Of a stretch of 64,000 nucleotides of DNA, positions 1 to 64,000 are shown piece by piece. Position 1 is the first letter of the stretch, and each line of letters begins with the position of its first letter. Where the stretch lies: the NCBI GenBank assembly GCA_001683845.1, contig LXQI01000002.1, positions 1-64,000 of the forward strand, read 5' to 3'. Origin of the DNA: Erythrobacter sp. ANT-B3C2 (GTDB lineage Bacteria; Pseudomonadota; Alphaproteobacteria; Sphingomonadales; Sphingomonadaceae). The position numbers were made by a program, and so were the translations under genes. Under the pieces are notes generated by a model. It did no database searches. It was not told the origin of the DNA and was given only the letters and a program-made list of their open reading frames with translations.

Positions 1-116
1 GCTTCCATGATCGCGTTCGAGACGTCCATCAGCCGCTGCGTGTGCGACGGCTCGCGGGAGGGTTTCAGCGAGCAGTTGAGAAAGATCGCAGAAAGATCGT
101 CATATTGCTTGGTCAT
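1..116 (-). CDS. Flavodoxin-like NAD(P)H-dependent oxidoreductase, N-terminal fragment cut by window edge
   Basis: Only the first 38 or so codons are in the window. They begin MTKQYDDLSAIFLNCSLKPS and continue through SHTQRLMDVSNAIMEA. This pattern (a short beta strand ending in a LNCSLKPS-type phosphate-binding turn, then a SHTQ helix) matches the start of flavodoxin-fold NADPH-dependent FMN reductases, which bind FMN at this loop. The ATG is the only one near the start of homology. The rest of the gene lies left of the window, so function is inferred from the N-terminus alone. Confidence 0.55.
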   Translation of the reverse strand, partial: MTKQYDDLSAIFLNCSLKPSREPSHTQRLMDVSNAIME

Positions 117-612
117 TGAGTCATTCCCTGTTGTGACGTAATCCAGAAAAACGCCGAGATGCTGTAACCAAGATGCTCGCCGCCCGGACTAGCCTTTGTC
201 GGCTCGGTGTTTCCGCCCTCAATGCCGTTCCTGACCGCGCCACGCCGTTGAGGCCCTCCTCCGCGAGGGCGTGCGCCATTGGGCTAGTCATGATGCATGT
301 CAAAACAGTGCAGTCGCGCCCGACGCCCTGGCGCACCTGACGCCGGACACACTTTGACCCCAATGTCGAGGATCACTCCTAGTGACCGTGTCTGGCCAAA
401 TGCACTGACAATCGTCACCGAAGGCGGGTAAGTTGCGGCCATGCCCTACCCTCGCAAGCCCGTCAGCTAATTTAGTTATACGTGACGTAGCTTTCGAGGA
501 TTTCGCCCTCCTGATCGACCGCCGCGTCGGGCGCACCCTAGATGGGCGCGAAGCCGACCGGCTGGACATTGCTGCAACCGGCCCTAATCACCCGCTCGCG
601 CGTTGTCCGCTC
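117..612. other. Intergenic stretch, no supported gene
   Basis: It separates the divergent flavodoxin-like fragment and the dienelactone hydrolase. Open frames in both strands are short and show no recognisable protein motif. The frame of the downstream hydrolase stays open back to about 433, but that extension has no family resemblance. Promoters for both flanking genes should lie here, though no confident -35/-10 pair was identified. Confidence 0.4.
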
Positions 613-1422
613 ATGAAAAAACTTTCGGGCTATACCTCCTTCCTCTTCTCCCACGACGGGACGGAGCGAGCCGTCTATCGCAAAGGAACGGGGCCCGGGG
701 TGGTGGTGATGCACGAGGTTCCCGGGATCTCCGCGGAGGTGCTTCGCTTTGCTGACAAGGTGGCGGATGCGGGGTTTACGGTGTTCATGCCGCATCTGTT
801 TGGTACGCTCGGGCGCAAGACCAATCCGGTCGATCGGATGTTCCAGCTTGCCCGGGTTTGCATCAGCCGAGAGTTCCACGTGCTTGCCGAGGACCGCTCG
901 AGCCCGATCACTGACTGGCTGCGCGCGCTAGCTGGGCTGGTGCACGAGGAGATTGGCGGGGTCGGCGTCGGCGCGGTGGGAATGTGCGTGACGGGGAATT
1001 TTGCGCTGACCATGACGCTCGACCCTTGGGTGATCGCACCGGTGATGGGGCATCCGTCGTTCCCGCTGCCGCTGACGCGCGCCAAGGCGGCGGCCCTGCA
1101 CGTAACGCCCGAGACCTTGGTCAACGCGCGGCGGCGGATCGCGGAGCACGGGCTCAAGGTTATGGGCCTGCGGTTTCATGGCGATGCCTTGTTCTGCCGA
1201 GCGGCGCGGTTCGCGACCTTGCGGCGCGAGCTTGGCGAGGGATTCGAGAGGATCGAGCTCCCCGTGCGATCGAGCAAGGCCAATCCCGAGCCGCCACACA
1301 GCGTCTTGACCATCGGGCTGATCGATGAGGAAGGCGAACCGACGCGGGAAGCCGTCGAGCGTGTGCTTGGGTTCTTGCGAGAGCGATTGCGGGTTGGAGC
1401 AACGCGGGCCGACGCGGAGTAA
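613..1422 (+). CDS. Dienelactone hydrolase family protein
   Basis: A 269-residue alpha/beta hydrolase. The nucleophile elbow reads GMCVTGN (about residues 131-137), with the cysteine typical of dienelactone hydrolases rather than serine, and a late His in PPHSVLT fits the catalytic triad. The N-terminus has the family's GPGVVVMHEVPG oxyanion-hole strand. These cytosolic enzymes open lactone rings in aromatic catabolism, but many members have unknown substrates. The ATG before KKLSGYTSF is chosen because family similarity begins there; the open frame extends upstream without homology. It sits alone among mobile-element debris, so it may be accessory cargo. Confidence 0.75.
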   Translation: MKKLSGYTSFLFSHDGTERAVYRKGTGPGVVVMHEVPGISAEVLRFADKVADAGFTVFMPHLFGTLGRKTNPVDRMFQLARVCISREFHVLAEDRSSPITDWLRALAGLVHEEIGGVGVGAVGMCVTGNFALTMTLDPWVIAPVMGHPSFPLPLTRAKAAALHVTPETLVNARRRIAEHGLKVMGLRFHGDALFCRAARFATLRRELGEGFERIELPVRSSKANPEPPHSVLTIGLIDEEGEPTREAVERVLGFLRERLRVGATRADAE

Positions 1423-1652
1423 TTCGCGCCGTCGGACGGATTCGGTGTGGATCCTACTCGTGAACGGCGGAAATGTCCGCAGCGAGTTGAAGCGGGCGCT
1501 CCATGACTTTCTGAATGTATGTCCGCTTCCGGGTAGTCGACGCACGCCCGCTAGGGTCTGGAATTAGGGCGCGTTGCTGTCATGCTCGGCAGCGCGTTTG
1601 AATGTCGGCTTTCGCGGCTTAGCATGCCACAAGCAGACCTGCTGCTTCCCAT

Positions 1653-1672
1653 CCAATCATGGACGTTCACGC
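1653..1672 (+). repeat. 20-bp direct repeat, copy A
   Basis: The 20-base sequence starting ccaatcatgg and ending gttcacgc is repeated exactly 260 bases downstream. The bases on either side of the two copies differ. Copy A is in non-coding sequence left of the MITE-like element. Confidence 0.8.
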
Positions 1673-1751
1673 AACATCCGCCATGGCCCGGAAGCTGACC
1701 GTCAACTATCACCCGGCGTGGCGCTCAAAGCTGCCAGTCCACTAACGACCC

Positions 1752-1909
1752 TATTCTGTTGAAAAAGTCGGCGCGTCCGCTCCCGCTATGAATCTTCGGC
1801 AATAATGATTCAAACGAGCGGGCCTCCGTGAATCATTGCTGCGCGAAACCCTGTCTCTTGATTCACATATTACCGGAGAAAACCACCCTCAGAGTTTTTC
1901 AACACAATA
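1752..1909. mobile_element. MITE-like element or relic insertion-sequence ends with 18-bp inverted repeats
   Basis: The left end reads TATTCTGTTGAAAAAGTC. The reverse complement of the right end reads TATTGTGTTGAAAAACTC, so 16 of 18 bases match. The 158-bp interior has no transposase frame but holds a second inverted pair (aatgattc/gaatcatt). The tetranucleotide ACCC occurs at 1748-1751 and at 1911-1914 and could be a target-site duplication, although one base lies between the right inverted repeat and ACCC. The form is that of a small non-autonomous element; the parent family is not identified. Confidence 0.5.
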
Positions 1910-1912
1910 CAC

Positions 1913-1932
1913 CCAATCATGGACGTTCACGC
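1913..1932 (+). repeat. 20-bp direct repeat, copy B
   Basis: An exact copy of the repeat at 1653-1672. It lies directly right of the MITE-like element and marks the point where recognisable exonuclease coding sequence begins, so it may be a recombination scar at a deletion junction. Confidence 0.8.
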
Positions 1933-2487
1933 CAGAGCTTCAACGACGAGGCGATCGTCGCCATGATCGGCGGTGCCGACATCGTCATCGCCCACAACGC
2001 TGCGTTCGACAGGCCCTTCCTCGACCGGCGCTTCCCCCAGCTCGACGGCCTCCCTTGGGCGTGCAGCCTGTCGCAGCTCGACTGGAATGAAATGGGATAT
2101 GACGGGCGGGCGCTCGGGCACCTCCTGCTTCAGAGCAGCCGGTTTTTCGAGGGCCACCGCGCCGGTAACGACACAAACGCGCTCGCGACGCTGCTGGGCA
2201 CGGCGGCGGCGGACGGTCGCACAATCCTCGCCCACCTGCTCGAAAGCTGCGAGCGTGAGAGCGTGAGGATCGACGCGGCGGGTGCGCCTTTCGAGGCTAA
2301 GGACGCGCTCAAGGTCCGCGGCTGCCGGTGGGACGCCGCGCGTCGGATATGGTGGCGCGAGTTCGACTATGCCGAGACGGCGACCGAGCGGACGTGGCTC
2401 GACCAGCACGTTTATCGCGGACGAGGCGGCCCGCAACTGGTGGCGATCACGCCAAGAACCCGCTTCAAGCGCGACGCCGCCGCCTGA
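1913..2487 (+). pseudogene. DnaQ-like 3'-5' exonuclease, 5'-truncated
   Basis: The translation contains ADIVIAHNAAFDRPFL (Exo II of DEDDh exonucleases, with the HNxxFD core) and GHRAGNDTNALATL (Exo III, HxAxxD). The N-terminal Exo I strand carrying the DxE metal ligands is missing. The frame is open upstream to 1828, but residues before about 1933 come from the MITE-like element and the 20-bp repeat and do not resemble the family. Without Exo I the enzyme cannot coordinate both catalytic metals, so it is read as a pseudogene. Such stand-alone exonucleases are common on proteobacterial plasmids and islands. The C-terminal 100 residues, rich in Trp and Arg, match the usual accessory tail. Confidence 0.7.
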
Positions 2488-2818
2488 CCCTGCGCGTTGT
2501 GGCCGGGTGGCTGGAGTTGGGGTGCTAGCCGCTCCGGTCTCGTAGACATGGCGAGAGCAGACCAGGCTTCAACCGCATCTTCAGGCCCGTGATACCCCTT
2601 GATTCGGCCGCGACACGGCTCTCCGGAATATGGCGGATAGTCGATTTGGTCCCGGGGCAAGAACATGGGGCAAAACAAAAAACTAATCCTGTTTGTACAA
2701 TAACATCAAACTTTTCTGGCGTGAACAGGAGTCCTCTTCTGGCACCATTTGCCTGGTCGCTGCGAAGCGCGATCGGGTGAAACACGCTGAAATATATAGA
2801 GAAATTATCGTCGCGTGT
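2488..2818. other. No supported gene; junction sequence between exonuclease remnant and IS remnant
   Basis: On the minus strand the frame of the IS OrfA runs on through this stretch but loses all resemblance to OrfA beyond KTDQAR. No second inverted repeat matching the IS end was found. It appears to be sequence joined to the truncated IS by deletion. Confidence 0.4.
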
Positions 2819-3052
2819 TCGCGCCTGGTCCGTCTTCAGACCACCGTATTCCTTGCGCCAGCGATAATAGGTCTGCTCGGTAACCGCGATCCGCCGAGAT
2901 GCGTCCGCTGTCGTCCCGCCCTGCGCCAGCACGATCTCAGCCTCACGCAGCTTGCCGATGATCTCCTCCGGCTTGTGCCTCTTGCCCATTTCCAATCTCC
3001 TCCATGATCCAAAATAACAAAGATTTCGGACCACTCAGAAGGGGGCAGATCA
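2819..3052 (-). mobile_element. IS3-family (IS407-like) remnant: left end plus OrfA N-terminus
   Basis: Reading the minus strand from 3052, the end starts TGATCTGCCCCC, with the terminal TG of IS3-family elements, followed by a 63-bp leader and an ATG at 2989. The encoded piece, MGKRHKPEEIIGKLREAE then TTADASRRI and TEQTYYRWRKEYGGLKTDQAR (57 residues), is the helix-turn-helix OrfA of IS3-family transposases. Similarity stops after KTDQAR. The leucine zipper, OrfB (DDE integrase domain) and the right inverted repeat are absent, so the element cannot move by itself. Confidence 0.75.
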
Positions 3053-3159
3053 CTGCCGAATTTGACGATGGTGAAGGCCCCGGCGTGAGCCAGCCGATAA
3101 ACGGTTGAGCGATGACATTGAAATCGCTCACAAAATTGATTGAGGGTTATGAAGGTCAT
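3053..3159 (-). pseudogene. AlpA/excisionase-like helix-turn-helix gene interrupted by IS
   Basis: Begins MTFITLNQFCERFQCHRSTV and continues YRLAHAGAFTIVKFG, the first 35 residues of a small DNA-binding HTH protein of the excisionase/AlpA type that often accompanies P4-type integrases. A GGGAG ribosome site lies 6 bases before the ATG. Immediately after KFG the reading frame enters the IS left end, so the second half of the domain is lost. Its place downstream of the integrase on the same strand suggests a former recombination directionality factor or regulator; this role is inference. Confidence 0.6.
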
Positions 3160-3243
3160 TTTCTACTCCCACACGTCGAGTTGCGTGTGGGGCAATCACT
3201 TATGGCGCATTTTTATCGTCGTCACTGTGGCAATACAGAGCGC

Positions 3244-3525
3244 CTAAACTGCCCCAGTAGCTGACACGGCTTTCAGCGCTCTCCTTAAAGCCTCGGCCAG
3301 CGCCTGATCAGAGCTGAACTTGATGCCGGCCTGCCGGCATATTTCTCGAAAGACTTTTTGAGCATGCGAGAGCCGATTGTCCGGGGTGCCCCTGCCTTGA
3401 GTCAGCTTAACACCAGCCCAATCCATGCATTTCCAAATTCGATAGTAGAGGAAGTATTTAGCATTAACTAATCGTGCGGATGGCTCTTGAGACATGACCT
3501 CTAAAAACCACTGGACTGTTGCCAA
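3244..3525 (-). CDS. Hypothetical protein (possible C-terminal part of a frameshifted gene)
   Basis: A 93-codon frame with TTG as the only start near its 5' end (an internal ATG lies 11 codons on). It is rich in aromatic and charged residues (YFLYYRIWKCMDW, FREICRQAGI) and resembles no family I recognise. Base composition is visibly lower in G+C than the core genes. The frame directly upstream (3533-3752) flows into it with a shift near 3540-3550, so the two may be one former gene. Lying between the integrase and the HTH remnant, it belongs to the integrated element. Confidence 0.4.
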   Translation of the reverse strand: MATVQWFLEVMSQEPSARLVNAKYFLYYRIWKCMDWAGVKLTQGRGTPDNRLSHAQKVFREICRQAGIKFSSDQALAEALRRALKAVSATGAV

Positions 3526-3532
3526 TTCGTCT

Positions 3533-3752
3533 TCAATTGGCTCGATCCTGTGAACGCGAGAACTCCGTTTTCAACAATACGCCTAACGCTTTGTAAGCCG
3601 AAGAAAAGTCCTCTGGAGTAGAATCATTCGTGTAATCTATATTGCTCGTAATATACCATCGCGCATTCGCTTCTATTGCGTCTCTAACATAAGCTTGGAA
3701 TTTGCATCCAGAAAGGCGTTCAATTTCTTCCCAGTCAAAATTTACGGATGGA
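3533..3752 (-). pseudogene. Open frame without start codon, probably 5' part of the adjacent hypothetical gene
   Basis: After the integrase stop, an open frame encodes TDPSVNFDWEEIERLSGC, then FQAYVRDAIEANARWYITS and onward to SRSQDRAN before a TGA. It has no ATG and no convincing start. Shifting frame near its end continues into IEPIEDELATVQWF of the next open frame, giving a coherent protein-like sequence of about 170 residues. It is A+T-richer than the surroundings. It is read as a degenerate, frameshifted element gene of unknown function. Confidence 0.35.
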
Positions 3753-4979
3753 TCAGTTATTTTTAATTGCCGCGAGCAGGGGAATGATCGTGCCGCCTTC
3801 TCGAAGTCGATCGAGATGATCGCTCCACCACTGCATCATCTTAACGCGCTCATCCCAATATTGCCCTCGGTTGTAGATGCCTCGCACTGCATCGCTGTCG
3901 CCATGTGCCAGCGCCCGCTCGATCGCATCGGGGTGCCACTTTCCGCTTTCATTGAGCAGGGTCGAGGCGGTTGTGCGAAGTCCGTGGGCCGTCACCTCAT
4001 CGCTCGTATATCCCATGCGCCGAAAAGCCTGATTCATCGTGTTCTCGCTCATTGGGCGGCGGCTCGTATGGAACGCCGGGAAAACGTAGCCTTCCGGCCC
4101 GCTGAATTGCTGCAATTCGCACAGATGGGAGAGCACTTGCCCGGATAGCGGGATTGCATGGACGCGGCGCATCTTCATGCGCTCCGCCTTGATCCGCCAG
4201 ATTTTGGCTTCAAGGTCGAACTCATCCCAAGTCGCCTGCCGCAGTTCGCCCGGCCTCGCCATAACGTGCGGCGCAATTTGCAAGGCCAGGCGAGTTATTG
4301 GCGCGCCCTCAAAGGCGTCAATGCTCCGAAGCAATTGGCCCAACTTGCGTGGCTCCAGGATTGCAGCATGATGTTTTACCTTGGGCGCAATCAATTGGCC
4401 TGCAAGCATCGCGGCTGGGTCGCTCGCCGTTCGCCCCGTGGCGGCTGCATAGCGAAACACGCGACTGGCAAAAGAACGGCAGCGTTTGGCAGTCTCATGT
4501 TTCCGCTGCCCCTCTAGGCGACGAAGAACGCCAAATACCTCGGCTGGCTTAATATCCGCGATCGGCTGGTCCGCGATCGGCTTCAACTGGAGCAGCAGCC
4601 ATTTCGACTTAGCAACCGTAACCGGGGCCCGCCCCTCCTTGACCAATTTGTGGTCGATGTATTCCTCCGCAATCGCGCCGAATATGTTCACAGCGTTAAA
4701 GCGGGCTGTAAGCTTGGCCTGCTTGCGCTCGACTCCAGGGTCGATCCCGTCGCGCAAGACGGTGCGTGCCTCATCCCGACGCTGCCGCGCTTCCTTCAGG
4801 GAGACCTCCGGGTATCGGCCAAACGACAGGTTCCTCGCTTTCCCAGCGAAACGATACCGGAAACGCCACAGCTTCGAGCCACTCACCGCGACTTCGATGC
4901 AAAGACCCTTCTCATCCGCGACGGCGAAGACTCGATCCTTAGGATTCAAAGCCCGGATCGCAGCATCGTTCAAAGCCAC
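3753..4979 (-). CDS. P4-type tyrosine integrase
   Basis: A 408-residue site-specific recombinase. The N-terminal DUF4102 arm-binding domain (NDAAIRAL, then LSFGRYPEVSLKEAR) is followed by a SAM-like core-binding domain and the catalytic domain. Visible catalytic residues are the first Arg in MARPGELRQATW, His-x-x-Arg in AHGLRTTAS, a third-box His in RALAHGD, and the tyrosine in RGIYNRGQYW. The frame is open to 5054, but homology starts at VALNDAAI, where a GTG has GGGGAG nine bases upstream, so GTG is chosen. It lies about 190 bases from the 3' end of tRNA-Leu and is transcribed away from it, the standard layout for elements that integrate into tRNA 3' ends. Confidence 0.88.
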   Translation of the reverse strand: MALNDAAIRALNPKDRVFAVADEKGLCIEVAVSGSKLWRFRYRFAGKARNLSFGRYPEVSLKEARQRRDEARTVLRDGIDPGVERKQAKLTARFNAVNIFGAIAEEYIDHKLVKEGRAPVTVAKSKWLLLQLKPIADQPIADIKPAEVFGVLRRLEGQRKHETAKRCRSFASRVFRYAAATGRTASDPAAMLAGQLIAPKVKHHAAILEPRKLGQLLRSIDAFEGAPITRLALQIAPHVMARPGELRQATWDEFDLEAKIWRIKAERMKMRRVHAIPLSGQVLSHLCELQQFSGPEGYVFPAFHTSRRPMSENTMNQAFRRMGYTSDEVTAHGLRTTASTLLNESGKWHPDAIERALAHGDSDAVRGIYNRGQYWDERVKMMQWWSDHLDRLREGGTIIPLLAAIKNN

Positions 4980-5169
4980 GGCAGCGCTCCCCGCGCGAGC
5001 GGGTGTGTATATAACGGCGAGCCCAGCCGCCGGTGCATACACAAATCTATACAAAGAATCGTTGGATCACCCAGGCACATCGAGACGCACTCCGCAACAG
5101 AACGTGCTAGAATATGGCAGAATTCCGACGCTTAGGCGAGACTCTTAGCTTTGTCAGGGGATGAATAAA

Positions 5170-5256
5170 TGGTGCCCAGAAGAGGACTCGAACCTCCACG
5201 CCCTTGCGAGCGCCAGCACCTGAAGCTGGTGCGTCTACCAATTCCGCCATCTGGGC
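5170..5256 (-). tRNA. tRNA-Leu (anticodon CAG)
   Basis: An 87-nt leucine-type tRNA. Acceptor arms GCCCAGA and TCTGGGC pair fully and are followed by A and an encoded CCA. The D-arm contains AATTGGTAGACGC. The anticodon stem CCAGC/GCTGG encloses loop TTCAGGT (anticodon CAG), followed by a long variable arm and T-loop GGTTCGAGTCC. The 3' half is the likely attachment site of the adjacent integrase. Confidence 0.95.
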
Positions 5257-5435
5257 ACGGGCGGCCGCCCTCGGATCGAGTGCAGCCGCTGGGTAGGCGC
5301 GGGCCACTAGCGAAGCGGGGGACACCCGTCAACGCTTGCCGTCGACGCGTGTCGTAGCGGCGCAGCGCTTGCGGGGTGGTTTGGCTTGGGGCATGGCGCT
5401 CACCACCGGGGCCGCAGCGATAGGAAGGCACAGCG

Positions 5436-6383
5436 ATGGCGCATCTCGAACCGCTCGAAGGCAAGCTCGTGGTGCTGATCGGCGGCGGGGGGTTCTTCGG
5501 CAGCCATGTGGCACAGGACCTGCTCGGCCGCGGCGCGCGCCTCCGGATTGCCGAACGCCATCCCGAAAGCGCGTTGAAGCTGCGGCCGATGGCCAATCTC
5601 GGACAGATCCAGTTCGCCCGCTGCAACGTCACCGACCAGCGCAGCCTCGCCGCCAGCATCCAAGGCGCTCACGCCGTCGCCTATCTGGTCGGCACCTTTG
5701 GGGCGAACCAGCGCGCCTTGCAGGCCGATGGGGCTGGCACGGCGGCCGAACTCGCCGCGCAGCAGGGCGCAGAAGCCTTCGTCTACGTCTCGGCGATCGG
5801 TGCCGATCCCGCCTCCGAGAGCGGCTATGCCAGCACCAAGGGACTGGGCGAGGAAAAGGTGCGCGCGGCCTTCCCGGGCGCCACAATCCTGCGCCCGTCG
5901 ATCCTGTTCGGCGAGGACGATTCCTTCGTGAACATGTTCGCCGGCCTGATCGCCAATCTCCCCATGCTGCCGGTGTTCGGCATGGATGCGCGGCTGCAAC
6001 CCGTGTGGGTGGACGATGCCGCGGCCGCGCTGGTGGCCGCGCTGGCCGACCCTGCCGCGCATGGCGGTAAGACCTACGAGCTGGCCGGGCCCGAGGTGGT
6101 CACCATGGGCGAGCTGCACCGCCGGATCGCCGCGGCACAGGGGCGCGATCGGCGGTTCCTGCCGGTCCCGGATTCGCTCTCGGGGCTGTTCGCCAGCCTG
6201 CCGGGCACGCCGATGAATTCCGACCAGTGGCGCCTCCTCAAGCGCGGCAGCGTGGCTTCTGGAGAGCTGCCGGGAATTGCCGGACTGGGCGTCACGCCCA
6301 AGCCACTCGATCTGTTCTTGGAGCGCTGGATGATGCGCTACCGCCGCAGCGGCCGGTTCGGCACCAAGAACGAGATCGCCTGA
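5436..6383 (+). CDS. Complex I NDUFA9-family protein (extended SDR)
   Basis: A 315-residue NAD-dependent epimerase/dehydratase-fold protein. The Rossmann motif GGGGFFGSHVAQDLL (about residues 17-31) binds NAD(P), and YASTKG (about 130) is the SDR Tyr-x-x-x-Lys. The sequence follows the NDUFA9-like subgroup, whose mitochondrial homologue is an accessory subunit of NADH dehydrogenase; in alphaproteobacteria the role is probably complex I assembly or ubiquinone-linked metabolism. GGAAGG precedes the ATG by about seven bases. It is monocistronic, next to tRNA-Leu, and belongs to the core chromosome on the far side of the integration site. Confidence 0.85.
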   Translation: MAHLEPLEGKLVVLIGGGGFFGSHVAQDLLGRGARLRIAERHPESALKLRPMANLGQIQFARCNVTDQRSLAASIQGAHAVAYLVGTFGANQRALQADGAGTAAELAAQQGAEAFVYVSAIGADPASESGYASTKGLGEEKVRAAFPGATILRPSILFGEDDSFVNMFAGLIANLPMLPVFGMDARLQPVWVDDAAAALVAALADPAAHGGKTYELAGPEVVTMGELHRRIAAAQGRDRRFLPVPDSLSGLFASLPGTPMNSDQWRLLKRGSVASGELPGIAGLGVTPKPLDLFLERWMMRYRRSGRFGTKNEIA

Positions 6384-6408
6384 CGCCGTAATCGGTCCTT
6401 GCCGCAAG

Positions 6409-6885
6409 TCAGCCGGGCGCCGGTGCCTCGCCGGTGATCGTCCGGATGAGCGGCTCCACCAGCAGCACAGAGCCATCGGTGCCGATGATCCGCACGCGCT
6501 CGCCCGGCGCCGTGTCGACTCCGCGGGCGATCCACTCGCTGTCGCCCAGCTTCACCCGCCCGCTGCCATGCTCAATCGCCTGCACCACCAGCGCCGTCTC
6601 GCCGATCATCCGGGCGCCGCGGCTGTTGAGCAGCGGATCGGCAGAGACGATCGGCCGGTCGCGAAGGAAGCGCTTGGCCGAGAAGACGGCGATCAGCGAT
6701 AGCGCCACAAAGTCGATCACCTGCACCGGCAGCGACAGGTCCAGCACACCGGTCAGGACCCCAGTGGCGATCGCCGCCAGCGCCAGCCAGATCAAATAGA
6801 CACCCGGCACCAGCATCTCGAGCCCGGCCAGCACCAGCCCCAGGGTGATCCACACCCAGTGCGCGTCGATCCCCTGCCAGTCCAT
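6409..6885 (-). CDS. NfeD-family membrane protein
   Basis: 158 residues. Two or three hydrophobic segments in the first 75 residues (VWITLGLVLAGLEMLVPG, LIWLALAAIATGVLTG, IDFVALSLIAVFS) are followed by a soluble OB-fold tail of about 70 residues (SGRVKLGDSEWIA, GERVRIIGTDGSVLLVE). This is the short NfeD type without a ClpP-like protease domain. NfeD proteins pair with SPFH/stomatin proteins in membrane-quality or microdomain functions. Its ATG shares one base with the upstream SPFH stop codon (TGATG), which implies translational coupling. Confidence 0.85.
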   Translation of the reverse strand: MDWQGIDAHWVWITLGLVLAGLEMLVPGVYLIWLALAAIATGVLTGVLDLSLPVQVIDFVALSLIAVFSAKRFLRDRPIVSADPLLNSRGARMIGETALVVQAIEHGSGRVKLGDSEWIARGVDTAPGERVRIIGTDGSVLLVEPLIRTITGEAPAPG

Positions 6886-7919
6886 CAGGTGAAGTCCACC
6901 GGGGGAGCGGTGGCCGGCACGCTGGTTGGCATGGAGGGTTGCACGCTGGACGAGCGCGGCGCGGCGCGGCGAGTGGGCAGGGGGGTGCCCGCATCCGGAA
7001 CGCGTTCATCCGCGCGTGCGCCCATCACCTCGCGCGCCAATTCGCCGATACCGCCCAGGGTGCCGATCAGCTGGGTTGCCTCGATCGGGAACAGGATGGT
7101 CTTGGCATTGCTCGAATCGGCGAACTTGCCGATCGCCTTGGTGTATTCCTGAGCGACGAAATAATTGATCGCCTGGCTCCCGCTCTGGCCGATTGCATCG
7201 GACACCATTTGCGTCGCCCGCGCCTCCGCCTCGGCCGCGCGTTCACGGGCCTCGGCGTCGCGGAAGGCGGCCTCGCGCTTGCCTTCGGCCTTGAGGATGG
7301 CGGATTGCTTGTCGCCTTCGGCGCGCAGGATGTTGGAGGCGCGGTCGCCCTCCGCCTCCAGGATTTCGGCGCGCTTCAGCCGCTCGGCCTTCATTTGCCG
7401 GGCCATTGCGTCCGAGATGTCCTTGGGCGGGCGGATATCCTTGATCTCGACGCGGGTGATCTTCACCCCCCAAGGGCTCGTGGCATGATCGACCACGTTC
7501 AGCAGCCGGGCGTTGATCTCGTCGCGCCGGGAGAGGGTCTCGTCGAGGTCCATCGAGCCCATCACCGTGCGCAAATTGGTAGTGGTGAGCGCCATTAGCG
7601 CGGCGTTGAGGTTGAACACTTCGTAGGCCGCCTTGCCGGCATCGAGCACCTGGAAGAACACCACCGCATCCACCCCGGCCATGGCGTTGTCCTTGGTGAT
7701 GATCTCCTGCCCCGGGATATCAAGCACCTGCTCCATCATGTTGACCTTGCGGCCAATTCGATCGACGAAGGGGATGATCAGGTGCAGTCCGGGTTCGGCC
7801 GCGAGAGTGTATTTGCCCAGCCGTTCGACGGTATAGACGAAGCCCTGTTTCACCACCCGCACGGCCATCATCAGGAAGATGATCAGCACCGTAACAAGCG
7901 CGATCAGCACATAGGTCAT
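6885..7919 (-). CDS. SPFH/Band 7 (stomatin/prohibitin-like, QmcA-type) membrane protein
   Basis: A 344-residue protein. Residues 2-20 (TYVLIALVTVLIIFLMMAV) form an N-terminal membrane anchor. The SPFH domain follows (GFVYTVERLGKYT, PGLHLIIPFVDRIG, MEQVLDIPGQEIITKDNA), then a long alanine/glutamate coiled coil (MKAERLKRAEILEAEGDRAS). The ATG beginning MTYVLI is chosen because homologues start at the anchor; the frame runs upstream without similarity. Such proteins form membrane rings or microdomains and often guard FtsH-type proteolysis. It is overlapped by nfeD downstream, the usual operon partner. Confidence 0.87.
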   Translation of the reverse strand: MTYVLIALVTVLIIFLMMAVRVVKQGFVYTVERLGKYTLAAEPGLHLIIPFVDRIGRKVNMMEQVLDIPGQEIITKDNAMAGVDAVVFFQVLDAGKAAYEVFNLNAALMALTTTNLRTVMGSMDLDETLSRRDEINARLLNVVDHATSPWGVKITRVEIKDIRPPKDISDAMARQMKAERLKRAEILEAEGDRASNILRAEGDKQSAILKAEGKREAAFRDAEARERAAEAEARATQMVSDAIGQSGSQAINYFVAQEYTKAIGKFADSSNAKTILFPIEATQLIGTLGGIGELAREVMGARADERVPDAGTPLPTRRAAPRSSSVQPSMPTSVPATAPPVDFT

Positions 7920-8155
7920 CGTCGTCCTCGCTCTCAGCCATCCCCGGCCGGCCACATCGTAGCGAGCGGCGGGGGCGGGGCAAGCGAAAGCGGAGCGGGT
8001 GCACCAAGGACAGTGCCGGCGCAGGGCTCCATTTGCATCGGCAATGGACCGGATCAGAAGCCCCTTCCAATGCCCGCGCAACGGGCCCGCAACCGGCCGG
8101 CAACGCCTATGCGAAGCCTTAAAAATTGGCCCCACAGGGCGCTGCCGCGGGGCTA

Positions 8156-9967
8156 CTAGCCGGCCGAGCGGGAGGCCTTCTTGCGCTCATTCGGATCGAG
8201 ATGACGCTTCCTCAGCCGCACGCTCTGCGGGGTCACCTCGACCAGCTCGTCGTCCTGGATATAGGCGATCGCCTGCTCGAGGGTCATGCGGCGGGGCGGC
8301 GTTAGGCGGACGGCATCATCCTTGCCGGTGGAGCGGAAGTTGGTCAGCTGCTTGGACTTGAGCGGGTTGACGCCCAGATCCTGCGGCTTGGCATTCTCGC
8401 CGATGATCATCCCCTCATACAATTTCTCGCCGGGGCTGATGAACAATGTGCCGCGATCCTCCAGTGCGTTGAGCGCGTAGGGCACGGCCTCGCCCTGTTC
8501 CATCGAGATCAGCACGCCGTTCTGGCGGCCGCTAATCGGGCCCTTGTAGGGGCCGTACTTCTCGAACAATCGGTTCATCACGCCGGTGCCGCGCGTGTCC
8601 GACAGGAATTCGCCGTGATAGCCGATCAGGCCGCGGCTGGGGGCCGAGAAGGTCAGCCGGGTCTTGCCGGCGCCGCTGGGGCGCATGTCGGTCATCTCGC
8701 CCTTGCGCTGGGCCATCTTCTCGACGACCGTGCCGGAGAAATCGTCGTCGACGTCGATCACCACCGTCTCGTAGGGCTCCTCGCGGTTCGCGCCTTCGCC
8801 CTTGAACAGCACACGCGGGCGGCTGATCGACAGCTCGAAGCCCTCGCGGCGCATGTTCTCGATCAGCACCCCCAATTGCAGTTCGCCGCGGCCGGCGACC
8901 TCGAAGGCGTCCTTCTCGGCGCTTTCGGTGAGGCGGATGGCGACGTTGGTCTCGGCCTCGCGCTCCAGCCGGTCGCGGATCACGCGGCTCTGCACCTTGT
9001 CACCCTCGCGGCCGGCATAGGGGCTGTCGTTGACCGCGAAGCTCATCGAGAGCGTGGGCGGATCGATCGGCTGGGCGTGGATCGGCACGCTCACCGCAAT
9101 GTCGCACAAAGTGTTGGAGACAGTGGCGGTGGTCAGCCCTGCGATGGCGACGATATCGCCGGCCTTGGCGTGCAGCACGGGCACGCGCTCCAGCCCTTCG
9201 TAGGAGAAGATTTTGGTGGCGCGGCCGCTTTCCACCTGCTTGCCGTGCACGTCGAGCGCCTTGATCGGCATGCCGACCTCCAGCCGCCCGCTTTCCACCC
9301 GGCCGGTGAGGATGCGGCCCAGAAACGCATCGCGGTCCAGCAAGGTGGCGAGCATGGCGAAGGCGCCGTCCGGATCGAGATCGGGCTCGGGGACGTGGCT
9401 GACGATGGCCTCGAACAGCGGCACCAGATCGCCCTCGCGCACATCGTCGTTCGGGCCTGCGTAGCCCGAGCGGCCCGAGGCGTAGAGCACGGGAAAATCG
9501 AGCTGGTCGTCATCGGCTTCGAGCGCGACGAACAGATCGAACACCTCGTCCAGCACTTCGGAGGCGCGTGCGTCCGATCGGTCGATCTTGTTGACCACCA
9601 CGATGGGGCGCAGGCCCAGGCCGAGCGCCTTGCCGGTGACGAACTTGGTCTGCGGCATCGGGCCTTCGGCCGCGTCCACCAGCAGGATGACCCCATCGAC
9701 CATTGAGAGGATGCGCTCCACCTCGGCGCCGAAATCGGCGTGGCCGGGGGTATCGACGATGTTGATGTGGTAGTTGCGCCATTCGATCGAGGTGGGCTTG
9801 GCGAGAATGGTGATCCCGCGCTCCTTCTCGAGATCGTTGGAATCCATCGCCCGTTCCTCGACCCGCTGGTTGTCGCGGAAGGTGCCGGACTGGCGGAACA
9901 GCTGATCGACCAGCGTGGTTTTGCCGTGATCGACGTGAGCGATGATCGCCACGTTGCGCTGGGACAT
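8156..9967 (-). CDS. typA: Ribosome-associated translational GTPase TypA/BipA
   Basis: 603 residues, full length for the family. The G1 loop AHVDHGKTT lies at residues 10-18, the G2/switch region contains [11 protein letters not shown]3 is DTPGHADFG, and G4 is [11 protein letters not shown]-like beta-barrel and domain V segments follow, then the TypA-specific C-terminal domain ([22 protein letters not shown] and [13 protein letters not shown]). It binds the 70S/30S ribosome and supports 50S maturation and stress responses. It is transcribed alone, with about 107 bases between its start and the next gene's stop. Confidence 0.97.
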
Positions 9968-10074
9968 AAATCGTACTTTCGGGAAGGGGGAGGCGCGGCG
10001 GCCCTTAGGCGCTGGGGCCGCGCCTGTCCACCGCGCCTGTTATAGCGCCGCGCCCCGAACCGCGTGACCGGGCC

Positions 10075-10992
10075 TCAGAGCGCCGCCTGGTACAGCGCCA
10101 GCAACCGGGTCCAGGCGCGCTCGGCTGCCGCCTCGTCGTAGGCCGGGCTGTCGGGCACGGTCCAGCCGTGATCGCCGGCGTAGACCTCGATCTCGGCCGC
10201 CAGCCCTGCAGCATCGGCCGTCTGGCGCAGGCGGGTCTTTTCCTCGGGCGCCTTCGCATCGTCGTCGCGGGCGATGGCAATCAGCACGCGGGCATCGTCG
10301 GCCAGATCGTCTAGCAGGGCGATCGGCGCAGTGGCCGCATCGCCCACCAGCCCGCCGCCGTGGAAGCTGGCGGCGGCCTTGACCCGGGCGGGCACTGCGG
10401 CGGCGCTCCAGATGGTGTAGGGGCCGCCCATGCAATAGCCCTGGTTGCCGATGCCGCGCGCCGGATCGACCGGCGCCTGCGTTTCGAGCCAGCCGACCAC
10501 CGCGCGGGCGGTTTCGGTGACTCCGGCGGCGTCCATCTTCGCGCGCCACGGGCGGACCTTCTGGAACCCGTCTGCTACGCGGAAGGCTTCGAAATCGGCG
10601 AATTGCGGCGCAGGCAGGTCGCGGTAATAGGGGTTCACCACCAGAACGGAATAGCCTTGGGCGGCGAGCCTGCGGCCCATCATCCGGAACGAATCGCGCA
10701 GGCCGGCGATATCGGGCCAGATGATCACCGCCGGGTGCCGGCCGCTGGCGGGGTGGACGAAGAAGGCGTCCATCGTGCCGCCCGGAGCGGGGAAGCGGAC
10801 GTTGTGTTCGACCAGCGCGCCGGCGGTGTCGCCCGTATTTGTGTCCATGCCCATTCCGGTGCCGCTGGTGGTGCAGCCAGCCATGGCGCCCAGCCCTGCC
10901 GCCGCGCCCAATGCGGCGAACCGCCGGCGGCTGACATTGTCCCAGCGGTTGCCCGGCTTGCCTACGGCACCTACTCGATCCTCGCTGCACAT
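10075..10992 (-). CDS. Exported dienelactone hydrolase family protein (Tat signal/lipobox)
   Basis: 305 residues. The N-terminus contains SRRRFAALGAAAGLGAMAGC: a twin-arginine-like motif followed directly by a lipobox-like AMAGC, so export by Tat and lipid anchoring are both possible. The mature part is an alpha/beta hydrolase with nucleophile elbow GNQGYCMGG (Cys) and the family's late Asp/His (RDDD, GDHGWT). Substrate is unknown. It is divergent from the aldehyde dehydrogenase, with 125 bases between starts that must hold both promoters. It is not closely similar to the other dienelactone hydrolase at 613-1422. Confidence 0.8.
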   Translation of the reverse strand: MCSEDRVGAVGKPGNRWDNVSRRRFAALGAAAGLGAMAGCTTSGTGMGMDTNTGDTAGALVEHNVRFPAPGGTMDAFFVHPASGRHPAVIIWPDIAGLRDSFRMMGRRLAAQGYSVLVVNPYYRDLPAPQFADFEAFRVADGFQKVRPWRAKMDAAGVTETARAVVGWLETQAPVDPARGIGNQGYCMGGPYTIWSAAAVPARVKAAASFHGGGLVGDAATAPIALLDDLADDARVLIAIARDDDAKAPEEKTRLRQTADAAGLAAEIEVYAGDHGWTVPDSPAYDEAAAERAWTRLLALYQAAL

Positions 10993-11117
10993 TGCCTGTC
11001 TCCTGCTCTCGCCATTCCGTCACCCTAGCGCCCGCGCGCCGGGTGGCAACCGGGCCGGGCTGCCAGCGGACGCCGCGCCTGCTATGGGCATGGCCAGCCC
11101 GCAGGAAGGACCCCTCG

Positions 11118-12635
11118 ATGACCAAGCGCGATCCGATCGACTACCGCCAGCGCGCCTACTCCGCCGAGGGCCATGCCTTTCTCGCCCGGCCGCCGCGCCT
11201 GTTCATCGGCGGCGAATGGGTGATGCCTTCGGATGAGGCGACGATCGCGGTGGAGGACCCTTCCAGCGGCGAGACCATCGCGCAGATCGCCGATGCGGGC
11301 GACGGGGATGTCGACCGGGCAGTCGCCGCCGCGCGCGCGGCGTTCGACCAGCAGCGCTGGCACGGGCTGGCGCCGATGGAGCGCGAGGCGGTGATGCACC
11401 GGTTGGCGGATCTGATCGAGGCCGATGCCGAATTGCTGGCCGAGCTGGAGGCGATCGACAATGGTAAGCCGCGCACCATCGCTGCTGAGATCGATATCCC
11501 CCGCGCGGTGAGCCATTTGCGCTTCATGGCCGGCTGGGCCAGCAAGAGCGGCGGGCGCACCACCGCGCCTTACACGATGCCGGCGGGGACGATGTTCGGC
11601 TATACGGTCAAGGAGCCGGTGGGCGTCGCCGCGCAGATCGTGCCGTGGAACTACCCGCTGCTGATGGCCTGCCTGAAGATCGCGCCCGCGCTGGCGGCGG
11701 GGTGCACTGTGGTGCTGAAGCCCGCCGAGCAGACCAGCCTCACCACGCTGCGGCTGGGCGACCATCTGGCCGAGGCGGGTTTTCCGGCAGGGGTGGTCAA
11801 CATCGTCACTGGGCGGGGCGAGACGGTGGGCGAGCGGCTGGTGCGCCACGAGGACGTGGACAAGGTGGCCTTCACCGGCTCGACCGAGATCGGCAAGCGG
11901 ATCAATCGTGCGGCGACCGATACGCTGAAGCGGGTGACGCTGGAGCTGGGCGGCAAGGGGCCAGTGATCGTGCTGCCGGATGTGGACCCGGCCGACATCG
12001 CCCCCTCGCTGGCGAAGGCGAGCTTCTTCAACTCGGGGCAGGTGTGCGTGGCGGGATCGCGGTTGTTCGCTCATCGCTCGGTGTTCGACCGGGTGCTCGA
12101 GGGGATTGCCGAGACGGCCGGGGATTGGGCGCCGCGCCCGAGCCTCGATCCGGAGGCGCAGATGGGGCCGCTGGTTTCGGGTGAGCAGCTGGAGCGGGTG
12201 ATGGGCTATGTCGCGGCGGGCCGGTGCGATGGGGCGAGCGTGGTGATGGGCGGCGATGCTCCGGGGTCTGGCGGAGGGGGGCATTATTTCAGCCCGACGC
12301 TGCTCGCCGAGGTAAGCCCGCAGATGAGCGTGGTGCGAGAGGAGATATTCGGGCCGGTGGTGGTGGCGCAGCGGTTCGACGAGTTGGACGAGGTGGCGCG
12401 CATGGCCAACGACACGCATTACGGACTCAGCGCGGGGATTTGGACGCATGATCTATCGGCGATGCACGGGCTCGCCGCTCGTCTGAAAGCCGGGATCGTG
12501 TGGGGTAATTGCCATGGCGCAATTGATTCGGCGCTGCCGTTCGGCGGCTTCAAGCAATCGGGGCTGGGGCGGGAAGGGGGGCTGGAGGGTGTCCAGATCT
12601 ACCAGGAAACCAAGACGGTGATGATCAAACTGTAG
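11118..12635 (+). CDS. NAD(P)-dependent aldehyde dehydrogenase
   Basis: 505 residues, typical for the family. Key sites are VPWNYPLLM (about residue 176), the general-base glutamate in LELGGKGP (about 278), the catalytic cysteine in NSGQVCVAGSR (about 312) and EEIFGPV near 414. It oxidises aldehydes to acids; the sequence is closest in pattern to betaine-aldehyde/phenylacetaldehyde types, but substrate cannot be read. The start follows AGGAAGGA; upstream open frame has no homology. It ends just before a strong hairpin terminator shared with the convergent gene. Confidence 0.9.
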   Translation: MTKRDPIDYRQRAYSAEGHAFLARPPRLFIGGEWVMPSDEATIAVEDPSSGETIAQIADAGDGDVDRAVAAARAAFDQQRWHGLAPMEREAVMHRLADLIEADAELLAELEAIDNGKPRTIAAEIDIPRAVSHLRFMAGWASKSGGRTTAPYTMPAGTMFGYTVKEPVGVAAQIVPWNYPLLMACLKIAPALAAGCTVVLKPAEQTSLTTLRLGDHLAEAGFPAGVVNIVTGRGETVGERLVRHEDVDKVAFTGSTEIGKRINRAATDTLKRVTLELGGKGPVIVLPDVDPADIAPSLAKASFFNSGQVCVAGSRLFAHRSVFDRVLEGIAETAGDWAPRPSLDPEAQMGPLVSGEQLERVMGYVAAGRCDGASVVMGGDAPGSGGGGHYFSPTLLAEVSPQMSVVREEIFGPVVVAQRFDELDEVARMANDTHYGLSAGIWTHDLSAMHGLAARLKAGIVWGNCHGAIDSALPFGGFKQSGLGREGGLEGVQIYQETKTVMIKL

Positions 12636-12643
12636 GTTGCTGA

Positions 12644-12678
12644 AGAAGGGGAGGGGCGCCGGGCCGCTCCCCTTCTTG
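12644..12678. terminator. Bidirectional hairpin terminator
   Basis: An 11-bp perfect inverted repeat, AAGAAGGGGAG and CTCCCCTTCTT, encloses a 13-nt loop. It lies between the stop of the aldehyde dehydrogenase and the stop of the convergent small protein. The A/T-rich outer stem serves as a partial U-tract in either direction. Confidence 0.75.
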
Positions 12679-12681
12679 GAT

Positions 12682-12867
12682 CTAACGCTTCTTCATCCGT
12701 TTGGCGGCGAGTCCGCCGATCGCCACGGCGGCCCAGCCGAGTGGGCCTAGCCGCCGGATGAGCGGAATGGCGACCATGCCGAGCACTGCCCCAGTCGGGC
12801 CGCCGACCCCGCGTGCGCGGTCCGCCACTCGTGCGCCAACCATTGCCCCGATCATCTTGCCGATCAT
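12682..12867 (-). CDS. Small (61-residue) basic glycine/alanine-rich membrane-associated protein
   Basis: Encodes MIGKMIGAMVGARVADRARG, a glycine/proline segment, then two mildly hydrophobic stretches (GAVLGMVAIPLI and GPLGWAAVAIGGLAA) and a basic KRMKKR tail. The start is the ATG with AAGGAG six bases upstream; another ATG two codons earlier is too close to that site. No known domain is recognised. The good ribosome site and shared terminator argue that it is real. A small membrane-associated role is inferred from composition. Confidence 0.6.
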   Translation of the reverse strand: MIGKMIGAMVGARVADRARGVGGPTGAVLGMVAIPLIRRLGPLGWAAVAIGGLAAKRMKKR

Positions 12868-12974
12868 ATTCATCTCCTTTGTGCGCTGAAATAGCGCTTT
12901 GCGGGCCTTGCGGTTCCAGAGCGGCGGGCGAGGAGATGGCCAGGAGGCGCCGCCTTGTTCGCCTCGGGTAGGGC

Positions 12975-13997
12975 TCAACGGCGGCCCAGTGCCGCCTCGC
13001 TTTGGCTCATCAGCCGCTCGATGATGGTGGCGACCGGCTCCTCCTCGGTGACCATGCCAACCGACTGGCCCGCCATCAGGCTGCCATTCTCGACATCGCC
13101 GTCGATCACCGCGCGTCGCAGAGCGCCGGCCCAGTAATGCTCGATCTGCAGTTGCGCCTCGGCCATCGCCAGCGCTTCGCCGTCCAGCCGTTCGGCCACT
13201 TCTCGCTGCTTGGCGTTGAACGCCTCGGTGCCCTTGTTGCGCAGCGCGCGCACCGCGATCACCGGCAGCCGCGCGTCCACCTGCACGCTGGCCACCGCAT
13301 CGCGTGCGCCGGCGCGGAAGAACGCCTTCTTGAAGTCGGGGTGGGCAATGCTTTCGGTGGCGCAGGCAAAACGCGTGCCCAGCTGCACGCCGACTGCGCC
13401 CATTTCCAGATAGCCGGCGATCGCCTCGCCCCGGCCGATCCCGCCGGCGACGAACACCAGATGCTCCTCGCGCAGCACCGGCAGGAATTCCTGTGCCAGC
13501 ACGCTGGTGGAGACCGGGCCGATATGGCCGCCTGCTTCCATGCCCTCGATCACCAGCGCATCGGCGCCCGCACCGTCACGCTGGCGCAGCAGCTTCTTGG
13601 CCAGCGCCAGCGTGGGGGCAAACACGATCACCTTGCCGCCGAAGGCTTTAATGGCTTCCACGCTGCCCTTGGGCGGGATGCCGCCCGCCAGCACCACACG
13701 GCCGACGCCGTGCCGCCCGCACACTGCGATCAGTTCCGTCAGCATCGGGTGCATGGTGATGAGGTTCACGCCGAAGGGCCTTTCGGTCATGGCGCGGGTG
13801 GCGGCGATTTCGGCATCGAGCAGATCGGGCGTCATCGCCCCGCAGGCGATCACCCCGAAGCCGCCGGCATTGCTGATGGCGGAGACGAGGTTCCGCTCCG
13901 ACACCCAGCTCATCGCCCCGCACAGGATCGCGTGCTCGCTGCCGAGGAACTCGGCGCCGCGGCGCATCAGCGCCGTCGTGCGGGGGTAAATGCTCAT
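12975..13997 (-). CDS. Nitronate monooxygenase-family flavoprotein
   Basis: A 340-residue TIM-barrel FMN protein of the 2-nitropropane dioxygenase/FabK-like superfamily. Visible are [12 protein letters not shown] and [12 protein letters not shown] near the N-terminus, the active-site histidine in [13 protein letters not shown] (about residue 165), and FMN-phosphate loops [12 protein letters not shown] and [11 protein letters not shown]. Members oxidise nitronates or act as reductases on acyl substrates. It is divergent from an enoyl-CoA hydratase with 96 bases between starts, hinting at acyl-CoA metabolism. The chosen ATG begins MSIYPRTT. Confidence 0.85.
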
Positions 13998-14093
13998 GAT
14001 CGTCCTTCGCGCGGGGTGGCCGCCGGCCTTAGGCAAGCGTTGAAGCAGCGGCAAGCTGCACTACAGGGGGGCAGCAAGCAGGGAGACCGCGCC

Positions 14094-14879
14094 ATGGCCG
14101 AATACCAGACCATCCTCGTCGAACGCCGCGATGCGGTGACGCTCGTCACGCTCAACCGTCCAGAAGCGCTGAACGCGCTCAGCAGCACAGTGCTGGAGGA
14201 GCTGATCGCCGCCTTCGCCGCCTTTGAGGCCGATCCCGGCCAGCGCTGTGCGGTGATCACCGGCGCGGGCGAAAAGGCCTTTGCCGCCGGGGCGGATATC
14301 AAGGAAATGGCCGACAAGCCGATGGCCGAGTTCTACGCCACCGACACCTTCGCGCGCTGGTCCAGCCACTTCGTGAAGGGCACCCGCAAGCCGTGGATCG
14401 CTGCGGTCAACGGCTTCGCGCTGGGTGGCGGCTGTGAGCTGGCGATGATGGCCGATGTGATCGTCGCGGCCGATTCGGCGAAATTCGGCCAGCCGGAGAT
14501 CCGCCTGGGGGTGATCCCCGGCATGGGCGGTACCCAGCGGCTGACCCGCGCGGTGGGCAAGGCGCTGGCGATGGACATGATGCTCACGGGCCGGATGATC
14601 GACGCCGCCGAGGCGCAGCGCGCCGGGCTCGTTGCCCGGGTGGTGCCCGCCGCGGACTTGTTGGAGGAGGCGCTGAAGATGGCTGCCGCGATCGCTGCAA
14701 TGGCGCCGCTCGCCGCGATCGCCGCGAAGGAGAGCGTCAATGCTGCGTTCGAGACCACGCTTGACCAGGGCATTGTGTTCGAGCGCCGGCTGTTTCACAT
14801 GCTCGCGGGCACTGAGGACAAGGCCGAGGGGATGGCCGCCTTCCTTGCCAAGCGCGAGGCCCAATGGAAGGGGCGGTGA
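14094..14879 (+). CDS. Enoyl-CoA hydratase (crotonase family)
   Basis: A 261-residue crotonase. The CoA-binding/oxyanion segment is [11 protein letters not shown] (about residue 62). The two catalytic glutamates of classical hydratases are present in [11 protein letters not shown] (about 110) and [20 protein letters not shown] (about 130). It hydrates trans-2-enoyl-CoA in beta-oxidation. GGGAG lies eight bases before the ATG. It is near full similarity with short-chain enoyl-CoA hydratases; the precise chain length is unknown. It shares a divergent promoter region with the nitronate monooxygenase-family gene. Confidence 0.92.
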
Positions 14880-14927
14880 TGGAGCGAGAGGTTGGGGCGG
14901 GGCTGGAGAGTTGCCCCCTCAATATAA

Positions 14928-14943
14928 TTAGCGGGTCGTTAAC
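14928..14943 (+). promoter_or_regulatory. Near-consensus CtrA binding site
   Basis: The sequence TTAG-CGGGTCG-TTAAC matches the alphaproteobacterial CtrA consensus TTAA-N7-TTAAC at all but one half-site base. It lies about 50 bases before the start of the first Tad-pilus gene, a position suitable for activation. CtrA control of Tad/Flp pili is known in alphaproteobacteria; that it acts here is inference. Confidence 0.45.
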
Positions 14944-14994
14944 CAGCTTTCCTCATCGATTGGCTACGCTGTTGGGCTAGATGCTCGATCCGCC

Positions 14995-16590
14995 ATGAAG
15001 CGGACCCTCGAACGAATCCGGCGCAACGCCCTCTCCCCTCTTGCGGGCCGGCTCGCCCGCAGCCGCAGCGGCAATGCTACGCTGCTGCTCGCACTCGGCA
15101 TGCCGATGCTGGTCGGCGGCGCCGGGCTCGGGGTCGATACCGCGCAATGGTATCTGTGGAAGCGCGAGTTGCAATTCGCGGTCGACCAGGCGGCGATCGC
15201 CGGTGCCTGGGCCAAGGCGGCGGATCAGGGCAACACCACCTACGTCACGCGCGCGCTGCAGGAATACCATGCCAACGCAGCGCTGGTGGCAGGGTTCGAT
15301 ATCGAGCCCAGCGTCACCTTGGCCAATTACGATGGCGGTACGTCCAACAGCGTCCTCGTCACGGGATCGGCCACGCGGGCACTGCCGTTCAGTTCGCTGC
15401 TCACCGGCTCCTCGGTGACCGTGGCGGTGCGCGCGCAGGCGATCTACGAGCCCGGCGCCACTTATCGGCCGTGCCTCACGGCGCTGTCGAGAACCGATGC
15501 AAATGCGGTGCTGTTCAACGGCAATGTCGACATCTACGCGCCGTGCGGGATCAGCTCGCTGTCCAACCACGCTAATTCTGTCACGAAACTGGGCAATTCC
15601 GGCAGTGTTACGGTCAATTTTATCGTCACTGCCGGCAATATCAGCGATGCTCATGGCCACTTTTCGGCCAAGGACAGAGTCATAAACTCGGGTGATCTGT
15701 ACGATCCCTATGAAGGGCTTACTCCGCCCAACAATCCAACGCAGCGCTCGCTCTCTTGCCCTTCGACGAACAAGTTCACCGCCGACGAATCGGTGCAGAT
15801 CAGGGCTGATTATGCCTATTTCAAAGGTAGAAACACAAAAAGCCTGACTACGTTCAATCACCCAAACCCCAAGGCGACGACCGTCTCAAGCAGCGTGACT
15901 TCCGGCAAGACCTTCAACAACTCGCCAGCAAATTCGCAGACTGTCGGCAGCCCCAGCTATACGCAGGTGAGCGGCGGCGGCAACGACACGATCTGGGAAC
16001 GGCAGATATTGACCACCACGACCGTCTACACCAACATCGTCGCCCCGAACTCCGGGCCCGCCACAGCGCAGCCGGGTACCTATACCGATTTCACCTTCCA
16101 GTGCGACACGGTCCTGGCGGGCGGCGTCTATGTGCTGAACGGTGCCACTTTCACGACATCCGGACAGCACAGGATCTCCGGCACCGGGGTGATGATCGTC
16201 CTTCGCGGCGGCTCATCGATCAAGATTTCGGGTGGCTCCGCCATCGATCTGACGGCCATGAACGAAAGCCAGCTGATCGCTGCGGGCGTGGCGACCGCGG
16301 ATGTCGAGCGGATGCTGGGAATGTTGATCTTCGAAGATCCCAACTCGCCCGGCGGGCAGGACAACACGCTGACCGGCACAACGACCCAGATCCTCAATGG
16401 CATCATCTACTTGCCGAAAAGTAATCTGAAGCTTTCGGGAACACCGCGCGGCACGAGTGCCTGTGTGGTTGTCGCATCCAAGACGCTCGAGATCTCCGGA
16501 AATGCGAACCTGAGCACGCTCTGCCCTGTCAACGTGTCGCCCCGGGGTGCCATATCCGACACCACCAATCTCGTGCGGCTGGTCGGCTGA
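14995..16590 (+). CDS. TadG-like pilus assembly protein
   Basis: 531 residues. After a basic N-terminus, residues about 26-50 (GNATLLLALGMPMLVGGAGLGVD) form the TadE/TadG-type single membrane segment. Then comes the TadG signature (WYLWKRELQFAVDQAAIAGA), which resembles the Flp-pilin/pseudopilin start. The remaining roughly 450 residues are periplasmic and rich in Ser, Thr, Asn and Gly, with beta-sheet-like sequence but no clear vWA MIDAS motif. It probably belongs to the Tad fimbrial secretion apparatus in the inner membrane. Its stop overlaps the next ATG (TGATG), and all three genes form one operon. Confidence 0.8.
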   Translation: MKRTLERIRRNALSPLAGRLARSRSGNATLLLALGMPMLVGGAGLGVDTAQWYLWKRELQFAVDQAAIAGAWAKAADQGNTTYVTRALQEYHANAALVAGFDIEPSVTLANYDGGTSNSVLVTGSATRALPFSSLLTGSSVTVAVRAQAIYEPGATYRPCLTALSRTDANAVLFNGNVDIYAPCGISSLSNHANSVTKLGNSGSVTVNFIVTAGNISDAHGHFSAKDRVINSGDLYDPYEGLTPPNNPTQRSLSCPSTNKFTADESVQIRADYAYFKGRNTKSLTTFNHPNPKATTVSSSVTSGKTFNNSPANSQTVGSPSYTQVSGGGNDTIWERQILTTTTVYTNIVAPNSGPATAQPGTYTDFTFQCDTVLAGGVYVLNGATFTTSGQHRISGTGVMIVLRGGSSIKISGGSAIDLTAMNESQLIAAGVATADVERMLGMLIFEDPNSPGGQDNTLTGTTTQILNGIIYLPKSNLKLSGTPRGTSACVVVASKTLEISGNANLSTLCPVNVSPRGAISDTTNLVRLVG

Positions 16591-17048
16591 TGGCGCGCAC
16601 GCCCTTCTGGCGCCATCTGCACCGTGACCAGCGCGGGACGGCGGTGATCGAAACGGCCTTCGTCCTGCCGATTCTGTGCATGCTGAGCCTCGGCGCTTTC
16701 GAGGTGAGCCTGATCGTCGCGCGGCACAGCGAATTGCGCAGTGCGCTGTCCGAATCGGTGGCTGTGATCCTCGCCAGCGCGCCGCAGGACCAGGCGGAAA
16801 TCGATACGCTCGAACAGATCATCGAAGCCTCCGCCAGTCTCGCGCCAGAGAAGGTCACGACTACGCGCAGGTACCGATGTGGCACGGATATGGTGCTGGT
16901 CGCCGCCAAGGCCAATTGCAGTACCTCGGCAACTGTCTCAAGCTATCTCCAGATCACCGTAAGTGACGGCTACACGCCGCGCTGGACGAGCTTCGGGATC
17001 GGCAAGCCGCTGAATTTCGAGTTGACCCGTACGGTGCAGATCGGATGA
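16590..17048 (+). CDS. TadE-family pseudopilin-like protein
   Basis: 152 residues. The TadE signature DQRGTAVIETAFVLPILCML (about residues 11-30) contains the conserved glutamate at the start of a hydrophobic helix, as in type IV pseudopilins. The C-terminal part has two cysteines (RCGTDM, NCSTSA) that could form a disulphide. TadE is processed by the TadV prepilin peptidase and supports Flp pilus assembly. It overlaps both neighbours by one to four bases, so translation is coupled. Confidence 0.82.
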   Translation: MARTPFWRHLHRDQRGTAVIETAFVLPILCMLSLGAFEVSLIVARHSELRSALSESVAVILASAPQDQAEIDTLEQIIEASASLAPEKVTTTRRYRCGTDMVLVAAKANCSTSATVSSYLQITVSDGYTPRWTSFGIGKPLNFELTRTVQIG

Positions 17049-17485
17049 CGGCACTCGCTCCCTCCCGGCGCCGCCTGGCGCAGGATTGCAGGGCGGCCGC
17101 GGCCGTCGAATTCGCGTTTGCCGGCCCCATCGTCATCATGCTGATGTTCGGCGTGCTGCAGATTGGGATGGCCATGCACTCGTATAACGCCATCCGCAGC
17201 GTCGCGGCCGAGACGGCCCGTTATACCGTCGTCCAGTACCAGCAGGGGCTGACCCCGAATACGAGCGCAATCGAAGCGCAGGCACGGGCAATCGCCACCG
17301 GCGGAGCCTACCTGCTAAAGGCAGACGGCCTCACCGTGCAGGTCGCCAACGCCGCTGAACAACGGGTTAAGGGGGCACAGGAGATGCTGCTGACGGTCAG
17401 CTACACCATACCCGCTATCATGCCCTTCGCTGACTGGTCGGCCATATCGATCGACCACAGCCGGCCGATCTTCGTAATATCCTGA
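17045..17485 (+). CDS. TadE-family pseudopilin-like protein
   Basis: 146 residues. The motif CRAAAAVEFAFAGPIVIMLM (about residues 16-35) gives the short leader, the conserved Glu and the hydrophobic helix of TadE proteins. Homology continues with GVLQIGMAMHSYNAIRSVAAETARY. It starts within the stop of the upstream gene (ATGA). No tadA ATPase, tadB/C, rcpA secretin or flp pilin gene is present nearby, so the main tad cluster must be elsewhere if it exists. Confidence 0.82.
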   Translation: MTALAPSRRRLAQDCRAAAAVEFAFAGPIVIMLMFGVLQIGMAMHSYNAIRSVAAETARYTVVQYQQGLTPNTSAIEAQARAIATGGAYLLKADGLTVQVANAAEQRVKGAQEMLLTVSYTIPAIMPFADWSAISIDHSRPIFVIS

Positions 17486-17544
17486 TCGATCACGCGTGTC
17501 ACGGCGAGGTTGGGCGGGCTGCTTGCCCAGTCAGGTGATCAGCC

Positions 17545-18354
17545 TTAATGGGGGGCTGTTGGCTGGGTAATCAGGCAGCTGCCGCCGGGTGCGAAGATCA
17601 CGTCTTCGATCGAGGCGGCGAGTGCGCAGCCGCCCGGCGCCACCCCTTCGCTGCCGACCCACGCCTCGCCCTCGCGCGGGATCACCAGCAGCGCACCATG
17701 GTAGCGAGCGGCGGTTTGCGCATCGGGCAGGCCGTCGATCCGGTCGAGCTGGAAATAGGGTCCGTTGACCAGATGCAGGTTCCCCCGATCGGGCAGGTGA
17801 AGGCGGCAGGCGGGGTCGTGCGGCACGCCTTTTGCAACTGCGATGGCCTGCTCCAGGTGCAGTTCGCGTGGGCGGCCGTAATCGTACAGGCGGTAGGTGA
17901 TGTCCGAGTTCTGCTGAATCTCGATGATCGAGCAGCCACCGCCGATCGCGTGCACGGTGTTCGCCGGGATGTAGAAGAAATCGCCCGCTCTCACCGGATG
18001 CCATACGAGCAGATCCTCGATGCTCCCGTTGAGCGCGGCGGCGCGCATCGCGTTGGCATCGATGGGTTCGGCGAAGCCGATGCCGAGCGAGGCACCCGGC
18101 TCGGCGTCGATCACCAGCCAGCATTCCTCCTTGCCCTGTCGTCCGAGCCCTTCGGCCTCGGTCTGCGCGTCGGACGGGTGGACTTGGACCGAAAGTTTTT
18201 CGCTGGTGAAGATGTACTTGACCAGCAGCTGCGGCAGGTCCTGCGGCGGCTCGAACCAGATCTCGCCGATCCGCTTGTCTGCCGGTGTTTCGAAGGGTGC
18301 GGGGAGGCGATCGGCGCCCCAGGGCTTCTCGACAGTCCGGGTGGTCAGCAGCAT
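17545..18354 (-). CDS. manA: Mannose-6-phosphate isomerase (class I, cupin)
   Basis: 269 residues. Zinc-site motifs are VQVHPSDAQ (about residue 57), GKEECWLVI (about 74) and YIPANTVHAIGGG (about 129), with the remaining cupin strands following (YRLYDYGR). It interconverts mannose-6-phosphate and fructose-6-phosphate in the cytosol. It is the last gene of a three-gene minus-strand operon after a GT4 glycosyltransferase and a GH130 phosphorylase. That context suggests it links mannose phosphate from phosphorolysis to glycolysis, or supplies mannose for synthesis. Confidence 0.88.
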   Translation of the reverse strand: MLLTTRTVEKPWGADRLPAPFETPADKRIGEIWFEPPQDLPQLLVKYIFTSEKLSVQVHPSDAQTEAEGLGRQGKEECWLVIDAEPGASLGIGFAEPIDANAMRAAALNGSIEDLLVWHPVRAGDFFYIPANTVHAIGGGCSIIEIQQNSDITYRLYDYGRPRELHLEQAIAVAKGVPHDPACRLHLPDRGNLHLVNGPYFQLDRIDGLPDAQTAARYHGALLVIPREGEAWVGSEGVAPGGCALAASIEDVIFAPGGSCLITQPTAPH

Positions 18355-18366
18355 CGAGTGTTCCCG

Positions 18367-19677
18367 TCAGCGCAGCGTATCGAGCAGCGCGTTGATTTCC
18401 ACGGTGGCGAAACCCACCGCACTGTCTGAAATTCCATAAGGAACCAGCAGCCGCCCGCCAACCTTCAGCACGCCGCAAGTGTAGACCACGTTGGGCACGT
18501 AGCCCTGCCGGTCGGCGTCCACCGCGGTGAGCACCGGCTCGATGCTGCGGGCGATCACCTTGGTGGGATCGTCGCGGTCGAGCAGTGCGCAGCCCAGACT
18601 GTACTTGCGCATCGCCCCCACGCCGTGGGTGAACAGCAGCCAGCCCTTGTCTGTCAGTACCGGGCTGCCGCAATTGCCGACCTGGATGAACTCCCAGGGG
18701 TATTTCGGCTCCATCAGCAACACACCCTCGTCATCCCACCGGTCGATCCGGTCGGACTGGAGGAGGAACAGGTTCTTGCCGTCCTGCCGGCTCACCATGG
18801 TGTAGCGGCCGCCGACTTTTTCCGGGAACAACGCCATGCCCTTGTTGCGGCCCGCCTGGCCCTCGATCGGCTCCAGCAGGAAGCGGCGGAAATCGCAGGT
18901 GCGCAGCAGTTCGGAGCGGATCGTGTGGCCCGAGAAGGCGGTGTAGGTGCCGATCCATTCGTAATCGCCGCCGCCATGGTCGAAGCGCACCATGCGCAGG
19001 TCTTCCAGGCCGTTGCGCTGTTGTTCGGTGATCGGGAAGATGACGGTGTTCGAAAGGCTGCTGTCCAAGTGGCGGTGCACGGTAACGCCGGCATCGCTAT
19101 CCGACAGGCTGGCATCGTCAAGTTCGACCGAGGTGGCAAAGGCGTTCTGCGGCCAGAGGGTAAAGCTGCCCTCGTCATCGGCGATGCCTTCACGGAACGC
19201 GATCGAGCTGATGTGCCCTTCGCCCACCGCGCGCAGTGTCATCACGAAGCGGCAGGCGCCTTCGCTCATGCCGCTCTGGTCAGGGTGCGGCACGATCGAG
19301 GGGTTCATCAGCGCCGCCGCGGCATAGGTGTATTCGTGGCAGAAGAAGGCACCGATCAACCGCGTGCGGGTTTCCGACAGGCCCTCGGTATCGAGCGACA
19401 GCGTCGTCCTCACCTCCTCGAAGCGCTGCTCGAACATCTGCTCGGTTTGCCAGTGGCGCTCCGCGAAATCGCGCCGCACGCGGGCATATTCAGCCTCCAC
19501 TTGCTGCTCGCTCAGTGCGAGCACGTCCTCCACCAGCCGGTTCGCACGCCCTCCGGGCGCGTTCTCGGCCGACCAGCCGAGATGGAACGGCCGCAGCACC
19601 ACGCGCGATGGATCGGCATGCAGCCGTTCATCGAGTATCCGCAGCGGACTGTCCGACCAAGCGCCCTCGACCCCCAA
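18367..19677 (-). CDS. GH130-family mannoside phosphorylase
   Basis: 436 residues. The protein shows a five-bladed propeller pattern typical of GH130: DPSRVVLRPFHLG near the N-terminus, MNPSIVPHPDQ, EDLRMVRFDHGGGDYEWIGTYTA (about 225) and the late GNCGSPVLTDKGWLLFTHGVG segment. GH130 enzymes cleave beta-mannosides with inorganic phosphate, giving mannose-1-phosphate. The start is a TTG with GGGAG six bases upstream, placed 50 bases inside the end of the GT4 gene; no later ATG fits. Acceptor and linkage cannot be read from sequence. Confidence 0.82.
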   Translation of the reverse strand: MGVEGAWSDSPLRILDERLHADPSRVVLRPFHLGWSAENAPGGRANRLVEDVLALSEQQVEAEYARVRRDFAERHWQTEQMFEQRFEEVRTTLSLDTEGLSETRTRLIGAFFCHEYTYAAAALMNPSIVPHPDQSGMSEGACRFVMTLRAVGEGHISSIAFREGIADDEGSFTLWPQNAFATSVELDDASLSDSDAGVTVHRHLDSSLSNTVIFPITEQQRNGLEDLRMVRFDHGGGDYEWIGTYTAFSGHTIRSELLRTCDFRRFLLEPIEGQAGRNKGMALFPEKVGGRYTMVSRQDGKNLFLLQSDRIDRWDDEGVLLMEPKYPWEFIQVGNCGSPVLTDKGWLLFTHGVGAMRKYSLGCALLDRDDPTKVIARSIEPVLTAVDADRQGYVPNVVYTCGVLKVGGRLLVPYGISDSAVGFATVEINALLDTLR

Positions 19678-21991
19678 TGTGCTCTCCCGTCGAATCGCGC
19701 GACCGTGCGCCGGCGAGCGCTAGCATGGAATAGTAAGCAAGTTGCAAAGCGAGGATCGACTCTGCACCGCAATTCTCGTTAGCGCCACGCGGGGTGATTC
19801 CGTCGCGGCAGCGGCCGGTGGCGAGATCTCCCAGCACCACGCCGCGATCGTTGGCGCCGAAGAACCAGTTCCAGGCGCATTTCGCATGGGCGAGCCAGCG
19901 CTCGTCGCCCGTGGCGGCATAGGCCGAGCGGGCCGCTTCGATGGCGGCCTGCACTTCGAGCGGCTGCTGATCGAACGGCAGGTGCGCATGCTCCTGGCCG
20001 AAGCTGTCGGAACCGATCGGGCGAAAATGCCCGCTGGCGGCGACCTGCTGGCCCGCGATCCATTCGAGCGTCTCAAGCCCCGCGGCGGTGAACTCCTCGC
20101 GCTCGAGCGCCTGCCCCGCCTCGATCAGCGCCTGCGAGAGGCGGGGATTGTCATAGCCGAGCACCGCCTCGAACCACGCCCAGTCCGGCCGCCGCGCCCC
20201 GCCGAGCAGCCGGTGGAGCACGTCCGCGCCGTGTTCGAGCGCCATGCGCGAAGAAGCATGGCCCGGCTCGGCGCGCAGCATGGCGGCAGCGCCCAGCATG
20301 GTGAAGGCGATTGCCCGGGGGGACCCGAGCTCAAGACAGGCGGGCAGCGCCTTATCATACCATTGCCGCGCCCAGCGTTGGATGCCGGAGCTCGGCGCGA
20401 ACTCCACCGTATGCCCGAGCGCCCACAGCGCGCGACCGTTGGAATCATCCGAGCCCAGCTCTTCGCACCAAGCCCGGTCGAAGGCCATGAAGTTGCGGAA
20501 GCCCCGCCGCTCATCGTTCCAGGCGTGCTGGACGAAACTGGCGTAGATGAGCGACCAGCGCTCGCGCTCGCCATCCGAAAGCCCGGTGGCGACATTCATC
20601 AGCATCAGCGCGCGGGCGTTGTCGTCCAGACAATAGCCATGGTTCCGGTCGGGTACGATGCCGACCGAATGCTGCAGGATGCCGGTCGCGTCGCCGATCT
20701 GGAACACCGCCGTAAGGCCGGGCGTGGCGGTCAGCGGTGCGCGGGGGGCAGGCGGCGCCACCGCAGCCTCGATCAGCGCGGCGGCCCCATCGGCGAAGCG
20801 CGGCCAGATCGTCTTGCGGCCGCGGGCATAGGCGCGCCGTTGTAATTCGCCCAACTCCTCGGGGTGGTCGAGTAGACGGATCACCGCCTCGGCAATGGCC
20901 GCGGGCTCGTTGGGCGGGATCAGCACTCCTGCACCATCCGCCAACAATTCGCGCGCATGGAGGTACGGGGTGGCGACCACCGCCTTGCCCAGCGCCACCG
21001 CATAGCTGAGCGTGCCCGAGGTCGATTGCTGGAGGTTGCGATAGGGCGTGAGGTAAATGTCGCAGGCCTCGATCTGGTCGAGCAGTTCGTCGTTCTTGAG
21101 GAAGCGATTGTCCCACAGGATGTGGTCGGCCACCCCCAGCGCCTCGGCCTTGGCCATCAACCGTTCGCGATAAGCTTCGCCCTCGCGCGCCAGCAGATTG
21201 GGGTGTGTCGAGCCCACGATCCGGTACACCGCATTGGGATGCCGCGCGACGATCTGGGGCAGCGCCTCGATCACGGCCTGCAGCCCCTTGCCGGGCCCGA
21301 GCAGGCCGAAGGTCATCATCACTCGCCGGCCTTCCAGCCCTAGCAGCCGGCGGAAGCGCTCGCCGCGGCCGAACGGCCGATCGGGAGCGCCATGCGACAC
21401 CACCTGGAGGATGCTATCGGGTGCGCCGTAACGCTCGCTCAGCAGCCGGCGCGAATGCTGGCTCATCACCATGATCCGGCTGGCCCGCTGGACCAGATGT
21501 TCGAGGATCGTGCGCTGGCGGGGCGAGGGCTCGTTGAGGATGGTGTGCGGGGTGAGGATCAGCGGGGCGGCCAGCCGGTCAACCAGGTGGCACACGAGTT
21601 CGCCATCGGGTCCGCCGAAAATGCCATATTCGTGCTGCAGCCAGACCGCATCGACGCCGCTCTCGTTGATCCGGCGAGCGGCCTCTTCGTAGGAGCGGGA
21701 GTCGCCTACGGCGATCGTGCCAGCGATGCCCTCGTAGGCTTGGGGGTCGGCCGTGTCGTCGAGCGCATACACGTCCACCGTGATCTGCGGGTGAAACCGT
21801 GCGAGCTGCTCGGCAGTGTCGCCGGTGAACGTGGCGATGCCGCATTTGCGCGGCGTGAATGTTCCGATCAGCGCGACGCGGCGGATCGGCCGCGCCACGT
21901 TCTGCTGCCAGCTGACGATCGGGCGCAGGTCGAGAACGGACGAATCATCCGTTTCGCTCCTGTCCGCGCTCGCAACACCCTCGACGTCCAT
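19628..21991 (-). CDS. Two-domain GT4 glycosyltransferase with C-terminal alpha/alpha-barrel
   Basis: 787 residues, about twice the usual GT4 length. Residues about 38-400 are a GT-B fold (RRVALIGTFTPRKCGIATFTGD at the start; DGAGVLIPPNEPAAIAEAVI as the nucleotide-sugar site). Residues about 425-760 have repeated helices with conserved aromatics (DRNHGYCLDDNARALMLM, FRNFMAFDRAWCEELGSDDSNGRALWALG, HFRPIGSDSFG), like (alpha/alpha)6 glycoside-processing domains. GGAGGA precedes the ATG by six bases. It heads the operon with GH130 and ManA and is probably a mannosyltransferase; donor and product are unknown. Confidence 0.82.
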   Translation of the reverse strand: MDVEGVASADRSETDDSSVLDLRPIVSWQQNVARPIRRVALIGTFTPRKCGIATFTGDTAEQLARFHPQITVDVYALDDTADPQAYEGIAGTIAVGDSRSYEEAARRINESGVDAVWLQHEYGIFGGPDGELVCHLVDRLAAPLILTPHTILNEPSPRQRTILEHLVQRASRIMVMSQHSRRLLSERYGAPDSILQVVSHGAPDRPFGRGERFRRLLGLEGRRVMMTFGLLGPGKGLQAVIEALPQIVARHPNAVYRIVGSTHPNLLAREGEAYRERLMAKAEALGVADHILWDNRFLKNDELLDQIEACDIYLTPYRNLQQSTSGTLSYAVALGKAVVATPYLHARELLADGAGVLIPPNEPAAIAEAVIRLLDHPEELGELQRRAYARGRKTIWPRFADGAAALIEAAVAPPAPRAPLTATPGLTAVFQIGDATGILQHSVGIVPDRNHGYCLDDNARALMLMNVATGLSDGERERWSLIYASFVQHAWNDERRGFRNFMAFDRAWCEELGSDDSNGRALWALGHTVEFAPSSGIQRWARQWYDKALPACLELGSPRAIAFTMLGAAAMLRAEPGHASSRMALEHGADVLHRLLGGARRPDWAWFEAVLGYDNPRLSQALIEAGQALEREEFTAAGLETLEWIAGQQVAASGHFRPIGSDSFGQEHAHLPFDQQPLEVQAAIEAARSAYAATGDERWLAHAKCAWNWFFGANDRGVVLGDLATGRCRDGITPRGANENCGAESILALQLAYYSMLALAGARSRDSTGEHIGGRGRLVGQSAADTR

Positions 21992-22052
21992 AGACGCTCC
22001 TCCAACTAAAGCACCCCATTCGGCCAGACGTCTGCCACCGCCGGCTTCGTTC

Positions 22053-22073
22053 TGTTGTGCAATGCAACATCAA
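22053..22073 (+). promoter_or_regulatory. Candidate operator, copy 1 of inverted pair
   Basis: Contains TGTTGTGCAATGCAACATCAA. A near copy in opposite orientation lies about 100 bases away, sharing TGTTG(C/T)GCAATGCA and a following TCAA. The pair sits in the divergent promoter region of the GT4 operon and the TauE/SafE gene, upstream of both. Such mirrored sites commonly bind a dimeric regulator; the regulator is not identified. Confidence 0.4.
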
Positions 22074-22166
22074 CTGCCCGACCTGCAAGACGCTCAAGGC
22101 CGATCCCCGACCGCAAACCTCCGATAGCAAACATTTGTTTCTTTTATCGCGAGACGCACAGACGGC

Positions 22167-22187
22167 TTGATGCATTGCGCAACAATG
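22167..22187 (-). promoter_or_regulatory. Candidate operator, copy 2 of inverted pair
   Basis: Reads CATTGTTGCGCAATGCATCAA on the minus strand and aligns with the copy at 22053 after a three-base gap. Together they bracket the A+T-richer centre of the 328-bp intergenic region, where promoters for the divergent genes are expected. Confidence 0.4.
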
Positions 22188-22319
22188 CTCACCGGATAAA
22201 CTGCCATTGACTGGGCCAGTTCCCGGAAGCGCTGCCGACCTGACCGCTCCGATTGCGATGGTGCAGCGCAAGAGAACCGACTCGACGCAGCCTCTCTGCC
22301 TGCCTAGACCGCCGGCCCG

Positions 22320-23162
22320 ATGACAGGCGCCGCATCGTTCCTTCCGCTCGTGTTCGCGCTGTTGGCGGCGGGCGGGGTGGCCGGTTTCGCGGGCGGGCTG
22401 TTTGGGATCGGCGGCGGCTTCATCGTGGTGCCGGCGCTGGTGCTGATCCTGCCGCTGATGGGTGCGACCACCGAGCAGGTCATCCATGTCGCGGTGGGTA
22501 CCTCGCTGGCGACGATCATCTTCACCTCCCTGCGCTCGGTGCGCAGCCATGCGCGGCGCGGCGCGGTCGATGGCGCGCTGCTGAAGAGCTGGGCGCCATG
22601 GGTGGTCGGCGGCACCATCGCGGGGGCGGTGGTGGCAGATCTCGTCAGCGGCGCCACTCTGGCGACGATCTTCGGCGCGGGCGTGCTGCTGTTCGCGGGC
22701 CATTTTCTCACCCCTGCGATCACCCCGACCACCGCCCCTCGAGATGCGCCCGGACAGGCGGTGCGCGGCCATCCCGACGGCGCGGCGAAGATTGCGCTCG
22801 CCAGCGGGACCGGCCTGCTCTCCGCGCTGCTGGGCATCGGCGGCGGCACCATCGCGACCATGGTGATGACCGTGTACGGCATGCCGATCCACCGCGCGAT
22901 CGGCACCGCCTCGGGCCTTGGCGCGATCATCGCCATTCCGGGCGCCAGCGGGTTCATGCTGATCGGGCGAGCGGAAACGGGCCTGCCGTGGGGCTCGGTC
23001 GGCTATGTCAACCTTCCCGCGGCATTGGCAATCATCACCACGGCGGTGCTGTGCGCCCCGCTCGGCGTCGCCGCGGCGCACCGGCTCAGCCCGGTGCTGC
23101 TGCGCACGGTGTTCGGCCTCTACCTGATTCTTGCGGGCGTCACGATGATCGCCAACCAATAG
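22320..23162 (+). CDS. TauE/SafE-family anion permease
   Basis: 280 residues with about eight membrane helices in two homologous halves. Each half carries the family's glycine motif: GFAGGLFGIGGGFIVVPAL near residue 22 and LLSALLGIGGGTIATMVM near 165, each followed by a HxAIGT/HVAVGTS segment (VIHVAVGTSLA, HRAIGTASG). TauE/SafE proteins move sulfite, sulfoacetate or related organosulfonates across the inner membrane; the substrate here is unknown. It is transcribed alone and divergent from the GT4 operon. Confidence 0.85.
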   Translation: MTGAASFLPLVFALLAAGGVAGFAGGLFGIGGGFIVVPALVLILPLMGATTEQVIHVAVGTSLATIIFTSLRSVRSHARRGAVDGALLKSWAPWVVGGTIAGAVVADLVSGATLATIFGAGVLLFAGHFLTPAITPTTAPRDAPGQAVRGHPDGAAKIALASGTGLLSALLGIGGGTIATMVMTVYGMPIHRAIGTASGLGAIIAIPGASGFMLIGRAETGLPWGSVGYVNLPAALAIITTAVLCAPLGVAAAHRLSPVLLRTVFGLYLILAGVTMIANQ

Positions 23163-23280
23163 CCGCCCCGTGCAAGGCTGCGGCGGTTCAAAGTCCGACC
23201 CAAACTCGCCGGGTGCGACCGACCTCGGGCTGGAGAGCGATTCGCCCCAGGCGATCGCCTGCTGCCGCCGCCGCCTGCCG

Positions 23281-23364
23281 TGGTTCGATATCGACCGCGA
23301 GGGCAACATCTACACCTCCGAGGTCAACGCCGGCCGCCGCCGCCGGGGCTTCGTGATGACCGGT
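23281..23364 (+). pseudogene. Possible remnant of an NHL/beta-propeller protein C-terminus
   Basis: The frame reads WFDIDREGNIYTSEVNAGRR, closely resembling the repeating D-x-x-G-N-I/L-Y-x-x-E-V-x-x-G-R-R unit that ends NHL-type six-bladed propellers. Sequence before and after lacks the fold, and a full propeller would need some 300 residues. It is read as a decayed gene end in the gap before ftsH. Evidence is one motif only. Confidence 0.3.
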
Positions 23365-23464
23365 TTGGCGCAATACCGCCGCGCCGCGCGCATTCGGCCC
23401 CGCGCGTTAGCTTGTCATTCACCGCCCGAAGCCTACATTGCCTGCATCTAGTCAAGGAACTTCG

Positions 23465-25408
23465 ATGAGCGACAATCGCGAGCCGGAAACCGGCGGCAAT
23501 CCCTGGGTCAGGAGCCTGATGATCTGGGGCGGGATCTTTCTTGCCCTGCTGCTGGTGGTCTCCATGTTGGGCGGCCCGCAGGAGGCGGCCGGCACGCAGC
23601 TGCGCTATTCCGATTTCCGCGAGCGCGTGGCGGAAGGCAGCGTCTCCGAGGTGCAGATCGCGCCTAACCGGATCACCGGCAAGCTGGAGAACGGCTCCAC
23701 CTTCAGCACCATTCCGGTGCCCAACGACACGGAACTCACCCGCCTGCTCGACGAGAACGGGGTGGAATATGCGGGCACCGCGCCCGAAGAACCCAACCTG
23801 CTGCTCTACATCCTGCTCCAGTCGCTGCCGTTCCTGCTGATCCTGGGCGTTGCATTCTTTGCGCTCCGTCAGGTGCAGAAGGGCGGCGGATCGGGCGCGA
23901 TGGGCTTCGGCAAGTCGAAGGCCAAGCTGCTGACAGAGAAGCAGGGCCGCGTCACCTTTGACGATGTCGCCGGCATCGACGAGGCACGCGAGGAACTGCA
24001 GGAGATCGTCGAGTTCCTGCGCGATCCGCAGCGCTTCTCTAAGCTGGGCGGCCAGATCCCCAAGGGCGCGCTGCTGGTCGGCTCGCCCGGCACGGGCAAG
24101 ACGCTGCTTGCCCGCGCGATCGCCGGCGAGGCGCGGGTGCCGTTCTTCACCATCTCTGGCTCCGATTTCGTCGAGATGTTCGTTGGCGTCGGCGCCAGCC
24201 GCGTACGCGACATGTTCGAGCAGGCGAAGAAGAATGCGCCCTGCATCGTCTTCATTGACGAGATCGACGCGGTCGGCCGCCATCGTGGCCATGGCCTCGG
24301 CAATTCGAACGACGAGCGCGAACAGACCCTGAACCAGCTGCTGGTCGAGATGGACGGTTTCGAGGCGAACGAGGGTATCATCATCATCGCCGCCACCAAC
24401 CGGCCGGACGTGCTCGACCCCGCGCTGCTGCGCCCGGGCCGATTCGATCGCCAGGTGGTGGTCTCGGTACCCGATATTGACGGGCGTGAGAAGATCCTCG
24501 CGGTGCACATGAAGAAGGTGCCGCTGGCGCCCGATGTCAATTCGCGCACCATCGCCCGCGGCACGCCCGGCTTCTCCGGGGCCGATCTCGCCAATCTCGT
24601 GAACGAGGCCGCGCTGCTTGCTGCCCGGCGCAACAAGCGCCTGGTCGCGATGCAGGAGTTCGAGGATGCCAAGGACAAGGTGATGATGGGCGCCGAGCGC
24701 CGCTCGATGGTCATGACCGACGACGAGAAGAAGATGACCGCCTATCACGAGGCTGGCCACGCCATCATCGCGGTGCACGAGCCAGCTTCTGACCCGATCC
24801 ACAAGGCCACCATCATCCCGCGCGGCCGCGCGCTGGGCATGGTGATGCGCCTGCCAGAGCGCGACAATTACTCCTATCATCGCGACAAGATGCACGCGAA
24901 CCTCGCGGTGAGCATGGGTGGTCGCGTGGCCGAGGAAATCATCTTCGGGCACGACAAGGTGTCGAGCGGCGCCTCGTCCGACATCCAGTATGCCACCAGC
25001 CTGGCGCGCAACATGGTCACCAAGTGGGGTATGTCCGACAAGCTCGGCCCGCTCCAGTACGAGGACCAGCAGGAAGGCTACCTTGGCATGGGCGGGACCC
25101 AGCGGACCATGGCTTCGGACGAGACCAACAAGGTGATCGATGCCGAGATCCGCGCGCTGGTGGACGGCGCACACAGTCGCGCCACCCAATTGCTGACTAA
25201 GCATGAGGACCAGCTCCAGCTGCTCGCACAAGCGCTGCTGGAATACGAGACTCTGACCGGCGAAGAGATCAAGCAGCTGCTGGAGAATGGCCGGATCGAT
25301 CGTCCGGACCAGCCTTCCGGGCCACTGATGCCGCAGCCGATCCGCGGCTCGGCGATCCCCAAGGCGGGCAAGCGCTTCGGCGGCGGCACGGCTCCGCAGG
25401 GCGCCTGA
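23465..25408 (+). CDS. ftsH: ATP-dependent zinc metalloprotease FtsH
   Basis: 647 residues. Membrane segments lie at about 17-35 and 113-135, with a short periplasmic domain between. The AAA+ module has Walker A GSPGTGKT at 206-213 (Ser replaces the common Pro at the second position), Walker [13 protein letters not shown] and second-region-of-homology RPGRFDRQV. The M41 protease site is HEAGH at 428-432, with the third zinc ligand further on in SSGASSDI. It extracts and degrades membrane and soluble substrates at the inner membrane. AAGGA lies before the ATG. A hairpin follows the stop. Confidence 0.97.
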
Positions 25409-25423
25409 TCGACATCGGCAGAT

Positions 25424-25457
25424 GAGAGGGGGCGGTGCCGAGTGAACCGCCCTTCTC
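25424..25457. terminator. Hairpin after ftsH
   Basis: GGGGCGGT pairs with ACCGCCC around a 9-nt loop, with further weak pairing of GAGAG to CTTCTC outside it. It lies 16 bases after the ftsH stop and just beyond the end of the convergent DUF3667 remnant. There is no U-tract, so its efficiency is uncertain. Confidence 0.45.
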
Positions 25458-25462
25458 GCCCG

Positions 25463-26366
25463 CTAGCTGATAAGGTTGGAGAGGGTCGAGAGCCCATAGG
25501 CGCCCCTCAGCCGGCGATAGATGTGTGACAGCGGCAACGCCGCTCCCGCCAAACACCGCCATCCGCTGGCGAGCTCTACCTCGCCAAGCACGGTCAACGC
25601 CACGAACAGCAGCGTCATGAAGCAGAGCGAATAGGTGATGAACACTAATAGGCGCCGAATAGCCGGCGTCAGGCGAACGGACGGGCCAGGAAAGGGATCG
25701 ACAGCGGGATCAGCAGCGAGCTGAATTTGTAGCCGTTGCCCTGCAGCTTGTAGAGCATCAGCGAGGGATTCTCTCGAAATTTGGCGATGCCGATGTCGAG
25801 GAAGGCTCAACCGGTGCTCGGCACCTCGCTCTGCGCCGGTTCTTTGGCTGATGGGAGGAGCGGTTCGATCCCTGCCAGGCCGGTGCCGACCTGCTCCAGC
25901 GGAGCCAACTCCTATTTCATCGCCGCGCGGCGCAGATCGTCCTGTGGCAGCCCGACGGTGGCTTGTTCCACCTCCGCCTGTTGCTCTCCGAGCGCGGCGC
26001 GCGCGGCTGTGAAATCGGCCGGCGCCTCGATCCCCTGCGCAACGTCGCTGGGAGCCGAGAGACCGACCGCTTGGAACACCGCGAACATCATGAACACGCT
26101 AAACAGGAACGGCGCCATCGGCGAGACGAAGCGCGCCCGCTCGCCCTCGACATAGCCCCGGGTCAGCTCGCCCGGCCGCCGCGCCACCAGTGGGCAATGC
26201 GCGCCCAGCAGCCCGGTGCCGCAGTTCAGGCAGGCGGTCTCGTGCATGTGCCCGTCCTCGGGTGCGCCAGCGCCCGCTGGATCTTCGTAGGGGCCGGGGC
26301 CGGGGCCGGGCCGTGTCGCGCGCGCGCCTCTCCCGGCTCGCTAACGGCACGCGGCACGTCGCTCAT
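25463..26366 (-). pseudogene. DUF3667-domain membrane protein, multiply disrupted
   Basis: The start MSDVPRAVSE has AAGGGA upstream. A frameshift near 26308 sends it out of frame; adding one C gives GPYEDPAGAGAPEDGHMHET, then the zinc-ribbon-like ACLNCGTGLLGAHC. The sequence then jumps directly to PLVARRPGELTRGYVEGERA, omitting the second half of the ribbon and about 35-40 residues seen in intact family members. FVSPMAPFLFSVFMMFAVF is the first membrane helix. Two in-frame stops (after AAMK and after VPSTG) precede FRENPSLMLYKLQGNGYKFS, and a second frameshift precedes VFITYSLCFMTLLF. At least five lesions make it a pseudogene. Family function is unknown. Confidence 0.85.
26290..26312 (+). 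repeat. GGGGCC hexanucleotide repeat, last unit shortened
   Basis: Three perfect GGGGCC units are followed by GGGCC, one base short. Restoring the missing base puts the downstream DUF3667 coding sequence back in frame with the start, so slippage in this tract is the likely cause of the first frameshift. Confidence 0.75.
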
Positions 26367-26465
26367 TTCCCTTACCCTCGGCCGCTGATATCGCACCACC
26401 GGGTGCCGATCGGGTCGGAACAGGCCACGAACAGCGGTGTTGTTTGCGCAAAGGAGATCAGCCCG

Positions 26466-26699
26466 ATGCAAGCCGAACGTCCTAACGAGAATCCCAAGGC
26501 GCACCCCACCTCCAACGCCGAGAAGGACCCTGCCGATTGGACGACCGGCGATGAGCCGATGACCGGCGCGCAGGCCAGCTACCTGAAGACGCTCAGCGAA
26601 GAGGCCGGACAGCCGGATGCCTACGATCCGGCGCTCTCCAAGGCCGAAGCCTCCCAGCGGATCGATGCGCTGAAGGAGACCACCGGGCGCGGCACCTGA
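26466..26699 (+). CDS. DUF3072-domain small protein
   Basis: 77 residues, hydrophilic, without signal or membrane segment. The C-terminal half (DEPMTGAQASYLKTLSEEAG, then SKAEASQRIDALKE) is the DUF3072 motif: a short helix-turn-helix-like pair built around MTxxQxxYLKxLxxEA and KAEASxxID. The N-terminus is a Pro/Asn-rich tail. AAGGAG lies about 12 bases before the ATG. Function is unknown. It starts 99 bases from the divergent DUF3667 remnant. Confidence 0.8.
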   Translation: MQAERPNENPKAHPTSNAEKDPADWTTGDEPMTGAQASYLKTLSEEAGQPDAYDPALSKAEASQRIDALKETTGRGT

Positions 26700-26716
26700 G
26701 CCGCGCTCCCTGCAGC

Positions 26717-27448
26717 TCAGCCTCGGGCCAGCCGGCGCTCGATCGCGGTCCACAGCTGGCCGAAGCCGCGTGCGGCGGTGGAGACGGGGGCAAAGGCGCC
26801 GAGCGGCTGGCGGCGCGCCGCGCATTGTTCCACCGCGCTCGCCAGCGGGATCGCAGGCCAGTCCGGGTGCTCCGCTCGTAACGCTCGGTGCAGCGCACGG
26901 CGCTGATCCAGCATCGAGAGCACCGGCACCACCACCAATTCGCCACGCGCCTGCGCACGCACTTCCTCGCTCACCAGATCGAACGCCCGCGCCGAGAGCG
27001 GGGACGGCGGCAGCGGCACCACCACCACGTCGGCCGCGCGCAGCACCTGCGCGCTGATCTCGTTCAGCACCGGCGGGCAATCGAGCACGATGCGCTCGTA
27101 GCGCCGCGCCAGCCCCGCCGCAGTGCGCGCCAACCGCTTGCGCTTGCCGATCTGCGCGAACAGCGCATCGAGCGCGCGCAGCGATTCATCCGCCGGCAAC
27201 AGGTCGAGCTTGCTGTAGGCGGTGCGGCGGATCAGCTTCTCCGGCTCGACATCGCGCGCGAATACGCTCTGCGCCGCGTGCTTTGGGCTGGGATCGACGC
27301 CCAGCAGGAAACCCGCCCCGCTGGCTGCATCGAGATCCCACAGCAGCGTCTTGCGGCAGGAGACCGACGCCGAGCACCAGGCAAGGTTGACGGCGATGGT
27401 CGTCTTCCCGACGCCACCCTTGACACTGTAGACCGCGATGACCGCCAC
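26717..27448 (-). CDS. ParA/MinD-like P-loop ATPase
   Basis: 243 residues. The deviant Walker A, YSVKGGVGKTTIAVNLAW, lies at about 7-24. LLWDLDAASG is the switch I/A' aspartate region and RIVLDCPPVLNE (about 117) the Walker B/switch II. The start is GTG with AAGGAG 11 bases upstream. ParA relatives use ATP-dependent DNA- or membrane-binding to place cargo. No parB-like partner gene adjoins it, so it is probably an orphan with an unknown cargo rather than the chromosome segregation ParA. Spacing to the convergent DUF3072 gene is short. Confidence 0.8.
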   Translation of the reverse strand: MAVIAVYSVKGGVGKTTIAVNLAWCSASVSCRKTLLWDLDAASGAGFLLGVDPSPKHAAQSVFARDVEPEKLIRRTAYSKLDLLPADESLRALDALFAQIGKRKRLARTAAGLARRYERIVLDCPPVLNEISAQVLRAADVVVVPLPPSPLSARAFDLVSEEVRAQARGELVVVPVLSMLDQRRALHRALRAEHPDWPAIPLASAVEQCAARRQPLGAFAPVSTAARGFGQLWTAIERRLARG

Positions 27449-27556
27449 GAGAGCGAAACTCCTTCCCCCGCGCTTCTGTTACAATTCGATGACGGAGGGC
27501 AACCCCGGATCGAACCGTGATCTGCCCGGATCTCGCAATATCCCCGCTGATGAACA

Positions 27557-27588
27557 CGAAAAGGGCCGCGCCCACCGGCACGGCCCTT
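27557..27588 (-). terminator. Rho-independent terminator of rpoZ
   Basis: On the minus strand AAGGGCCG and CGGCCCTT form an 8-bp perfect stem around a 12-nt loop and are followed by TT. It lies 45 bases after the rpoZ stop codon and upstream of the ParA-like gene, which should therefore have its own promoter. Confidence 0.7.
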
Positions 27589-27633
27589 GATGGATCGGCT
27601 GCTGACCCGGCCCCAATACAGGGCTGGAAGCGT

Positions 27634-27978
27634 CTAGCCTTCGTAATCGCCGTTGGCGGAGGTGGAGCGCGGGGGCGCGGCGGCCGAAAGCCGCATCGCC
27701 TCGGCCGATTGGCTGAGCGAACCGATCGCATCGGCCTCGTCCTCCTCGTCGGGCAGCACGCGCTGCAGCGATTGGACGACGCTTTCGTGCAACTGCTTGG
27801 GCCGCACGGTCTGCTCGGCGATCTCGCGCAGCGCGACGACCGGGTTCTTGTCGCGATCGCGATCGATCGTCAGTTCCGCTCCGCCGGCGATCTCGCGCGC
27901 CCGCTGCGCGGCGAGCAACACCAGGTCGAACCGGTTGGGGATTTTGTCGACACAATCCTCGACGGTGACGCGCGCCAT
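27634..27978 (-). CDS. rpoZ: DNA-directed RNA polymerase omega subunit
   Basis: 114 residues. The conserved core [20 protein letters not shown] and [13 protein letters not shown] (residues 1-33), then [14 protein letters not shown], is typical of alphaproteobacterial omega. The C-terminal 45 residues form the usual variable acidic tail. Omega helps assemble the beta' subunit and, with DksA/ppGpp, tunes transcription. GGAG lies seven bases before the ATG. No adjacent rel/spoT gene is seen, unlike in some proteobacteria; a terminator ends the transcript. Confidence 0.95.
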
Positions 27979-28078
27979 GGGCACTCCAGTAAAGCAGCTT
28001 TTCGGAAAGGAGGGCGGATAGGGTGTGCCCCTGCACAAGTCAAGGTTTCGCCCCGTGCGCGCTCTGCTACGAGAGGCC

Positions 28079-29251
28079 ATGAACCGCGTCGAGCAGCCCA
28101 AGCCCTATCAGGATCCGGCGGCCTTCACACTTGAGGCGCAGGGCCACAGCCTCACCGTCCTGCCCGGTGGCCCGGAGCGCATGAAGGCGCTGCTGGCGCT
28201 GATCGACGGCGCGCAACGGCGGCTCGATCTCGCCTTCTACATCTTCGCCCCTGATACCAGCGGCGAGCGGGTGCGCGATGCGCTGGTCGCCGCGGCGCGG
28301 CGCGGCGTGGCGGTGACGCTGGTCGTCGACGGCTTCGGCGCCGAGGCCGATGAGGAATTCTTCGCTCCGCTGATCGAGCAGGGCGGCGCCTTCCGCTGCT
28401 TCCACGCCCGCTGGACGGTGCGCTACCTGATCCGCAACCACCAGAAGATCGTGCTCGCGGACGACGCAAAGGCGATGCTGGGTGGTTTCAACATCGAGGA
28501 TGGCTATTTCGCCCTGCCGGTGGAGGACAGCTGGACTGACCTCGCAGTGACCATCGAGGGCCCGGTGGTCGCCCGCATCATCCGCTGGTTCGCCGAGCTG
28601 GACGATTGGGCAGCCCACCCCCAAGAGCAACTGTCCGCCATCCGCCGCAAGGTCCGCCAGTGGGATGCGGGGGAGGCGCCGGTGCAGCTGCTGATTGGCG
28701 GGCCGACGCGGGGCCTGTCCAGCTGGGCCCGCTGCGTCGGCCGCGATCTGGTCGCGGGCGAGCGGCTCGACATGATGATGGCGTATTTTTCGCCCAATCC
28801 GCGCCTGCGCCGCCGCATGGCCCGCATGGCGAGGCGCGGCGCCACGCGGCTGGTGATGGCCGGCCGGTCCGACAATCCCGCCACCATCTCTGCGGCCCGG
28901 GCGCTTTACGGCAAGCTGCTGAAGGCGGGCGCGCAGATCTGGGAGTTCGAGGCCACCCGCCTGCACACCAAGCTGATCGTCATCGACCATGTGGTCTATC
29001 TCGGCAGCGCCAATCTGGACATGCGCAGCCTCTACGTGAACCTGGAGATCGTCCTGCGGATCGAAGACGCCGCTTTGGCCGAGCGGATGCGGGGGCTGAT
29101 CGAGCACGCTCTGCCCGCCTCGCGCGCGATAACCCCCGAACTGCACCGCAGCCGCGCCGGGCCGTTCACGCGCCTGCGCTGGTGGGCGAGCTGGTTCCTG
29201 GTTTCGGTGGTGGACTACACCGTCAGCCGGAAGCTCAACCTCGGGCCGTAG
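28079..29251 (+). CDS. Phospholipase D-like protein / cardiolipin synthase-type transferase
   Basis: 390 residues with two phosphodiesterase halves. The first HKD-like motif is [11 protein letters not shown] with GGFN after it (about residues 121-139), and the second is LHTKLIVID with GSANLD (about 300-320). Both His/Lys pairs are intact, as needed for the two-step phosphatidyl transfer. There is no N-terminal membrane helix, so it is the soluble or peripheral ClsC/YbhO-like type. It likely makes cardiolipin or remodels phospholipids. GAGAGG precedes the ATG. Its start is 101 bases from the divergent rpoZ start. Confidence 0.87.
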
Positions 29252-29274
29252 CGCCGGGGCGCTTCTGACCAGCT

Positions 29275-30813
29275 TCAGCCGTAGGAGCCGCCCCCGTAAT
29301 CGCCCTCCGCAAGGTCGGAAAAGCGGGTGACCTTGGGCTCGAATCGCATCCGTACCTTGCCGGTGGCGCCGTGCCGCTGCTTGGCGATGATCAGCTCGGC
29401 CAGGCCGAACACGCTCTCCATCTCGGCCTGCCAGGCGGCGTGAGCCTCGGTCACCTTCATGTCGCTGCCGCCGTGCGGCACCTTGGGTTCGCGCGAGGCG
29501 ACGTAATAATCCTCGCGGAAAATGAACCACACCATGTCCGCGTCCTGCTCGATCGAGCCCGATTCGCGCAGGTCTGACAGCATCGGCCGCTTGTCCTCGC
29601 GCTGCTCTACCGCGCGGCTGAGCTGCGAGAGCGCGATCACCGGAACCTGCAGCTCCTTGGCCAGCGTCTTCAAGCCCCGGCTGATCTCGGAAATCTCGTT
29701 GACCCGGTTGTCCTGGCTGCGCCCGCTGCCCTGCATCAGCTGCAGATAATCGATCACGATCAGGCCGATATCGTGCCGCCGCTTCAGCCGCCGTGCGCGG
29801 GTGCGCAGCGCCGAAACAGAGAGCGCGGGCGTATCGTCGATGAACAGCGGCAGCTCGGCCAGCCGCTGGCTGGCGTAGGAGAGCTGCTGGAAATCGTCAC
29901 GGCTGATCTTGCCCATGCGCAGCGCCTCGCTGGGAATGCCGGCCTGCTCTGCCAGGATGCGGGTGGCCAGCTGGTCGCTGGACATTTCGAGGCTGAACAG
30001 CGCCACCCCGGCGCCGACCGATTTTTCGATTCCGTCGCGCTTGTCGCGCAGCAGCCGGTCGGCGCAATTGAAGGCGATGTTGGTGGCGAGCGAGCTCTTG
30101 CCCATGCCCGGTCGCCCGGCGATGATGATCAGATCGCTATTGTGCAGCCCGCCGCATTTCTCGTTGATCGAGGCAAAGCCGGTGGTCTTGCCGGAGACGT
30201 GGCCGCCGGAATTGATCGCGGTTTCGATCATCTCCAGCGCCTTGCCGGTGGCACCACGGAAGCTTTCCGCCTCGCTGTTGCCCGTGGCCCCCTCGGCCAC
30301 CTCGAACAGGCGCGCTTCGGCCGTTTCGATCTGTCGCATCGGCTCGACCTCCTCGGAGGTATCGAGCGCGCTTTCCACCAGCTCGCGGCCCACCCGCACC
30401 AGCTCGCGCAGCAGCGCCAGATCGTAGATCTGCTGCGCCAGCGCGCGCGGGGCGAGTAGGCCCTGTCCATCGGCCGTGAGCCGGGCCAGGTAGGAGGTGC
30501 CGCCCAGCTCGGCCATGCCCGCATCGCCATCGAAATAGGGCTTCAGCGTCACCGGGGTGACGACCATCTGCTTGTCGAGCAGGATTTGCGTGCGCTCGAA
30601 GATGCGCCCGTGCAGCGGCTCGAAGAAATGCTCGGGCCGCAGCGGCACGTTCATCTCCTCGGCCAGCCGGTTGTCGATCAACAGCGCGCCCAGGAACGCC
30701 GCCTCGGCCTCCAGATTGGCGGGCAACGCGCGGGTCGCGGGCGCCCCAGGCGTATCGGGCGAGTCGCCGGCCGAATGGGCCGGGGCGCGGGGGAGGGAGA
30801 TCGTGCTGGCCAT
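29275..30813 (-). CDS. dnaB: Replicative DNA helicase DnaB
   Basis: About 512 residues. The N-terminal primase-interacting domain (ANLEAEAAFLGALLIDNRLAEE) is followed by the RecA-like helicase domain: Walker A IIAGRPGMGKSS, Walker B LIVIDYLQLMQG and the arginine-finger region ALSQLSRAVEQRE. No intein is present. It unwinds the replication fork as a hexameric ring. Either the ATG chosen (MASTISLPRA) or one seven codons earlier could be the start. It is divergent from the UPF0262 gene. Confidence 0.96.
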   Translation of the reverse strand: MASTISLPRAPAHSAGDSPDTPGAPATRALPANLEAEAAFLGALLIDNRLAEEMNVPLRPEHFFEPLHGRIFERTQILLDKQMVVTPVTLKPYFDGDAGMAELGGTSYLARLTADGQGLLAPRALAQQIYDLALLRELVRVGRELVESALDTSEEVEPMRQIETAEARLFEVAEGATGNSEAESFRGATGKALEMIETAINSGGHVSGKTTGFASINEKCGGLHNSDLIIIAGRPGMGKSSLATNIAFNCADRLLRDKRDGIEKSVGAGVALFSLEMSSDQLATRILAEQAGIPSEALRMGKISRDDFQQLSYASQRLAELPLFIDDTPALSVSALRTRARRLKRRHDIGLIVIDYLQLMQGSGRSQDNRVNEISEISRGLKTLAKELQVPVIALSQLSRAVEQREDKRPMLSDLRESGSIEQDADMVWFIFREDYYVASREPKVPHGGSDMKVTEAHAAWQAEMESVFGLAELIIAKQRHGATGKVRMRFEPKVTRFSDLAEGDYGGGSYG

Positions 30814-30993
30814 GGGGCCACCGCTGATGCCCAACGATCAGGGCGACAGCAAGGCCGCGCTCGCGATGGGGCACGGTCCGCCCCTGTGGATAGCGGGGAT
30901 GGCCAGCGCGGGCCGGTGCATGCCTGCCCGCCACCGCCCCGAGCAATCGGCGTTGCCCCGCCGGCCCCGCTCTGCAAAGAGCAGGCCTGCACG

Positions 30994-31509
30994 ATGACCG
31001 ACCTGCCCGACCCTATGATCCAGCCCGCCAGCGACCGGCGCATCGCCGCCGTCACGCTCGACGAGGCGACGATCCTCTCGCGCAACGAGGATGTCGAGCG
31101 CGAGCGCGAGGCGGCGCTCCGCGACCTGGTGGCGGACAACAGCTTCACCCCCGTGCGCGCCACCGAACGCGGGCAGGCGGGGCCGTGGTCGCTGCATCTC
31201 TCGGTGATCGACGGGCGGCTGGCGATCGCGGTGGTCGACGGGCAGGGAGCGGATGCCGGCACGATCGGCCTCGGCCTTCAGCGCTTCCGCCGCGTGGTGC
31301 GCGAATATTTCGCCATTTGCGATTCTTACTACAAGGCGCTGCGGCGCACCTCGGCGCAGGAGATCGAGACGATCGACATGGCCCGCCGCGCGATCCACGA
31401 CCGGGCCACGCGCGACCTGCTGGAGGCGTTGGAAGGCAAGGTCGAAACCGATTTCGACACCGCCCGGCGGCTGTTCACGCTCATCTGCGTGCTCCACATT
31501 CGCGGATGA
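30994..31509 (+). CDS. UPF0262 family protein
   Basis: 171 residues, an alphaproteobacterial family of unknown function. Characteristic stretches are RRIAAVTLDEATILSR, EREAALRDLVADNSF, RRVVREYFAICDSYYKALR and the ETIDMARRAIHDRATRDL motif near residue 135. It has no signal peptide or membrane helix, so it is cytosolic. Its stop overlaps the ATG of cytidine deaminase (ATGA), making the two an operon. The family is nearly confined to alphaproteobacteria, which supports the taxonomic call. Confidence 0.9.
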   Translation: MTDLPDPMIQPASDRRIAAVTLDEATILSRNEDVEREREAALRDLVADNSFTPVRATERGQAGPWSLHLSVIDGRLAIAVVDGQGADAGTIGLGLQRFRRVVREYFAICDSYYKALRRTSAQEIETIDMARRAIHDRATRDLLEALEGKVETDFDTARRLFTLICVLHIRG

Positions 31510-31937
31510 ACCGGGCGGGCGATCCTGCTGCGGAGCGGCACGAGGAGCTGGTCGCAGCCGCCCGCGCGGCGCTGGCGCAGGCCTATGCGCCCTATTCGAA
31601 TTTCCGCGTCGGCGCGGCGCTGCTGTTCGCCGATGGCGCGCTCGTCACCGGCGCCAATGTCGAGAATGCGAGCTACGGCCTCACGCTCTGCGCAGAGACG
31701 GTGGCGGTGGCCCGCGCCATGAATGATGGGCGGCGCGGCGGCCTCCTCGCGCTGGCGGTGGCGGGCGAGAGCGCGCTGGCCGCCCCCTGCGGCCGCTGCC
31801 GCCAGGTGCTGCACGAATTCGCCAGCCTCGGCGGCACCGATCCGCTGGTGCTGTGCGCCGGGCCCACCGAACGGCGCGACTATCGCCTCTCGCAGCTCCT
31901 GCCGGAGCCCTTCGGCCCGGACACGCTCGAAGCCTAG
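31506..31937 (+). CDS. cdd: Cytidine deaminase
   Basis: 143 residues, the short homotetrameric class. The zinc site is TLCAETVAVA (Cys and the catalytic Glu, about residue 63) and PCGRCRQVLHEF (two Cys, about 98). N-terminal YAPYSNFRVGAALLF binds the ribose. It converts cytidine and deoxycytidine to uridine forms for salvage. It is coupled to the UPF0262 gene by a four-base overlap and is convergent with the gluconolactonase gene ten bases away. Confidence 0.93.
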   Translation: MNRAGDPAAERHEELVAAARAALAQAYAPYSNFRVGAALLFADGALVTGANVENASYGLTLCAETVAVARAMNDGRRGGLLALAVAGESALAAPCGRCRQVLHEFASLGGTDPLVLCAGPTERRDYRLSQLLPEPFGPDTLEA

Positions 31938-31947
31938 CGGGCCCGTC

Positions 31948-32994
31948 TCACCCCAGCAGCGGCACCCGCGCCAGCATCCTGTGCGAAGTGAGGTAGAGCG
32001 CCCGCCCGTCCTCGCCGACTGCCACATTGGCCACCGCGCTGCCGGTGGTGATGATCCCCAGCAGCGTGCCCGCGGGTGAAAGCACATGCACCCCGCCCGG
32101 CCCGGTGGCGAACACATTGCCGCGCGCGTCGGTCTTGATACCGTCCGGCAAGCCCGGGCGACCGGCGGCCTGCTGCTCGCGCATGTCGTGGAACAGGCGC
32201 GGCGCCCCCACCGGCACGCCGCTCGCATCCAGCGCATAGGCCAGCACCTCGGGCCGCTGATCGTCGGACAGCGCGAGATACAGCGTGCGCTCGTCGGGCG
32301 AGAGCGTCACGCCGTTGGGCCGCCGGTGGCGGTCCAGCAGGTGCAGCGTGCCATTCGCAGCGCGCAGATAGAGCCCGTTGTGCTCCACTTCGCGCAGCGG
32401 CGATTGCTCGGCTTCGGCCAGGCCGTAGGGCGGATCGGTGAAATAGATCGCGCCGCTGCGCGCCACTACCAGGTCGTTGGGGCTGTTGAAGCGCTGGCCC
32501 TCGAACCGGTCGACCAGCACTTCCTTGCGCTTCGTGGCCAAGTCCAGCCGGCTGACCGCGCGCGTGCCGCTATCGGCGAGGATCACGCTACCCGCTTCCC
32601 GCCCCAGCGCCATGCCGTTGGCCCCGGCCTCGCGGATCCCCTCCGGCACCTCACCGGCGAGGCCGGAAGGCTGGAGGAATTGTTCCACTTCGCCGCCGGG
32701 CCCGTAGCGATACATCACATTGTTGGGCGGATCGTTGAACAGCAGGTATCCCACCGGCACCCATACCGGCCCCTCGGCCCAGCCATAGCCGGTGCCCAGC
32801 ACCTCGGCCCGCGCGGCGGGATCGACGATCGCCGCCAGCGCCGGGTCGAGCATCTCCACCTCGCCCACCAGTTCGCCGGATGGTGCGGACGAGTTGGCCA
32901 GCGGCGCCGCGCAGGCGCCCAAGGGCAGCGCCGCCAGCCCGGCGAGGCCCGTCAGCAGCAGCGTGCGGCGGGTGGGTCTCAGGCGAACGGCCAC
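31948..32994 (-). CDS. SMP-30/gluconolactonase-family lipoprotein
   Basis: About 348 residues. The N-terminus RLRPTRRTLLLTGLAGLAAL then PLGACA is an export signal with a lipobox ending at Cys. The mature part is a six-bladed propeller with the metal-binding glutamate in GWAEGPVW, NSPNDLVV, RPNGVTLSPDER and LPDGIKTDARGNVF. It hydrolyses gluconolactone-type sugar lactones in the periplasm. The GTG overlapping the permease stop is taken as start; an ATG 19 codons upstream (33051) is also open. Coupling to a gluconate permease supports gluconate supply. Confidence 0.82.
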   Translation of the reverse strand: MAVRLRPTRRTLLLTGLAGLAALPLGACAAPLANSSAPSGELVGEVEMLDPALAAIVDPAARAEVLGTGYGWAEGPVWVPVGYLLFNDPPNNVMYRYGPGGEVEQFLQPSGLAGEVPEGIREAGANGMALGREAGSVILADSGTRAVSRLDLATKRKEVLVDRFEGQRFNSPNDLVVARSGAIYFTDPPYGLAEAEQSPLREVEHNGLYLRAANGTLHLLDRHRRPNGVTLSPDERTLYLALSDDQRPEVLAYALDASGVPVGAPRLFHDMREQQAAGRPGLPDGIKTDARGNVFATGPGGVHVLSPAGTLLGIITTGSAVANVAVGEDGRALYLTSHRMLARVPLLG

Positions 32995-34325
32995 AGCAGT
33001 GCCGCACAGGCGAACATCACCAGTCCTGCGATTGTCGAGCATAGGGTCCAACTCCGGAATGTCTGCGCCTCGGTAAGGCCCAGGAACTGCTTGACCAGCC
33101 AGAAGCCGGTATCGTTGACATGGCTCACCACCGATGCGCCCGCACCGATCGCGATCGTCACCAGCGCCACCTGCCCGGGCGAAAGCCCAGCCACGGCGAT
33201 CAGCGGCGCGGCCAAGCCGCCGGCGGTCACCATCGCCACCGTGGCCGAACCTTGCGCCACCCGGATGAAGGCGGCCAGCAGAAAGACGAATACCAGCGCG
33301 GAAAGATTGGCCGCCGCCACCAGTTCGGTGATCCGCGCGCCGGCGCCCGACTGGATCAGCACCTCCTTATAAGCCGCCCCCGCACCGACTACGAGAACCA
33401 TCAGCCCGGCCGGCGCCAGCGCCCGCGTCATCACGTCGGAGATCGTCGCCAGCGGCGCGCCCAACCCCCGCAGCCACACCGCCACGAAGGCGCAGGCGAG
33501 GATCAACGCGGTGAACGGATGGCCGAGGAACAGCACCGCCTGCCGCAGCGGACCATCGGCCAGCGCGCCTTCGGCCAAGGCCGCGAGCATGATCAGCCCG
33601 AGCGGCACCAGCATCGCCGCCAGCGCCGGGCCGAAGCCGATCTGTGCCAGCGGAGGCGCCTCAGGATCTTCGAATTGCGGCGGCGGCGACTGGTCACCGA
33701 AGCCGGGGGCCGAATGCGCCAGCTTTGCGAATACCGGCCCCGCGATGATCGCGGCGGGGATGCCGCACAGCAGGCCATAGAACGCCAGCAGGCCGTAATC
33801 GGTGCCGATCAGTTCGGCCACCGCCACCGGCCCCGGGTGCGGCGGCAGCAGCGCATGCATCGTCAGCAGCCCGGCCAGCAGCGGTAGCGCGAAATAGGTC
33901 ACCCGCCGCTGCGCCCGCAGCGCCAGCGTGGTCAACAGCGGCGCCAGCACGATGAAGCCGACATCAAAGAACAGCGGAATGCCGACGATAATGCCGACCA
34001 CGTTCAGCGCCCAGGGCGCGCGGCCTTCGCCGAAGGCGTCCAGCAGCCGGCGGGCCAATGCGGCCACGCCGCCGCTCGCCTCCAGCAGCCCGCCCAGCAT
34101 CGCGCCAAGGCCGATCACCACCGCCACGAAGCCGAGTGCCTCGCCCGTGCCGGTGCGCACCGCCTCGATCACGTCCTGCGGGTTGCCGCCAAGCACCAGC
34201 CCGGTGCCCAGCGCCACCACCAGCAGCGCAATGAAGGCGGGCACCTTCAGTCGCAGCACCATCGCGATCAGCACCGCGATGCTCGCGGCCACGATCGGCA
34301 GGACAGGCCCGGTGCCCTCGCTCAT
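32979..34325 (-). CDS. GntP-family gluconate:H+ symporter
   Basis: 448 residues with about 12-14 hydrophobic segments. GntP features include LLVVALGTGLVLGGNPQDVI near the N-terminus, PLFFDVGFIVLAPLL (about 117), MHALLPPHPGPVAVAELIG (about 154), and at the C-terminus GAGASVVSHVNDTGFWLVKQFL. It imports gluconate or related sugar acids across the inner membrane. The downstream gene encodes a gluconolactonase-type lipoprotein whose start overlaps this stop, so the two likely handle gluconolactone then gluconate. Confidence 0.92.
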   Translation of the reverse strand: MSEGTGPVLPIVAASIAVLIAMVLRLKVPAFIALLVVALGTGLVLGGNPQDVIEAVRTGTGEALGFVAVVIGLGAMLGGLLEASGGVAALARRLLDAFGEGRAPWALNVVGIIVGIPLFFDVGFIVLAPLLTTLALRAQRRVTYFALPLLAGLLTMHALLPPHPGPVAVAELIGTDYGLLAFYGLLCGIPAAIIAGPVFAKLAHSAPGFGDQSPPPQFEDPEAPPLAQIGFGPALAAMLVPLGLIMLAALAEGALADGPLRQAVLFLGHPFTALILACAFVAVWLRGLGAPLATISDVMTRALAPAGLMVLVVGAGAAYKEVLIQSGAGARITELVAAANLSALVFVFLLAAFIRVAQGSATVAMVTAGGLAAPLIAVAGLSPGQVALVTIAIGAGASVVSHVNDTGFWLVKQFLGLTEAQTFRSWTLCSTIAGLVMFACAALLWPFA

Positions 34326-34765
34326 GTGCCCCGGCCCGCGGCCCTTCGCCGTCCCTCAGGCCGGGGAACGGGCGTTACCACCAGGTTGGAACGCAGCGTG
34401 CCCGCGGCCGGCAGGCTCCTGCCATAGAGCCTCATCCCGGCACGCGCGATCTGCCCCGAACAAACCCCACCATGGGTCATCGGCCCCGGATCCCCCCAAA
34501 GTCGAAGTCCGCCGCCCGGTGTTGCGAGCGCGCGGACGGTAGCGGTATCATCCTTGCCGGCCTCCGCAAAGACCCTGCTCACGGGGCAGAACCTCAGGGC
34601 AAGCGTGAGCTTTCCCCGCGTAAGAGCCTCGCCGTCGCGGGCTTTACTGGCGAACAAAATTGGCCCCGCCGCTCTCGCCAGCCGCGAGGTGTCAGCCCGG
34701 CCAGCGTTGGAGTGAATCAGCCGGTCGGTGCCAGCAAAGTGACCTGTTTGTTGGCCGCCGACGGC
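34326..34765. other. Intergenic stretch without supported gene
   Basis: It lies between the permease start and the glycerol kinase stop, both on the minus strand, so it must carry the permease promoter. An open frame of 111 codons on the minus strand has no family resemblance, no ribosome site and the composition of non-coding sequence. A short GGCAGG-CTCCTGCC hairpin occurs near 34410. Nothing else was recognised. Confidence 0.4.
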
Positions 34766-36268
34766 CTAGTCGGTCCCTGCCTTCTTCGTCAGCGCCGAAG
34801 CGAGAGCGCGGTGCCAGCCGGCGAGCAGCGCCGCGCGGCTCTGCTCGTCCATCGCCGGCTCGTCGCGATGCATGTCCCGGCGGGTGGCCGTGAGCGCCGC
34901 GAGATCGGGCCACACGCCCACTGCCAGCCCGGCGAGGAAGGCCGCGCCCACCGCCGTCGTCTCCAGATGCTCCGGCCGCTCGACCGGGATCTGCAGCATA
35001 TCGGCGAGGAACTGGCACAGCCATTCATTGGCCGCCATGCCGCCATCGACGCGGATGGCAAAGGGCGCATCGCCGCCATCGGCCACCATCGCGTCGATCA
35101 AATCCAGCGTCTGGTAGGCGACCGCTTCGAGCGCCGCGCGCGCCAGATGCGCGGCCTGCGTGGCAAAGGTGAGCCCGGTGATCGTGCCGCGCGCATCCGG
35201 GTCCCAATGCGGCGCGCCCAGCCCCACGAAAGCGGGCACCATGTAGACGCCGTTGTTGCCCTCCACTGCGATGGCCATGTCGTCGGTCTGGTTGGCGTGG
35301 GTGATCAGGCCCAGCCCGTCGCGAAGCCATTTCACCGCCGCCCCAGCGGCGAAGATCGAACCCTCCAGCGCGTAGCTCATCCGCCCGTCGAGCCGGCAGG
35401 CCGGCGTCGTCAGCATGCCGTGTTCGGAGGCGACCGCCTCCTCGCCGGTGTGGAGCAGCAGGAAGCAGCCCGTGCCGTAAGTCGCCTTGGCGGTGCCCTT
35501 CTCAAAGCAGGCCTGGCCGAACAGCGCCGCCTGCTGGTCGCCCGCAATCCCGCCGATGGGGATCGCCGCGCCCAGCAGCTCGGGCAGTGTGGTGCCGAAC
35601 AGGTGACTGCTATCGTGCACCTGCGGCAGCAGCGCCATTGGCACGCCGATCAGCGCGCACAGCCTCTCGTCCCAGGCCTGCTCGTGGATATCCCACAGCA
35701 GCGTGCGGGCGGCGTTGGTAACGTCGGTGGCGTGGACGCCGCCGGTGAGGCGCCACAGCAGAAAGCTGTCGATCGTGCCGAAGGCCAGCTCGCCCCGCTC
35801 GGCGCGGGCGCGGGCGCCCTCGACATGGTCGAGCAGCCAGGCAATCTTGGTGCCCGAGAAATAGGGATCGAGCAGCAGGCCCGTGCGCTCGCGCACCAGC
35901 TTCTCATGCCCGGCCTCGCGCAGCGCGGCGCAGGCGCGGGCGGTGCGCCGATCCTGCCACACGATCGCGCGATGGATCGGCTCTCCGGTGGCGCGGTCCC
36001 ACACCACCGTTGTCTCCCGCTGGTTGGTGATGCCGATCCCGGCGATCTCGCCCGCCGCCAGCCCAGCCTCGCCGATCGCCTCCTTCATGGTGGCGAGCAC
36101 GTCCTGCCAGATATCCTCGGGCTCGTGCTCCACCCAGCCATCGCGCGGATAATGCTGCGTGAATTCGCGTCGCGCGGTGGCCACCGGCTGCGCGGCGGCA
36201 TCGAAGATGATGCTGCGGCTCGACGTGGTGCCCTGGTCGATGGCGAGAACATGCGTGGCTTGCGGCAC
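34766..36268 (-). CDS. glpK: Glycerol kinase
   Basis: 500 residues. FGGY-kinase signatures are LAIDQGTTSSRSIIFD at the N-terminus, NQRETTVVWDRATGEP (about 82), GIAGDQQAALFGQ (about 258), KATYGTGCFLL and the ADP-binding VDGGMAANEWLCQF (about 405). It phosphorylates glycerol to sn-glycerol-3-phosphate. The start is GTG (VPQATHVLAID) with GGGAGAG about eight bases upstream; the frame extends further without homology. No glpF or glpD lies next to it. Confidence 0.95.
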   Translation of the reverse strand: MPQATHVLAIDQGTTSSRSIIFDAAAQPVATARREFTQHYPRDGWVEHEPEDIWQDVLATMKEAIGEAGLAAGEIAGIGITNQRETTVVWDRATGEPIHRAIVWQDRRTARACAALREAGHEKLVRERTGLLLDPYFSGTKIAWLLDHVEGARARAERGELAFGTIDSFLLWRLTGGVHATDVTNAARTLLWDIHEQAWDERLCALIGVPMALLPQVHDSSHLFGTTLPELLGAAIPIGGIAGDQQAALFGQACFEKGTAKATYGTGCFLLLHTGEEAVASEHGMLTTPACRLDGRMSYALEGSIFAAGAAVKWLRDGLGLITHANQTDDMAIAVEGNNGVYMVPAFVGLGAPHWDPDARGTITGLTFATQAAHLARAALEAVAYQTLDLIDAMVADGGDAPFAIRVDGGMAANEWLCQFLADMLQIPVERPEHLETTAVGAAFLAGLAVGVWPDLAALTATRRDMHRDEPAMDEQSRAALLAGWHRALASALTKKAGTD

Positions 36269-36371
36269 TGTTGCGCTCTCCCTGCCTCTCCGTGGCGCCG
36301 GCGGCGGCACGGGCGGGCGCAAGCGATCTAGCAGAGCAGGGGGTTGGAGGCCAAGTGCAGGCGCAGCGTCG

Positions 36372-36406
36372 AAAAAGGGGCGCCCGGTCTCCCGAGCGCC
36401 CCTTTT
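36372..36406 (-). terminator. Strong Rho-independent terminator of glnA
   Basis: On the minus strand AAAAGGGGCGC and GCGCCCCTTTT form a perfect 11-bp stem around a 12-nt loop, followed by another T. It lies 22 bases after the glnA stop codon. Confidence 0.9.
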
Positions 36407-36428
36407 CTGGCAGTGTCAGCGCGCTGGA

Positions 36429-37838
36429 TCAGGCGCTGTAATACATGTCGAACTCGACCGGACTCGGGGTGGTCTCGAAGCGGAGCACCTCTTCCCACTT
36501 GAGCTCGCAATAGGCGTCGATCTGGTCCTTGGAGAACACGTCGCCCTTGAGCAGGAACTCGTAATCCTTGTGCAATTCCAGCAGCGCCTCGCGCAGGGAA
36601 CCGCACACGGTCGGCACCTCGGCCAGCTCGGCCGGGGGCAGGTCATACAGGTTCTTGTCCATCGCATCGCCCGGGTGGAAGCGGTTCTGGATGCCGTCCA
36701 GCCCGGCCATCAGCAGCGCCGAATAGGCCAGATAGGGGTTGGCCATCGCATCGGGGAAGCGGAACTCCACCCGCTTGGCCTTCTCGCCCGAGCCATAGGG
36801 AATGCGGCAGGAGGCCGAGCGGTTGCGCGCCGAATAGGCCAGCAGCACCGGCGCCTCAAAACCGGGCACCAGCCGCTTGTAGCTGTTGGTGGTGGGGTTG
36901 GTGAAGGCGTTCAGCGCCTTGGCGTGCTTGATCCCCCCGCCGATGAAGAACAGGCAAGTCTCGGACAGGCCGGCATAGAGGTTGCCGGCGAACATCGGCT
37001 TGCCGCCATCCCAGATCGAGATGTGGGTGTGCATGCCCGATCCGTTGTCGCTCTTGATCGGCTTGGGCATGAAGGTCGCGGTCTTGCCGTAGGCGTGGGC
37101 GACCATGTGCACGACGTATTTGTAGATCTGCATCCGGTCGGCGGTCTGCACCAGCGTGCCGTAGGTGAGGCCCAGCTCGTGCTGCGCGGCGGCCACCTCG
37201 TGGTGGTGCTTATCGCACGGCAGGCCCATCTCGATCATGGTGGAGACCATCTCGGCGCGGATATCCTGCGCGGAATCGACCGGGGCGACCGGGAAGTAGC
37301 CGCCCTTGGCGCGCGGCCGATGAGCCAGGTTGCCGCCTTCCATCTCCGTGCCGCTGTTGGTCGGCAGCTCGATATCGTCGATCTGGAAGCCCGAGCCGGC
37401 ATAGCCATCCTCGAAGCGCACATCGTCGAACATGAAGAACTCGGCCTCGGGCCCGACATAGACGGTATCGCCGATACCGGTGCTCTTGAGGTAGGCCTCG
37501 GCGCGCTTGGCAGTGGAGCGCGGATCCCGCGAATAGAGCTCACCCGTCGATGGCTCGACGATGTCGCAGAAGATGATCATCATGGGCGTCGCGCTGAAGG
37601 GATCGACATAGACCTCCTCCAGGTCGGGCTTGAGGATCATGTCGCTCTCGTTGATGGTCTTCCACCCGGCGATCGACGAGCCGTCGAACATCAGCCCTTC
37701 CTCCAGCTCGTCCTCGCCCAAAATGCCGGCTACCATCGAGAGATGCTGCCATTTGCCCTTGGGATCGGTGAAGCGCAGATCGACCCATTCGATCTCCTCT
37801 TCCTTGATCCGCTTCACGATGTCCGATGCAGTGGCCAT
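36429..37838 (-). CDS. glnA: Glutamine synthetase type I (GSI-beta)
   Basis: 469 residues. Motifs in order: [32 protein letters not shown] (about 50), [12 protein letters not shown] (about 130), the ATP loop [16 protein letters not shown] (about 257), and the adenylylation site NLYDLPPAE (Tyr near 397). It makes glutamine from glutamate, ammonia and ATP, and is controlled by GlnE-type adenylylation. It follows glnB in the same orientation with 60 bases between, the classic glnBA operon, and ends at a strong terminator. Confidence 0.97.
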
Positions 37839-37898
37839 GATGATCCCTTCCTTGAGTAACAAACTGGCAAGCGCGCACTCGAACGGCGCTGGTGGCGG

Positions 37899-38315
<417 letters not shown>

Positions 38316-38317
38316 CT

Positions 38318-38333
38318 AACAAGAATCGTGCCA
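38318..38333 (-). promoter_or_regulatory. Candidate sigma-54 promoter of glnB-glnA
   Basis: The minus strand reads TGGCAC-GATTC-TTGTT. This fits the -24/-12 consensus TGGCAC-N5-TTGCW with one mismatch (T for C in the -12 GC). It lies about 80 bases before the glnB start. Nitrogen-regulated sigma-54 promoters are typical for this operon, so context supports it. Confidence 0.5.
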
Positions 38334-38475
38334 GGGGCCTGGGGAGCCAGCGTAGCCAATGCGGTGATGGGGTTAAAGGCCGTTCGCGGGGAAATCGGCG
38401 ATGCGGCGCGCCGGATCGGCAGGCCGCACGAAGGGGTGCCCGAGCACCGGGCAAACGCTGCCCAAAAGGTGGGCA

Positions 38476-39399
38476 CTAGAGCCGCAGGCCGGCGGTCTCC
38501 TCACAGCCCGCCATCAGATTGAGCGCCTGCACCGCCGCCCCGCTCGCGCCCTTGCCCAGATTATCGAGCAACGCCACCAGCCGCGCCTCACCGCCATCCT
38601 GGGAGCCGAACACGAACAGCTCGAGCCGGTCGCTGCCTTCGGTCCCGCGGCGCAGCAGCAGCTCGCCGGGCGCCTCGTCATGCACGCGAACCAGTGCGCT
38701 GCCCGCAAAGAACTCCGCCAGCGCCTCGCGCAGCATGTCGGGGGAGGGCGCCTGCGGCATTGCGGAGAGCGCCAGCGGCACCTCCACCGCCATGCCGCGA
38801 TGCGCGGCGATCACCGCCGGCGAGAACACCGGCGGCCGGGCGAGCCCTGCATGAAGCTGCATCTCGCCCAGATGCTTGTGCCCGCCGTGCATGCCATAGC
38901 CGCGCCAGGCGATCTCCGGCTCGGCCTCGAACCGCTCGATCAGCCCCTTGCCGCCGCCCGAATAGCCGCTGACCGCGTGAACGGTGAACGGCCAGTCCGC
39001 CGGCAGCAGCCCGCCGCGCACCAGCGGCGCAACCAGCGCGAGAAAGCCGGTGGGGTAGCAGCCGGGATTGCTCACCCGCCGCGCGCGCGCCACGACTTCG
39101 CGCCCGACCAGTTCGGGAAAGCCGTAGGTCCAGTTGCAATCGGTGCGGTGGGCGCTGGAGGCATCGATCACGCGCACTGCCGAGCCAGGATCGATCAACG
39201 TCACGGCCTCACGCGCAGCCTCGTCGGGCAAGCACAGGATAGCGAAATTCACCGTATTAAGTGCTTCCGCGCGGGCGGCGGGGTCCTTGCGGCGGGCCTC
39301 GTCCAGCAGCAGCAGGGTGAATTCGGGGCGGTCCGCCAGCCGCTCGGCGATCTCCAGCCCGGTGGTACCGACCGCGCCATCGATGAACACACTCGCCAT
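38476..39399 (-). CDS. argC: N-acetyl-gamma-glutamyl-phosphate reductase
   Basis: 307 residues, the shorter ArgC type. VFIDGAVGTTGLEIAERL binds NADP. The catalytic cysteine is in RVSNPGCYPTGFLA (about residue 114), and the HAVSGYSGGGKGLI and YGMHGGHKHLGEM segments form the active site. It reduces N-acetylglutamyl phosphate in arginine synthesis. Its ATG shares one base with the stop of the upstream SH3 gene (TGATG), so its translation is probably coupled to that envelope-type gene. Confidence 0.92.
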   Translation of the reverse strand: MASVFIDGAVGTTGLEIAERLADRPEFTLLLLDEARRKDPAARAEALNTVNFAILCLPDEAAREAVTLIDPGSAVRVIDASSAHRTDCNWTYGFPELVGREVVARARRVSNPGCYPTGFLALVAPLVRGGLLPADWPFTVHAVSGYSGGGKGLIERFEAEPEIAWRGYGMHGGHKHLGEMQLHAGLARPPVFSPAVIAAHRGMAVEVPLALSAMPQAPSPDMLREALAEFFAGSALVRVHDEAPGELLLRRGTEGSDRLELFVFGSQDGGEARLVALLDNLGKGASGAAVQALNLMAGCEETAGLRL

Positions 39400-39818
39400 C
39401 AGGGCAGTGGCTCCAGCCGGTCGACCCGCACGTAGCCCACCGGTCCTTCGAGCGACAGGCAGCCCCAGGCCCAGCCGCCGCTCACCTCCAGCACCTCGAA
39501 GCTGTCGCCCTCCATCAGCGTGCACAGCTCCTCCGCACCGGGCGCGGTGGACGCGAACAGCGGCGCGCCGCCGGGCATCACCATGCGTGGCTGGGGCACT
39601 GCGTAGTGGGGCACGAAATAGCGCCCCGCGAGCGCAATATGCGCCAGATCGCCCCGCAGCGGCAGCCGCGCTGCCTCCGCAGCGCCCCGGACCGGGTGCG
39701 GCCCGGTCAGCCGATAGGGACCGTGCGATCCGCTGCCGGGCTCGCAGGGCGGGCCGGCATCCTCGGGGCTGGTGCCGGGGTTGGTGCCGGGGTTGGTGGG
39801 GGTTCCGCTGGGGGACAT
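39399..39818 (-). CDS. SH3-domain protein, apparently an NlpC/P60-type protein lacking its peptidase domain
   Basis: 139 residues. A Pro/Gly/Thr-rich start (TPTNPGTNPGTSPE) is followed by the segment GPHPVRG-RGDLAHIALAGRYFVPHYAVPQPR and an SH3 domain (TLMEGDSFEVLEVSGGWAWGCL then GPVGYVRVDRLEPLP). This matches the N-terminal half of alphaproteobacterial C40 cell-wall peptidases that are usually encoded next to a leucyl aminopeptidase, as here. The NlpC/P60 Cys-His domain that should follow is absent; the stop falls directly after the SH3 domain. No signal peptide is seen. Confidence 0.6.
   Translation of the reverse strand: MSPSGTPTNPGTNPGTSPEDAGPPCEPGSGSHGPYRLTGPHPVRGAAEAARLPLRGDLAHIALAGRYFVPHYAVPQPRMVMPGGAPLFASTAPGAEELCTLMEGDSFEVLEVSGGWAWGCLSLEGPVGYVRVDRLEPLP
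39765..39800 (-). repeat. 12-bp tandem repeat, three units
   Basis: Three imperfect copies of GGGG(C/T)TGGTGCC lie head to tail (the last ends GGG). They code in frame for Asn-Pro-Gly-Thr units near the start of the SH3 protein, so copy number changes would keep the reading frame. Confidence 0.7.
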
Positions 39819-39894
39819 GAGCGCGCGACTAGACGGGGGGCGACGCGTCGGCAAGCGTGCGCCTCGGATCGCGCCCGGTCCGCCCCGGCATGGG

Positions 39895-41331
39895 TCAGCC
39901 GAACCGCGCCTTGAGCATGTGCCAGGCCGCGCGCAGGCCCAGCGCCTCACCGCCCTTGGGCCGCCCCGGCTTGGCGGTTGGGCGCCAGGCGAATGTATCG
40001 AGATGCGCCCAGTCGAGCGGCGTGCCTTCCGCGTCCTCGCCCACAAAGCGCTGGAGGAACAGCGCCGCCACGCTGGCCCCGGCAAAGGCAGTGCCATGCG
40101 CATTGCCGATGTCGGCAACGTCGGATTTCAGCCATTCCGCATAAGGCTCGTGCAGCGGCAGGCGCCAGCATTCGTCGTCCACCGCGCGGCCGGCGGCGAG
40201 CAGCGCCTCGGCGGTTTCGTCGCTGCGGGCGAACAGTGCGGGCAGGTCGGGCCCCAGCGCCACGCGGGCCGCACCTGTCAGCGTGGCGAAATCCAGCATC
40301 AGCACCGGCGCCTCCTCGCTCGCGCGGGTGAGCGCATCGGCGAGGATCAGCCGCCCCTCGGCATCGGTGTTGCCGATTTCCACGGTGAGCCCCTTGCGGC
40401 TGGCGAGCACGTCGCCCGGGCGGAAGGCGTCGGCGGAAATGGCGTTCTCCACCGCCGGCACCAGGCAGTGCAGCCGCACTTTCAGCCCCGCGCCCATCAC
40501 CAGCCCGGCCAGCGCGAAGGCGTGAGCGGCGCCGCCCATGTCCTTCTTCATCAGCGCCATGCCGGCCGAGTTCTTGATGTCGAGCCCGCCGGTGTCGAAG
40601 CACACGCCCTTGCCCACGATCGCCAGCACCGGCGCACCGGGATCCCCCCAGGTCAGGTGCAGCATGCGCGGCGCATGGTGGCGCGCCGCCGCCCGGCCGA
40701 CAGCGTGAACCAGCGGGTATTCCGCCTTCAGCGCATCGCCGCGGGTGACGCTCAGCTGCGCGCCATGCTCGAGCGCTAGCGCCTCGGCAACCGTTTCCAG
40801 CGCCGCGGGCCCCATGTCCTCAGCGGGCGTGTTCACCAGATCGCGCACCAGCTTCACCGCTCGCGCCTCGGCCAGCGCGGGGCCGATCGCGGCCACCGCG
40901 CCGGTCAGCAGGATGCGCGGGCCCTCGGCCTCCGGATCCTCGCGGTAGCGGGTGAATCGATATTGCGCGCTCTGCCAGCCATGCAGCGTCCGCGCCGCCT
41001 GCGCCTCCGGCAGGCCGTCCGCCAGCCGATAGGTGCCCGCCGGCAGCGTTTCCGCCAGCTTGGCGAGGCACCAGGTCGATAGCTTTGCCGGGTCGGCCAC
41101 GCCGCCCACGGCGAACCAGCCCTCGCCCTCGGGCACGATGGCCACCTGATAGCCCGCGCCAGTGAAGCGCTGCGCCGCCAGCGCCGCCCGCTGCGGCCCG
41201 CTCAGCGCCTTGGCAAAGGCCTCGATGCCCTCCTTGTTCACCAGCCTGATGGCGCACGCCACCTGGCCGCGATCCGGCTGGATCAGTTCGGTGCCGCGAT
41301 CCGGCTGGATCAATTCTCTGTTCGTCCCCAT
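39895..41331 (-). CDS. Leucyl aminopeptidase family protein (M17)
   Basis: 478 residues. The M17 dimetal site is complete: GKGVCFDTGGLDIKNSAGM with KKDMGGAAHA (about residues 231-260), and the carboxylate signature NTDAEGRLILADAL (about 308). The N-terminal domain is the variable macro-like fold. It removes N-terminal residues from peptides in the cytosol. It is first in an apparent run with the SH3 gene (76 bases apart) and argC. The first 25 codons contain a near-exact nine-residue duplication (ELIQPDRG twice). Confidence 0.92.
   Translation of the reverse strand: MGTNRELIQPDRGTELIQPDRGQVACAIRLVNKEGIEAFAKALSGPQRAALAAQRFTGAGYQVAIVPEGEGWFAVGGVADPAKLSTWCLAKLAETLPAGTYRLADGLPEAQAARTLHGWQSAQYRFTRYREDPEAEGPRILLTGAVAAIGPALAEARAVKLVRDLVNTPAEDMGPAALETVAEALALEHGAQLSVTRGDALKAEYPLVHAVGRAAARHHAPRMLHLTWGDPGAPVLAIVGKGVCFDTGGLDIKNSAGMALMKKDMGGAAHAFALAGLVMGAGLKVRLHCLVPAVENAISADAFRPGDVLASRKGLTVEIGNTDAEGRLILADALTRASEEAPVLMLDFATLTGAARVALGPDLPALFARSDETAEALLAAGRAVDDECWRLPLHEPYAEWLKSDVADIGNAHGTAFAGASVAALFLQRFVGEDAEGTPLDWAHLDTFAWRPTAKPGRPKGGEALGLRAAWHMLKARFG
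41266..41312 (-). repeat. 27-bp direct duplication in aminopeptidase N-terminus
   Basis: A 20-base block (gccgcgatcc to ggatca) occurs twice with a 27-base period, giving two tandem ELIQPDRG peptides. Since 27 is a multiple of three, the frame is kept. Confidence 0.8.
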
Positions 41332-41377
41332 AATTGCCGCTTGCCCGTTCATGGGCGATTTGGGAAGGTGCGAGGCA

Positions 41378-42223
41378 GTGAACAGTCGCATGGTTTCGGC
41401 ACTGGCGGGAGCGGCAATGCTGGCCGCCTGCAACGGCGAGCGCGCTGCCGAGCCGGAGCCGGCGCCCACCCCGGCGGCGACCCCAGCGCCCGCGCCGAGC
41501 GCCTCGCCAACCGCCTCCAGCGGCGCCCGCACGGTCTCCGAGGAAACCGACGATTTCCTGTTCGAATATGCCTATCCGGCGACCGCGGGCGACATCCCCG
41601 CGCTCGCCGCCCTGCTCGATCGGCGGCTGGAGGAGCGCCGCACCAAGCTGGCCGCCTCGTCGGCCACTGCCCGGCGCCAGGCCCGGTCCGATGGCTTCCC
41701 CTACAACAAGCACAGCTATTCCGCCGAATGGGCGGTCGTGACCGAGCTGCCCCGCTTCCTCAGCCTGTCGAACAGCGTCACCACCTATGGCGGCGGCGCG
41801 CACGGCAACGTGGGGATGGAATCGCTGGTATGGGACAAGCAGCGGGAGACGGCGATGGCCGGCATCGCGCTGTTCAGCTCCGCCGCCGCGCTGCGTCAGT
41901 CACTGGGCGAGCGCTATTGCGAGGCCCTGAACGTCGAGCGCGAGGAGCGCCGGGCCAAACCCGAGGGCGCGGGTCCGGAGGAGGAGGAACCGGCTGCCGA
42001 AGGCGCCGACGAGCCGTTCGGCGATTGCCCCCAGATCACCGAACTCACCGTGCTGCTCGGCTCTTCCTCCGGCCGGCAGTTCGACCGGCTGACGCTCTAT
42101 GCCGGTCCCTACGTGGCCGGCCCCTATGCCGAAGGCCCCTATGCAATCGACCTGCCGATCGACCGGGCAGTGGCCGAGGCGGTCCGCCCCGAATATCGCG
42201 GCGCCTTCGCACCCCGCAATTGA
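41378..42223 (+). CDS. DUF3298/DUF4163 (RsiV-like) lipoprotein
   Basis: 281 residues. The start MNSRMVSALAGAAMLAACNG ends in a lipobox (LAAC), followed by a Pro/Ala linker. The DUF4163 part (FLFEYAYPATAGDIPALAAL) and DUF3298 part (FLSLSNSVTTYGGGAHGNVGMESLVWD, then LTLYAGPYVAGPYAEGPYA) are the RsiV-type extracytoplasmic sensor fold. The GTG with GGAAGG upstream is chosen; an ATG nine codons earlier is possible. It is divergent from the aminopeptidase with 46 bases between. The role is unknown; no sigma factor gene adjoins it. Confidence 0.75.
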   Translation: MNSRMVSALAGAAMLAACNGERAAEPEPAPTPAATPAPAPSASPTASSGARTVSEETDDFLFEYAYPATAGDIPALAALLDRRLEERRTKLAASSATARRQARSDGFPYNKHSYSAEWAVVTELPRFLSLSNSVTTYGGGAHGNVGMESLVWDKQRETAMAGIALFSSAAALRQSLGERYCEALNVEREERRAKPEGAGPEEEEPAAEGADEPFGDCPQITELTVLLGSSSGRQFDRLTLYAGPYVAGPYAEGPYAIDLPIDRAVAEAVRPEYRGAFAPRN

Positions 42224-42266
42224 GCCACCCCTCGCAATTGACGGCCCGGCCCGCTACATTTGCCGC

Positions 42267-43094
42267 ATGACCCAATACCAGCAAGTCCACGAGGGCGAGA
42301 CCCTCGTTCGCGATGGCACCATCAAGCTCTATGGCCCCGAGGGGTTCGCGGGCATGCGCCGCGCGGGGCGGCTCGCGGCCGAGATCCTCGACGAGCTGGC
42401 CGGCCGGGTGCAGCCCGGGGTCAGCACCGAGACTCTCGACCGACTGGTGCGCGAGATGACGCTCGATGGCGGTGCGGTGCCCGCCACGCTGGGCTATCGC
42501 GGCTACACCCACAGCTGCTGCATCTCGATCAACCACGTCGTCTGCCACGGCATCCCCTCGGCCAAGGTGCTGAAGGAAGGGGACATCGTGAACATCGATG
42601 TGACCCCGTTGCTGGATGGTTGGCATGGCGATACCAGCCGGATGTATTTCGCCGGGGAGCCCTCGCTCAAGGCCCGCCGGCTGGTCGAGATCACGCATGA
42701 TTGCCTGATGCTCGGCATCGCCGAGGCGCGCCCCGGCGCACGGCTGGGCAACATCGGTGCGGCAATCCAGCGCCATGCGGAAAGCCAGCGCTACGGCGTG
42801 GTGCGCGATTTCTGTGGTCATGGCCTCGGTCGCCTGTTCCACGACGCTCCCGACGTGGTGCATGCGGCCCGTCCCGGCACCGGCCCGGATCTGCGCCCCG
42901 GCATGTTCATGACCATCGAACCGATGATCAACCTGGGCAAGCCGGCGGTCAAACTGCTCTCCGACGGCTGGACTGCGGTGACCCGCGACAAGAGCCTCTC
43001 CGCCCAGTTCGAACACTCCATCGGCATCACCGAAGACGGCTGCGAGATCTTCACGCTGAGCCCCACGGGCCAACACAGGCCGCCGTATGGCTAA
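42267..43094 (+). CDS. map: Methionine aminopeptidase, type I
   Basis: 275 residues. All metal ligands are visible: NIDVTPLLDGWHGDTS (two Asp), GHGLGRLFH (His), TIEPM (Glu) and AQFEHSIG (Glu); substrate His is in VVCHGIPS. It removes initiator methionine from new proteins. There is no N-terminal zinc finger. It lies 43 bases after the DUF3298 lipoprotein gene on the same strand and may share its promoter. Confidence 0.95.
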   Translation: MTQYQQVHEGETLVRDGTIKLYGPEGFAGMRRAGRLAAEILDELAGRVQPGVSTETLDRLVREMTLDGGAVPATLGYRGYTHSCCISINHVVCHGIPSAKVLKEGDIVNIDVTPLLDGWHGDTSRMYFAGEPSLKARRLVEITHDCLMLGIAEARPGARLGNIGAAIQRHAESQRYGVVRDFCGHGLGRLFHDAPDVVHAARPGTGPDLRPGMFMTIEPMINLGKPAVKLLSDGWTAVTRDKSLSAQFEHSIGITEDGCEIFTLSPTGQHRPPYG

Positions 43095-43387
43095 CGCTTA
43101 GGGAATGGCTGCTTGTGAGAGGATCGGTTACGGTCTGCTCGCGGGAAGCCGGCCCCTGGAAAGGGACATTCACCAAAACCTCGGCCGAGGTCCTGTCAGC
43201 CGATGCAGAAATGCATGCTTGTCGTTTCTGAGCCGGGTCGCTCATCACCATCTTTCGAAACACACGCTCTGGGCCCCGCCTCGCCTGACATGCTGCTGCA
43301 TCGGTAATGTGAGGGATCGTTGCGGGATTATTGCGAGTTGCTGAGAGAACGGCGCATGTCGCTCCGATGGCTCTGGAGTGATACCGC

Positions 43388-44620
43388 TTGTTCGAGTTTG
43401 ATCCCTACCACGTCCTGTTAACTGCAGCGGGCTTTTCCATCCTGGCGTCGTACTGGTGGCCGCGGTTCCTCTCGGGCCGAGAGCCGGCAGCATCCGCGCT
43501 TCTGGTGGCAACCGGTCTCGTGGCTTTCTCCTGGGTGCCGGGAATGCCCGCCGCGATCAATCCGGTGGAGTCCCCTCGAGTATGGGAGCTGGCGGCGGAA
43601 CTCTGCGTGATCCTCGGCCTGTTCGGAACAGGTTTGAGGATCGACGGGCTGGTCGGCCTCGGGCTGTGGAAGCCGACGATCAGGCTGCTCACCATCGCCA
43701 TGCCGGTGACCATTCTGGCGCTGGCCTTCGTGGGTTGGCAAGTGGCCGGGCTGACGCTGGCGGGCAGCCTGCTGCTTGGGGCGATCCTCTCCCCGACCGA
43801 TCCCGTGTTGGCGGGAGACGTGCAGGTCGGCCCGCCCGGCGAGGGTGGCGAGCATCCAGTGCGCTACGCGCTGACCACGGAGGCGGGGCTCAACGATGGG
43901 CTCGCTTTTCCATTCGTGCACCTTGGTGTCTTGATTGCCACGGCAGGGGCACTCACCGCCGGTCTCTTCGCCGAATGGGCTTTCCGAGACGTTGTTTATC
44001 GGGTGATCGTGGGGGCGGCAGGAGGAGGCGCGATTGGATGGCTGCTGGGCAAATTGCTGTTCGACTGGCCGCGCAACAATTCTCTCTCACGGACACAGAC
44101 GGGGGTCGTCGCGTTTGCTGGCGTGATTTTTGCCTACGGGGCTACGGAGCTCATCGAAGGGTATGGCTTTATCGCCGCATTCGTCGCCGGGCTCGTCCTG
44201 CGGCGGGAGGAGACTGACAGTCGCTTTCACGAGCGCCTTCACGACTTTTCAGAATCGCTCGAGCATACCCTCACCGCGATCCTGCTGGTTGCCTTGGGGG
44301 CGGCGCTGCCGAGCCTGTGGCCGTACTTCGGCTGGCCCGAAGCCGTGATCGGGCTGGCGCTGATCTTCGTCATCCGCCCGGTGGCGGCATGGTTCGCGCT
44401 CTCCGGCACGGGCTTCAAATGGCGCCCGCGGGCGGTCGTCTCGTTTTACGGAGTTCGGGGCATTGGATCGATCTACTACCTCGCCTATGCCGGCCATCAC
44501 GTCGAACTTGTCGACGAAGGCGCCTTATGGGCGACCGTTGCGTTCACGATCGTGCTTTCCACCACCATTCACGGCCTGACCGCTGGCATCGCGGTGGAAC
44601 GCGCGACCAAGACGGTGTGA
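43388..44620 (+). CDS. Cation:proton antiporter, CPA1/NhaP type
   Basis: 410 residues with about 12 membrane segments. Transport-core motifs are LLGAILSPTDPVLAGDVQVGPPG (about residue 137) and EAGLNDGLAFPFVHLG (about 168), where the paired acidic residues carry Na+/H+ exchange. It lacks the long cytosolic C-terminal regulatory tail. The start is TTG (encoding MFEFDPYH) with GGAG ten bases upstream; no ATG is nearby. A 293-bp non-coding stretch precedes it and includes a 14-bp perfect palindrome. It likely serves pH or sodium homeostasis. Confidence 0.85.
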   Translation: MFEFDPYHVLLTAAGFSILASYWWPRFLSGREPAASALLVATGLVAFSWVPGMPAAINPVESPRVWELAAELCVILGLFGTGLRIDGLVGLGLWKPTIRLLTIAMPVTILALAFVGWQVAGLTLAGSLLLGAILSPTDPVLAGDVQVGPPGEGGEHPVRYALTTEAGLNDGLAFPFVHLGVLIATAGALTAGLFAEWAFRDVVYRVIVGAAGGGAIGWLLGKLLFDWPRNNSLSRTQTGVVAFAGVIFAYGATELIEGYGFIAAFVAGLVLRREETDSRFHERLHDFSESLEHTLTAILLVALGAALPSLWPYFGWPEAVIGLALIFVIRPVAAWFALSGTGFKWRPRAVVSFYGVRGIGSIYYLAYAGHHVELVDEGALWATVAFTIVLSTTIHGLTAGIAVERATKTV

Positions 44621-44726
44621 GGGCCATTTACGGCACTGATTTCGGCTCGCACAACAGGTCGGAGTCGTTGTTTCGCGAGCAATCGTTCCGCCCGCGAGTC
44701 GCCAGTCTTGTCGCACAACCGCAGGT

Positions 44727-45338
44727 TTAAGCGATCCCCAGCCGGTCGGCAAAAAGCAGGCGCCCGCCGGAAAGGTGCCACAGCGCCTCGCGGAAATCCT
44801 CCGGGCCCATCGCGAAACAGCCGTTCGAGCGGCCCAGCTTCCCCCAGCGCGCCACGTGCTCGGGCCTCGCATAGTCCGCCGCATGCATCACGATGTAGCG
44901 TTGCAGCGCATTGGAATTGTCCGCATCCAGCCCGCCGAGCCGGATCGAGGTGCCGTAGCGCCCCACATACCATTCCCAGGTCACATAGGCCCCGCGGCTG
45001 GTCGCCAGCGAGCCCTCGACATTGGAAAAGCTCTTCAACCAGCCATCATGATCCGGGTCCGATCCAGTACCGTGGGTGACGAGGAAGCTGCGCACCGTCC
45101 CGTTCTCGAGATTGGCGAAATGGAACCGGGGCAAAGCCGAATGCACCCCGAAATCGGCAATCGCCGTCAGATCGCGCCGCCACAGCGCATCGCCGGCGCG
45201 CGCCACCTCGCGCCGGGCGATGTCGAGGATCGCTACGTCGCGCGTCGAAGCGCCGCTCGCCTGCGCCGCCACGCGCGCCGGGATCGCCACGCCGGCGGTC
45301 GCCGCGGCGGCCGTACCGAGAAAGAGGCGCCGGTTCAT
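44727..45338 (-). CDS. Murein L,D-transpeptidase catalytic-domain family protein
   Basis: 203 residues. The N-terminus [20 protein letters not shown] is an export signal. The YkuD-like-2 domain follows with HFANLENGTVRSFLVTHGTGSDP and the active-site cysteine in GRSNGCFAMGPEDFRE (about residue 175). A histidine in YIVMHAADYA completes the site. It should act on peptidoglycan peptides in the periplasm. Its ATG overlaps the stop of the upstream membrane protein (ATGA), which in turn overlaps ispG. Confidence 0.85.
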   Translation of the reverse strand: MNRRLFLGTAAAATAGVAIPARVAAQASGASTRDVAILDIARREVARAGDALWRRDLTAIADFGVHSALPRFHFANLENGTVRSFLVTHGTGSDPDHDGWLKSFSNVEGSLATSRGAYVTWEWYVGRYGTSIRLGGLDADNSNALQRYIVMHAADYARPEHVARWGKLGRSNGCFAMGPEDFREALWHLSGGRLLFADRLGIA

Positions 45339-46087
45339 GCGCTCGCCATCGCAGGCGCTGGCTCAACCTCAGATGAACGGGCGTTCGGCGGGGTCGAATA
45401 GCCATGGTGCAGGGCCGTCCCGGCCATCGTCGCCAGCAGGCCGACCACCAGAGTATCGAACGCCATCAGCAGCCAGACCGCCCATTCGCTCGCCCCCATC
45501 GCCCATTGGTGGTTCTGCGTATGCAGCCAGGCCAGCGGCGCCCATACCGCGGCCCCGTAGACGAGCACCCGCAGCGCGGTCAGCCAGCCGCTGCGGAACA
45601 CCGCCTTGAGGCCGATGTCACAATCGCCGGCCAGTCCGGCGATCAGCAGGGCCAGCAGCGGCAGCGTCGCCACGAACAGCGCTATGTCGATCCACCCGGA
45701 GAACTCGCTGCCGATGGATGATTGGAGCACCAGTCCCGGAACGCTTGTCAGGCCCATCAGCACGATAGCCAGCAGGAGATTGCGCCACGCCACTCCGCGC
45801 GGGTTCCACCATGCTTGTCCGCTGCCCCGGGTTGCCCAGAAGCGGATCGCCGCGAAGATCGCCATCAGCAGGCCGGCAATCTTGAGATAGCCCCACACCA
45901 TCCGCCGCGGATCGTCCGCCAGCGCCGCGGCCGCTGCGCGGCTTTCGAAAAATCCGAGCCGGATCTCCGCCACGTGCTGGGCCCCCTCGGGCACCACCAC
46001 CAGCAGCGGGACGAGCGGCGCCAGCCACCAGATGCGCACCCCGTCGCGCAGCACCGCGCCGAACCGGGCCAGCACCGGCTGGATCAC
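45335..46087 (-). CDS. Multi-pass inner-membrane protein of unknown function
   Basis: 250 residues with about six hydrophobic helices (for example [70 protein letters not shown]). No catalytic motif is recognised. The start is GTG overlapping the ispG stop (GTGA), and the end overlaps the L,D-transpeptidase ATG. This tight coupling suggests an envelope function linked to lipid carrier supply or wall remodelling; that is inference from position. Confidence 0.7.
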
Positions 46088-47262
46088 TCCGCCGCCTCGG
46101 CCGACAGCGCGCTGGCGCCGGGACCGGCGCCCATGTCGGTGCCAGCATCGCCCGCATCGCTCATCTCGGCCTCGATCGCGGCGGCTTTGGCCTCCACCAG
46201 CGCCACGATGTGGTCGAGCATCGCCGCGCTTTCCACGTGGTGGTCGGTCACGCCCGAGAGATACACCATGTGCTTGCCTGCACCGCCGCCGGTGATGCCG
46301 ATGTCGGTCTCGCGCGCCTCGCCCGGCCCATTGACCACGCAGCCCAGCACCGAGAGCGAGAGCGGCGTCTTGATGTGGCCCAGCCGCTCTTCCAGCGCCT
46401 GCACGGTGCGGATCACGTCGAAGCCCTGCCGCGCGCAGCTGGGGCAGGAGACGACCCGCACCCCGCGCGTCCGCAGCCCCAGCCCCTTGAGGATCTCGAA
46501 GCCGACCCGCACCTCTTCCTCGGGCTCGGCCGAGAGGCTGACGCGGATCGTATCGCCGATCCCCGCCCACAGCAGATTGCCCATGCCGATGGCGCTCTTT
46601 ACCGTGCCGCCGATCAATCCGCCCGCCTCGGTGATGCCGAGGTGCAGCGGGCAGTCGACCGTCTCCGCCAGCTGCATGTAGGCGGCCACCGCGAGGAACA
46701 CGTCGCTCGCCTTCACCGCCACCTTGAACTCGTGGAAATCGTGGTCCTGCAACAGCTTGATGTGGTCGAGCGCGCTCTCCACCAGCGCCTCAGGGCAGGG
46801 CTCGGCGTATTTTTCGAGCAGATGGCGCTCGAGCGAGCCGGCATTCACCCCGATGCGGATTGCGCAGCCATTGGCCTTTGCCGCCCGCACCACCTCGGCC
46901 ACCCGCTCGCTGCTGCCGATATTGCCGGGGTTGATCCTGAGGCACGCCGCGCCCGCATCGGCCGCCTCCAGCGCGCGCTTGTAATGGAAGTGGATGTCGG
47001 CGACCAGTGGCACCCGCGCCGCGCGGACGATCTCGCCAAAGGCGGCGGTGCTCTCCACATCGGGGCAGGAGACGCGCACGATATCGGCGCCGGCCTCCTC
47101 GCAGCGGCGGATCTGGTCGATCGTCGCGCCCGCATCGCTGGTCAGCGTGTTGGTCATGGTCTGCACGGTGATCGGTGCATCCCCGCCGACGGGGACGCTG
47201 CCGACCATGATCTGGCGGCTCGGGCGGCGATCGATGGTTCGCCATGGTCGAATTGCGGACAT
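46084..47262 (-). CDS. ispG: 4-hydroxy-3-methylbut-2-enyl diphosphate synthase (flavodoxin)
   Basis: 392 residues, the two-domain bacterial form. [15 protein letters not shown] and [13 protein letters not shown] start the TIM barrel; the [4Fe-4S] ligands are [10 protein letters not shown] (about residues 270-279) and [16 protein letters not shown] (about 311). It converts MEcPP to HMBPP in the MEP isoprenoid pathway. The last 40 residues, rich in Ala and Gly, are an extra tail. It is first of a three-gene translationally coupled operon with a membrane protein and an L,D-transpeptidase. Confidence 0.96.
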
Positions 47263-47390
47263 AGCCCTCCTATAGGCGCGTCGGGTGACCGGTTAAAGGC
47301 GCAACGCGGCCGCACGTGCCGCATTGCCACAAGGCGCGCGATGCGCGATTGCCAAACAGCAATGTCATACCTCGTCTTAACGCCCCGCTG

Positions 47391-49184
47391 ATGGAAGACC
47401 ACGGCACCGGCGCGCTGTTGCAGGGCGGCTTCATCCTGCTCGGCTTCGCGCTGGTCTCCGTGCTGCTGTTCCGCCGCGCGGGGCTGGGCGCCACGCTGGG
47501 CTATCTGGTTGCCGGCGCGCTGGTGGGCCCGCAGCTGCTCGGCCTGGTGGGCGATGCCGAGACGATGAGCGGCATTGGCGAGCTGGGCATCGTCATGCTG
47601 CTGTTCATCGTGGGGCTTGAGCTGAGCCCCGCGCGGCTGTGGCGGATGAAACACGAAATCTTCGGCCTTGGCCTCGCGCAGGTCGTCCTATGCGGCCTGG
47701 CGGTGACCGGGCTAATCCTGCTGGCGACCGAATTCTCGCTCGCCGCCGCGCTGGCGATCGGCCTGCCGCTCGGCCTGTCTTCCACCGCGCAGGTGCTGCC
47801 GATGCTGCAATCGGCCGGGCGCCTGCGCACGCCCTTCGGCGAGCGGGCCTTTGCCATCCTGCTGTTCCAGGATCTCTCCATCATCCCGCTGATCACCATC
47901 GTCGCCGCGCTCAGCCGCAACCCGGCCGATCAGGCAGGGCCGCCCGGCTGGCAGCTGGCGCTGATGGGCCTGGCCGCGGTGTTCGGGCTGATCGCCGCGG
48001 GCCGGCTGGTCATCCGCCCGCTGTTCCGGCTGATCGGCGGGCTGGGGGAGCGCGAGATGTTCGTCGTCGCCGCGCTATTCACCGTGGTCGCCTCGGCCGC
48101 GCTGATGCAGGCGCTGGGCCTCTCCGCCGCGCTTGGCGCCTTCGTGGCGGGGGTGATGCTGGCCGATACGCCTTATCGCCACGAGCTGGAGGCCGATGTG
48201 GAGCCGTTCCGCTCGATCCTGCTGGGCCTGTTCTTCCTCGCGGTGGGGATGATGCTCGATCTGTCCGCCATCGCCGAGCGGCCGCTGTTCGTGTTCGGCA
48301 TGGCCGCCGCGTTGATCGCCACCAAGGCCGCGATCATCTTCCTGCTCGCGCTGGCGCTCCGGATGGACTGGCGCAGCGCGCTGGGCCTCGGCCTGCTGCT
48401 CAGCCAGGGCGGCGAGTTCGCCTTCGTGCTGTTCGCGCAGGCGCAAAGATCGCTGCTGATCGCGCCGGAGGCCGCCAGCTTGTTCGGCGCGGTGGTCACG
48501 CTGTCGATGGCGGCAACGCCGTTCCTGATGATGCTCACCCGCCGCTTCCGCCGCGAGGCGGTGGCCGCCCGCGAGGATGACGAGCAGGGCGAGCGCACCG
48601 CCCCTCCCTCAGATGGGGCGAGCGCGCTGGTCATCGGCTACGGCCGCTTCGGGCAGACGGTCACCCAGATGCTGCTCTCGGCCGGAATCGCGGTCACCGT
48701 GATCGATCGCAACGTGACCGCCATCGACCGGGCGCAATCCTTCGGGATGACGATCTATTTCGGCGATGGCACCCGGCTCGACGTGCTGCGCCAGGCCGGC
48801 GGCGAGGCGGCGCGGGCGATCCTGTTCTGCAACGAAGACAGCGGGGTCGACCCTGAGTTCATCAACGCGGTGCACCAGGGCTTCCCCGATACCGCGATCT
48901 TCGTGCGCACCTACGATCGGCAGTCGCTGCTGCAATTCATCGAAACGCCAGGGGTGTTCGTGATGCGCGAGATGCTCGAATCGGCGATCGTGTTCGCCCG
49001 CGTGGCGCTCGGCAATCTCGGGCTGGGCGAAGAGCAGATCGCCCGCGCCGAAGACCGGTTCCGCCGGCGCGACAGCGAGCGCCTCGTGCGCCAGAGCGAA
49101 ACCGGCGATCTCCACGCCGCCAGCGACCGGATGCTGACGGTGCCGCACCGCCCGCCGCAGGGCGGCACCTCGGAGGCCGGCTAG
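47391..49184 (+). CDS. Monovalent cation:proton antiporter-2 (CPA2/KefB-type) with TrkA-N domain
   Basis: 597 residues. About 12-13 helices from residues 10-380 hold CPA2 motifs (VMLLFIVGLELSPARLW, GLPLGLSSTAQVLPML, AFAILLFQDLSIIPL). Residues about 410-530 are an NAD-binding RCK domain (ALVIGYGRFGQTVTQML, IYFGDGTRLDVLRQAGGE). It is of the glutathione-gated potassium efflux type, though no kefF/G partner adjoins it. The ATG MEDHGTGA follows the last upstream stop-free non-homologous sequence. Its last four bases overlap the convergent acetyltransferase stop. Confidence 0.92.
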   Translation: MEDHGTGALLQGGFILLGFALVSVLLFRRAGLGATLGYLVAGALVGPQLLGLVGDAETMSGIGELGIVMLLFIVGLELSPARLWRMKHEIFGLGLAQVVLCGLAVTGLILLATEFSLAAALAIGLPLGLSSTAQVLPMLQSAGRLRTPFGERAFAILLFQDLSIIPLITIVAALSRNPADQAGPPGWQLALMGLAAVFGLIAAGRLVIRPLFRLIGGLGEREMFVVAALFTVVASAALMQALGLSAALGAFVAGVMLADTPYRHELEADVEPFRSILLGLFFLAVGMMLDLSAIAERPLFVFGMAAALIATKAAIIFLLALALRMDWRSALGLGLLLSQGGEFAFVLFAQAQRSLLIAPEAASLFGAVVTLSMAATPFLMMLTRRFRREAVAAREDDEQGERTAPPSDGASALVIGYGRFGQTVTQMLLSAGIAVTVIDRNVTAIDRAQSFGMTIYFGDGTRLDVLRQAGGEAARAILFCNEDSGVDPEFINAVHQGFPDTAIFVRTYDRQSLLQFIETPGVFVMREMLESAIVFARVALGNLGLGEEQIARAEDRFRRRDSERLVRQSETGDLHAASDRMLTVPHRPPQGGTSEAG

Positions 49185-49747
49185 CTGTTGCCCAGCGCAA
49201 GCTCGTAGAGGAACTCGTCGTCGCGGTGGTTGCCGACCCAGAAGTCGATGTCAGCCACATGCGCGAAGCCGTGCCGCCGGTAGAAGCGCTGCGCCCCCTC
49301 GTTGCCGCTGAACACGCTGAGCTGTAGCGCGCCCGCGCCCCACTCGCGCGCCTCTTCGATCGCCCAGCCCAGCAACGCCGCGCCGATCCCGCGCTCGCTC
49401 ATCCCCCGCGCACAATAGAGCTGGCTCAGATAGACTGGCCGCTTGGGCCGAGGCGCGGGCCGTTCCACAAAGCCATGGCCAAGCACCACCAGCGCATAGG
49501 CGGCGAGCGCGCCGTCCACCTCGGCCAGCTGCACGCGCACCGTCGGGTCGGCAAGCTGCGCGGCATAACGCGCCGGGCTGCGCTCGGCGGCCATGAAGGC
49601 GGCAAGGTCCTCGGGCGCATAAAGGTGCCCGAACGCCGCATCGAACGCCGCCTTCGCGAACACCGCCAGCGCCGCCGCATCGCCCGGGCCGGCTGGTCGC
49701 AACACCAGCGCTCCCGCCTCCACCGCTAGAGATCCCGCGCCATGCAC
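49181..49747 (-). CDS. GNAT-family N-acetyltransferase
   Basis: 188 residues. The acetyl-CoA-binding segment is YLSQLYCARGMSERGIGAALLGWAIEEAR (about residues 105-133, with the R-G-x-G/A loop as RGIGAA), followed by LQLSVFSGNEGAQRFYRRHGF, the usual beta-bulge and C-terminal motif. Substrate is unknown. It follows another GNAT gene with 22 bases of overlap and converges on the antiporter gene. Confidence 0.85.
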   Translation of the reverse strand: MHGAGSLAVEAGALVLRPAGPGDAAALAVFAKAAFDAAFGHLYAPEDLAAFMAAERSPARYAAQLADPTVRVQLAEVDGALAAYALVVLGHGFVERPAPRPKRPVYLSQLYCARGMSERGIGAALLGWAIEEAREWGAGALQLSVFSGNEGAQRFYRRHGFAHVADIDFWVGNHRDDEFLYELALGNS

Positions 49748-50202
49748 AGCGAGAAATCGTCCGAGACATAGTCGCCGAACGCCGGCACCTCGACGAAACC
49801 GTACTTGCGATAAAGCGTACCCGCGGGTTCGAATGGCCCGGGCCGGCCGGTCTCCAGCCCCAGCCAGGAATAGTGCCGCGCCCGCGCCTCGCTCATCAGA
49901 TGCAGCAGGATCGCCTCGCCCGCGCCTCTGCCGCGAAACACGGGCGCCGCGCGCATCGACTTGATCTCGCCGCGCCCTGCCGCCAGGTGCTTGAGCGCGC
50001 CCACTGCCGCCAGCTCGCCCCCCGCCCAGGCGCTGTAGAACGCCACGTCGGGCGCGCGCAGCCGCTCCACCGGGAAGGCGTGCACCTTGCAGGCGGGCGA
50101 CCAGCGATGCATCTCCGTCAGATGCATCGCCAGCAGCGCCACCACCGCCGCGCCGGTGAGGTCGTCAGGCACGATCGAATAGGAAAGCCGCTCTTGAGCC
50201 AC
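49726..50202 (-). CDS. GNAT-family N-acetyltransferase (YsnE-like)
   Basis: 158 residues. The motif SMRAAPVFRGRGAGEAILLHLMSEAR (about residues 82-107) carries the R-G-x-G-A acetyl-CoA loop, and GTLYRKYGFVEVPAF is the C-terminal motif. N-terminal HLTEMHRWSP matches YsnE/MaoC-like GNATs. The start is GTG located inside a 53-bp repeat that recurs beside the methyltransferase gene at 51.4 kb. Substrate is unknown; it overlaps the next acetyltransferase. Confidence 0.82.
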   Translation of the reverse strand: MAQERLSYSIVPDDLTGAAVVALLAMHLTEMHRWSPACKVHAFPVERLRAPDVAFYSAWAGGELAAVGALKHLAAGRGEIKSMRAAPVFRGRGAGEAILLHLMSEARARHYSWLGLETGRPGPFEPAGTLYRKYGFVEVPAFGDYVSDDFSLCMARDL

Positions 50203-50239
50203 CGCCCGGCTGTGCTACGCACCGGGGCGTGCTGACAAG
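50187..50239 (+). repeat. 53-bp direct repeat, copy 1
   Basis: Fifty of 53 bases match a copy at 51365-51417 (begins gccgctcttg, ends gctgacaag). Copy 1 contains the GTG start region of the YsnE-like acetyltransferase. The two copies flank the FkbM methyltransferase gene. Confidence 0.9.
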
Positions 50240-50276
50240 CCCCGTTGAGCCCCGCCGGTCTCGGAGGGTCGATCCG

Positions 50277-50342
50277 CACCAGCGAGGAAAGCAGCGACAG
50301 CGTTGCGCCACTGCCGAAGCCGATTTCCAGAACTCCGCCCGC
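50277..50342 (-). pseudogene. Fragment of a class I SAM methyltransferase (motif I only)
   Basis: The minus strand encodes GGVLEIGFGSGATLSLLSSL, matching motif I of the neighbouring methyltransferase (RRVLEIGCGSGWTLELLSSL) at both protein and DNA level (about 45 of 54 bases). The parts that should lie on either side are missing. It is a decayed second copy of that gene, standing in the same order relative to the 53-bp repeat but with roughly 600 bases deleted. Confidence 0.75.
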
Positions 50343-50487
50343 GAGCCGCCTGCTAAGTATGATCGCCCAGCCAGGTGACTGTAATAGCTCCGGAATGGAC
50401 CAACTCCCCGAACCTGTGTTAGAGTTGGAAGCTTTTTCCGTGAATAGAGTGCGGCCGAGGCACCGTTGCCGGCATGCTCGGGGTGGG

Positions 50488-51297
50488 ATGATGATGGACC
50501 GGTCTATGTTGGTTGGAACCCGCCTGGGCGTAATCGCCCAGCGCATTCGCGAGAAAGCAGGATTGTTTAGCGCGTTCGGTGAGAAACTGGAGAACCTGGG
50601 CACTTACGCGAACGACGCAGTTGCCCGGCAGCTCATACAGGGGCTGTGTTTGCCGGGAAAAGCGTTTGTCGATGTTGGTGCGCATATCGGCTCGGTGGTT
50701 GATGGTGTCTTGCGCAACAGTCGCCCGTCGATCGTTATTGCTGTCGAAGCGATCCCCGCCAAAGCCGAGGCTCTCCGCCGGCGATTTCCGTCGGCGCTCA
50801 TTCACTCATGTGCGGTGGGTGCTGAAGAAGGGGAGTTGCCATTCTTTATTGACCTGCGAGAGTCCGGCTATTCGTCCCTTTGCCCACCCGAAGGCGATAA
50901 ACATATCGAGAAGATCGTGGTGCCGGTTCGCCGATTGGACGATCTCATCGGTGTTGAGACGATCGACATCATTAAAATCGACGTTGAAGGTTTCGAACTG
51001 GCGGCGTTGCGCGGTACAGAGGCCATCGTTGCCCGGTGTCGGCCAACAATCATGTTCGAGAGCGGGCCGGGCGAGGTGGGCGGCCATTCCAAGATCGCAC
51101 TTTGGGAATGGCTGGACAGGGCCGGCTATGCCGTGCTCGTGCCCAATCGCGTAGCGCATGATGATCCGGGTTTATCGCGCGATGGCTTCCTCGAGGCGCA
51201 TCTCTATCCGCGTCGCACCACCAACTTCTTTGCAGTGTCGCGCACGCGTCGCGAGGAAATCAGGGCGCGCGCGCGATCGGTTCAGCGCTTTGCATAG
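50488..51297 (+). CDS. FkbM-family methyltransferase
   Basis: 269 residues. SAM-binding AFVDVGAHIGSVVDGVL (motif I, about residue 60), VIAVEAIPAKAEALRRRF, the FkbM motif VRRLDDLIG then IDIIKIDVEGFELAALRGT (about 155-173) are clear. It is an O-methyltransferase type often found in polysaccharide or secondary-metabolite clusters. Three ATGs run in tandem; GGTGGG just upstream favours the later ones. Codon use is less GC-biased than its neighbours. It is bounded by 53-bp direct repeats and a methyltransferase fragment, suggesting acquisition by rearrangement. Confidence 0.87.
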   Translation: MMMDRSMLVGTRLGVIAQRIREKAGLFSAFGEKLENLGTYANDAVARQLIQGLCLPGKAFVDVGAHIGSVVDGVLRNSRPSIVIAVEAIPAKAEALRRRFPSALIHSCAVGAEEGELPFFIDLRESGYSSLCPPEGDKHIEKIVVPVRRLDDLIGVETIDIIKIDVEGFELAALRGTEAIVARCRPTIMFESGPGEVGGHSKIALWEWLDRAGYAVLVPNRVAHDDPGLSRDGFLEAHLYPRRTTNFFAVSRTRREEIRARARSVQRFA

Positions 51298-51364
51298 CCG
51301 CATTCAGCCGGCTCAAGTCGCGACCTCCATCAACCGAGAACCCTCTTAAAGACCTCGGGCATCA

Positions 51365-51417
51365 GCCGCTCTTGAGCCACCGCCCGGCTGTGCTCCGCAT
51401 GGGGGCGTGCTGACAAG
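51365..51417 (+). repeat. 53-bp direct repeat, copy 2
   Basis: Matches 50187-50239 at 50 of 53 bases. It lies 23 bases past the stop of the class I methyltransferase gene. Confidence 0.9.
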
Positions 51418-51440
51418 ACCCTTCTAGCGCCGCTCGCCGT

Positions 51441-52409
51441 TCACGGAAACCGATCCGCGCCCCCGTTCCCTGGCCGGGCGACAAGGCGAAGCGAATCGTA
51501 CTTCCACCGCCGGCCCGCCAATGCGGTCCGGAAAAGAAAGGTCCAATAGGCCGTTTCAGCCACCCGGCGATCCCGCTCGCGGCCGAAGATCCGGGCAATC
51601 CGCCGCTGCACGGATTGCCAACCGGGCGCGAACTGCCGGCAATATCCGTGATGATCGATGCTCATCACCTCCAGCTCCAGCGATTGGAACAGCGTGCGCA
51701 AGCTCTTCTCGGTGAAGAAATTGAGGTGGCGGGGTGCGTCGAGCCAGAACCAGAACTCCCCGAACCGCTCCCGGGCCAGGCAATCGTTGTTGGGTACCTC
51801 GCACACGAGAATCCCGCCCGGGGCCAGCAGCCGCAGCGCGTTGCGCAAAGCCTGGGTAGGGTGAACGACATGCTCGAGCACGTGCATGAAGATGACGGCG
51901 TCGAATTGCTCGCCCGCAAGCTCCTCGGGGAGCGCCTCGCCGGTCCCGGGCAGAACCCTGAGGCCGCGGGATCGGGAAGCCTGCACCGCAGAAGGGTCGG
52001 GCTCCACCCCGGTAACACGATGCCCCAGCGAGGACAGCAGCTCCAGCGTCCAGCCACTGCCACAGCCGATTTCCAGCACCCGCCGCGGCGCCGGGCCCAT
52101 CGCCTGCTGCCACCACGCCCGGTCGGCTTCGACGCCGCGATCCGCAAGCCACGACAATTTGGTCAACACACGCTGCGGGAGACTATGCTCGGTGCCCGCC
52201 GCGCTCGATCCGGCCGAATGGGTGTAATAGGGCACCCGGTAAAATTCGGCGATCTCGCTGGCATCGGGTCTCGGCCACACCTGCCCATAGCCGCGCTGCG
52301 CATCCCACAGGATCGGATATTGCTCCGGGACGGCGGGACGCCGCCAGTCACCGGGAACAGTGAGCCAATGTTCAGATGTCGCCGGGTCGATGTTGTCGAA
52401 TAGAGCCAT
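51441..52409 (-). CDS. Class I SAM-dependent methyltransferase
   Basis: 322 residues from MALFDNIDPATS. Motif I is RRVLEIGCGSGWTLELLSSLGH (about residue 110), followed by VTGVEPDPSAV, FDAVIFMHVLEHV (motif II) and LAPGGILVCEVPN (motif III). HLNFFTEKSLRTLF in the C-terminal part is typical of methyltransferases of sugar or lipid modification clusters. Substrate is unknown. An ATG 20 codons upstream is open but lacks homology. A decayed partial copy lies near 50.3 kb. Confidence 0.87.
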   Translation of the reverse strand: MALFDNIDPATSEHWLTVPGDWRRPAVPEQYPILWDAQRGYGQVWPRPDASEIAEFYRVPYYTHSAGSSAAGTEHSLPQRVLTKLSWLADRGVEADRAWWQQAMGPAPRRVLEIGCGSGWTLELLSSLGHRVTGVEPDPSAVQASRSRGLRVLPGTGEALPEELAGEQFDAVIFMHVLEHVVHPTQALRNALRLLAPGGILVCEVPNNDCLARERFGEFWFWLDAPRHLNFFTEKSLRTLFQSLELEVMSIDHHGYCRQFAPGWQSVQRRIARIFGRERDRRVAETAYWTFLFRTALAGRRWKYDSLRLVARPGNGGADRFP

Positions 52410-52554
52410 TGAAGATTTGATAGAACACGACATTTTGCTGTCAAGTACAAGTAACCAAGGGATAATCACTTGTACTGTTTCGGTACACTCCGGCTGCCCG
52501 CACAGCGGGAAGCACGCCCTTGATCATCGCGTACACTGTGGTAGGCAAGCTGCC

Positions 52555-53577
52555 GTGCTGACCAGAATTCTCCTCGCTGCGCTCGCGCTCCTCCCGCTTC
52601 CCGCCCTTGCCCAAGACGCTGCACAGGACGCATCGATGACCTCTCCCCAATGGAGCATCGCCATTCACGGCGGCGCGGGCACCATGGCGCGCGAGCGGAT
52701 GAGCGATGAGCAGCAGGCCGAATACCGCGCCGCGCTCGCCACGGCGCTGGATGCCGGCTCCGCCGTGCTCGCAGGCGGCGGCAGCGCGCTTGATGCGGTG
52801 GAGGCGGCGATCGTGCTGCTGGAGGACGATCCGCGCTTCAACGCCGGCCGCGGAGCGGTGTTCACCTATGAGGGCGTCAACGAGCTGGACGCCTCGATCA
52901 TGGACGGGCGCGATCGCTTGGCCGGCGCCGCCACCGGCGTTACCACGGTCAAGAACCCGATCCGCCTCGCCCGCGCGGTCATGGAGCACAGCCCGCACGT
53001 CTTCCTCAGCCGCGAGGGCGCGGAGACTTTCGCCCGCGAGCAGGAGCTGGAGCAGGCCGGCCCCGAATGGTTCGCGACGCCCGAACGCCGCCGCCAGCTG
53101 GAAGAGCTGAAGGCGCGCCAGACGGAGGGCGGAGGGCTCGGTTGGTTCGATGCGGACCTCAAATACGGCACCGTCGGCGCGGTCGCGCTCGACCAGGTGG
53201 GCCACCTTGCCGCGGGCACTTCCACCGGCGGGCTCACCGGCAAGCGCTGGGGACGGATTGGCGATTCGCCGATCATCGGCGCGGGCAATTATGCGGACGA
53301 CCGCTCCTGCGCGGTCAGCGCCACGGGGGCGGGCGAGGTGTTCATCCGCGTGAACGTCGCCGCGCAGATCTGCACCCGCATGCACCTGCTGGGCGAAAGC
53401 GCGCAGGTCGCGGCGGACCATGTGATCGGCGAGGTCGGCCAGCTGGGTGGTGATGGCGGGGTGATCGTCGCCGCGCCCGATGGCAGCGCCACCTTCTCCT
53501 TCAACACCCCCGGCATGTACCGCGGCCGCGCCGATGCCGGCGGGCTGCGCGAAGTGGCGATCTTCGCCGACGAGTGA
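52555..53577 (+). CDS. Isoaspartyl peptidase/L-asparaginase (type 2), secreted
   Basis: 340 residues. The start is a GTG giving a clear signal peptide (LTRILLAALALLPLPALAQD). The Ntn-hydrolase follows: AIHGGAGTMARERM, then the autocleavage site KYGTVGAVALD, where Thr206 becomes the N-terminal nucleophile after cleavage of Gly205-Thr206; STGGLTGKRWGRIGDSPIIGAGNYAD lines the active site. It releases aspartate from isoaspartyl peptides or asparagine. Many homologues are cytosolic; the signal peptide indicates periplasmic action here. Confidence 0.88.
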   Translation: MLTRILLAALALLPLPALAQDAAQDASMTSPQWSIAIHGGAGTMARERMSDEQQAEYRAALATALDAGSAVLAGGGSALDAVEAAIVLLEDDPRFNAGRGAVFTYEGVNELDASIMDGRDRLAGAATGVTTVKNPIRLARAVMEHSPHVFLSREGAETFAREQELEQAGPEWFATPERRRQLEELKARQTEGGGLGWFDADLKYGTVGAVALDQVGHLAAGTSTGGLTGKRWGRIGDSPIIGAGNYADDRSCAVSATGAGEVFIRVNVAAQICTRMHLLGESAQVAADHVIGEVGQLGGDGGVIVAAPDGSATFSFNTPGMYRGRADAGGLREVAIFADE

Positions 53578-53617
53578 ACCGGCGGGGGAGGGCACCCGCG
53601 CCCGCACCCATGCCGAA

Positions 53618-54511
53618 CTAGCCGAACTTGTCGCGCCGCCTCCGCCCGAAGCGAAGGCCTCGCTCGAGATGCGCGCGCAGCGCCGCGTAGAACGCCTCGA
53701 GAAACAGCCGCTCGTCGCCCGTTCCCGGCTCCCAGCCGATCTTCCGGCAGATCGCCTCCATCACCTGCCGCATCGCCACCGGGTCGCCCGCGCGCAGCAC
53801 GCCCTCCAGCACCGTCAACTCGCGCTCACCATAGACCGCCAGCTCGGCCGGACCGAAGCGGTAAGTGGCCGAGCGGTCCTCCACCAGCGAGAGCGCCGCG
53901 GGCAGCGCCACGCGCGGCGCCTCCACCACGCAGGTGCCCGCCACCAGATCCCCGGCGCGCAGGGCGTCGCGGTTGAAGAACGGGAACAGCACGAATACGG
54001 CGAGCCACACGAAGGTGGCCGCGCCCGTCACACCTGCTTCCGCGCCACCGGTCAGCAGGAACCCCGCAGGCAGAAACACCTCCACATCGCGCATCAAATT
54101 GCGCGCGATCACCGCCTCGGCGGTCAGCCGCCGCCCGCTGCCGCCCGGCCCCGGCCGCGCCGCCACCCGGATGCCGAGCGCCCGCTTGCCCGGCGTCGCC
54201 CCGCGCGGCCCCAGCTCGAACAGCAGAAAATAGCCGAACCGGGCGAGGAACAGCACCAGAATTCCCAGCACCGCCAGCAGCTCCAGCGCGGGCCGCGCAC
54301 GCGTCAGATCGACGGCGAACAGGCCGTGGCCGATCAGCACTGCCAACGCAGCGAGAGCGAACAAAACCCCTCCCACCAGCAACAAATCGAGCAGCAGCGC
54401 CCCGGCCCGAGCCCCCCGGCTGGCGAGCGTCAGTGGCAAGTCCACCCCCTCGGGCGTCACCAGCGTACGGCTGCGGCGGTCCAGCGGGAGAGCGGCGGCC
54501 GCGGTGCTCAA
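53618..54511 (-). CDS. RDD-family membrane protein with C-terminal cytosolic extension
   Basis: 297 residues. The RDD core shows ASRGARAGALLLDLLLVGGV (Arg and Asp of the motif), several helices, and ATPGKRALGIRV with EAVIARNLMRDVEVF. The last 100 residues (YGERELTVLEGVLRAGDPVAMRQVMEAIC) are soluble and specific to RDD proteins in this gene neighbourhood. It is last in the six-gene operon and overlaps the SpoIIM-like gene by four bases. A channel or scaffold role is possible; function is unproven. Confidence 0.85.
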   Translation of the reverse strand: MSTAAAALPLDRRSRTLVTPEGVDLPLTLASRGARAGALLLDLLLVGGVLFALAALAVLIGHGLFAVDLTRARPALELLAVLGILVLFLARFGYFLLFELGPRGATPGKRALGIRVAARPGPGGSGRRLTAEAVIARNLMRDVEVFLPAGFLLTGGAEAGVTGAATFVWLAVFVLFPFFNRDALRAGDLVAGTCVVEAPRVALPAALSLVEDRSATYRFGPAELAVYGERELTVLEGVLRAGDPVAMRQVMEAICRKIGWEPGTGDERLFLEAFYAALRAHLERGLRFGRRRRDKFG

Positions 54512-55581
54512 GCGCGGTCCTCGCGCGAAGGTTTGCCTGGCGTTCGGCGCAGCAGGCCGAAATAGACCAGCCAGAACAGCGCCATCGCCCCGCCGATCGC
54601 CGCGCGGGCGCCGGGGTCAGTCACCAGCTGGCGGGCATAGCCTTCCAGCAGGCCCGCAATTGCCAGCATCAGCACCACCCCCACCATCACCAGAGCCGCG
54701 CGCCGCCCGGCCTCGGCCGCCGCCGCCAGCACCGGCCGCTCGCCGGGGAAGGCCATCGCCCGCCCCACATGCAGCCCCGCCGCCCCGGCGAGCGCGATCG
54801 CGCCGATCTCGGTCGTGCCGTGCACCGAAAGCCAGGCAAGGAACTCCGGCGCCAGCCCGGCCTCGGCGAACACCCACAGCATCGCTCCCAGCAGCGCCAT
54901 GTTGAACACCAGCAGCAGCAGGGTGGGGATGCCGAAGGCAAAGCCGGTGGCAAAGGCCAGCACCGCCACCGCCGTGTTGTTGGAAAACAGATAGGTGGCG
55001 AACACCGCCAGCGAATTGCCCTCCGCGCCGCCCAGCGTTCCCGCCAGCGCCTCGCGCGTGGCGCCGGGCTGGCGCACATCGGCAAAATCGCCCGGCACCA
55101 GCGCGTAGAACCACTCCGTATCCGCCGCCACCAGCAGCCAGCCGACCGCCACCCCCGCCAGCATCACCGCCACCGCAATGGCGATCTCGGCCGAAAGCGC
55201 CCGCACAACCGCGCTCCACTCCCCGCCCAGGAACCGCCGTGCCCAGGCGAACAGCCCGGTGCGCGGTCCATAGACCTGGAACCACGCCCGCCGCACCAGC
55301 GCCTCAAGATAGGCCAGCGTGCCCGAATCGAGCGTGGTCTCGCGCGCCACCGAGAGGCTGGAGGCAGCCTGCCGATAGAGCACCGGCAGAGCCAGCAGAT
55401 CAGTATCGGAGATGCGCCGCACCCGCCCCCGCTCCAGTGCGGAGACGATGGCCTCCAGCCGCCGCCAGTCGGTCTCGCGCGCCAGCCGGAAGCGATCGGA
55501 CCGCAAGCTGGCGGCCTCCACCTCGGGGGGCGGGGCCGGCTCCGGCGCGCGGAAGAAGGGCAACGAGGGCATCAGCGCCAT
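54508..55581 (-). CDS. SpoIIM-like (stage II sporulation protein M family) membrane protein
   Basis: 357 residues. A soluble N-terminal part (RFRLARETDWRRLEAIVSAL) is followed by a SpoIIM-type core of five to six helices, including YLFSNNTAVAVLAFATGFAFG and the HGTTEIGAIALAGAAG segment near residue 250, a conserved family signature. In spore formers SpoIIM works with cell-wall hydrolases; this organism is not a spore former, so the role is different. Start (TAATG) and end (ATGA) overlap both neighbours in the operon. Confidence 0.87.
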   Translation of the reverse strand: MALMPSLPFFRAPEPAPPPEVEAASLRSDRFRLARETDWRRLEAIVSALERGRVRRISDTDLLALPVLYRQAASSLSVARETTLDSGTLAYLEALVRRAWFQVYGPRTGLFAWARRFLGGEWSAVVRALSAEIAIAVAVMLAGVAVGWLLVAADTEWFYALVPGDFADVRQPGATREALAGTLGGAEGNSLAVFATYLFSNNTAVAVLAFATGFAFGIPTLLLLVFNMALLGAMLWVFAEAGLAPEFLAWLSVHGTTEIGAIALAGAAGLHVGRAMAFPGERPVLAAAAEAGRRAALVMVGVVLMLAIAGLLEGYARQLVTDPGARAAIGGAMALFWLVYFGLLRRTPGKPSREDRA

Positions 55582-56906
55582 TAGCCGATCGCCTCCGCCC
55601 GGCGCATCGCCAGATAGCGGTCGATCAGCCGGTAGCCCACCGCCTGCCACGGCGCCTCGATCACATCCACCCCCATCCGCCGCAGCCGCGTGAGCACCAG
55701 CGCGCGTTGCTGCGCCAGCGCATCGGCCGCCACCGCCGCGGCGATATCGGCACTGCTGCGCGGCTCGGCCCCGGTCAGCCCGGCAAGCTCGCTATCGGCC
55801 AGCGCCACGAACACCACCAGATGGTGCCGCAACAGCCGCCCGAGGCTCTCCACCATCAGCTCGGCCGCGGTGGCATCGGCGAAATCGGAGAACAGCACGA
55901 TCAAGGATCGGCGCCGCAGCCGCGCGGTCAGCGTCGCCAGCGCCAGCGTGAAATTGGCCTCCCGCGGTACGTAATCGAGCGCGGCGGCCGCCTGCTGCAA
56001 CCGATAGAACGCCCGCGCCTCGGAAACGAACGGCGTCGCCGCCAGCGGCCGGTCGGCAAATCCGAACAACGCCACCCGGTCGCCCCCCTTCAGCGCCACA
56101 TAGCCGCAGGTCAGCGCAGCCGAGATCGCCCGGTCGAGCCGCGGCAGCCCGTCCACCGGGCCGCTCATCGCCGCCCCGCAATCGAGCGCCAGCACGATCT
56201 GGTTGTCCCGCTCCGCCTCGTTCTCGCGCGCCAGCAGATGCGTGTGCCGGGCGCTCGCCTTCCAGTCGATCCGCCGCCGGTCCATCCCAGGCTCGTAATC
56301 GGAGAGCGCCTCGAATTGCGAACCCTCGCCGCGCAGCCGCCGGGCGAGCAGGCCGAAGCGCGCGTCGCGCAAGCTCGCCTGCAACACCGGCGAGCGCACC
56401 GGCGAGAGATCGGGCCACACCCGCACCGGCCGCTCGAGCACGCGCCTCACCTGCCGATGCGCCAGCCCCAGCGGTCCCGGCCAGCGGAGCCACAGCGAAC
56501 CCAACGTGCCGGTCCCCCGCCGCCCGGGCACCAGCGTGATCGCCCCGCTCCACACACCCTCCGCCCCCTCCGCCGCGAGCGTACAACCCGCGCGTCCTCC
56601 AGCCCCCAGCAGCGCATCGAAGCCGATCGCCGCCACCGGCGCACCGCCGGGCGCGCGGGCGAACTCCGCCAGCACGGCCAACCGCAATTGCTCGCCGATC
56701 TCGCCATCCGCCGGCGCCGCTAAATTCACGTCGCGCAACTCCCCCGCCGCCAGCCCATCGAGCAGCACCGCCGCCAGCAGCGCCAGCGCCGCCGCCGGCG
56801 CAAGCAGCCATGCCCCCGGCGCCAGCGCGCCGATCACCACTGCCACCGGCGCGAACAGCGCCAGCAGCAGCAACGCGCGACCCGAGGGGACCAGCGAGGC
56901 GCTCAC
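55581..56906 (-). CDS. DUF58-domain protein (vWA-like)
   Basis: 441 residues. Two N-terminal membrane helices (LLLLALFAPVAVVIGALAPG and AAALALLAAVLLDGLA) are followed by a beta domain. The DUF58 signature FEALSDYEPGMDRRRIDWKASAR lies at about 212-234 and a vWA-like segment follows (QIVLALDCGAAMSGP, with DxGxxM). The MIDAS-type serine positions are partly altered. DUF58 proteins accompany MoxR ATPases, which are thought to remodel them. It is separated from moxR by only ten bases. Confidence 0.88.
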   Translation of the reverse strand: MSASLVPSGRALLLLALFAPVAVVIGALAPGAWLLAPAAALALLAAVLLDGLAAGELRDVNLAAPADGEIGEQLRLAVLAEFARAPGGAPVAAIGFDALLGAGGRAGCTLAAEGAEGVWSGAITLVPGRRGTGTLGSLWLRWPGPLGLAHRQVRRVLERPVRVWPDLSPVRSPVLQASLRDARFGLLARRLRGEGSQFEALSDYEPGMDRRRIDWKASARHTHLLARENEAERDNQIVLALDCGAAMSGPVDGLPRLDRAISAALTCGYVALKGGDRVALFGFADRPLAATPFVSEARAFYRLQQAAAALDYVPREANFTLALATLTARLRRRSLIVLFSDFADATAAELMVESLGRLLRHHLVVFVALADSELAGLTGAEPRSSADIAAAVAADALAQQRALVLTRLRRMGVDVIEAPWQAVGYRLIDRYLAMRRAEAIG

Positions 56907-56916
56907 CGCCTCAACA

Positions 56917-57869
<953 letters not shown>

Positions 57870-57873
<4 letters not shown>

Positions 57874-59090
57874 CGGGCAATCGTCCTTTCGAGCTGGGCC
57901 AGCGCACGCGCCGCCGAAATCAGGTCCCTTGGCCGCCGCGCCGCGCGCAGCGCAGCCATCCGCGCGGTGAAATCCTCGGCAAAGCCCCGCAACGCGAGCA
58001 GCCGGGCAATCGCCGCCTCGTCATGCTCACGGGCGCCCAGCCGCGCGCCGATCCGCCGCGCCATCAGCGCCGCATAGGGTGGGCCGAGCAGGTGCAGCCG
58101 CCCGGATCGCTCTACCAGCGCGGCGCCGTTGCGGGCGAGCTGCCGCTTGCCCATCGCCCCATCCGCCTCCGCCCCGTCCGGCACACCAGCCACCACCGGC
58201 CCGAACCGGCGAAAGCCCCGCCAGCCGACCACGATCGCCGCCAGCATCAGGCACAAAGTCGCGGCCAGAAACGGCGGGCGGAAGGTCAGCGTCAGCAGAT
58301 TGTCCGAAGCACCCAGCCCCGGCAATGTGAGATCGAAGAGGATCGGCAGATCCTCCCCGTCCAGCGCCCGCTCCACCAGCGCCAGTGCCAGCGCGGCGCG
58401 CTCCTGGTCGGCGAGGCCATAATTGTTCAGCAGGTCCGGCTCGGCCACGATCATCAGCGGCCAGTCCGCCCCTTCCAGCGAGCCCGCCAGCAGCGCGCCG
58501 CGCGTGGCGCTCACCAGCGGCTCGAGCCCCTCGGCGCTTACCGCCTGCACCACGTCGGGCCGCGCCAGCCCGCCGGTGCGGCCGAGTCCGCGCCAGCCTT
58601 GCGTGCGGCCGATCCGCGCCTCGATCGCCACCAACCCGTCCAGCTCCTCCAGCCACGCGGGCGAGCCGCCATTCCCCAGCTGCACCCACCCCTGCGGCGG
58701 AAGCTCGTCGAAGCCCTCTTCCGGCAGCTCGATGGCGAACCACTTCGGCAGGATCAGCAGCGTTGGCCCCTGCCAGCGTCGCTCCGCCAGCACTTCGGCC
58801 AGCGCTTCGCCATCGGCGAAATGCGGCGGAGTCAGCACCAGCAGCGCCGGATCGCCCAGCCGCCCGCGATTGCGCGAAAGCGAAACCGCATGCCCGCGCC
58901 GCTCCAGCAGCGCCGCCAACCCGGCGAAACCGTTGAGCCCGTTGGCCGCCGCATGGGCACCCCCATCGCGCTCGCTGCGCCCATCCCACCCGGCGCCGAC
59001 CGCGTAGAGGAACAGCAGCAGCGCACCAGCGCCCACCAGCAGCAGGCCGAGCACCACGCGCGGGTCGAACGGGGCCGCACCCTGTTTCAT
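57870..59090 (-). CDS. DUF4350-domain membrane protein
   Basis: 406 residues. An N-terminal helix ([21 protein letters not shown]) leads to a periplasmic or external GATase-like DUF4350 domain ([60 protein letters not shown]). A second helix ([17 protein letters not shown]) near residue 280 precedes a cytosolic tail with [20 protein letters not shown]-like helices. Function is unknown. It lies between the DUF4129-like gene (18 bases) and moxR (overlap). Confidence 0.8.
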
Positions 59091-59108
59091 GACTGTCTCA
59101 CGGGCGGC

Positions 59109-59759
59109 TCACGCGCGATCAGCCCCAGCGAGCGCGAAATCCGCATAGGCCCCGCGCGCCGCCTGCCAGTCCTCGGCCGAAAGCGGGCGCAAGGCGAACA
59201 GCGCGCGCTCCACTCGTGCGGCGATGGCGGCAAAGGCGCCCCGCGCCGCCTCGGGCAGCGAGGGCAGGGCGGCGATCTCGCGCGCGGTGGTGGATGGCAC
59301 CAACAGCCCCGGCCGCGCCGCATCGATCTGGCCGATGCTGCGCACCAGCAGCAGCCGCGTCGCCGCATCGAACCGCCCCTCGGCGGCCAGCCGGTCGGCC
59401 TCCTCCAGCAGCGCGAGGCTAGCCCCGGCCTCGGGCCGCCATTCCTCCACCGGCTCCGAAGCCGCGGCCTGTCGCCGCGCGGCGATCAGCGGCAGCGAAC
59501 GCCACAGAACCCAGCCGAGCACCGCCAGCCCCAGCGCCCCCGCCAGCCAGGGGATCGCCTGCGCGGACACACCCAGCGCCCGCCCGATCGGCGCCAGCAC
59601 CGCGCCGAGCGCCTCCAGCGCAGCCCCAATTGCCTCGCGCACCGCGCTCCACCAGCCGGGTTGCTCCGGGTCAGGCGCAATCTCGACCGGTGCGAACTGG
59701 ATTTCGGCATCGGCGCGCACGGCCTGCCAGTCGCGCGCGAAACTGGCCTCTGCCGCCAT
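59109..59759 (-). CDS. DUF4129-like membrane protein
   Basis: 216 residues. One strong helix, WLAGALGLAVLGWVLWRSL (about residues 70-88), is followed by a soluble region with EWRPEAGASLALLEEADRLAAEGRFDAATRLLLVRSI, the C-terminal helical pattern of DUF4129 proteins. These commonly end operons of transglutaminase-like/MoxR/DUF58 genes; here the gene is first. GGGAAAT precedes the ATG. Family assignment rests on this motif and position. Confidence 0.7.
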   Translation of the reverse strand: MAAEASFARDWQAVRADAEIQFAPVEIAPDPEQPGWWSAVREAIGAALEALGAVLAPIGRALGVSAQAIPWLAGALGLAVLGWVLWRSLPLIAARRQAAASEPVEEWRPEAGASLALLEEADRLAAEGRFDAATRLLLVRSIGQIDAARPGLLVPSTTAREIAALPSLPEAARGAFAAIAARVERALFALRPLSAEDWQAARGAYADFALAGADRA

Positions 59760-59849
59760 ATTTCCCGCGCCCTCGCTCACCGGCTTAATGGTTGCATGCG
59801 GCGCAGCCCTGCGCAATCGCGGAAAGAACCGCGCCTCAGCCGCCCCTGC

Positions 59850-60743
59850 TCAACCCCGCGCGCGCGCCTGCCGATAACTGCCCAGCACGCGCAGTTCCTT
59901 GCAGTGGAACGCCAGCTCCTCCAGCGCGCGGTCCACCGCCGGGTCGTCCGGCGCGCCGATGATGTCCGCATAGAAGGTGGTCGCGGCAAAGCTCGCGCCC
60001 TGCTGATAGCTTTCCAGCTTGGTCATGTTGACCCCGTTGGTGGCAAAGCCTCCCAGCGCCTTGTACAGTGCCGCCGGCACGTTCTTCACCTCGAACACGA
60101 ATGTGGTCATCGCCACCTCGCCCACCAGTCTCGCCGGGTCGAGCGGCTCGCGCGCCAGCACCACGAAGCGGGTCATGTTGTCCTCGGCATCCTCCACCCG
60201 GTCCTCGACCACGTCGAGCCCGTACAGCTCGGCCGCCAGCCGTGGGGCGATCGCCGCGATGGAAGGGTCGCGCCGCTCGGCCACATAGGCCGCCGCGCCC
60301 GCGGTATCGGCATGGCTCAGCGGCACGATGCCTCGGGCCCGCAGGAACGCGCGCGACTGGCCGAGCGCCTGCGGATGGCTGTAGGCCGCCTCGAACGGCC
60401 CCTGTCCTACCGCCATCAGCGCGTGGTGGATGGCCATGAAATGCTCGGCCACGATGGCCAACCCGCTGCCGGGCAGCAGGAAGTGAATGTCGGCAACGCG
60501 GCCATGCCGGCTGTTCTCGATCGGGATGATTGCGCTGCCTGCTCTGCCGGCGCTCACCGCCTCGAGCGCATCCTCGAAGGCGAAGCAGGGGAGTGGCAGG
60601 CAGCCGGGCTCCCACTCGATTGCCGCGCGGTGCGAATTGGCACCCGGCGCGCCCTGGAAGGCTATCGCCGTGTCGGGCTCGCTCGCAGCGGCGGCGCGCA
60701 TCCGCTCGACCAGTGCGAGCGCGGGGGCAGCAAAGCTCTCCAT
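59850..60743 (-). CDS. pheA: Prephenate dehydratase
   Basis: 297 residues, monofunctional (no chorismate mutase domain). AIAFQGAPGANSHRAA begins the catalytic domain; AIIPIENSRHGRVAD and the active-site threonine motif NMTRFVVLAREP (about 178) are intact. The C-terminal ACT domain (TTFVFEVKNVPAALYKALGGF, then NMTKLESYQQGASF) gives phenylalanine feedback control. It makes phenylpyruvate in phenylalanine synthesis. The ATG (MESFAAPAL) is chosen over one 13 codons upstream. Confidence 0.95.
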   Translation of the reverse strand: MESFAAPALALVERMRAAAASEPDTAIAFQGAPGANSHRAAIEWEPGCLPLPCFAFEDALEAVSAGRAGSAIIPIENSRHGRVADIHFLLPGSGLAIVAEHFMAIHHALMAVGQGPFEAAYSHPQALGQSRAFLRARGIVPLSHADTAGAAAYVAERRDPSIAAIAPRLAAELYGLDVVEDRVEDAEDNMTRFVVLAREPLDPARLVGEVAMTTFVFEVKNVPAALYKALGGFATNGVNMTKLESYQQGASFAATTFYADIIGAPDDPAVDRALEELAFHCKELRVLGSYRQARARG

Positions 60744-60938
60744 AGAATCATCCGCGCTAGTCGGGTGCGGGCGGGCGGACAAGCCCTCGCTTGCGGGCGC
60801 GATGCAGTCCGTTGCAGGCCCTCTGGAAGACGCTTGGGCGCGCCTTGCACCCCCCTTGCGCCCCCGTTCTGCCCTGCGTGCATTGCCCGATCAGACAGGG
60901 TTGCACGCCGCCCGCCGCCCGCCTAGAGCGGCGCGCAA

Positions 60939-61610
60939 ATGACCGACCGCTTCAACACCATCGCCGGCTGGGTGCTTTTCGCCGGCATCGTCGCACTTGG
61001 CCTCTCCATCGTCTCCAGCATGTACTTCTCTGCCGACCAGCCCGAGCGGCCCGAGCAGCTGGGCTACGTGATCGAAGGTGTGGAAGTGGAGGGCGAGGCC
61101 GATGCCGGTCCCGCACTGGCCACGCTGCTTGCCAGCGGCTCGGTGGAAGCGGGGCAGGCGACGTTTGCCAAGTGCATCTCGTGCCATTCGATCGAGCAGG
61201 GTGGCGCCAATGGCATCGGCCCCAACATCTACGCCTCGCTCGGCAAGCCGATCGGCCGCGTGGCAGCGGGTTACGCCTATTCGGCCGCACTGGCCGAAAA
61301 GGGTGGCGATTGGACTTACGAGGCAATGGACGAGTGGCTCGCCAGCCCGCGCGGCTTCGCGCCGGGCACCAAGATGAGCTTCGCCGGCCTGTCCAATCCG
61401 GAGGAACGCGCGAACGTCATTCTCTACCTGCATTCCAACGGCGGCGGCCCGCCCTTCCCGCAGCCCCCGGCCGAAGTGGAAGAGCCGGCCGCTGGCGATG
61501 CGGCGGCAGGCTCCAGCCCGGTCGAGCAGCCGAGCCCGGCCGCGGCCGGCGCCATGTCCGCCCAGCAGCCCACGGCCGACACCGCACAGACCAACCCCGT
61601 CGGGAATTGA
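60939..61610 (+). CDS. Membrane-anchored cytochrome c (CycM/c552-like)
   Basis: 223 residues. An uncleaved N-terminal helix (TIAGWVLFAGIVALGLSIVSSM, about 7-28) anchors the protein. The heme motif CISCH is at 79-83 and the axial methionine is in GTKMSFAGL near residue 146. After the cytochrome domain comes a 50-residue Pro/Ala/Glu-rich tail. In alphaproteobacteria this type carries electrons between the bc1 complex and terminal oxidase. It is divergent from pheA. Confidence 0.92.
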   Translation: MTDRFNTIAGWVLFAGIVALGLSIVSSMYFSADQPERPEQLGYVIEGVEVEGEADAGPALATLLASGSVEAGQATFAKCISCHSIEQGGANGIGPNIYASLGKPIGRVAAGYAYSAALAEKGGDWTYEAMDEWLASPRGFAPGTKMSFAGLSNPEERANVILYLHSNGGGPPFPQPPAEVEEPAAGDAAAGSSPVEQPSPAAAGAMSAQQPTADTAQTNPVGN

Positions 61611-61695
61611 TTAAGCCTCGGCCTAACTGAATCTCGCCGGGGGCACTGCCTAGCGGCGAGCGGAAAGTCGTGCTGCAGCGCTAGGCGGTTTTCAA

Positions 61696-61720
61696 GCAGG
61701 GCGGGACAGGAACGCCCTGC
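61696..61720. terminator. Hairpin between convergent cytochrome c and rlmE genes
   Basis: GCAGGGCG and CGCCCTGC form a perfect 8-bp stem with a 9-nt loop. It lies in the 185-bp gap between convergent genes. There is no U-tract on either side, so it may be only a weak terminator. Confidence 0.4.
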
Positions 61721-61795
61721 CTCCAAGCTTCCATCGCCGAGCAAACTCAGCCCACAGCGTTGCCGCCGCTCGGCCACCCCGACTCCACGCGCAGC

Positions 61796-62497
61796 TCAGC
61801 CGGCCTCCGGCGCTCCATCGTTATCAGCCGATTCGCCCCGCGCCTTGAAGCCCTGCGCCACCACGTACCATTCGGAACTGTCCTTGCGGCTCGCCGGTGG
61901 CTTGGCGTGCTTCACCGTGGCGAAATGCCGCTTCAGCAGCGCCAACAGCGCGGCATCGGTGCCGCCCGCCAGCACCTTGGAAACAAACGCTCCTCCGGGC
62001 GCCAGCGTGTGGATCGCAAAATCCGCCGCCGCCTCCACCAGCCCCATCGTGCGCAAATGGTCAGTCTGCTTGTGGCCCACCGTATTCGCCGCCATGTCCG
62101 AGAGGACGAGATCGGGCGGCCCATCGAGCGCATCGGTCAGCAGGCCGGGCGCGGTCTCGTCCATAAAATCCATCTGCAGGATCGTCACGCCTTCGAGCGG
62201 CTCGGTCTCGAGCAAGTCGATGCCCACGATCCCCGCCTTAGGCGCCCGGCGCCGCACCACCTGGCTCCAGCCACCGGGTGCAATGCCGAGATCGACCACT
62301 CGGCTGGCCTGCCGCAGCAGATTGAACCGCTCGTCCAACTCGGTCAGCTTGAAGGCGGCGCGGCTGCGATAACCGGCCGCCCTGGCCTGCCGCACATAGG
62401 GATCGGTCAGCTGCCGCTCCAGCCAGCGCGAGGACGAGGCCGTGCGCTTGCGGGTGCTCTTCAGTCGCCGGTCGGAATCGCTGCCCGATCGGCTCAT
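61796..62497 (-). CDS. rlmE: 23S rRNA (uridine-2552-2'-O)-methyltransferase RlmE/FtsJ
   Basis: 233 residues. The catalytic K-D-K-E tetrad is visible in RSRAAFKLTELDERF, DLVLSDMAANTVGHK, GAFVSKVLAGG and SSEWYVVAQGF. SAM-binding is RVVDLGIAPGGWSQV (about residue 67). It methylates U2552 in the A-loop of the 50S subunit. The ATG overlaps the ppx/gppA stop (ATGA). A basic Ser/Arg-rich N-terminus, common in alphaproteobacteria, likely contacts rRNA. Confidence 0.95.
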   Translation of the reverse strand: MSRSGSDSDRRLKSTRKRTASSSRWLERQLTDPYVRQARAAGYRSRAAFKLTELDERFNLLRQASRVVDLGIAPGGWSQVVRRRAPKAGIVGIDLLETEPLEGVTILQMDFMDETAPGLLTDALDGPPDLVLSDMAANTVGHKQTDHLRTMGLVEAAADFAIHTLAPGGAFVSKVLAGGTDAALLALLKRHFATVKHAKPPASRKDSSEWYVVAQGFKARGESADNDGAPEAG

Positions 62498-63687
62498 GGC
62501 CGCTGCGCCAGCCGCCGCAGTGCCGCCTGCGCCTGCACGCCCTCGACATCGGCGCTCATCAGGCTGCGCAGAATGCCTTCGCGAATGCCGCGGTCGGCCA
62601 CGCCGAGCTGGGGCGCGGGCCAGATGTCGAGGATCGAATCGAGGATCGCGCAGCCCGCCACCACCAGATCCGCGCGGTCGTTGCCGATGCACGGCAGCTT
62701 GCGCCGCTCCTCGGGCGACAGGGTGGAGAGCCGGCCGGTGATCGCGCGCATCGCGGGCGTGGGCATGATCAGCCCGTCGACCGCCTTACGATCATATTGC
62801 GGCAGGTCGAGATGCAGGCTTGCCAGCGTCGTCACCGTGCCGCTGGTGCCCAGCAGGCGAAGGTCGGGCGTGCGCTGCGGCGCGATCCGTTCGGCAAATT
62901 CGGCGAAGCTGTCATGCACCAATTGCCGCATTCGCGCATAGCGGGCGATCCGCGCCGGCTCGTCGCCCGGCTCATCGCCCACCGTCTCGCTGAGCGAGAC
63001 CACGCCCCAGGGTACGCTCTGCCAGTCCAGAATACGCGGCACCGGGGCACCGGGCTCGATCAGCACCAGCTCGGTGGAGCCGCCGCCGATGTCGAAGATC
63101 ACCGCCGGGCCGATCCCGTCCTCGAGCAGGATGTGGCAGCCCAACACCGCCAGCCGCGCCTCCTCCTGCGCCGAGATCACGTCGAGCAGAATGCCGGTCT
63201 CCTGGCGCACCCGCTCGATGAAGGCCTCGCCATTGCCGGCCCGACGACAGGCCTCGGTGGCGACCGAGCGGGCGAGCCGCACATTGCGCCGCCGCAGCTT
63301 GTCGGCGCATACCTTCAGCGCGGCCACCGCGCGATCCATCGCCGCATCGCTCAGCTGCCCTGTCTGCGCGAGGCCTTCGCCCAGCCGTACCACCCGGCTG
63401 AAGGCGTCGATCACCACGAAGTTCTCGTCCGCCGGGCGGGCGATCAGCAGCCGGCAGTTGTTGGTGCCCAGGTCAATCGCCGCATAGGCCTGCTTGTGCG
63501 GCTTGCGGGGGGAGGGCTGTTCGGCGCAGGGGAGGGCCCCCCAAGAGGCGCCGGCGTGCGGTCCTGCCAACTCTGTCTCGCCGGGCGCGGCGGCGGGGGC
63601 TTCGACCGGCTCAGCGGCCAGCGCCGTTTCGGGCTGGCGCACCATTGCGGCTCCCCGCCGTGCGTCTGGCGGATTGTCTTCCGCCAT
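62494..63687 (-). CDS. Ppx/GppA phosphatase family protein (exopolyphosphatase)
   Basis: 397 residues. ASKHA-fold phosphate loops are AAIDLGTNNCRLLIARP (about residue 68) and AVIFDIGGGSTELVLIEPG (about 193). VATEACRRAGNGEAFI and GTSGTVTTLASLHLDLPQYDRK follow. It hydrolyses polyphosphate or pppGpp. An N-terminal Pro/Ala-rich extension of about 60 residues precedes the domain, so the true start could be later. It forms an operon with rlmE through a four-base overlap; this ppx-rlmE pair is common in alphaproteobacteria. Confidence 0.93.
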   Translation of the reverse strand: MAEDNPPDARRGAAMVRQPETALAAEPVEAPAAAPGETELAGPHAGASWGALPCAEQPSPRKPHKQAYAAIDLGTNNCRLLIARPADENFVVIDAFSRVVRLGEGLAQTGQLSDAAMDRAVAALKVCADKLRRRNVRLARSVATEACRRAGNGEAFIERVRQETGILLDVISAQEEARLAVLGCHILLEDGIGPAVIFDIGGGSTELVLIEPGAPVPRILDWQSVPWGVVSLSETVGDEPGDEPARIARYARMRQLVHDSFAEFAERIAPQRTPDLRLLGTSGTVTTLASLHLDLPQYDRKAVDGLIMPTPAMRAITGRLSTLSPEERRKLPCIGNDRADLVVAGCAILDSILDIWPAPQLGVADRGIREGILRSLMSADVEGVQAQAALRRLAQRP

Positions 63688-64000
63688 TCGAACCTTAGCT
63701 CACTTATCGTTCTTATGTTCTCAACCCGCCCGATGGAGCGGCGACTGCGGCGAAGGCTAGCGAATTGCCCCGCCCCCGGCAAGGCGACGCGCGAAATCGC
63801 GCCGGTCCGCTGCTGACGGACGCGGCATTATGGAGCATGCGCACGAAGCCAGGGCTGGTTGTCTGCACGAGCGACGGCGACTGCCATCGCTTGCGATGCA
63901 ATGCATGATTAGCCTCTTGCGTTCTGTGGCATTAGGTCACGGTGTTTCCTGTGTGCCACAGCCCGGCAGACGCGACATCACCAGGGCCACTGCGGGGCCC
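63688..64000. other. Intergenic stretch to window edge
   Basis: It holds the promoter region of ppx/gppA and no supported gene. A 14-bp dyad CATCGC-TT-GCGATG lies near 63885. The right-hand end may be upstream sequence of a gene beyond the window. Confidence 0.35.

What the first reader, a model, noticed from the sequence alone, without database searches (positions are those of the whole stretch)
18354..21991. GT4 (two-domain)-GH130-ManA operon: possible synthesis and phosphorolytic recycling of a mannoside
Seen: a 787-residue GT4 with a C-terminal alpha/alpha-barrel domain, a GH130 gene starting with TTG 50 bases inside it, and manA 12 bases later. Known: GH130 enzymes are phosphorylases of beta-mannosides giving mannose-1-phosphate; ManA links mannose-6-phosphate to glycolysis. 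Inference: the GT4 builds an oligomannoside (possibly a storage or compatible solute) and GH130 returns it to metabolism, like a small glycogen cycle. The barrel fused to GT4 may trim or measure the product.
Basis: partly seen in the sequence, partly recalled or inferred. Interest (0 to 1): 0.7.

Follow-up and report, generated by a model that had tools for sequence, protein, structure and literature searches.

The report
Stress-linked mannose-sugar gene module
Three neighbouring genes (a two-part sugar-transferring enzyme, a mannoside-handling enzyme and a mannose-6-phosphate isomerase) belong to a conserved, sometimes plasmid-borne bacterial module that probably makes and turns over an unknown mannose-containing molecule, in this group of bacteria probably under general-stress control.

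Summary
In detail: a 787-residue GT4 protein with a C-terminal barrel, a TTG-started GH130 gene overlapping it by 50 bases, and manA 12 bases on. GT4-barrel and GH130 are a real linked pair: adjacent in 80 of 80 close relatives, and strong matches to both fall in the same 13 of 118 order genomes. A ManC-like gene lies near GH130 in 31 of 80 loci, and three conjugative plasmids carry manC-manA-GT4-GH130-phosphomannomutase. The cassette is wired to mannose-1-phosphate and GDP-mannose.

GT4 enzymes are retaining (alpha products); GH130 acts on beta-mannosides, so they cannot simply reverse each other. All 89 long GH130s aligned carry Gln332 where four solved relatives have Lys/Arg, so phosphorolysis is unproven. 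The GT4 motif E-x7-E is replaced by Q-x7-Y.

New here: a published general-stress promoter motif lies upstream of GT4 in 24 of 94 distinct upstreams versus 6 of 374 controls: the window and 23 of 66 close relatives, but 0 of 27 more distant copies. Likely role: an intracellular mannoside, stress-linked in this clade. Product and direction unknown.

The parts
20756..21991 (-). GT4 (GT-B) domain, residues 1-412
   Evidence: Pfam PF00534, PF13692, PF13439 above cut-off; E-x7-E replaced by Q322-x7-Y330
19631..20749 (-). C-terminal (alpha/alpha) barrel domain of the same protein, residues 415-787; no Pfam family found
   Evidence: no Pfam hit up to E 10; model pLDDT 86.6; best structural match 7tem Z 34.3, then GH9-type, GH76 and 2-epimerase folds at Z 25-28
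18367..19677 (-). GH130 five-bladed propeller protein with a helical insert near its N-terminus; TTG start; overlaps the GT4 gene by 50 bases
   Evidence: PF04041 89.1 bits, cut-off 26; model vs 5b0p Z 33.0; active-site column counts; conserved non-ATG start
17545..18354 (-). Short class I mannose-6-phosphate isomerase-like protein (ManA)
   Evidence: TIGR00218 63.1 bits, below cut-off 116.2; relatives annotated class I PMI
22199..22223 (-). Candidate EcfG (general stress response) promoter GGAAC-N17-GTT, 232 bases upstream of the GT4 start
   Evidence: sequence; motif test; published motif in PMC6599016
19628..19677 (-). 50-base overlap of the GT4 3' end and the GH130 5' end; falls in a low-confidence C-terminal tail of the GT4 protein

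Best explanation
A cytoplasmic mannoside synthesis and turnover module, stress-linked in this clade. Inferred steps: ManA (with phosphomannomutase and ManC, encoded elsewhere in this genome and within the cassette in some relatives) supplies mannose-1-phosphate and GDP-mannose; the GT4 domain transfers mannose (expected alpha) to an unknown acceptor; its fused (alpha/alpha) barrel processes or binds that glycan; the GH130 propeller makes or breaks beta-mannosyl (probably beta-1,2) bonds on the same glycan, sharing mannose-1-phosphate or GDP-mannose with the rest of the pathway. Shown: gene structure, tight co-inheritance, mannose-pathway neighbours, folds, conserved active-site residues, enriched stress-promoter motif in close relatives. 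Not shown: product, donor, direction of GH130, barrel activity, expression.
For: GT4-barrel upstream of GH130 in 80 of 80 loci. Strong matches to both in the same 13 of 118 order genomes; all 16 phylum-sample genomes (of 349) with a full long GH130 carry the barrel. ManC-like gene in 31 and ManA-like in 39 of 80 loci; manC-manA-GT4-GH130-PMM on three plasmids (mutase confirmed by Pfam for one); changed gene orders keep the association. manC, two phosphomannomutase-type genes and NepR in the own genome. No membrane-spanning stretch in the three proteins. GH130 D226, N125, D418 and K279 in 89 of 89. EcfG motif 24 of 94 vs 6 of 374, p 3e-13. GT4 + GH130 + manC precedent with two assayed beta-1,2-mannoside phosphorylases in Thermoanaerobacter (PMC4264767, passages).
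Against: Gln332 replaces a Lys/Arg of solved relatives; the GT4 lacks E-x7-E, so neither activity is certain. Only 39 of 80 loci carry ManA and 31 ManC. The promoter motif is confined to the close relatives: 0 of 27 distinct upstreams of more distant copies (other genomes and plasmids), and none in L070-L082; the pair in the S. melonis-like genome has none upstream. Promoters of genes preceding GT4 in those operons were not tested. Stress genes also occur in 1 of 3 control plasmid regions. The window's motif is 232 bases from the start; in S. melonis such motifs are enriched within 100.
Confidence: 0.42

Rival explanations
1. Salvage, not storage: GH130 phosphorolyses beta-mannosides to mannose-1-phosphate, which ManC turns into GDP-mannose for the GT4, as proposed for Thermoanaerobacter.
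For: Same gene set (GH130, mannose-1-phosphate guanylyltransferase, GT4) and explicit proposal in PMC4264767 (passages); ManC-like gene in 31 of 80 loci.
Against: The Thermoanaerobacter cluster also has an ABC transporter and a GH5 enzyme; I recognised no sugar importer among the recurrent neighbour clusters that I looked at (12 of the 37 listed clusters other than GT4, GH130 and ManA, by NCBIfam or by eye), apart from a TonB-family gene in 29 loci and, by eye, a TonB-dependent receptor in 4 and an oligopeptide-transporter-like gene in 12. Gln332 weakens the phosphorylase reading.
Confidence: 0.25
2. Envelope glycan assembly: the GT4 adds mannose to a lipid-linked or envelope glycan and GH130 trims or edits it.
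For: GT4 enzymes often act in polysaccharide and glycolipid assembly (established knowledge); solved GT4 matches include phosphatidylinositol mannosyltransferases.
Against: No flippase, polymerase or export gene was recognised among the recurrent clusters looked at or in the product names beside the pair on 16 plasmids, though many neighbours are unidentified; all three proteins lack membrane segments.
Confidence: 0.15
3. One reading: the GT4 builds an oligomannoside that GH130 phosphorolyses back to mannose-1-phosphate.
For: Gene linkage and mannose context.
Against: Opposite stereochemistry of the two families (GT4 retaining: established knowledge; GH130 inverting on beta-mannosides: PMC8950772, passages); altered phosphate-site residue.
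Confidence: 0.08

Closest known systems
Thermoanaerobacter sp. X514 Teth514_1786-1789 cluster (GT4, mannose-1-phosphate guanylyltransferase, two GH130 beta-1,2-mannoside phosphorylases; PMC4264767, passages)
   Same: GT4 + GH130 + ManC side by side; GH130s share the beta-1,2 lysine and catalytic residues
   Different: Here one long GH130 with a helical insert and Gln332, a GT4 fused to a barrel, ManA added, no ABC transporter or GH5 seen beside it; whether Teth514_1786 has a barrel was not checked
Leishmania mannogen cycle, GT108 mannosyltransferase/phosphorylases
   Same: Five-bladed propeller fold and beta-1,2-mannan used as energy store (PMC8950772, passages); structural match to MPT-4 Z 20.9
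   Different: The window protein is far closer to GH130 (5b0p Z 33.0); no GT4 partner is known to me for the mannogen enzymes (recalled)
Uhgb_MS 'mannoside synthase' (PDB 9eqq/9erg/9erh) and Lin0857 (5b0p)
   Same: Among the nearest GH130 structures
   Different: They have Arg at the Gln332 position; they are 350-363 residues long against 436 here
Yersinia protein YPO2471 (PDB 7tem, putative exported protein)
   Same: Best fold and sequence relative of the barrel (E 9.8e-11; Z 34.3)
   Different: 427-residue chain without a GT4 domain; function not stated in the entry title
S. melonis Fr1 EcfG regulon genes #1750/#1751 (PMC6599016, passages and Table 1)
   Same: EcfG-dependent GT4; its likely orthologue in an S. 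melonis-like genome is 57-61% identical to the partner GT4 of four-gene GH130 clusters
   Different: A different GT4 beside a GH13-type enzyme, not this pair

Membership tests
GH130 | PF04041 profile above curated cut-off | tested here: met
   89.1 bits vs 26
GH130 | Five-bladed propeller closest to solved GH130 enzymes | tested here: met
   5b0p Z 33.0, rmsd 2.2, 284 aligned
GH130 | Catalytic Asp and -1 subsite Asn/Asp (Teth514_1788 Asn28, Asp92, Asp281; PMC4264767) | tested here: met
   N125, D226, D418 in 89 of 89 long sequences; D226 and D418 align with the four solved chains' segments; N125 only with the other unsolved homologues, because those segments start after it
[quoted passage not shown]
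   K279 in 89 of 89 and Lys in all four solved chains aligned; equivalence to Lys199 inferred from motif position, BT3780 itself was not aligned residue by residue
GH130 beta-1,2-mannoside phosphorylase | Basic residues that bind phosphate (three, PMC4599007 section 20) | tested here: not met
   Position Q332: Gln in 89 of 89; R/K/R/R in 9fj8, 7fip, 5b0p, 9eqq. R297 and H351 kept. That this position binds phosphate (Lys212 of Uhgb_MP) is recalled; the mapping uses the alignment printed and assumes a 20-residue tag
GT4 | GT4 Pfam profiles above cut-off | tested here: met
   PF00534 68.8, PF13692 64.6, PF13439 31.0 bits
GT4 | E-x7-E motif (recalled as typical of the family) | tested here: not met
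   Q322 and Y330 at least 97% conserved in 94 aligned sequences; they stand opposite two Glu of 3c4q
Class I mannose-6-phosphate isomerase | TIGR00218 cut-off | tested here: inconclusive
   63.1 bits vs 116.2
N-acylglucosamine / cellobiose 2-epimerase (barrel domain) | PF07221 profile | tested here: not met
   no Pfam hit up to E 10; neighbouring Rhizobium epimerase scores 177.8 bits as positive control
GH76 alpha-mannanase (barrel domain) | Fold and catalytic Asp pair | tested here: inconclusive
   Z 27.0 to 4v1r, no Pfam hit; no residue-level structural alignment available
GT108 mannogen enzymes | GDP-mannose-dependent beta-mannosyl transfer | not testable with these tools
   needs assay; fold similarity Z 20.9 only

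The most novel reading that the evidence does not exclude
A bacterial mannogen-like system: the long GH130 subfamily, having swapped a phosphate-site base for Gln332, works mainly as a beta-mannosyl synthase or transferase (using GDP-mannose or mannose-1-phosphate), and together with the GT4-barrel protein builds a mixed alpha/beta intracellular mannan as a general-stress reserve or protectant that spreads on plasmids.
Probability: 0.2. Interest if true: 0.82.

Novelty: new variant of a known kind. Interest (0 to 1): 0.56.

Why it matters
If right, many environmental alphaproteobacteria (and, by plasmid, a fusobacterium) carry an overlooked mannose-based counterpart of trehalose or glycogen metabolism, in one clade tied to the general stress response. 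The subfamily with Gln332 would also show how a propeller phosphorylase changes chemistry, and the barrel domain without a Pfam family would gain a function. It gives a small, testable gene set for an unknown metabolite.

Tried and rejected
Idea that S. melonis Fr1 genes #1750/#1751 (EcfG-dependent, PMC6599016) are this pair: tested by searching one of their published 25-base promoters in 295 genomes of the genus (1 genome, 1 mismatch) and reading the locus. There the gene behind the #1751 promoter is a GH13-type enzyme and the gene behind the #1750 promoter (exact match) a different GT4, so rejected (GH13 and GT4 named by eye from the sequences). In the same genome the real pair lies elsewhere and has no EcfG motif upstream; about 0.5 kb beyond its GH130 gene lies a sequence identical to the promoter published for EcfG-dependent #1930.

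Barrel as a 2-epimerase or mannose isomerase: rejected on profile, though the fold is alike. GH76 membership left open. No GT108, GH9 or GH76 sequence relation appeared in the Pfam scans; absence there proves nothing.

Stress-gene neighbourhood as independent proof: weakened. Chaperone, Usp or Dps genes stand within 9-11 kb in 7 of 16 plasmid neighbourhoods (positive; 49, 50, 52, 58-62, 69 negative), but by shared neighbours these look like two island lineages, and 1 of 3 control regions also has two Hsp20 genes (none). One control region by chance held a second GT4-GH130 pair.

Stress promoter as a property of the whole family: not borne out. A per-locus recount on checking this report shows the 24 hits are the window and 23 of 66 distinct close-relative upstreams; 0 of 27 distant ones.

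Papers: no paper on this cassette was seen in searches (listings); most subscription journals and all supplementary tables were out of reach, so this is not proof that none exists.
Full report
OBSERVATION. The minus strand of the window carries three tightly packed genes: GT4 with a C-terminal extension (19628-21991, 787 aa), GH130 (18367-19677, 436 aa, TTG) and a short ManA (17545-18354, 269 aa). The 50-base overlap and the 12-base gap are exact. The six close relatives checked start GH130 with GTG (3) or TTG (3) at the same point after a GGAG-like site. Upstream, on the other strand, are a TauE-type gene and an FtsH-type gene; downstream, on the other strand, Tad-type genes. I saw no reason to include them.

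CONSERVATION OF THE PAIR. A scan of public genome contigs with the GH130 protein gave 147 relatives, of which the best 80 were kept. By record title nearly all are Sphingomonadales; two carry Acidobacteria-type MAG names (L030, L039) and two only broad names (L024, L080). In 80 of 80 the barrel part of the GT4 lies directly upstream of GH130 (in L023 and L029 the contig ends inside the GT4 gene). These 80 were selected by similarity to GH130, and some are near-identical. A sample not chosen by the gene is stronger. Of 118 genomes of the order, 18 have any GH130 match and 19 any barrel match at E 0.001; 13 have a strong long-GH130 match (E 2.4e-115 or better) and the same 13 have a strong barrel match (E 1.5e-74 or better). 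Four more have a weaker barrel match (E 2.6e-33 to 4.0e-62): in three (G027, G086, G095) a shorter GH130 lies beside it on the same contig, in one (G048) no GH130 was found. Two (G078, G109) have only marginal barrel matches, and one (G063) has a GH130 match without a barrel match. In 349 genomes of the phylum (34 with any GH130 match, 18 with a barrel match), 16 have the full long GH130 and all 16 have the barrel; one more (G231) has a fragment of a long GH130 at a contig end and no barrel found; two (G242, G249) have the barrel without a long GH130. So the pair is inherited largely as a unit, with patchy distribution.

MANNOSE-PATHWAY NEIGHBOURS. Clustering of predicted genes in the 80 loci found a ManA-like gene in 39 and, in 31, a gene of about 346 residues downstream of GH130; a representative of the latter matches the guanylyltransferase part of TIGR01479 (345.4 bits, below the fusion model's cut-off of 372.95). 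Elsewhere the order changes but partners stay: manA-GT4-GH130 in four of five other alphaproteobacterial genomes read and on Sinorhizobium and Devosia plasmids, manC-GH130-GT4 in G016. Three conjugative Sphingobium/Sphingomonas plasmids carry manC-manA-GT4-GH130-phosphomannomutase (the mutase confirmed by Pfam for the first). Of 16 plasmid neighbourhoods read (of 27 records with a barrel match), 14 have an annotated GH130 next door; the exceptions are a stand-alone barrel gene in Croceicoccus and a Deinococcus pair of GT4 genes. Nine of the 14 have manA, manC or the mutase in the same run. Two Rhizobium plasmids instead have an N-acylglucosamine 2-epimerase family gene (Pfam for one). In the window's own genome ManC (63% identical to the L033 operon ManC) and two phosphomannomutase-type genes lie elsewhere. 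No GDP-mannose dehydratase exceeds its cut-off. A second architecture, GT4 - short GH130 - long GH130 - GT4-barrel, occurs in an Ilyobacter plasmid and in a distant proteobacterial genome, where the first GT4 is fused to a mannose-6-phosphate isomerase cupin.

THE GH130 PROTEIN. It is a GH130 by profile and fold: the model (pLDDT 83.4) matches 5b0p at Z 33.0, rmsd 2.2, 284 aligned residues, and the GT108 enzyme MPT-4 at only Z 20.9. I aligned 89 long GH130s: the window, 56 close relatives and 32 distant ones found at E 1e-60 or better, among them a few paralogues without a barrel gene beside them (L117, L119, L120); anything weaker was left out of this count. N125, R149, D226, K279, R297, H351, Y359 and D418 are invariant in 89 of 89. 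The catalytic and -1 subsite residues named in PMC4264767 (passages) and the beta-1,2 lysine named in PMC4599007 (passages and sections 19-20) are thus in place. But residue 332 is Gln in 89 of 89, where 9fj8, 7fip, 5b0p and 9eqq have R, K, R, R, and six of eight other, shorter or different GH130 sequences aligned have K or R (E and L in two of the three domains from L134). In the alignment printed the same column is Lys in Uhgb_MP, index 232, which I take to be Lys212 after a 20-residue tag; that Lys212 binds phosphate is my recollection. Phosphorolysis is therefore plausible but unproven, and synthesis or transfer is possible. A helical insert (about residues 44-111 in the model) accounts for part of the extra length over the solved enzymes.

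THE GT4-BARREL PROTEIN. The N-terminal half is GT4. In 94 aligned homologues Q322 and Y330 are at least 97% conserved; in the printed alignment to 3c4q they stand opposite two Glu of its motif. The C-terminal 373 residues have no Pfam hit, are confidently modelled (pLDDT 86.6) and form an (alpha/alpha) barrel: 7tem Z 34.3 with 334 aligned, then GH9-type, GH76 and 2-epimerase folds at Z 25-28. A profile of 61 sequences finds 7tem by sequence too (E 9.8e-11). Many polar and acidic residues are invariant in the 61 sequences (D20, D42, D43, D102, E194, D260, E265, E330 among others), which suggests a working site. The domain also occurs alone, and a GT4 without it occurs in the same locus as a paralogous GH130 (L119).

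WHY THE SIMPLE CYCLE FAILS. GT4 is a retaining family (established knowledge), so GDP-alpha-mannose should give alpha-mannosides. GH130 is inverting and acts on beta-mannosides, exchanging them with alpha-mannose-1-phosphate (PMC8950772, passages). The two enzymes cannot be forward and reverse of one bond. They may act on the same glycan in different bonds.

STRESS LINK. PMC6599016 (passages and Table 1) gives the S. melonis EcfG motif GGAAC-N17-20-GTT, enriched within 100 bases of the start; PMC7083833 (passages) gives GGAAC-N16-CGTT with a flexible -10 box. A first scan with GGAAC-N16/17-CGTT found 12 of 112 GT4 upstream segments against a shuffle mean of 0.55 (maximum 3 in 200) and 1 on the reverse strand. 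After dropping 18 near-duplicates, the published motif lies 20-260 bases upstream in 24 of 94 GT4 upstreams and 6 of 374 control ORF upstreams (p 3e-13; 18 vs 4 within 120 bases, p 2.5e-10; the stricter CGTT form 10 vs 4, p 3.5e-5; reverse strand 1 of 94). The 24 are the window and 23 of 66 distinct upstreams among the close relatives L003-L082, from which the controls also come; 0 of 27 distinct upstreams of more distant copies have it. In several of those copies manC or manA precedes GT4, so the operon promoter may lie farther up; that was not tested. Controls are longest-ORF predictions, some surely not genes, and related species are not independent, so p-values are optimistic. The window has the motif at 22199-22223, and five of eight near relatives examined have one at -192 to -233 (one at -329, two none). 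The NepR anti-sigma family of this response is in the genome. The published EcfG-dependent glycosyltransferase #1750 is a different GT4, and the pair in the S. melonis-like genome has no motif upstream.

VERDICT. A real, conserved, partly plasmid-borne module of mannose metabolism, with an enriched general-stress promoter motif in the window's clade; closest precedent the Thermoanaerobacter GH130-ManC-GT4 cluster. It differs by the barrel fusion, the Gln332 subfamily and the added ManA. The product is unknown. I rate it a new variant of a known kind.

Noticed in passing
G000 contig C42 about 243629-244387 (L002; L171 7618-8742): A second, different GH130 gene in the own genome sits, by eye, within a histidine operon (between hisH-like and hisA-like genes); 58% identical to a GH130 upstream of the GH13-GT4 pair in an S. 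melonis-like genome.
   Followed up: partly
G000 contig C14 (L170 5427-7987): GH13-type enzyme and a GT4 (77% identical to the S. melonis-like type whose Fr1 counterpart is EcfG-dependent) as a tight pair; homologues of this GT4 are the partner GT4 in four-gene GH130 clusters of Ilyobacter and a distant proteobacterium.
   Followed up: partly
L142 6285-12011: Ilyobacter polytropus (Fusobacteriota) conjugative plasmid carries GT4 - GH130 - GH130 - GT4-barrel, a cross-phylum occurrence of the module.
   Followed up: partly
L146 8974-10017: Stand-alone copy of the barrel domain (about 37% identity) on a Croceicoccus plasmid among heavy-metal ATPases and a YccA gene.
   Followed up: no
L134 6362-10086: A protein with two tandem GH130 domains next to one with a single C-terminal GH130 domain; two of the three domains have altered active-site residues.
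   Followed up: no
L039: GT4 and GH130 ORFs each split in two, suggesting frameshifts or assembly errors.
   Followed up: no
L154 17829-22004: Second GT4-GH130 pair on the S. sanxanigenens plasmid, near Crp/Fnr regulators, acetate kinase and transketolase; found by chance in a control region.
   Followed up: no
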